This document shows, piece by piece, positions 1 through 20,997 of a DNA stretch of 20,997 nucleotides. This DNA is from a virus. The translations under genes and the position numbers were made by a program. Location of the stretch: IMG/VR virus record IMGVR_UViG_3300019762_000024, positions 1 through 20,997 of that record; one strand, 5' to 3'. Below the pieces are notes generated by a model, which was not told where the DNA came from, made no database searches, and saw nothing but the letters and a program-made list of their open reading frames with translations. How positions within the stretch are numbered: the first letter of the stretch is position 1; each line of letters begins with the position of its first letter.

Positions 1-18
1 CAACTAATAACAAAGAAA

Positions 19-408
19 ATGAACGCAAATAACTTTTGCTTTAGAGCTTGGCATGTAAAAGCAAAAGAAATGCTAGAAAACAATCATCAAGGTTTTGAAG
101 GCGATGTATTTAACTGGCTGCGTGAAGGGCAGGACATAAAAATAATGCAAGGGATACTAAGGCTTGATATTAACGGTAAAAGAATATTTGCTGGTGACAT
201 TGTTAAATGGGGTCACGTTGAGGGCTATTCAGAAAGCATTCCTAGAATAGCGGTTGTGGTTTGCTGTCCTGATGTTGAGTTTCACACCATCAACCTCGGT
301 GATAATAACCACATCTTTAGAATTGGAAGCTTTGCGTACAGGGATAGTATAAGCCGATGTATGGAGGTCATCGGCAACATATACGAAAATCCAGAATTAA
401 TTAAATAA
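19..408 (+). CDS. YopX-like phage protein
   Basis: 129 aa. The protein has the layout of the phage YopX family (PF09643): an FRAW motif at residues 8-11, a central NGKRIFAGDIVKW stretch at about 52-64 resembling the family's 'D.NGKEIYEGDIV' core, and the characteristic C-terminal EVIGNIYENPEL at about 116-127. YopX proteins are common in the early or accessory regions of temperate phages, but their function is unknown. The ATG at 19 has only a weak purine-rich stretch (aaagaa) ahead of it, and too little upstream sequence is present to see a promoter. A strong terminator begins 5 bp after the stop, so this is the last gene of a transcript entering from the left. The family call is fairly secure; no function can be given. 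Confidence 0.85.
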   Translation: MNANNFCFRAWHVKAKEMLENNHQGFEGDVFNWLREGQDIKIMQGILRLDINGKRIFAGDIVKWGHVEGYSESIPRIAVVVCCPDVEFHTINLGDNNHIFRIGSFAYRDSISRCMEVIGNIYENPELIK

Positions 409-412
409 CAAC

Positions 413-435
413 AGCCGCTTAATTGCGGCTTTTTT
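413..435 (+). terminator. Intrinsic terminator after the YopX-like gene
   Basis: A perfect 6-bp stem AGCCGC / GCGGCT closes a TTAATT loop and runs into a T tract. The same TTAATT loop is found in the terminators at 8405 and 12694. Confidence 0.9.
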
Positions 436-530
436 GTGCCTGTAATTTAATTGCCCAGTATCGGTCATTTAAATGCACTTACTGTGCCTTAAATAATTAT
501 TGACTGGATGGAATTATTTTTAATTTAGTG

Positions 531-568
531 TTGCCAATATAAATGTATGGGTATAAACTATGCCCATA
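531..568 (+). promoter_or_regulatory. Promoter overlapped by an inverted-repeat operator candidate
   Basis: TTGCCA (531-536) and TAAACT (554-559) lie 17 bp apart and could be the -35 and -10 of a sigma70 promoter. Across the -10 lies an inverted repeat: left arm TATGGGTATA at 546-555, three bases, right arm TATGCCCATA at 559-568, with one mismatch between arms. A protein bound there would block the -10 box. The next gene (591) looks like a ribbon-helix-helix DNA-binding protein, so autoregulation is a natural inference. The promoter itself is only moderately good. Confidence 0.55.
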
Positions 569-590
569 CTTAATTAAAAGGTGATTTAAA

Positions 591-851
591 ATGAGAAGAA
601 AGAAACTTGATGTTGTTTTTGATGATAGTGCTAATGAATTTGCTGATCATATAATCGAGATGGTTCGCAGGGATATAAAAAGAAGGGGTAGTGATCATAA
701 GGTAAATAGATCTGAGGTTATGCGTGTTGCGATGTATTTGGGCTTACAAGCTCTTAATAACAAATTACTTGATAAGCACTCCAAGGGTCTACCAATGAGC
801 ACATCAATAAAAATGGACGGCATTAGATCTTCACTTGGTACATACAGATAG
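591..851 (+). CDS. Probable ribbon-helix-helix-like small regulator
   Basis: 86 aa, basic. The N-terminus (MRRKKLDVVFDD) could form a short beta strand. It is followed by two helical stretches, the second (NRSEVMRVAMYLGLQAL, about 39-55) resembling the second helix of ribbon-helix-helix repressors, where 'RSEVIR.AL.LGL' patterns are usual. This is a by-eye resemblance, not a firm family match. The start is well supported by AAGGTGAT seven to eight bases upstream. The gene stands alone between its own promoter with an inverted repeat (531-568) and its own terminator (852-878), as expected of an autoregulated control gene. It could instead be an unrelated small phage protein. Confidence 0.6.
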   Translation: MRRKKLDVVFDDSANEFADHIIEMVRRDIKRRGSDHKVNRSEVMRVAMYLGLQALNNKLLDKHSKGLPMSTSIKMDGIRSSLGTYR

Positions 852-878
852 AAAAGCCAGTCGGCAAACTGGCTTTTT
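852..878 (+). terminator. Intrinsic terminator, possibly bidirectional
   Basis: The 10-bp arms AAAAGCCAGT (852-861) and ACTGGCTTTT (868-877) are perfectly complementary around a 6-base loop. A T run on one side and an A run on the other mean it could act in both directions. It immediately follows the stop codon of the 591 gene. Confidence 0.9.
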
Positions 879-914
879 AGAGTAACTATATTAGCGAAAT
901 ACAACGAGGTAATT

Positions 915-1577
915 ATGGCACAGGGTTGGGTTTGCGTCCATAGGCAGCTATTGGATAATCCTATATTTAAGAATGACAAGATATTTAGAGTCTTTATGTT
1001 TTGCCTTTTAAGGGCGCAACATACGGCCGGAGATCAGCTTGTTGGTGACAGCGTGGTTTACCTTGATGCTGGACAACTTGCAACTGGAAGGATATCAATT
1101 TCAGACAAGACTGGGCTGTCACAACAAAGTGTAAGAACTGCAATTTCTAAGTTGGAAAAGCTTGGCATTTTAACCATCAAGCCAACCACTAAATATTCAG
1201 TAATTACAATGACTAACTGGGATAAGTACCAGCAAACTAACCAACAAGCAACCAACAAGCAACCAACAAGTAACCAACAAGTAACCACAAGCAACAATGA
1301 TAACAATGATAAAAATGAAAAGAATGTTAAGTTTAGCAAGCCAAGCTTGCAGGAGTTGATTGATTATTTTGGTCAGTATGCAACTGAAAAATCATTTTTT
1401 ATTAACAGGGATGAGCCTGAGAAGTTTTATGATTTTTACGAGTCAAAGAACTGGATGGTCGGTAAAACTAAAATGAAAAGCTGGAAAGCAGCCGTAAGAA
1501 ACTGGCTAAGAGGAAACTCAAGCAAGCCGCAACAGTCACAACAACAAGCAAGAGCGCCTAGAGCGTTTGGAGAATAA
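915..1577 (+). CDS. Phage replication initiator (lambda O / DnaD-like replisome organiser)
   Basis: 220 aa. The N-terminal half (about 1-100) resembles the winged-helix domain of phage O-like initiators: 'GWVCVHRQLLDNPIF' at the start and a helix-turn-helix-like stretch, KTGLSQQSVRTAISKLEKLGIL, at about 65-86. Residues 104-135 form a Gln/Asn/Thr-rich low-complexity linker encoded by a DNA-level repeat array. The C-terminal part (about 170-198, FYDFYESKNW..GKTKMKSWKAAVRNW) matches a motif common at the end of phage O-like and DnaT/DnaD-type proteins. The role expected is to bind the origin and recruit the helicase encoded 2 bp downstream. The start has a GAGG site at 906-909. The neighbouring DnaB-type gene and in-gene repeats fit the lambda O / P22 gp18 arrangement. 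Confidence 0.8.
   Translation: MAQGWVCVHRQLLDNPIFKNDKIFRVFMFCLLRAQHTAGDQLVGDSVVYLDAGQLATGRISISDKTGLSQQSVRTAISKLEKLGILTIKPTTKYSVITMTNWDKYQQTNQQATNKQPTSNQQVTTSNNDNNDKNEKNVKFSKPSLQELIDYFGQYATEKSFFINRDEPEKFYDFYESKNWMVGKTKMKSWKAAVRNWLRGNSSKPQQSQQQARAPRAFGE
1238..1291 (+). repeat. Iteron-like direct repeats, candidate replication origin
   Basis: Four head-to-tail 11-bp units [T/C]AACCAACAAG (1238-1248, 1249-1259, 1260-1270, 1271-1281) are followed by a 10-bp variant TAACCACAAG (1282-1291), then an AT-rich tract with AATGATAAC-type repeats (about 1295-1335). Eleven is not a multiple of three, so the reading frame shifts with each copy and the encoded peptide is not a simple repeat. Constraint is therefore more likely on the DNA than on the protein. 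Lambda has its origin iterons and AT-rich unwinding region in the same relative place, inside the O gene. Origin function is inferred from this parallel. Confidence 0.65.
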
Positions 1578-1579
1578 AA

Positions 1580-2887
1580 ATGAATCACGATGTACTTGAG
1601 CAAGAGGCTTTATTGATTGGTGCGCTACTTGTTAGCCCTGAGTTGCTTATTGAGCTTGAATTGAAAGAAAGTGACTTTGGCTCTGTTGATTACCAACTTT
1701 ATTTCAACGCAATAAGCAGCGTTGCGAAATCAGACGTTGGTGCGTCAGTTTTTTCTGTTGATGAATACATAAAGAACTCAACTGGAATTAGCCATCGAGA
1801 TATCCTCATGCAACTGTCACTTGAGGGCGCTAACCAAGTTAGATATTACTCAATGCAACTTGCTAGCTATGCAAAGCGAATTAAGAAAGAGTCAGTAAGT
1901 CGAGCCGCTTACGCCATAACTAGCGCACTCATTGATAACTTGAACGCTGGAAATTCAGATTACATTGGTCAAGCTGTTAATGAGCTAATGAATATAGACA
2001 GTGTCGACATGAATTACGATCACAGCTTTGATGATGTTGCGATAAAAGTTGTCGATGAAGTTGAGCAAAACATAAAAGGCGATAACGGATCAATAAAATC
2101 AGGAATGACAGAGATTGACAAATCAATGGGCGGATTATTCCCTAGCGATCTAATAATAATCCCTGCTAGACCCGCAATGGGAAAGACAGCCTTTATGGTG
2201 AATATGTTTTTAAAATGTGATGGAGTGCCAGGTGTAATATCCGGCGAGCAGGGCGCATCTCAAATTGGTGTTAGATCTGTATGCATCGCTGGTAAGGTGA
2301 ACCACCACGATTTTAGAACCGGACAAATTGAAGACGGTGACTGGACAAATTTAAATAACGGCATTGTAAAGTTCAAAGAGCAGAAAGGGCGTATATTCGA
2401 TAAGCCAGCGCCAACAATGGCAGAAATAGAAAAAACATGCAGAAATTGGGTTTACAAGCATAACGTATCAGTAATATTCGTTGATTACGCTCAGCGCATT
2501 AGGCATGAAAATAGAAAGTTAAACAAATACGATGCCATGAGTGATATAGCAATGCGACTAAAAGAGCTTGCAAGGGCTTTAAACGTTCCGGTGATAGCAT
2601 TGGCGCAGGTGAATAGAAGTTGCGAAGGAAGACCAAATAAGCGCCCAGAAATGGGTGATATAGCAGACGCATCTGCATTTGAGAAAGAGGCTGACGCAAT
2701 TTTAACTCTTTATCGCGATGAGGTTTACAACCCTGATACGCCTGACAAGGGTGTAATTGAGATTGACTTTAAAAAGAACAGACATGGCCCAACCGGATGT
2801 GTAAGAATGAGATGGGACGGCAAATACATGAGAATTGATGACTTTAACGCTTATGAGCACTTCCAAGAAGCAAACAGCTATGAGTAG
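1580..2887 (+). CDS. Replicative DNA helicase, DnaB family (P22 gp12 type)
   Basis: 435 aa, close to the usual DnaB length. The N-terminal helical domain (about 1-140, beginning DVLEQEALLIGALL) is the DnaB primase-interaction type. The RecA-like domain starts near 174 (SGMTEIDKSMGGL). The Walker A loop is ARPAMGKT at 196-203, the 'SGEQ' glutamate lies near 223 where DnaB has SLEM, Walker B is VIFVDYAQ at 298-305, and VPVIALAQVNRS at about 336-347 leads to the conserved RP.KRPEMGDI and ADAILTLYRD motifs. It should load at the phage origin with the O-like initiator and unwind DNA at the fork. Its start is 2 bp after the initiator's stop, and its last 8 bp overlap the next gene. All key motifs are intact. 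Confidence 0.93.
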   Translation: MNHDVLEQEALLIGALLVSPELLIELELKESDFGSVDYQLYFNAISSVAKSDVGASVFSVDEYIKNSTGISHRDILMQLSLEGANQVRYYSMQLASYAKRIKKESVSRAAYAITSALIDNLNAGNSDYIGQAVNELMNIDSVDMNYDHSFDDVAIKVVDEVEQNIKGDNGSIKSGMTEIDKSMGGLFPSDLIIIPARPAMGKTAFMVNMFLKCDGVPGVISGEQGASQIGVRSVCIAGKVNHHDFRTGQIEDGDWTNLNNGIVKFKEQKGRIFDKPAPTMAEIEKTCRNWVYKHNVSVIFVDYAQRIRHENRKLNKYDAMSDIAMRLKELARALNVPVIALAQVNRSCEGRPNKRPEMGDIADASAFEKEADAILTLYRDEVYNPDTPDKGVIEIDFKKNRHGPTGCVRMRWDGKYMRIDDFNAYEHFQEANSYE

Positions 2888-3296
2888 TTATCAATACAAA
2901 AAGCCCGTCAATAAAATGACGTTTGAAGAAGTTGAACAGCAGTTTAGAGCGGATTGCTCCGAGCTGCTATCACCGAGTAATCACGAAATAGCTAGAAATG
3001 AAGCTGTAAAGCGTCAGGCGGCGTTTAATCAGTCAAATCATGGATTGACTCAGGTTCAGCTAGAAATACGCTTAAATGCGATTTACAACGCTGTTTTTGC
3101 AGAGGCATTAAGGCAAGTTTGCGGTATATCGTCCTGGAGAAAGTGGCGAACAGACATGGAGCAAAACAAACCGCAACAAGTAAAAGGCCACCAGCAAAAA
3201 GCCACGGGCGCTCCAGTTGATTCTGGCGTAAAGAAAAGCGACAAAATGCCAGAGTCTTGGCGCGGTAAAATATTAAGAGATGCTGAAAGGATGTAA
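2880..3296 (+). CDS. Unknown protein, translationally coupled to the helicase
   Basis: 138 aa from the ATG at 2880, inside the last codons of the helicase (ATGAGTAG overlap). An in-frame ATG further upstream at 2835 would overlap the helicase by more than 50 bp and is less likely. The protein is hydrophilic, probably mainly alpha-helical (about 10-90), with a basic, low-complexity tail rich in Gln, Lys and Ser (about 95-138). I recognise no family. Its position, last in the initiator-helicase operon, suggests a helper in replication, perhaps a helicase-loading or single-strand-DNA-related factor such as lambda P's position implies, but no sequence similarity to P is visible. No clear terminator follows. 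Confidence 0.75.
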   Translation: MSSYQYKKPVNKMTFEEVEQQFRADCSELLSPSNHEIARNEAVKRQAAFNQSNHGLTQVQLEIRLNAIYNAVFAEALRQVCGISSWRKWRTDMEQNKPQQVKGHQQKATGAPVDSGVKKSDKMPESWRGKILRDAERM

Positions 3297-3312
3297 AATA
3301 ATTAAAATAAAT

Positions 3313-3352
3313 CACAAATAAGTGTTGCACAAATAAGTGATTCTGATATTAT
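3313..3352 (+). promoter_or_regulatory. Sigma70-type promoter with tandem 12-bp repeats over the -35
   Basis: TTGCAC (3325-3330), a 16-bp spacer and TATTAT (3347-3352), with TG one base before the -10 (extended -10), form a good promoter for the 3387 gene cluster. Two perfect copies of CACAAATAAGTG (3313-3324 and 3328-3339), each with a CAC...GTG dyad, flank and cover the -35. They look like a double operator for an unknown regulator. Confidence 0.65.
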
Positions 3353-3386
3353 TACCTCAACGAAACGAAATAACTGGAGAGTAAAA

Positions 3387-3584
3387 ATGAAAGCGATATT
3401 TGTAGGGTTCACAGAAATAGATAAGCCAGCACAATTCAAAGTTCCAGCAAAGACAAGAATTATTGGTGGGGTTGAGGTTGTAGAGTTTTACAAGTGGATC
3501 GAAGTTAAAAATGGTGATGATTTTGTAGCTGGTAGCGAATATGAAATAGAGGTTATCGAAGGTTATGCAATTGAGGTTCAATGA
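3387..3584 (+). CDS. Small hypothetical protein
   Basis: 65 aa. No family is recognised. The predicted composition is strand-rich (alternating hydrophobic residues, e.g. GVEVVEFYKWIEVK) and acidic towards the C-terminus. The start is clear: CTGGAGAG lies just ahead of the ATG, within a leader (AACGAAACG...AAATAACTGGAGAG) nearly identical to that of the unrelated gene at 6975. It is the first gene of a small operon driven by the promoter at 3325-3352, and its stop overlaps the start of the next gene by 4 bp (ATGA). Confidence 0.7.
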   Translation: MKAIFVGFTEIDKPAQFKVPAKTRIIGGVEVVEFYKWIEVKNGDDFVAGSEYEIEVIEGYAIEVQ

Positions 3585-3811
3585 TTAGGACTGAGCAGGA
3601 GATTGAATCTATTGTGTCGCATGTTGGCGGTACATGGATTAAGAGGCGAAACGCACGCAATAAACTGATATCAGAATCAAATGCAGAAGTTAGAGAAAAG
3701 ATATCAGAGTGCAAAGGTAAAATTAGAGATTTGCGGGCTATGGGTGCAAAAGAAGAGGTTTTACGCCATTGGTACGCAGAAGTTACTAAGTACGAGTTAA
3801 TTATTTTATAG
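3581..3811 (+). CDS. Small hypothetical, probably helical protein
   Basis: 76 aa, starting in the ATGA overlap with the preceding gene and so probably translationally coupled. Charged helical stretches dominate (about 20-60, rich in Arg, Lys and Glu), compatible with a short coiled coil or helical hairpin. No motif or family is recognised. It ends 7 bp before the next start, in the same operon. Confidence 0.65.
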   Translation: MIRTEQEIESIVSHVGGTWIKRRNARNKLISESNAEVREKISECKGKIRDLRAMGAKEEVLRHWYAEVTKYELIIL

Positions 3812-3818
3812 GTGATTT

Positions 3819-4043
3819 ATGGGTAAAAAAGTAATACCTGAGAAAGTTGAGTATTTTTGCGATATATGCGGCGCAAATTTATCAAAAGAACATCACAATG
3901 ATTTTTCAATCACAACGGACGAGGCTTTGAGAGATTTTAGCGGCTCAGTAATGAATAACCATTGCGATCATTATGAGCTTTGTGATAGCTGCGTATTGAA
4001 ATTTAAAGCTTGGCTTAAAGGTGTGCAGAATGAAAACACTTGA
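3819..4043 (+). CDS. Small zinc-ribbon-like protein
   Basis: 74 aa. Two CxxC pairs (C14-C17 in CDIC and C55-C58 in CDSC), spaced about 37 residues apart, could hold one zinc ion in a treble-clef or ribbon fold; an extra Cys and His residues lie near 48-51. Such proteins are frequent in phage accessory regions and may bind nucleic acid or protein, but nothing here points to a partner. The ribosome site GGTGATTT precedes the ATG. The 3' end overlaps the next gene by 14 bp. Confidence 0.75.
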   Translation: MGKKVIPEKVEYFCDICGANLSKEHHNDFSITTDEALRDFSGSVMNNHCDHYELCDSCVLKFKAWLKGVQNENT

Positions 4044-4278
4044 GTCAAAAAATCATACAAGACACTGGATTTCTGTTAATCACGACCTACCAATAAACGA
4101 TCTTGATGAGCATGATGGTAACGTAATAGGTATTATCGCTCCTTACGGTGATATTGCTAGTGGCAGTGTTGAGCTTGTCCATTTTGACGGCGAGGATTGG
4201 TATGACCAAGGTTCAAGAACCTGCACAGTAACCCACTGGATGCCAATAAGCTTTGATTACTTGCTAAAAAATAAATGA
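4030..4278 (+). CDS. DUF551-like small phage protein
   Basis: 82 aa from the ATG at 4030, chosen because AAAGGTG lies 7-13 bases upstream; a GTG at 4021 in the same frame would begin inside that site. The motif WISVNHDLP (13-21) near the N-terminus and VTHWMP (67-72) near the C-terminus are the two hallmark ends of DUF551 proteins, which are short, widespread in phages of enterobacteria and relatives, and of unknown function. The first 18 bp of the gene are almost identical to the first 18 bp of the 4291 gene, although the two proteins differ after that. Confidence 0.8.
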   Translation: MKTLESKNHTRHWISVNHDLPINDLDEHDGNVIGIIAPYGDIASGSVELVHFDGEDWYDQGSRTCTVTHWMPISFDYLLKNK

Positions 4279-4290
4279 CAAGGTGAATAC

Positions 4291-4455
4291 ATGAAAACAC
4301 TTGAATCACTAAAAGAGAATTACGGAAATTGCAACGCTGCCGCTTTAAAGCTTGGGGTTCACCCGCATCAACTGGCAAGATTGATTAGCAAAGGCGCTTT
4401 GTATAACGAAAAAGGTGAGGTTTACATACCTTCAAAGACTAAATTAAAGTTATAA
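4291..4455 (+). CDS. Small helix-turn-helix-like protein
   Basis: 54 aa, starting at an ATG preceded by AAGGTG. Residues 8-33 (about YGNCNAAALKLGVHPHQLARL) read like a helix-turn-helix in which 'NAAALKLGV' is the first helix and 'HPHQLARLI' the recognition helix, followed by a short wing-like segment (KGEVYIPSKT). That pattern suggests a Cro-like or excisionase-like DNA-binding peptide, but the call rests on pattern only. It is last in the 3387-4455 operon and is followed directly by the module-type promoter at 4458. Its first 18 bp duplicate those of the 4030 gene with one mismatch. Confidence 0.65.
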   Translation: MKTLESLKENYGNCNAAALKLGVHPHQLARLISKGALYNEKGEVYIPSKTKLKL

Positions 4456-4457
4456 GC

Positions 4458-4503
4458 ATATAACTAAACGGTATTTATAAGATTAGCTAAAGTGGGTTAT
4501 TGT
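4458..4503 (+). promoter_or_regulatory. Module promoter, copy A
   Basis: The 20-bp block ATATAACTAAACGGTATTTA (4458-4477) is followed by a -35-position TTATAA (4475-4480), a 17-bp spacer and a -10 TATTGT (4498-4503). The block is nearly identical to those at 6888, 7266 and 12741. It serves the short gene at 4650. Confidence 0.6.
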
Positions 4504-4506
4504 TTT

Positions 4507-4649
4507 GGCTGAGGATAGCCTTTTAAATAACGGGCCGTTTACTGTCCCAGTTTATTTGGTTGTTATGTGACGCATTGGAGGCTACTTGTTAGCCCTTACC
4601 GAGGCGGGAACTGCCAGTGTAGCAAAGTGCCACTATTAAGGGTTAAACT
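4507..4649 (+). promoter_or_regulatory. Structured leader upstream of the 4650 gene
   Basis: This roughly 140-nt untranslated stretch has several possible hairpins: GGCT/AGCC at 4507-4520, AACGG/CCGTT around 4530-4540, and GGCTA/TAGCC at 4580-4594. CCCTTA at 4593-4598 is complementary to TAAGGG at 4637-4642, which contains the ribosome site of the 4650 gene. The GGCTA hairpin shares bases with CCCTTA, so the two pairings would compete. That hints at translational control, but no known riboswitch class is recognised. Confidence 0.35.
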
Positions 4650-4829
4650 ATGATAACTAAAGCTGAAAGAAACAAAATAAAGAAAGAAATAGTAAACGAA
4701 TTGACCGATGAAAAATACGGAATATTTAATAAAAAAGAAGGGTTGGCGGTGTACAACGGAACTAATTTAGAGATGGTCGGTGAATGCGTGCAGCGAGCAT
4801 TGACTAGGTTGGTAACTAAAGGCAAATAA
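4650..4829 (+). CDS. Small hypothetical protein
   Basis: 59 aa. ATG at 4650 follows AAGGG with a 7-base gap. The N-terminus is strongly basic and helical (ITKAERNKIKKEIVNEL), and the rest has a mixed composition ending ALTRLVTKGK. No family is recognised. It is the first gene after module promoter A and its structured leader, with another small gene 53 bp downstream. The basic first helix could bind RNA or DNA, but that is guesswork. Confidence 0.55.
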   Translation: MITKAERNKIKKEIVNELTDEKYGIFNKKEGLAVYNGTNLEMVGECVQRALTRLVTKGK

Positions 4830-4882
4830 CAAACAGCTAAAGGGCGGTATTGTTTGATTCGTAAATTAACTGGAGAAATAAA

Positions 4883-5077
4883 ATGAAAGACTGGTTTGAA
4901 GCTGGAGCAATTCCGCAGGTTGAAGTTGCTACTGGTTGCGATGAGTTTGAAAACGTGATTAGAAAACTTGGAGTTGGCTTTGCTTGTGAATGGTTTGGCC
5001 ATGATCGTGATGGGAATTTTGCAAAAGAAACTGTAAACGAGCTATGTATTAATACTGGATTAGAGCGCCCGTTTTAA
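4883..5077 (+). CDS. Small hypothetical acidic protein
   Basis: 64 aa with a clear ribosome site (AACTGGAGA, shared in form with several other genes in this window). Sequence is mixed: a short N-terminal amphipathic stretch, then GVGFACEWFGHDRDGNFAKETVNEL. It contains three cysteines without a CxxC pair. No family is recognised. It precedes the YbcO-like gene by 26 bp, so the two are probably co-transcribed. Confidence 0.65.
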   Translation: MKDWFEAGAIPQVEVATGCDEFENVIRKLGVGFACEWFGHDRDGNFAKETVNELCINTGLERPF

Positions 5078-5103
5078 TTCAAAAATGGTGAGTACATTCT
5101 CAA

Positions 5104-5394
5104 ATGTCAAAAATGAAAACATCAAAAATAAGAAAAAGCGCAAATGGTGAAGATTGCACTTTGCGCGTTAGCCCAAGCTGCCAGGATGGTGAAACTGTAG
5201 TGTTTTGCCATATTAACTCGCCAACTAAAGGCGTTGGGCGCAAGTCAATTGATTTATTCGGCTGTTACGGGTGTTATCACTGCCATCAAATGCTTGATAG
5301 CTCTAAAGTTGATAGTGATGATGTTTTGCGAGCAATGATTGAAACTCAGATTAAGCTGGTGAGTAAAGGCTTGATTAGTTATGACGGAATTTAA
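5104..5394 (+). CDS. YbcO / DUF1364-like HNH-related protein
   Basis: 96 aa. The pattern 'RKSANGEDCTLRVSPSC' (10-26), then ETVVFCHIN (about 30-37), 'LFGCYGCYHCHQMLD' (51-65) and a C-terminal helix with 'I.TQIKLVSKGLI' matches DUF1364, the family of YbcO of the E. coli DLP12 prophage, which is thought to have an HNH-like zinc-binding nuclease fold. Candidate zinc or catalytic residues are C18, C26, H36, C54, C57, C60 and H61. The place next to ninB is typical, since lambdoid nin regions carry these recombination-related genes together. The ATG at 5104 follows GGTGAG by 11 bases; a second ATG at 5113 is possible. Its 3' end overlaps ninB by 14 bp. Confidence 0.85.
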   Translation: MSKMKTSKIRKSANGEDCTLRVSPSCQDGETVVFCHINSPTKGVGRKSIDLFGCYGCYHCHQMLDSSKVDSDDVLRAMIETQIKLVSKGLISYDGI

Positions 5395-5827
5395 ACTAAA
5401 CCTGGTTAACGCCGCCGAAATATGCGGCCAACTAATTAATATAGTTCGGTCATCAAATAAAGCGTACCGAGTAACTATTTGCGAGTGGAGGGAGCGCAGG
5501 AGCTTAAGTCAAAACGCTTTCCAGCATTTAATATACAAAGAGGTTAGTGATTACCTTATTAAGCATGGTCGTGCTCAGTGTTCACCTGGGTGGGTTAAGC
5601 GCAATCTTAAAAATAAATTTTTGGGTTGGTGCGAGTCTGAGTTTGTTGATATTGAAACAGGTGAGGTGAGTAAGCGGCAAGAGCTAAAATCAACTAGGTC
5701 GTTAGATGTTGGTGATTCAATGCACTACACGACACAGATATTAGACTGGGCTTGCTCTATAGGTTGCGAGATACGGATACCGGACAAGTGCGAATATCGA
5801 AGATTGATGGACTCGCAAACTAAATAG
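5381..5827 (+). CDS. ninB: NinB-type recombination protein (lambda Orf family)
   Basis: 148 aa, the normal size for NinB/Orf (PF05772). Family features are visible: 'RSLSQNAFQHLIYKEVSDYL' (about 45-65), where the family has a 'S..QNA..H' signature, and a later 'ELKSTRSLDVGDSMHYTTQILDWA' (about 106-130), corresponding to the conserved 'STR.L....F...L..I..WA' region. In lambda, Orf (NinB) acts in RecFOR-like mediation of recombination by binding single-stranded DNA and SSB. The start lies within the YbcO-like gene, so the two are probably translated together. A terminator overlaps the stop codon. Confidence 0.88.
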   Translation: MTEFKLNLVNAAEICGQLINIVRSSNKAYRVTICEWRERRSLSQNAFQHLIYKEVSDYLIKHGRAQCSPGWVKRNLKNKFLGWCESEFVDIETGEVSKRQELKSTRSLDVGDSMHYTTQILDWACSIGCEIRIPDKCEYRRLMDSQTK

Positions 5828-5842
5828 CCCTAGCGGGCTTTT
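5826..5842 (+). terminator. Intrinsic terminator after ninB
   Basis: AGCCC / GGGCT with a 4-base loop (TAGC) and four Ts. The stem starts within the stop codon of ninB. It is short and may be leaky. Confidence 0.7.
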
Positions 5843-5857
5843 AACTTTTAATCAGCA

Positions 5858-5866
5858 TGTTAGAAT
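5858..5866 (+). promoter_or_regulatory. Possible extended -10 promoter
   Basis: TG-t-TAGAAT (5858-5866) resembles an extended -10 element lying just after the ninB terminator and ahead of the 5901-6820 gene group. No convincing -35 is visible, though TTTTAA lies at 5839-5844. Confidence 0.35.
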
Positions 5867-5900
5867 GGGGATACCGAATAATGATAGGGGATTTAATAAA

Positions 5901-5954
5901 ATGCCAGCACCTAGAAACAAAGGCTCTGTTCGACCAAAGAAAAAGAGCAAGTAA
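5901..5954 (+). CDS. 17-residue basic leader ORF
   Basis: A 17-codon ORF, MPAPRNKGSVRPKKKSK, with a good ribosome site (AGGGG at 5886-5890). The stop TAA (5952-5954) directly abuts the GTG start of the following membrane protein (5955), which has no ribosome site of its own. The most economical reading is a leader ORF whose translation feeds ribosomes to the next gene. The peptide is highly basic and could have its own role. Coding status rests on the ribosome site and the exact abutment. Confidence 0.5.
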   Translation: MPAPRNKGSVRPKKKSK

Positions 5955-6449
5955 GTGTTAGAGTACATATTTGCTCTTTTGGTGGCTTTGGTTTTCATTG
6001 CCACCATTAAAATCAAAGGGTTCTGCCATCAATCATGTTATATTGTATTGACGTCATACCTGCTGTTTATCCTTATAGATCCAATACAAAGCCCGCTAAT
6101 CTACTATCCTCTATACTCAATCCAAGTTATTTTCATATCGTTTATGTGCCTCTCAATGTACAAAAAAAGCAAAAGCTGCCTGACAGCAATGTATGCCTTT
6201 GTTTTTGTATTGATGGCGGGGATGACTGTTATGTTGGTTATTGATTCTAGCGATGTTATTTTCTATGATAATTTAGGGTACACTTTAACAGCGCTCGAAC
6301 TTGCCGTATTTGCGCTAGGAATAAAAAATACAATGGAGACAAAAGGGCGTGATGGTAGCGTTTATATTAATACTGCTGATTTCTGTGCTATCATTATTCT
6401 CATGTTTAATAATGGCGTACAGATTGTACAGAAAGGTTTCAAACGATGA
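5955..6449 (+). CDS. Polytopic membrane protein, unknown
   Basis: 164 aa from a GTG directly after the 17-codon ORF. Four or five hydrophobic segments are visible (about 3-20, 29-45, 50-68, 76-95 and 107-123), separated by short charged loops, so it is an integral inner-membrane protein. No family is recognised. It sits between ninB and the packaging genes, where lambdoid phages keep Q and lysis genes. A holin-related or superinfection-exclusion role is possible but is not shown by sequence. Its TGA stop overlaps the ATG of the tail-anchored coiled-coil gene at 6446. Confidence 0.65.
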   Translation: MLEYIFALLVALVFIATIKIKGFCHQSCYIVLTSYLLFILIDPIQSPLIYYPLYSIQVIFISFMCLSMYKKSKSCLTAMYAFVFVLMAGMTVMLVIDSSDVIFYDNLGYTLTALELAVFALGIKNTMETKGRDGSVYINTADFCAIIILMFNNGVQIVQKGFKR

Positions 6450-6609
6450 GCGAGATTCACGAAGTAAAAGCGAAAGTGGACGCAATCGACAGTCGATTAA
6501 CGAGCTTCGAGGTAAAGATAGACGGTTATTTAGATCGCTTAACTCTTGCTGTAGAGAAGCTTACAGTTCTGGGTATGAAGCAGGACTCTCAAGAAAAGAG
6601 ACAGATTGA
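6349..6609 (+). CDS. Possible out-of-frame overlapping membrane peptide
   Basis: 86 codons in a third frame (GTG at 6349 or ATG at 6352), overlapping the end of the 5955 gene and the first half of the 6446 gene. It would start with one hydrophobic segment (about 3-24, VAFILILLISVLSLFSCLIM) and continue as a hydrophilic, Arg/Ser-rich tail. GGAG (6335-6338) lies 10 bases ahead of the GTG. Phage lysis genes such as Rz/Rz1 do nest in this way. The hydrophobic run could equally be a by-product of coding in the other frame. This is a candidate rather than a confident gene. Confidence 0.3.
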   Translation: MMVAFILILLISVLSLFSCLIMAYRLYRKVSNDERDSRSKSESGRNRQSINELRGKDRRLFRSLNSCCREAYSSGYEAGLSRKETD

Positions 6610-6820
6610 GAGCGAGCAGGAGCTTGACAGCCTTAAAGAGCGATTCCATACAATAGATAAAAGTGTTGACATAGCAAACGCTGTTAGCGGTACGGTTAAG
6701 GAAGATGTAAAAACAATTAAAAGTGATTTAAAGACGTTTTATCAGAAGATGTTTTGGACATTGGCGTCATTTATTATAGCAGTAGCAGTTTCTGGTATAG
6801 CATTTTACATACGTAAATAA
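6446..6820 (+). CDS. Coiled-coil protein with C-terminal membrane anchor
   Basis: 124 aa. The first 95 or so residues are heptad-like and charged (EIHEVKAKVDAIDSRLTSFE and onward), consistent with a coiled coil. The C-terminus has one membrane segment (about 102-121, MFWTLASFIIAVAVSGIAFY) followed by IRK. This layout recalls the XhlA haemolysin-like proteins that accompany holins in some phages, but I see no diagnostic motif. The ATG lies in an ATGA overlap with the 5955 gene and has AAAGG 9 bases upstream. A terminator follows 40 bp downstream. Confidence 0.7.
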   Translation: MSEIHEVKAKVDAIDSRLTSFEVKIDGYLDRLTLAVEKLTVLGMKQDSQEKRQIESEQELDSLKERFHTIDKSVDIANAVSGTVKEDVKTIKSDLKTFYQKMFWTLASFIIAVAVSGIAFYIRK

Positions 6821-6860
6821 CATGAAGCGCAAAACTAAAAAGCAGAAGTTACGATATAAG

Positions 6861-6878
6861 CCCCGAGAGGGGTTTTTT
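6861..6878 (+). terminator. Intrinsic terminator after the membrane-protein group
   Basis: CCCC / GGGG stem with a GAGA tetraloop (a stable GNRA-type loop) followed by six Ts. Module promoter D begins only 10 bp further on. Confidence 0.85.
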
Positions 6879-6887
6879 GTTATATGG

Positions 6888-6933
6888 ATATAACAAAACG
6901 TTATTTCACAGCAAGTGATTGTTTGGATATTAT
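6888..6933 (+). promoter_or_regulatory. Module promoter, copy D
   Basis: The block ATATAACAAAACGTTATTTC (6888-6907) is a diverged copy of the 20-bp module. A -35-position TTCACA (6905-6910), a 17-bp spacer and a -10 TATTAT (6928-6933) follow. It drives the 6975 gene. Confidence 0.6.
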
Positions 6934-6974
6934 CTATTTAACGAAACGGCAAGCGAAAATAACTGGAGAGAAAA

Positions 6975-7217
6975 ATGAAAAACTTATTTAATGATGTAAA
7001 CGTATCAAAAAGCGAATCACAAGCTGTAGGCGCATACTTTGAAATCACTCATGAAGAATGGAATGCAGCAAGCTCATTAGATGTTATCTATGATTCTTTA
7101 GATGGTATCGGTGTTAACCTGTCAACTCATGAGTATTATCATGAAGGTGTTGACTTTATTCAGAATGCACTTGATAAGACTTATGAGGGTGAATCTGTTT
7201 TCGTATGGATTGATTGA
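6975..7217 (+). CDS. Acidic hypothetical protein, single-gene unit
   Basis: 80 aa, strongly acidic and soluble, with a mix of helix and strand (e.g. AVGAYFEITHEEWNAASSL, DVIYDSLDGIGV). No family is recognised. It has its own promoter (6888-6933), an optimal AACTGGAGAG ribosome site and its own terminator (7236-7257), so it forms a self-contained transcription unit like a phage 'moron'. Its leader is nearly the same as that of the unrelated 3387 gene. The acidity could suit a DNA-mimic or anti-defence protein, but nothing specific supports that. Confidence 0.72.
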   Translation: MKNLFNDVNVSKSESQAVGAYFEITHEEWNAASSLDVIYDSLDGIGVNLSTHEYYHEGVDFIQNALDKTYEGESVFVWID

Positions 7218-7235
7218 TAAAATGAGTAGATAACA

Positions 7236-7257
7236 AGCCCCGTTAAGGGGCTTTTTG
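7236..7257 (+). terminator. Intrinsic terminator after the 6975 gene
   Basis: AGCCCC / GGGGCT stem, five-base loop (GTTAA) and T5. Module promoter B begins 9 bp after the end. Confidence 0.88.
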
Positions 7258-7265
7258 TTGTATAG

Positions 7266-7311
7266 ATATAACTAAACAGTATTTAACTGATTAAGCTAAG
7301 TGAGTTATTAT
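7266..7311 (+). promoter_or_regulatory. Module promoter, copy B
   Basis: ATATAACTAAACAGTATTTA (7266-7285) differs from copy A by one base. It contains the start of the -35-position TTAACT (7283-7288); a 17-bp spacer leads to TATTAT (7306-7311). The next gene is at 7401. Confidence 0.65.
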
Positions 7312-7340
7312 TTGGTTTGAGAATGGCCACTTACTTAAAC

Positions 7341-7362
7341 GGCAAGCTTTGCTTGTCCTTTT
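7341..7362 (+). promoter_or_regulatory. Hairpin in the leader of the 7401 gene
   Basis: CAAGC (7343-7347) and GCTTG (7351-7355) pair around TTT, with a further GG/CC pair across a bulged T, followed by CCTTTT. It could be a weak terminator or attenuator between promoter B and the small membrane gene. Confidence 0.35.
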
Positions 7363-7400
7363 GATGTTGTTATAGAGATTTACGACTTGGAGATTTTAAA

Positions 7401-7517
7401 ATGTTTGATTTTTTAATGGGTTTATTTACTTTTACTGGTGGTTTATTTTGGATTTTAGCTATCGCTTGGTTTGCTGGATGGGCGGGTGATAAATTTGGAT
7501 TGAGCAAACCTTTATAA
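7401..7517 (+). CDS. 38-residue single-pass membrane peptide
   Basis: A 38-codon ORF with a clear ribosome site (TTGGAG, 10-11 bases before ATG). The product is MFDFLMGLFTFTGGLFWILA and so on: one long hydrophobic segment (about 3-27) rich in Phe, Trp and Gly, then a short charged tail (GDKFGLSKPL). It is the first gene after promoter B. Small hydrophobic peptides of this kind may be holins, antiholins or membrane-acting exclusion factors, but the sequence does not choose among these. Confidence 0.6.
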   Translation: MFDFLMGLFTFTGGLFWILAIAWFAGWAGDKFGLSKPL

Positions 7518-7613
7518 CCCTTAGTACAGAGGGTTTAACGTTTAGCCGTAGGCTGTTAAATTCCTTTGATACGTGTTGTTATGTGTTTTAACTGAAATAG
7601 GTAGAGGCAAAAG

Positions 7614-7868
7614 ATGGCAATTATAAGCAAAAACGACCAAACACTAAAAGAAGATCAAAGGTTTGTTAAATGGATTCCTGTGAAAAAAGCAAGAAACTTT
7701 AAGATTTTATTTGATCGAGTTAAAGGTAAAGTGGGTGGATACAAGGAGGCGCAAAAGGTAACGGGGCTATCAAATAATAACGCTGATTTATTAAATAAGG
7801 GTAAGATTAGTGAGGCAACAGCCAAGAGAATATATAACGCATACCTTAAACACTGTGTAGACACATAA
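7614..7868 (+). CDS. Hypothetical HTH-like protein
   Basis: 84 aa, basic. The C-terminal half has a helix-turn-helix-like pattern: GGYKEAQKVTGLSNNNADLLNKGKISEATAKRIYNAYLKH (about 42-81), with 'YKEAQKVTGLS' as the first helix and turn. That could be a DNA-binding domain, but no family is certain. GAGGCAAAAG precedes the ATG. Between 7518 and 7613 lie two imperfect hairpins (AACCCT/AGGGTT at 7516-7535 and AGCC/GGCT near 7543-7553) without a strong T run, so read-through from promoter B is likely. Confidence 0.65.
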   Translation: MAIISKNDQTLKEDQRFVKWIPVKKARNFKILFDRVKGKVGGYKEAQKVTGLSNNNADLLNKGKISEATAKRIYNAYLKHCVDT

Positions 7869-7931
7869 TAAATAGCTAAAGGGCTTTCAAGTCCCTTTCA
7901 GCGCAGTGTTTAAATTAATTGGAGATTAAGA

Positions 7932-8186
7932 ATGAACAAAATTAGCGAGTTAAGGCAGAGAGTGAAATGTGGTGAAGAGGTTATCTTAACTATCGATGAC
8001 TTTAATCAGTTGCAAACTGAATGGATTAAAAGGGAAAGGTTAGAGGTAAACATCAACCAATTAAAGGCGGACGCCATTAGCGAGATGTTAGGAATGATGC
8101 CAGCAAGAGGCTTTAGTAGAGAGCGAGACAGGAATAACTGGATCGGTGACTATATATACAACTTGGAAAATTTAATTGGAGATTAA
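7932..8186 (+). CDS. Hypothetical helical protein
   Basis: 84 aa, mainly helical and charged (e.g. ISELRQRVKCGEEVILTIDD, WIKRERLEVNINQLKADAIS). No family is recognised. The TTGGAGATTAAGA leader ahead of the ATG is the same type as those at 7388 and 8175. It ends 2 bp before the GTG start of the next gene, so the two are probably co-translated. Confidence 0.68.
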   Translation: MNKISELRQRVKCGEEVILTIDDFNQLQTEWIKRERLEVNINQLKADAISEMLGMMPARGFSRERDRNNWIGDYIYNLENLIGD

Positions 8187-8188
8187 AA

Positions 8189-8383
8189 GTGGCGAAATAT
8201 ACACCGATACGGTATAAGCAAGTTGTTAGTGAGTTAAAGCAAGCTAACAATACTATTAAGCGGTTGCGCGAAGCTAACGAGTTTAAGCGCGGCGAGATTG
8301 AGATTTACAAATCGCACTACAAAGCTCCATGGTTTTTAGTTGCAATTTTATCTAGCGTTTTAATTTGGAGTTTGTTTTTATGA
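8189..8383 (+). CDS. Small coiled-coil protein with C-terminal membrane anchor
   Basis: 64 aa from GTG 8189, with TTGGAGATTAA just ahead. Residues 10-45 are a charged helix (QVVSELKQANNTIKRLREAN), and the last 17 residues (WFLVAILSSVLIWSLFL) form one membrane segment reaching the C-terminus. So it is a tail-anchored membrane protein. No family is recognised. It resembles the 6446 product in layout but not in sequence. A terminator follows, marking the end of the accessory region before packaging genes. Confidence 0.65.
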   Translation: MAKYTPIRYKQVVSELKQANNTIKRLREANEFKRGEIEIYKSHYKAPWFLVAILSSVLIWSLFL

Positions 8384-8404
8384 GTGCAGAATTAACAGGA
8401 TCAT

Positions 8405-8427
8405 AAACCGCTTAATTGCGGTTTTTT
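8405..8427 (+). terminator. Intrinsic terminator before the packaging genes
   Basis: AAACCGC / GCGGTTT around a TTAATT loop, with a T6 tract. It separates the accessory genes from the late transcript. Confidence 0.9.
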
Positions 8428-8445
8428 ATTGTCTGCAATTTGCGC

Positions 8446-8475
8446 TATACTCGTTCATAACGAGCAGATAACGAG
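8446..8475 (+). promoter_or_regulatory. Putative late promoter with operator-like repeats
   Basis: A TATACT -10 box (8446-8451) has no recognisable -35. Overlapping it is the inverted repeat CTCGTT-CAT-AACGAG (8450-8464), and a further AACGAG copy lies at 8470-8475, exactly 11 bp on, one helical turn. A regulator could bind these sites and control head-gene transcription. Lack of a -35 suggests need for an activator or read-through from upstream. Confidence 0.45.
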
Positions 8476-8481
8476 GTTAGC

Positions 8482-8940
8482 ATGGGTAAAAGGTTTTCAA
8501 GTGATTATCAGCCACCTAGGAGCGGCAGAGGGCGTTCACAAAAGACAATTATACTTGAATCTATAAGGGAGGCGTCTTTAGCGGGTTTATCAGAGAAGTC
8601 CACCAAAGACGAGGCAGAGAAAGCTTTTATAACGCACACGGCAAAGAGGGCGTTTGATATAGACGACCAGAATAGCGCTATGCTTTTAAAGGTGCTATGG
8701 GACAAGGGATGGGGGAGTATTAAATCAACTGCACCGACTGTAAATTTTGATTTTGATTCAAGCAAGTCTCCGGTAGACATGGCAAGGCAGGTATTGGACG
8801 CATCAAGCAATGGTGATATACCACCTGATATTGCATGTAACATCATCGGAGCAATTAAGTCCGTTATTGATATCGAGGCAAACACAGAAATTAAAGAGCG
8901 ACTGGCTGAGATTGAAAAGCAACTAGGTCTGCATGAGTAG
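8482..8940 (+). CDS. Terminase small subunit (putative)
   Basis: 152 aa, directly before and overlapping the large terminase, the usual place of the small subunit, which recognises the packaging site and regulates the motor. The N-terminus (MGKRFSSDYQPPRSGRGRSQ) resembles the basic tails of phage small terminases. A helical central region follows (ILESIREASLAGLSE... and HTAKRAFDIDDQNSAMLLKVLW) and a C-terminal coiled helix (KSVIDIEANTEIKERLAEIE). I cannot name the family for certain, so the call rests on context and overall form. Start ATG has AACGAGG upstream. The final 8 bp (ATGAGTAG) overlap the next gene. Confidence 0.75.
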   Translation: MGKRFSSDYQPPRSGRGRSQKTIILESIREASLAGLSEKSTKDEAEKAFITHTAKRAFDIDDQNSAMLLKVLWDKGWGSIKSTAPTVNFDFDSSKSPVDMARQVLDASSNGDIPPDIACNIIGAIKSVIDIEANTEIKERLAEIEKQLGLHE

Positions 8941-10603
8941 CATATTAAAGCGACTTGAGCGCATAGAGCCATTGGCAAAGGCTGCGTCAGGTTCACTTGA
9001 GCCAACTGTTTATGGTGTTATTGATAGGGTTGATAATATTGATGGCGAGTTAGTGCCTAACATCATACGAAGATGGATAGGCACTGTTGGCGATATGCAA
9101 GAGACAGACAAAGAGCCAACTGTTTTGCTGGTGGAAAAGCTTGAGCCGTTCATATTGCGCCACAAGAAGTATAAGTGTTTATTTGGCGGTCGTGGTGGCA
9201 TGAAGACACGATTTGCACAAAATGTATTTGCTAGCGATGTTCATTCATGCGGAACTAAAAACTATGTGTTACGTGAGCAAATGAACTCATTGAAGGAGTC
9301 GATATACTCAGGCATTGAAAAGACCATAGCCGACCTTGGTGTGGGTGGATTTATATCAGTTCCGAGTCAGTGGGAAATACGCAACGCTAACGGTGGCAAG
9401 TTTGTTTTTGGCGGACTTAAGAATGTAATCTCGATGAAAGGCGCAAGCAGCTTTAAAAGGTTTCTACTTGAAGAAGCCGAGAAAACAAAACAGCATACTA
9501 TTGATGTTTTAGGACCAACCTTGCGTGATGTACCCGGTGCTGAATTGTGGTACTTGTGGAATACAGCTAGCTCCCAAGACCCAATGTCTAAAGAGTTCAT
9601 TATTCCTTACCAGTCGGAGCTCGATAAAACTGGCTTTTATGAGGATGACTACCATATGATTGTCAGACTTACTTATGAAGATAATCCATGGTTTCAGCAT
9701 GATGAGTCATTGCAAGGTGAGTTACAGAAAGACCGGAACAAGGTTAAGCGAGGCATAATGACCAAAGCTAGATTTGATGGTATATGGCACGGCAAGTTTA
9801 ACGATGACGTTGCTAACTCTGTCATACAAGAGGACTGGTTCAAGGCTTGCATTGATGCGCATAAAAAGCTTGGCATTGAACAGCGTGGTGCTATCGTTGC
9901 TGCTTGTGACCCTTCTGACGTTGGTACAGACCCGACTGGCTATATTGCTAGGCAGGGTATTGTGTTTTTTAACGTTGACGAAATCGAAGGTGAGAACGGC
10001 AATAGAAAAATGGACTCGGCATGCCGTCAGGCATTGCACGATGGCTGTGATTCATTTGGTTATGATGCTGATGGTCTAGGCGCAACACTAAGAGACAATG
10101 TTGATAGAGCATTTCAAGGTAAAGCAACAAATATTTTTGCGTACAAAGGCAGTTCAGCGATAACACACCCTGAAGCTGAGTTTAAATCAGAAACGGCAAA
10201 TCTATCTAGGAATAACACTGTTATCAAGAATAGGGACGTACTGCATAATCGCAAGGCTCAGAATATTATCTCATTCGCTGAGCGTGTATTTCGCACTTGG
10301 GAGGCTGTTGTTGAAGGTAAATATCACGACCCTGACACATTGGTTAGTTTTGACTCTGAGACAATTAAGCCAGCCATGCTTGAGAAGATTAAAGCTGAGG
10401 CTTGTAAAACTCCGATTAGACCGGGTGACACAGTAAGGTTTTATACTAAGCCAGAGCTAAGAAAAGGCATCATGTTACCGGACGGTTCAAGGTTAGTGAT
10501 ACCATCACCCAACTTATTTGATGCGGCGGTGCTTTCATTTGACGAAGCTAGTATAATGGAATCATACGCAGACGTTGATATTGATTTTTCATCAATCTTT
10601 TAA
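8933..10603 (+). CDS. Terminase large subunit
   Basis: 556 aa, the DNA-packaging motor ATPase and nuclease. Visible motifs are a Walker A-like loop GGRGGMKT (85-92, with Met where most families have Gly before Lys), Walker B with catalytic Glu in FLLEEAE (177-183), and LWNTA (209-212 region) as the likely coupling motif. The C-terminal nuclease domain has acidic residues D326 (AACDPSDVGTD), D378/D380 (GYDADGLG) and D530 (NLFDAAV), in the RNase-H-like order seen in Terminase_3/6C-type proteins. It should act with the small subunit and the portal encoded next. It starts inside the end of the small-subunit gene. The N-terminal 60 residues ahead of the ATPase core are unassigned. Confidence 0.92.
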   Translation: MSSILKRLERIEPLAKAASGSLEPTVYGVIDRVDNIDGELVPNIIRRWIGTVGDMQETDKEPTVLLVEKLEPFILRHKKYKCLFGGRGGMKTRFAQNVFASDVHSCGTKNYVLREQMNSLKESIYSGIEKTIADLGVGGFISVPSQWEIRNANGGKFVFGGLKNVISMKGASSFKRFLLEEAEKTKQHTIDVLGPTLRDVPGAELWYLWNTASSQDPMSKEFIIPYQSELDKTGFYEDDYHMIVRLTYEDNPWFQHDESLQGELQKDRNKVKRGIMTKARFDGIWHGKFNDDVANSVIQEDWFKACIDAHKKLGIEQRGAIVAACDPSDVGTDPTGYIARQGIVFFNVDEIEGENGNRKMDSACRQALHDGCDSFGYDADGLGATLRDNVDRAFQGKATNIFAYKGSSAITHPEAEFKSETANLSRNNTVIKNRDVLHNRKAQNIISFAERVFRTWEAVVEGKYHDPDTLVSFDSETIKPAMLEKIKAEACKTPIRPGDTVRFYTKPELRKGIMLPDGSRLVIPSPNLFDAAVLSFDEASIMESYADVDIDFSSIF

Positions 10604-10613
10604 AGGTTAGACA

Positions 10614-12689
10614 ATGACGAACAAAGACGAAGACCAGCATAAAGGTTGGTTGCAAGAATTAAAAACATACCAAGAAACTGAGCTTGATAACAGAGAGAGA
10701 GCAAGAGAAGCAGACCAGTTTATTTTGGATCCAGATGGGCAGTGGCAGCCCGACATCGCACGCAGGCTAGATTCAGCGCAAAGACCGCGAATGACATTCG
10801 ACCAGACAACACCAGCTATTGAATTTATCATGGCTGATATTGAAGATATGGACTTCGGCGTTAACGTTAAGCCGCTTGCTGGTGATGCAAATAAAGATGA
10901 TGCCGAGCTACGAGAAGGCATGATCAGAACTATTGAAGCCAACAGCGATGCAATATCAATCTATCGCGATGCTGCAAGACGCATGATTCGCCGTGGATTT
11001 GATGCCTGGATTGTTCGCAGTAAATACACTGATTCATGGTGTTTCGATCAAGATTTAGCGATTGAGAATATCTCTAACGCCATCAATAGAGTATGGCTAG
11101 AAGACACAAGCACTAACCCTGACAGCTCTGACTGCGACACTGGCTATATTTTAACATCGCTATCACCTACAGCGTACAAGAAGCAGTTCCCAAAAGGCGA
11201 AATGAAATCTGTTGATGACGGCTACGTCAAAGGTGATGACTACTCGAGCTACCAACCAGAAGTCGTTGTCATTGGTGAGCGCTACTACCGCAAAGAAACA
11301 ATGATTGAGGTTGCTCAGCTATCAAATGGTGAAGTTGTCGAGATTGATGATAAATTCAAAAGCATCGTTGATGAATTGAGCGCGAAAGGAATAACTGTAG
11401 CCAGAACAAAGACAATTAAAGACTTTAATATCTATCACCGATTCTTCGATGGTGGCGGGTATTTATCAGAAGAAAAGCGCACACCATTTAAATCAATGCC
11501 TATCGTTACCGTTTATGGTAATTACGAGCTGCAAGGCAACTCAAGCAAGATTACATATTCCGGCATGGTTCAAAAGCTGATGGATTATCAACGCTCTCTA
11601 AACTATGCGAAGAGTCGTGAGATTGAAGAGGGTGCATTGGCTCCGCGCACTAAGTTTTGGATGACGAAAAAGCAAGCTAAAGGTAATGAAGCTCAGTTGC
11701 AGCGCATGAATGTTAGTGCTGAGCCAGTTCAATTCTACAACCCAGACCCAGAAGCACCTCAGCCATACCAGACTGGCGCAAATCAAATTAACCCACATCT
11801 GAATCAGTTATCGCAAGATATGAGTGTTGGTATTCAAGTCAGTGCTGGTGTTAACAACGCAATGAACGGACAAAACGCAGGTCGCATGTCGGAAGAGGCG
11901 CTACGCATGCAGATTGACCGAGGTGTTGGCGCTACACGTAAATGGGTTAACGCATTAGTTAAAGGTATTCGCCGCACAGGAGAAATACTTGTTGAGGCTA
12001 TGCCGACTGTTTACGACACTAAACGCGTTTTTCAAATCACAGGCATCGACGGCACTGAAAAACAAGTAACTCTCAACGAAGAAGTCTATGACAATGAAAG
12101 CGGCCAAATGGTGCAGCTTAACTCATTGAGCAAAGGCAAGTATAAGGTGTTTTGCGATGCTGGCCCTGCATTCGCTAATAAAATGGAGGCGGGTATTGCT
12201 TCAATGCTTGAATACGCAGCTATTGACCCGACAATCATGCAAATTGGTGGCGATGTAATGCTTAAAGCTGTTGATGCTCCATTAATAGGCACAGTGGCAG
12301 AGCGTAAACGAGCTATGATGCTTCAGCAGGGTATGATCCCTCAATCTGAATGGACAGAGGAAGAAGCAGCTCAAATGCAAGCAGCAGCGCAACAACCAAA
12401 AGAGCCTGATGCCTCGATGGTTATGGCGCAAGCTGAGTTACTCAAAGGTCAGGCTGATATGCAAGAGCAGCAAAACAGAGCTATGGAGCTACAATTGCAA
12501 GCTGGAAAAGTACAAGCTGATGCGCAAGCTAAGATTGATAAACTTGAGTCCGAGACGGCACTTAACGTTGCTAAATTACAGCAGGGACAACAGAAGATTG
12601 ATGACGACTTTGTGCTGAAGGCTACCGAGCTTGAGATAAAAGCCAATCAAGATTTAAATAGGCAAATCAGCGATAACAAAAACATCTAA
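10614..12689 (+). CDS. Portal protein, P22 gp1 type
   Basis: 691 aa, similar in length to P22 gp1 (725 aa). The N-terminal part (about 15-165) has the family pattern, including 'RPRMTFDQTTPAIEFIMADIEDMDFGVNVKPL' near 55-88 and 'MIRRGFDAWIVRSKYTD' near 122-140. The long C-terminus is helical and Gln/Ala-rich (about 575-691), as expected of the P22 portal barrel that extends into the capsid. The portal forms the dodecameric ring through which DNA is packaged and to which gp4-type tail factors attach. AAAGG precedes the ATG, and the gene ends at a terminator. Unlike P22, scaffold does not follow directly: a small transcription unit lies between. Confidence 0.93.
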   Translation: MTNKDEDQHKGWLQELKTYQETELDNRERAREADQFILDPDGQWQPDIARRLDSAQRPRMTFDQTTPAIEFIMADIEDMDFGVNVKPLAGDANKDDAELREGMIRTIEANSDAISIYRDAARRMIRRGFDAWIVRSKYTDSWCFDQDLAIENISNAINRVWLEDTSTNPDSSDCDTGYILTSLSPTAYKKQFPKGEMKSVDDGYVKGDDYSSYQPEVVVIGERYYRKETMIEVAQLSNGEVVEIDDKFKSIVDELSAKGITVARTKTIKDFNIYHRFFDGGGYLSEEKRTPFKSMPIVTVYGNYELQGNSSKITYSGMVQKLMDYQRSLNYAKSREIEEGALAPRTKFWMTKKQAKGNEAQLQRMNVSAEPVQFYNPDPEAPQPYQTGANQINPHLNQLSQDMSVGIQVSAGVNNAMNGQNAGRMSEEALRMQIDRGVGATRKWVNALVKGIRRTGEILVEAMPTVYDTKRVFQITGIDGTEKQVTLNEEVYDNESGQMVQLNSLSKGKYKVFCDAGPAFANKMEAGIASMLEYAAIDPTIMQIGGDVMLKAVDAPLIGTVAERKRAMMLQQGMIPQSEWTEEEAAQMQAAAQQPKEPDASMVMAQAELLKGQADMQEQQNRAMELQLQAGKVQADAQAKIDKLESETALNVAKLQQGQQKIDDDFVLKATELEIKANQDLNRQISDNKNI

Positions 12690-12693
12690 CTAC

Positions 12694-12716
12694 AGCCCCT
12701 TAATTGGGGCTTTTTT
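12694..12716 (+). terminator. Intrinsic terminator after the portal gene
   Basis: AGCCCC / GGGGCT stem, TTAATT loop and T6. The 3' 20 bp (12698-12717) recur exactly at 13079-13098 on the far side of the inserted small gene. Confidence 0.9.
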
Positions 12717-12740
12717 ACAACCTATAAAATTAGTATAAGT

Positions 12741-12786
12741 ATATAACTAGATGGTATTTAACTAATTGGGTTAAGTTGGCTATTAT
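12741..12786 (+). promoter_or_regulatory. Module promoter, copy C
   Basis: ATATAACTAGATGGTATTTA (12741-12760), then the -35-position TTAACT (12758-12763), a 17-bp spacer and TATTAT (12781-12786). This copy lies inside the head operon and drives the 44-residue ORF. A hairpin, GGG/CCC with a CTTG loop and outer CAC/GTG, lies about 26 bp downstream of the -10. Confidence 0.65.
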
Positions 12787-12874
12787 TTGAATTTAGAATG
12801 GACTATGCAGCACGGGCTTGCCCCAGTGGTTGCGGTTGCTATATTTGCTGGCTACACGAAAGAGGGTTAATGAA

Positions 12875-13009
12875 ATGAAGCATAGAATTAGAGCGTATAG
12901 TAAAGCTTACTTTGTTTGGCTTGGTTATAAAACAATAGTGGAGCTGGAGCCGTTCGGAAGATGCATGGTGTTAAAAAGCGAAAGCGATGAACTTGGCTTG
13001 GTAATATAA
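12875..13009 (+). CDS. 44-residue ORF inserted between portal and scaffold
   Basis: ATG at 12875, with AGAGGG 8 bases ahead, gives a 44-aa basic peptide (MKHRIRAYSKAYFVWLGYKT, ending SESDELGLVI). An in-frame ATG at 12818 has no ribosome site and would overlap the leader hairpin. An ATG at 12870 is followed directly by a stop. No family is recognised. With its own module promoter and flanking copies of terminator sequence it looks like a phage moron, an accessory gene added within a structural operon and expressed independently of it. Confidence 0.5.
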   Translation: MKHRIRAYSKAYFVWLGYKTIVELEPFGRCMVLKSESDELGLVI

Positions 13010-13078
13010 CCTTTTAAATAATCGGTGCGGCGCAGCAAGTTACAGGAAAGCAAAATAAAAGCGGCCAAATTGAAAACT

Positions 13079-13098
13079 CCTTAATTGGGGCTTTTTTA
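13079..13098 (+). repeat. Second copy of terminator sequence (20-bp direct repeat)
   Basis: CCTTAATTGGGGCTTTTTTA occurs identically at 12698-12717 and 13079-13098. Here the 5' arm is AACTCC instead of AGCCCC, so the hairpin keeps only about four pairs, including a U-G, and would terminate less well. The pair of repeats brackets the moron. Confidence 0.85.
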
Positions 13099-13106
13099 TA
13101 CCAGTT

Positions 13107-13136
13107 TTGCATATACTTATAATCAAGTGTTATAAT
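13107..13136 (+). promoter_or_regulatory. Sigma70-type promoter for the scaffold and coat genes
   Basis: TTGCAT (13107-13112), an 18-bp spacer and a consensus TATAAT (13131-13136) form the best-looking promoter in the window. It would restart transcription of the head genes after the moron. A short GGGT/ACCC hairpin (about 13144-13156) lies at the start of the transcript. Confidence 0.7.
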
Positions 13137-13190
13137 CAAACCAAGGGTACGCGACCCACTCGCGGCTTAAATTCATCTTAGGATGCTTAA

Positions 13191-13991
13191 ATGTTAGATA
13201 ACGATGCACCACTAGACGATCATATTGAAAACCAAGACGACTTGCATGGCCAGCAAGATGAGGTAATCGAAAATGAAGTCACTTCCGAATCATCAGCGGA
13301 TAGTCAAGAAACAGACGAAGAAAAATCAAATGGCGTACAAAAGCGAATCAATAAAATCACGGCTGAAAAATATGCTATTCAGCGTGAAAAAGACGAGCTA
13401 GCTAAGCGTATCGCTGAACTGGAGTCACAAAAGCCAGTAACGCAAACGGTTAGTGATTTGAAGCGCCCAAGCTTGCCGGATGACATTTACGATGAAGAGG
13501 CAATGCGACAGTATCACGCAGACATTATTGAATACACTGAAAGCGTGGCAGAGAGCAAAGCAACATCATCGTATGAAAGACGACAAGCAGAAGCAGCAAA
13601 GGCGGCTGAGCAATCAACACAACAAGAGCGCATCAATGCTTATGCAGAAAATGCAATCAAAGACGGTGTTGACATTGACAAGCTAGCCAGTGCTGAAAAA
13701 GTGTTAATGCAGGCAGGCATCAAGCCAGAGTTGGGTAACTATCTATTAACAGACCCTAACGGCGGTAAGATTGCCACATATCTAGCTGATAATCCGGCAG
13801 AAATGCACGAGATTCTATCTCTAGATCCTGTAAGTGCAGGCATTCGGATTGCGACAGAGATTAAACAAAAGGCATTAAGTAAAACGCCTAAAGTCTCTCA
13901 AGCTCCCGAACCTGTCGAAGTTGTTAAAGGTGGTGGGGTCAAGGAGGTTGATGATTTCCTTACCAAATACCCGACATTCGAAATTTTATAA
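13191..13991 (+). CDS. Scaffolding protein (putative, P22 gp8-like position)
   Basis: 266 aa, between portal and coat as in P22 (gp8, 303 aa). It is highly hydrophilic. Residues 1-45 are very acidic (DDHIENQDDLHGQQDEVIEN), 48-80 form a coiled-coil-like basic/acidic helix (KRINKITAEKYAIQREKDEL), and the rest is mostly helical with a short tail ending FLTKYPTFEIL. Scaffolding proteins help coat subunits close into a procapsid and then leave. Sequence similarity to P22 gp8 is not obvious by eye, so the call rests on composition and gene order. GGATG lies ahead of the ATG, and the coat gene starts 17 bp downstream. Confidence 0.8.
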   Translation: MLDNDAPLDDHIENQDDLHGQQDEVIENEVTSESSADSQETDEEKSNGVQKRINKITAEKYAIQREKDELAKRIAELESQKPVTQTVSDLKRPSLPDDIYDEEAMRQYHADIIEYTESVAESKATSSYERRQAEAAKAAEQSTQQERINAYAENAIKDGVDIDKLASAEKVLMQAGIKPELGNYLLTDPNGGKIATYLADNPAEMHEILSLDPVSAGIRIATEIKQKALSKTPKVSQAPEPVEVVKGGGVKEVDDFLTKYPTFEIL

Positions 13992-14008
13992 TTTAAGGTC
14001 TAAATATC

Positions 14009-15292
14009 ATGGCAAATAACTACACAAGTAATACTAACCCCAAACTGGCTCGCGCCTTTATTAAAGCGTTTGAGTCTGAAACTGTCCTAATGAACACTGT
14101 GTCAAAGCAGCTAGTAAATGACATTGACGCAAGCACGGGTGGTGGTTCGACTCCGGTAGCAATGAAGCGCCCAGCTCAGTACGTGCCGCAACGTAGCGCA
14201 TCAGGCGACTTTACATCAGGCGATGCTAACCCAGTGCGCACGGGTAAAGTTTTTGGTGAAGTATCACCTAACGGCTTTATCACCGTATTCGTTGAAAACA
14301 CCCGCGTTGAAGAAGCTTTAGAAGCTGACCAATTAGATCAACTTATGAAGCCTATTGCTGAAGATATGGTAACTGAGTGTGAGTCTGAATTAGCCGCTTA
14401 CATGACGCGCAATGCTGCATTAGTATCTGGTTCGCCTGATACAGCTATCTCACAATGGTCTGATGTTGCACGCGCTGGTGCTGTGTTTAAAGAAATCGGT
14501 GCACCGTCTGGTCGCCGCTATGCTGCTATTAACTCATTCGATGAAGTTAACCTGGCAGATAAGCAAACTCAGTTAGGCGTCAATCCAGAAGTTAACTCAG
14601 CTTGGGCTGGTGCGGTAATCAAGTCAGGCTTTGCTGGTTTCGATCAAGTAATGACGACTAACAATCTTGATGAGTACACATCGGGTTCAGAAAGTGCAGG
14701 CTTAACGCTTGGCGCAACTCCTGCGGCTACTTACACAGCTTATAAAGACTCTTACCGCATGACGCTTACCATCACAGGCGCAACAGCTAACACTGGTACG
14801 TTGAAAGCTGGTCAGCAATTACAATTTGCAAGCTCATTCCTTGTTAACTCACGCAACCGCAAAATCGTTCGCGAGTCAGGTGCAGGTATCCCAATTACAT
14901 TAACTGTTTTAGCTGATGCGACTGCTGACGGCTCAGGTAACATGACTGTTAGCGTATCAGGTGCGGCAATCAATGAAGCTGGCGTAAACGGTGCGTTCAA
15001 CACAGTAAGCAAGGCATTAACTAGTGGTGACGCTGTAACTGTGCTTGGTACTGCTGATAAGTCATACCGCCCAGGTCTTGCTTATTGCGAAGGCTTTGTT
15101 GGCATGGGTTCAGTTGTATTGCCTAAGTTACACAGCCAAGACAGCATGGTTATTAATAACAACGGCGTATCAATCCGAATGACGAAAGGCTCTGACTTGG
15201 TAGGCAACAAGAATCAATATCGTTTTGACTTGTTACCGACTTTCGCAGTGTTCAACCCATTCTGGGGTATGCAGTTGCACGGCAAAGCGTAA
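14009..15292 (+). CDS. Major coat protein, P22 gp5 type
   Basis: 427 aa, against 430 for P22 gp5. The start ANNYTSNTNPKLARAFIKAFE, the VKRPAQY-like stretch 'VAMKRPAQYVPQRSASGDFTS' (about 50-70) and 'FVENTRVEEALEADQLDQL' (about 94-112) fit the P22 coat family (PF11651). A region from about 220 to 345, rich in Thr, Gly and Ala, matches the position of the P22 insertion (I-) domain, which stabilises the monomer and capsid contacts. The C-terminus (DLLPTFAVFNPFWGMQLHG) is also typical. It forms the icosahedral shell. Codon use looks more GC-rich in third positions than the accessory genes, as usual for a highly expressed gene. A strong terminator follows. Confidence 0.95.
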   Translation: MANNYTSNTNPKLARAFIKAFESETVLMNTVSKQLVNDIDASTGGGSTPVAMKRPAQYVPQRSASGDFTSGDANPVRTGKVFGEVSPNGFITVFVENTRVEEALEADQLDQLMKPIAEDMVTECESELAAYMTRNAALVSGSPDTAISQWSDVARAGAVFKEIGAPSGRRYAAINSFDEVNLADKQTQLGVNPEVNSAWAGAVIKSGFAGFDQVMTTNNLDEYTSGSESAGLTLGATPAATYTAYKDSYRMTLTITGATANTGTLKAGQQLQFASSFLVNSRNRKIVRESGAGIPITLTVLADATADGSGNMTVSVSGAAINEAGVNGAFNTVSKALTSGDAVTVLGTADKSYRPGLAYCEGFVGMGSVVLPKLHSQDSMVINNNGVSIRMTKGSDLVGNKNQYRFDLLPTFAVFNPFWGMQLHGKA

Positions 15293-15314
15293 TAGCTATC
15301 TGATAACTCTATGC

Positions 15315-15342
15315 GGGCGCGACTAAACACCGCGCCCTTTTT
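15315..15342 (+). terminator. Intrinsic terminator after the coat gene
   Basis: A 7-bp GC stem GGGCGCG / CGCGCCC with a 9-base loop and T5. It would lower expression of downstream genes relative to the coat protein. Confidence 0.92.
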
Positions 15343-15355
15343 GTAAGGGGATTTT

Positions 15356-15511
15356 ATGCACATTACAATGTTTAAGTTTAAAAAAGGTGCTGAGCCTATT
15401 CGCTGTGTAATTGCCGCTGACTTTAAAGCTGATTTTGAATCGCTTGGTTTTGTTGACCATATTGACAAAGTAAAAGCGCCAAAAAAGAAGGCTGCTAAAG
15501 ATGGTGACTAA
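15356..15511 (+). CDS. Small protein between coat and gp4-like genes
   Basis: 51 aa with AAGGGGA just ahead of the ATG. The N-terminal part (HITMFKFKKGAEPIRCVIAA) looks strand-rich; the tail (KVKAPKKKAAKDGD) is Lys/Ala-rich. No family is named with certainty, but small ORFs with a basic tail at this place, between coat and head-completion genes, are usual in tailed phages. Its last 11 bp overlap the gp4-like gene, so translation is probably coupled. Confidence 0.7.
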   Translation: MHITMFKFKKGAEPIRCVIAADFKADFESLGFVDHIDKVKAPKKKAAKDGD

Positions 15512-15947
15512 AGGCGACATAGTTAATGGCATGTTTAGCTTGTTGCGCATTAGTGGGTTAACAACTACGCCAGAGCCGGAAGAAATCAAACTTGCGATAG
15601 ATACGCTAGATGATTACATGGCGCAAATAGCAATCACCATGGGCACAGGTTACATTCAGCCTACAGTTTACGGCGAAAGCAAGCACTCTGATGATTCTGG
15701 CTTATCAATTGAATTGGCTGGCCCAGTTAAAAAAATGCTATGTGCTGAGTTTTGCCAAGTATACGGACGACCAGTTACACCAGAGCTAGGTGTGATATCA
15801 AGTCAAGGTATGCGAGCAATGGAACAGCTATTGATTAACGTTGACCCATCTGTAATGCCTAACACATTACCTATCGGTAGCGGTAACGAATACGCACTAA
15901 TTAATGACAAGTTTTTTCCAAATTTAAGTGAGGTTGAAAATGCCTAA
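15501..15947 (+). CDS. Head-closure / tail accessory factor, P22 gp4 type
   Basis: 148 aa (P22 gp4 is 166). The N-terminal pattern 'KGDIVNGMFSLLRISGLTTTPEPEEIKLAIDTLDDYMAQ' (about 4-42) and the later 'GPVKKMLCAEFCQVYGRPVTPEL' (about 74-96) are those of the gp4 family (PF11650), with helices for portal binding. In P22, gp4 is the first factor added below the portal after packaging and carries the rest of the tail machine. This gives strong support for the P22-like identity. The gene shares 11 bp with the preceding small ORF and 8 bp with the next gene. Confidence 0.9.
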   Translation: MVTKGDIVNGMFSLLRISGLTTTPEPEEIKLAIDTLDDYMAQIAITMGTGYIQPTVYGESKHSDDSGLSIELAGPVKKMLCAEFCQVYGRPVTPELGVISSQGMRAMEQLLINVDPSVMPNTLPIGSGNEYALINDKFFPNLSEVENA

Positions 15948-16212
15948 TGTACTACTGCCAGCTAATGAGTTGGTTGATTTATATCTAGACCCAGAAGTCA
16001 TCGCGTCAGGTATTGCTAGCGGCGATAAGATTTTGATTCAGAATGTCGGTAATGGTGATATTTGGCTACAGTCATCGACTAACTTACCAATCCTAAAAGA
16101 CCGCAACAAGCTCAAGCCATACGCTGAAGCTGTAAACGCTGCTGGTGATGTTCAAGCAATTGCATACGCAGCCCATATCAAAGGTGAAGTTAACGTAAAA
16201 CTGGCGGTGTAA
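15940..16212 (+). CDS. Small structural-like protein, unknown
   Basis: 90 aa from the ATG at 15940, which follows GTGAGGTTG; an in-frame codon at 15928 is less likely because it sits ahead of that ribosome site. The sequence (LPANELVDLYLDPEVIASGI, then GDKILIQNVGNGDIWLQSSTN) looks strand-rich, like small virion or fibre-adaptor domains with a beta-sandwich. No family is recognised. Its place between the gp4-like gene and the tailspike suggests a virion part, perhaps a connector or decoration protein. Confidence 0.68.
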   Translation: MPNVLLPANELVDLYLDPEVIASGIASGDKILIQNVGNGDIWLQSSTNLPILKDRNKLKPYAEAVNAAGDVQAIAYAAHIKGEVNVKLAV

Positions 16213-16213
16213 T

Positions 16214-16363
16214 ATGGCTTGGGATATCTTAGATTATGAAGGTCGAATTGTCGGTGATGGTGCGCAAAATAGCACGCCATTGCAAGGTAATAGTTGGCAA
16301 AATGTTTACGGCGCTGTCCTTTGCGATAACGTAATTGATTGTGATGAGGTGGTTATATGTTAA
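16214..16363 (+). CDS. 49-residue ORF coupled to the tailspike
   Basis: A 49-codon ORF beginning 1 bp after the previous stop and overlapping the tailspike start by 7 bp (ATGTTAA). The peptide (MAWDILDYEGRIVGDGAQNS, then TPLQGNSWQNVYGAVLCDNV) is acidic and lacks basic or hydrophobic runs. It has no recognised family. Tight spacing on both sides makes it a credible gene in this structural operon; it may be a virion-joining peptide, or a translation aid for the tailspike, which lacks a strong ribosome site apart from GATGAGGTGG within this ORF. Confidence 0.6.
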   Translation: MAWDILDYEGRIVGDGAQNSTPLQGNSWQNVYGAVLCDNVIDCDEVVIC

Positions 16364-18051
16364 CTAAATTACCAGCCTGCGGTGTTATGAAAGGGTCTGA
16401 CATAAAAAATAGGGTTGATTCCCTTATTGACTCAGAAATACTATACGCAGGCATAAAAGAGTTGCCGCAAATTGATGGCGTAACACTAAATGTAAAAGGT
16501 TTTTATGTCGGCTCAGATGTTGGTGGTGGTCAGTTTTATTATGATCCATTGAGAAGCAAAGCTGACCACAACGGCGGCACTGTAATCGCGCCCGAAGCTA
16601 TCGCTGCTTGGGATGGTACGAGTGGAGATATTGCAACCCTGCTAGATTGGAGTGGCGCTGGTGCAGGGTGTTTTGCTAGGTTAGAGATTGAAACTATTCA
16701 CATCGAGTTTTTTGGTGGCAGTGAATCTGTTAATGATAACTCTTTGCAGTTATTAAAAATGTGGGAACTTAGAAATACACGCAAGAAATTATGCGCCTAT
16801 GCAGACTCCTATAGCTACTCACAAAAAGTTACACTGAGCGCAAGTCAAAATGAAACTGGAATTAAGCTTGAGCATCTTGGTAACATGGTTTTTAATTCTC
16901 AAGACGGAATTGAATTAAGTCGTATTTTTGGATCTTCGATAACAATCGGTAATATTTGCTACTTGCAAGAGGCGGAGAATGCAAGCGTTGCAAGTGGTGT
17001 TGGTATGGTTATCAGATCTTGCTGGTCTACTGATTTTGATGTGACAGCAACGCGAAATTTCATTACTGGATCTAAATTAATTGGAGGAGGCGTTGCAACA
17101 TCTGGTAACGGCATGGCATTTTGCAATGTGTACGTGAGAAACACTAACGCACCAAGCAGTATTGGCGGAATTGCCATGCTTGTGACCACAGAGCCATTTA
17201 GCACAACGCCAGGTTATTTTAACGAAAACCACATTAAAGCTGGGTTTATTCGCGGTGAGAAAGGTATTGTTTTTGTAAAAGGAAACCTGCAAACAGATCC
17301 GTTTAACGGAAATAAGCTGCTAGAGCCGCAGATTGAAAATGCAGCCTTAACTGGCATAGAGCTAGATTTTTGCTCATCAAATGTGATACATCACCCACGC
17401 TTTGAAGGTGGTAGCGAACCTAGCGGATACTGGATTGACGAGAAATCAAACTGCTCAAGAAATGACTATTATATAACTGGATCTGTTGGATTTAGTAAAA
17501 TCAGGCTTTTAGGTATACTGCAAAACTACATAGGCAGATTAAATTCAGATTCTGGTGGCGCTCTGGCAAATCAAATGTTTGGTGGCGACAACGGCAGTGC
17601 AAACACCAACGACCACGACCTTTATTTATCGATCAAGAAAACTTCAGATACACCGCAAAATACTGTCTGCTTCGGAGGTATTTCTGGACAAACTAGATTC
17701 GAGAAATACACAGGTGTTGTCGTTGACGGTGTGGGCATAGAGAGTAAATTCGGATGGCTAAATCCTTACGGAAGTATTGATATATCATCAGATACGCAAA
17801 TTCCGCGAGGAATATCAAACATTAGAGCGCAATCAGCGTCTAACTCAGTAGTTATAACCATGAACAAGGATAGAGAGGAAAACGGATACTTTTGCTTGTT
17901 GGAAGTAACCTTTTACACTAATGACATATCAATAGCAAAGTCAACAGGCGCGGTAACTGTTCCAACTGGGAAAATAGCCAGTGAAGGTCTGTATATACTT
18001 GCATACAGAGGTGATACATGGAAGGTTAGCAGGGTTGGCGATAAGTTTTAA
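16357..18051 (+). CDS. Tailspike-like protein (beta-helix, possible depolymerase)
   Basis: 564 aa. Residues 45-110 (VKGFYVGSDVGGGQFYYDPL, then a GGTVI strand and a 'C.ARLEI' turn) match the start of many phage tailspikes and pectate-lyase-like proteins, in which 'GG..F.YD' comes before the beta-helix. The middle (about 130-400) is rich in short strands with Asn, Gly and Thr, e.g. GSSITIGNICYL and GSKLIGGGVATSGNGMAFCN, as in right-handed beta-helices. The C-terminal about 150 residues look like a separate beta-rich domain. It likely binds or cleaves surface polysaccharide. It is not like the P22 gp9 head-binding domain at the N-terminus, so attachment to the virion may use the small genes upstream. 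Confidence 0.78.
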   Translation: MLTKLPACGVMKGSDIKNRVDSLIDSEILYAGIKELPQIDGVTLNVKGFYVGSDVGGGQFYYDPLRSKADHNGGTVIAPEAIAAWDGTSGDIATLLDWSGAGAGCFARLEIETIHIEFFGGSESVNDNSLQLLKMWELRNTRKKLCAYADSYSYSQKVTLSASQNETGIKLEHLGNMVFNSQDGIELSRIFGSSITIGNICYLQEAENASVASGVGMVIRSCWSTDFDVTATRNFITGSKLIGGGVATSGNGMAFCNVYVRNTNAPSSIGGIAMLVTTEPFSTTPGYFNENHIKAGFIRGEKGIVFVKGNLQTDPFNGNKLLEPQIENAALTGIELDFCSSNVIHHPRFEGGSEPSGYWIDEKSNCSRNDYYITGSVGFSKIRLLGILQNYIGRLNSDSGGALANQMFGGDNGSANTNDHDLYLSIKKTSDTPQNTVCFGGISGQTRFEKYTGVVVDGVGIESKFGWLNPYGSIDISSDTQIPRGISNIRAQSASNSVVITMNKDREENGYFCLLEVTFYTNDISIAKSTGAVTVPTGKIASEGLYILAYRGDTWKVSRVGDKF

Positions 18052-18305
18052 TGGTCAGGCTTATAATACCACTTTCTATCGTGTTATCTGGTTGTGTAGC
18101 AATAGATAACCCTAAAATCGGCCGAAAAACGTTTAGTGTTGTCGTCGAGGAAGATTCAACCATGACAACGCTAGGTCGGCAATGGTATGTATCCGATATC
18201 TGCTTCATAAAACTTAAGGAGTACCCGATTTGCTTGCAGCACGAAATTAGGCATTGCATAGAGGGCAATTGGCATAAAGGCAGAGAAACAGACGAAGATT
18301 GTTAA
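18051..18305 (+). CDS. Small lipoprotein with HExxH motif
   Basis: 84 aa, with the ATG overlapping the tailspike stop by one base. A lipoprotein signal peptide is clear: MVRLIIPLSIVLSGC, with the lipobox LSGC and Cys15 as the lipidated residue. Near the C-terminus HEIRHCIEGNWH (about 64-75) contains HExxH, the zinc-binding motif of many metallopeptidases, with a further His seven residues on. The metzincin form (HExxHxxGxxH) is not quite met because the third His is one residue late. Roles could include a small outer-membrane or periplasmic protease, a superinfection factor, or an o-spanin-like lysis protein. It lacks the proline-rich tract of Rz1 types. The peptidase call is tentative. Confidence 0.7.
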   Translation: MVRLIIPLSIVLSGCVAIDNPKIGRKTFSVVVEEDSTMTTLGRQWYVSDICFIKLKEYPICLQHEIRHCIEGNWHKGRETDEDC

Positions 18306-18377
18306 TTAAAAAGCAGGGACGCTTTTGAGGACTAAAAAATGAAACAAGTAAACACAGGTGTTAAACAGTAAAAAATA

Positions 18378-18448
18378 GTCCTTGGCGGGACGGTCGTTTT
18401 ACAGGAGTAACTCGGCCAACCCGCTAGGACACCCGCCAAGCAATTTTT
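18378..18448 (+). other. Structured non-coding stretch with two competing hairpins
   Basis: The 5' arm GTCCTTGGCGGG (18378-18389) can pair with CCCGCTAGGAC (18420-18430), giving 11 pairs with one bulge, extended by GGTCG/CGGCC (18392-18396 / 18413-18417). Its inner part CTTGGCGGG (18381-18389) is also perfectly complementary to CCCGCCAAG (18432-18440), which is followed by CAATTTTTTA. The two pairings exclude one another, like an attenuator or riboswitch, though the 42-base loop of the second is long for a terminator. A 10-codon ORF with start 18339 lies just upstream. No known RNA family is recognised. Confidence 0.5.
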
Positions 18449-18467
18449 TAACAACAGAGGTGATATT

Positions 18468-19430
18468 ATGTCTTGGACAATAGGCGGCGGTGGCGGCGGT
18501 GGCTTGCCAGCAGATCAATCAGAATTTTTAAAACATTGGACTTACGACGAAGAAACGCGCAGGGGCAAGTTTGATGGGTCAATCGAGGTCTTACCTTCGA
18601 CATTTTACATGGGTCAATTTGCGCTCTCAAATGGAGTTCAAGCCGTTGCATTTAAATTAGCTGACGGTACTAACGCGATTGGTTTAGTTAATCGTTTTAA
18701 CCCATTACTTGGCACTATAAGTAACCCCAAATTCTTTGCTTTGGAAGCTCAAGATACATTGGTAGTCGAGAGTGTATCTACTGACGTTATCGCTGATGGC
18801 TTTACGCTTCAGTACGCGACGGCAGGAGATAACCTAACATTTGACTTTGACTTTGTGCCAGCGACGGCAGGAATGTTTAAAGCTGAGTACTGGGTAGGCT
18901 CAGACGACACTGGCAACAAAATCTTTGATGAAATGCGAAAGGTAACTCAGGCGGAAGTTGATGCAGGTTTGCCGATAGCTTTTCAAGTTGGCAATCCATA
19001 CTTACTAGAAGCTGGCACTGATTTATTTGTGCGTTTTACTGGCATTGATTTTAAAGGCAACTCAGCAACGGGTTTGCCATATTTTGTTAGTAAGATATTG
19101 CCTTACAAAGAAATCACTTTAGGTGGTTACACTTGGCATACGGCATCAGACTTGACACTGCTTGCTGGTTGCAATTACGCGCCTGACGTTACTAGCGCCA
19201 ATGTTACCTTAACCGTACCAGCTGGCTTTAAAGATAACTTCAGGATTTATGATTATAAGCGCTCTATTGGCACTAATAAGGTTATCGTTGATCTATCTGC
19301 TCACGGTGTCGAAAATGTGGAGTTAATCCACAAAGATGATGATGTTGAGTTCTTTTATATCACTGGTGACGGCTGGTATATAAACGACATTAAAGGTCAG
19401 AATCGCGTCAAAGTGCCAGCATTACCATAG
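18468..19430 (+). CDS. Putative fibre or receptor-binding virion protein
   Basis: 320 aa. It begins with a glycine run (IGGGGGGGLP, residues 5-14) that would act as a flexible link. The rest is beta-rich with alternating hydrophobic and polar residues (e.g. NLTFDFDFVPATAGMFKAEY), resembling phage fibre or carbohydrate-binding domains. The last 110 residues (about 210-320) may form a separate domain, ending NDIKGQNRVKVPALP. No family is certain. AGAGGTGAT precedes the ATG. The next gene starts 8 bp after its stop. Its position, after the tailspike and ahead of two more such genes, suggests part of a host-recognition cassette. Confidence 0.65.
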   Translation: MSWTIGGGGGGGLPADQSEFLKHWTYDEETRRGKFDGSIEVLPSTFYMGQFALSNGVQAVAFKLADGTNAIGLVNRFNPLLGTISNPKFFALEAQDTLVVESVSTDVIADGFTLQYATAGDNLTFDFDFVPATAGMFKAEYWVGSDDTGNKIFDEMRKVTQAEVDAGLPIAFQVGNPYLLEAGTDLFVRFTGIDFKGNSATGLPYFVSKILPYKEITLGGYTWHTASDLTLLAGCNYAPDVTSANVTLTVPAGFKDNFRIYDYKRSIGTNKVIVDLSAHGVENVELIHKDDDVEFFYITGDGWYINDIKGQNRVKVPALP

Positions 19431-19438
19431 GGGGTATC

Positions 19439-20233
19439 ATGCCATTACAAACTAAAAGACCACCATTACCAGCGCCTAACTCTATAGTTACAACTGACGC
19501 AAGCGGTAAAACTGTTTACAAACAGGACGTGCCGCCTACTGATATACCTTCTAAGGCTGAAATAGACGGTAAGCTACTAGGTAAAGCTGATTGGGACGGT
19601 ACATACAGGGCTGAGGATTCTTTGGCAATGATAGATACCACTGGAGAATTATCGGTTACAACGGTCTCTGTTGCAGAGGCCAGCATACTTAAAGGCACTA
19701 CAGAAGCAACAACTACAACGCTTGAGGATTCAGACAGGGTTGTGGTTAATGATTCTGGCACTATGGTGCAGGTGGCAATGAGTGATATTTATACTTATAT
19801 TGATAGTAAAATCGTTGATGCAAAACCTGCTAAATCACCAGAGTTTTTTGAGTGGGCAGGTTTTGTTGTAGATTCCAGCTATGAGGAGATTTACAATAAA
19901 AATGGCATAAGAATAGTTTTACAGGCTGGTTCTGATGGTGATATGTACGCTTATCTTTACAATGAAACTGGTGAAAACTTGGCTTACTCTTCGCCTAGAG
20001 ATTTAGGGCAAGATAGGGTTAAGTCTATCTTGTACAATGGAAATCCAATCGCTGTAAACTATGGAGATTCTGGTGATTATTCATCACAAAGCCTAAACTC
20101 CGTCTTTGTGAGAGATCACTTAACCAACACTAGTGAGCATGCTAGTAGCTTTATCGTTGTCAGAACTGAAACTATGAACAGAGATGTTAGTGATGGAATG
20201 TTTATGCTAATAAGAATGTGGAGAGGCAAGTAA
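19439..20233 (+). CDS. Putative fibre protein with adaptor-type N-terminus
   Basis: 264 aa with a strong AGGGGG ribosome site. The first 35 residues are proline/Thr-rich (PLQTKRPPLPAPNSIVTTDA). Residues 85-130 have a form seen in many phage fibre adaptors: 'TTTLEDSDRVVVNDSGTMVQVAMSDIYTYIDSK', in which 'DRVVV.DSG....V..S....YI' recurs. The C-terminal about 130 residues are a beta-rich domain, probably for receptor binding. It shares the opening pattern M-[PT]-LQT-[KR] with the following gene and may bind the same virion site. It ends 1 bp before that gene begins. Confidence 0.65.
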   Translation: MPLQTKRPPLPAPNSIVTTDASGKTVYKQDVPPTDIPSKAEIDGKLLGKADWDGTYRAEDSLAMIDTTGELSVTTVSVAEASILKGTTEATTTTLEDSDRVVVNDSGTMVQVAMSDIYTYIDSKIVDAKPAKSPEFFEWAGFVVDSSYEEIYNKNGIRIVLQAGSDGDMYAYLYNETGENLAYSSPRDLGQDRVKSILYNGNPIAVNYGDSGDYSSQSLNSVFVRDHLTNTSEHASSFIVVRTETMNRDVSDGMFMLIRMWRGK

Positions 20234-20234
20234 T

Positions 20235-20997
20235 ATGACATTACAAACAAGAGGTAAGCGCAAAGTAGATGCGCAAACTGAAATTGAAAATTTAGCGGAA
20301 GCAATTGCCGATGCTGGAGCTGGTGGCGACTCTGTCTGGGATATGCCGATTACTGAAATAGTGAGCAGCGAAGACATTCCTATTAATGCTAATGGTTTTT
20401 ACGCGGTATCAAACACTTACTCATTACCAAAGGACATCTTAATGAAGCCTGACGGGAGTGTTAAGACGGTCTATTTGATGCACAACTTGAATTTTGGGGA
20501 GTACAAACTGCGCAATGCCGATACCGATGCGCTAATCCTCAGTATGCGGTCTGGTCGAGACAAAGGTGCAGATATCGTCATATATAGAGTTACCTATGAT
20601 GAGTCGCAAGCAACAAAATTTAGCGTTGCCGTGCTTTCAAAATACAGCAGTGCGTCAGAGCACGTAACTACATCTTTGAGTAACGTATCAAACTACATTG
20701 ACTTGCCTGCTATGCCAGCGGGCGCTTTCTTTAAATTTTTTAAATCAAGCACCGCCACTAGAGATGTTGTAGTTAGACTTGGCAAGAGTAGTAGCACAAC
20801 ATTCAAACACAACGGCATGTTTTTTTATGACGCAGATAATGTACTTGGGACGGGCACTGGAAAGATTGGCGCTGTTCTTGAAAACTGGGGGAGCAACTCA
20901 TCGAAAAAGCTTAAGATCACAAAGACTGGCTCGCTATTGCACATTGCGTTTACTGGCACAACGGCAAATGTCACTAACATGCTGACAGGGTATAGTG
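20235..20997 (+). CDS. Putative fibre protein, cut by the window end
   Basis: Open reading frame from ATG 20235 to the window's end, at least 254 codons without stop; the C-terminus is missing. The N-terminus (MTLQTRGKRKVDAQTEIENL) opens like that of the 19439 gene, then a short coiled segment (ENLAEAIADAGAGGDSVWDM) and a strand-rich region with many Ser, Thr and Gly (e.g. TSLSNVSNYIDLPAMPAGAF). It fits a third fibre or receptor-binding protein. GAGAGG lies 13 bases upstream. No family is recognised. Confidence 0.65.
   Translation, partial: MTLQTRGKRKVDAQTEIENLAEAIADAGAGGDSVWDMPITEIVSSEDIPINANGFYAVSNTYSLPKDILMKPDGSVKTVYLMHNLNFGEYKLRNADTDALILSMRSGRDKGADIVIYRVTYDESQATKFSVAVLSKYSSASEHVTTSLSNVSNYIDLPAMPAGAFFKFFKSSTATRDVVVRLGKSSSTTFKHNGMFFYDADNVLGTGTGKIGAVLENWGSNSSKKLKITKTGSLLHIAFTGTTANVTNMLTGYS

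Follow-up and report, generated by a model that had tools for sequence, protein, structure and literature searches.

In terminator/antiterminator attenuators (trp-type leaders, protein-controlled leaders and transcriptional riboswitches), one RNA arm is used in two exclusive hairpins ahead of a gene, and the second hairpin is followed by a T-run. In phage late transcripts, intercistronic RNase III or stabilising hairpins (the T7 R-sites, for instance) are stable, irregular structures of ~20 bp located between structural genes. Lambdoid and other mosaic phages carry boundary linkers where their modules meet: short conserved islands that separate non-homologous modules, with a gene truncated there. 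Finally, the target hairpins of diversity-generating retroelements and the crossover sites of invertases place a hairpin or an inverted repeat near tail genes. The locus described here shares each of these traits and departs from all four systems. Unlike the attenuators, it has no genuine leader peptide, known ligand or protein site or Rfam match, its antiterminator-like fold is the stable default, and its T-run is offset by 3 nt and lost in a divergent homologue. It differs from hairpins of the T7 R-site type in its extra complementary third arm, and from the linkers of mosaic phages in carrying a conserved bistable hairpin instead of plain sequence. In contrast to retroelement and invertase sites, it was found with no reverse transcriptase and no serine or tyrosine recombinase in the records searched, and it lies upstream of a gene and not at the end of a variable repeat. 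It adds one more case to a familiar general class, the intercistronic bistable hairpins, and is not assigned to a family.

The stretch of DNA that we analysed (20,997 nt, hereafter the window) is an IMG/VR virus record of a marine phage with a P22-like head, encoding a terminase, a P22 coat and a P22 tail-4 protein. On its plus strand, a tailspike-like gene (16357-18051) with a conserved N-terminal anchor (~16357-16684) and a variable remainder is followed by a small lipoprotein-like gene (18051-18305; HEIRHCIEGNW motif, phrog_27783), which is also the upstream neighbour in contigs L019 and L026 and in phage H103, and by three tail (fibre-type) genes from 18468. The gene at 18468-19430 (plus strand, phrog_22216) is a relative of the Vibrio phage H20 protein H20_0090. 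A 63-base hairpin lies between the genes for these two exchangeable tail proteins. As separate observations on the upstream genes, the tailspike N-terminal domain (16357-16684) is 73-87% identical at the protein level in near relatives, with the rest replaced, and phages of Shewanella, Pseudoalteromonas, Vibrio, Escherichia and Pseudomonas have related N-termini. The HEIRHC..GNWH motif of the lipoprotein-like product (18051-18305, phrog_27783) resembles a zinc-binding site, and various phages encode proteins of the phrog_27783 type in their tail regions, with a more distant relative on a marine Pseudomonas plasmid.

The initial annotation had proposed two mutually exclusive hairpins sharing one 5' arm upstream of the fibre genes, and we found every part of both in place. 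In fold A, the shared 5' arm GTCCTTGGCGGG (18378-18389; plus strand, like the other parts of the element) forms 11 pairs, with one bulged U, with CCCGCTAGGAC (18420-18430). Fold A also contains inner stems of 5 bp (18392-18396/18413-18417) and 4 bp (18399-18402/18407-18410) and an AGGA loop (18403-18406), for a total of ~20 bp in an irregular hairpin. In fold B, the CTTGGCGGG portion of the same arm (18381-18389) forms nine perfect pairs with CCCGCCAAG (18432-18440), closing a loop of 42 nt; CAA and T6 come next (18441-18449, with the T6 at 18444-18449), and the start codon of the fibre-type gene lies 27 nt past this arm. The inner hairpin (18392-18417; GGTCG/CGGCC, TTAC/GTAA and the AGGA loop) is common to both folds. 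The AGGAG at 18403-18407, previously listed as unexplained, turned out to be just this AGGA tetraloop plus one base. We rejected it as a ribosome-binding site, since it has no start codon within reach downstream and is absent in L019.

When forced into each fold, the window sequence gave energies of −31.9 kcal/mol for A and −27.7 kcal/mol for B. The region 18378-18440 is the most stable RNA fold of the window (z ~ −5.5); for the 53-nt hairpin z was −5.57, and none of 200 shuffles was equally stable. Among 6978 segments of 64 nt taken from both strands, the element ranked lowest in energy and second-lowest in z. Moreover, the window contains a single exact GC-rich inverted repeat (9 bp or longer) in which the loop offers the 5' arm a second partner, and such an arrangement appeared in only 1 of 200 dinucleotide shuffles of the window.

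We searched for homologues by pattern scans of 2.9 million viral contigs. Besides the window, five contigs carried true homologues: L007, L008, L012 and L014, which are nearly the same phage, and the divergent L019, whose identity to the window here is 69%. Taken as a whole record, L019 is L195, apparently from an isolate genome record. Its terminase and head proteins differ from those of the window and the upstream lipoprotein gene is common to both, so the element is common to two otherwise different phages. The first scan demanded exact 9-base arms, and homologues with altered arms could therefore have been missed. Between the window and L019 the DNA separating the outer arms is 62% identical, whereas the 5' arm block (the arm with the following AC) is unchanged at 14/14 positions and arm B at 9/9, as in all six homologues. 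The probability of unchanged arms at the background rate is ~1.5e-5, an approximate value that assumes independent sites and refers to a homologue that the scan had selected for intact arms.

Both folds are retained in L019. Its fold A loses two pairs, keeping the core CCGC and the terminal GAC of the 3' arm, with 6 bp of core and 3 outer bp remaining. L014 differs at two positions of arm A, and both changes (G-U to G-C and G-C to G-U) preserve pairing. The energy gap between A and B is small throughout, at 4.2 kcal/mol in the window, 1.3 in L014 and 0.6 in L019. The inner stem, which was not selected by the scan, has in L019 one pair changed on both sides (C-G to U-A) and another changed on a single side (U-G to C-G). 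MAFFT placed the inner stem of L019 one column out of register, which we corrected before reading the pairs; it is this misplacement that makes the automatic pair count report zero double changes. Covariation across homologues, which had been named as a check on the structure, amounts to one double-sided compensatory pair, in the inner stem of L019, and the standard automatic count shows none. Support for a conserved pair of exclusive folds is real; it comes from essentially two independent sequences and its covariation is thin.

Additional viral scans yielded no more homologues. A covariance-model search of 89 sources (the window and the collected loci) found no further copies, and the model had no match in five bacterial genomes. 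A pattern scan of 84,980 bacterial and archaeal genomes returned 34 matches, and those inspected included no recognisable homologue, being mostly chance or unrelated palindromes, for instance a repeat in the MAG JANXUD01. DNA similarity searches against phages, plasmids and E. coli genomes gave chance-level matches only for the element. Rfam, queried at the gathering score and at permissive thresholds, returned no family and merely a meaningless weak miRNA match; a tRNA/tmRNA search found none; and we found no description of this element in the published literature. As an aside, the gammaproteobacterial MAG JANXUD01 carries a near-perfect palindromic repeat of ~110 nt, often at contig ends (loci L152, L159, L162, L165, L167, L169, L170 and L172), which looks like a MITE or similar sequence, unrelated to the phage element.

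Next, we considered the order of folding. In growing-transcript predictions the A stem forms once its 3' arm leaves the polymerase, i.e., before B, and fold A is the more stable one in every homologue, so that read-through would be the default; with a predicted barrier of 11-17 kcal/mol from A to B, fold B would need A to be blocked. As regards a terminator role for fold B, the CAA and T6 that follow the 42-nt-loop hairpin are kept in the five close sequences, but A forms earlier and is more stable, and in L019 the bases at the position of the T-run are AGATAAAATTC, with the U-run gone. Fold B also differs from the window's other terminator-like hairpins, which are short and canonical with a T-run right at the stem, such as CAGCCGCTTAATTGCGGCTTTTTT at ~415 and CAGCCCCTTAATTGGGGCTTTTTT downstream of the portal gene. 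Hairpins of this ordinary kind occur at ~415, 7240, 8408, 12697 and 13077, several with a CTTAATTG-type loop and the T-run directly after, and similar ones lie just after the coat gene in relatives such as L044-L046, L048, L055 and L057. Weak terminators within the late region would thus not be unusual, and it is the form of the element that sets it apart.

Two other modes of control were considered and rejected. Masking of the ribosome-binding site is not supported as a translational switch, because the predicted accessibility of the Shine-Dalgarno sequence is nearly equal in the two folds (0.41-0.66 in A and 0.45-0.59 in B). A promoter at the hairpin is not conserved: L019 has TGTTATAAT just upstream, and the others do not. 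Elsewhere in the window there is a dispersed intergenic repeat of ~65 nt with the consensus ATATAACTAAACGGTATTTAACT..ATTA...AAGTGGGTTATTGTTTGG.TTGAGAATAGCC and only a weak consensus hairpin, which is possibly a phage promoter or operator family. Its copies lie at 4449-4535, 7257-7343 and 12732-12818, and the otherwise different phage L195 has copies at 11605-11706, 10995-11106 and 14010-14106, all on the minus strand.

The reading that we prefer, though tentatively and at somewhat less than even chances, is that in the fibre-segment leader of the late transcript the element works as a conserved cis-acting RNA structure, with A as the default read-through fold and B forming conditionally as a terminator or end structure. 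Hairpin A would fold first behind the passing RNA polymerase, and transcription would normally continue into the fibre genes. Hairpin B would be confined to a minority of transcripts, those where A fails or some factor blocks it; followed by the U-run in window-type phages, it may act as a weak conditional terminator or as an mRNA-end or processing structure, and its formation would lower the fibre message relative to the tailspike message. In favour of an RNA structure we counted the exceptional stability of the fold, its rarity among shuffles, the six carrier contigs and the unchanged arms, together with the compensatory and pair-preserving changes, the small energy gaps, the early folding of A with its barrier to B, and the island kept between unrelated tailspike and fibre bodies. 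Against it we counted that only one homologue is truly divergent and that it has lost two fold A pairs and the U-run, that the compensatory evidence is a single double-sided pair missed by the standard count, as well as the unlikeness of fold B to the canonical terminators. We also counted against it that Pseudoalteromonas phage H103 and Vibrio phage H20, which have relatives of the downstream genes next to their upstream neighbour, lack such an element there, which indicates that the element is dispensable for that gene family. A more ambitious version, in which a previously undescribed bistable RNA switch travels with the exchangeable fibre cassettes of estuarine phages, sets the fibre:tailspike ratio and responds to a phage or host factor, appears distinctly unlikely.

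The alternative that fares best, although somewhat unlikely, is an intercistronic stability or processing hairpin, in which any fold would protect the 3' end of the upstream mRNA or be cut by RNase III, so that the tailspike and fibre messages would decay independently and the second partner would be mere redundancy. The irregular ~20 bp of fold A suit such a role, as does the inner hairpin, which is retained by both folds in all homologues; the U-run lost in L019 would be unnecessary. What this explanation leaves unaccounted for is the exact complementarity of arm B amid drifting intervening bases.

An unlikely second alternative is that the site is first of all a recombination linker, kept mainly because its identity, or its inverted repeats as DNA, lets related phages swap cassettes. 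The initial annotation had suggested a recombination site for the exchange of fibre cassettes, and the comparison of the window with L014 bears out its position between exchangeable receptor-binding cassettes: the two share 93.5% identity as far as 16684, inside the tailspike gene, and are unrelated beyond, 94.7% identical only within 18373-18485, and unrelated again afterwards. L007, L008 and L012 compare with the window in the same way, with slightly longer islands. This plus-strand island of 113 bp (69% identical in L019) is a short conserved stretch between non-homologous modules, and since the tailspike and fibre bodies on its flanks are non-homologous, the element also marks a cassette-exchange boundary. 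Judged from these alignments, two cassettes that are replaced independently of each other are joined by a conserved linker, with the element as its core. Four different left flanks join the island within a few bases of one point, and the remnant of a broken siphovirus tail gene stops immediately 5' of it, where there is a TTAAA microhomology. At 69% identity, though, L019 could hardly recombine with the window, yet its pairing arms are unchanged, and ordinary homology needs no hairpins. Nor did we find a serine or tyrosine recombinase (PF00239, PF00589) in the window and its relatives, whose records are mostly fragments. A search of the same, mostly fragmentary, records for the reverse transcriptase (PF00078) of a diversity-generating retroelement was likewise negative. 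Inspection by eye also led us to set aside an integron attC site, as the flanking GTTAAAC/TTTTAAC are in the wrong order and not conserved, and a gix-like half-site in the loop (TTACAGGA), for which no second half-site or invertase was seen. A linker role may well coexist with the RNA role of our preferred reading, in which the surrounding 113 bp would provide the homology for swaps of tailspike and fibre cassettes by ordinary homologous recombination.

It is very unlikely that the element acts as a protein site on DNA, with three related copies (one direct, two inverted) serving as an operator or as accessory sites for a phage or host protein. The three arms are indeed related 9-12-mers that are conserved in L019, and DNA folding favours the outer B stem; but the arm differences in L014 keep pairing and not a common motif, there is no candidate binding protein, and the motif occurs nowhere else in the window.

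The 10-codon ORF at 18339-18371 (plus strand, MKQVNTGVKQ*), whose stop lies 6 nt before the hairpin, had been likened to the leader peptide of an attenuator. It is instead a relic of a major tail protein gene of siphovirus type, of which a truncated 5' end is left. In L026 and L027 the lipoprotein gene is followed by an AAAAGC..GCTTTT hairpin, ATGAAACAAGTAAACACAGGCGTTAAA and then an uninterrupted 167-aa gene (L026:5288-5791), whose product matches the major tail protein family phrog_158 (E = 7.5e-14). Homology between the window and these contigs ends a few bases short of the hairpin, at GTTAAA (18365), with a stop codon next. Three of the six homologues (L012, L014 and L019) keep the hairpin and lack the ORF, which is thus not a conserved leader. 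A classical attenuator controlled by translation of this ORF is scarcely credible, even with the expected arrangement of an ORF, a short gap, two exclusive hairpins and a T-run, since the ORF is what is left of the beginning of an unrelated tail gene and lacks any run of regulatory codons, and a ribosome at its stop would, judging from its footprint, cover the 5' arm used by both folds and leave no choice between them.

Phages with two receptor-binding proteins need to balance them, and RNA-level control of their ratio is little known. A structured, conserved leader at the exact point of cassette exchange would, if true, reveal how a fibre gene retains its regulation after being swapped in. 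Taken as nothing more than a linker, the locus still provides a clear cassette boundary, scarred by a broken gene, and such a scar can mimic a leader peptide.
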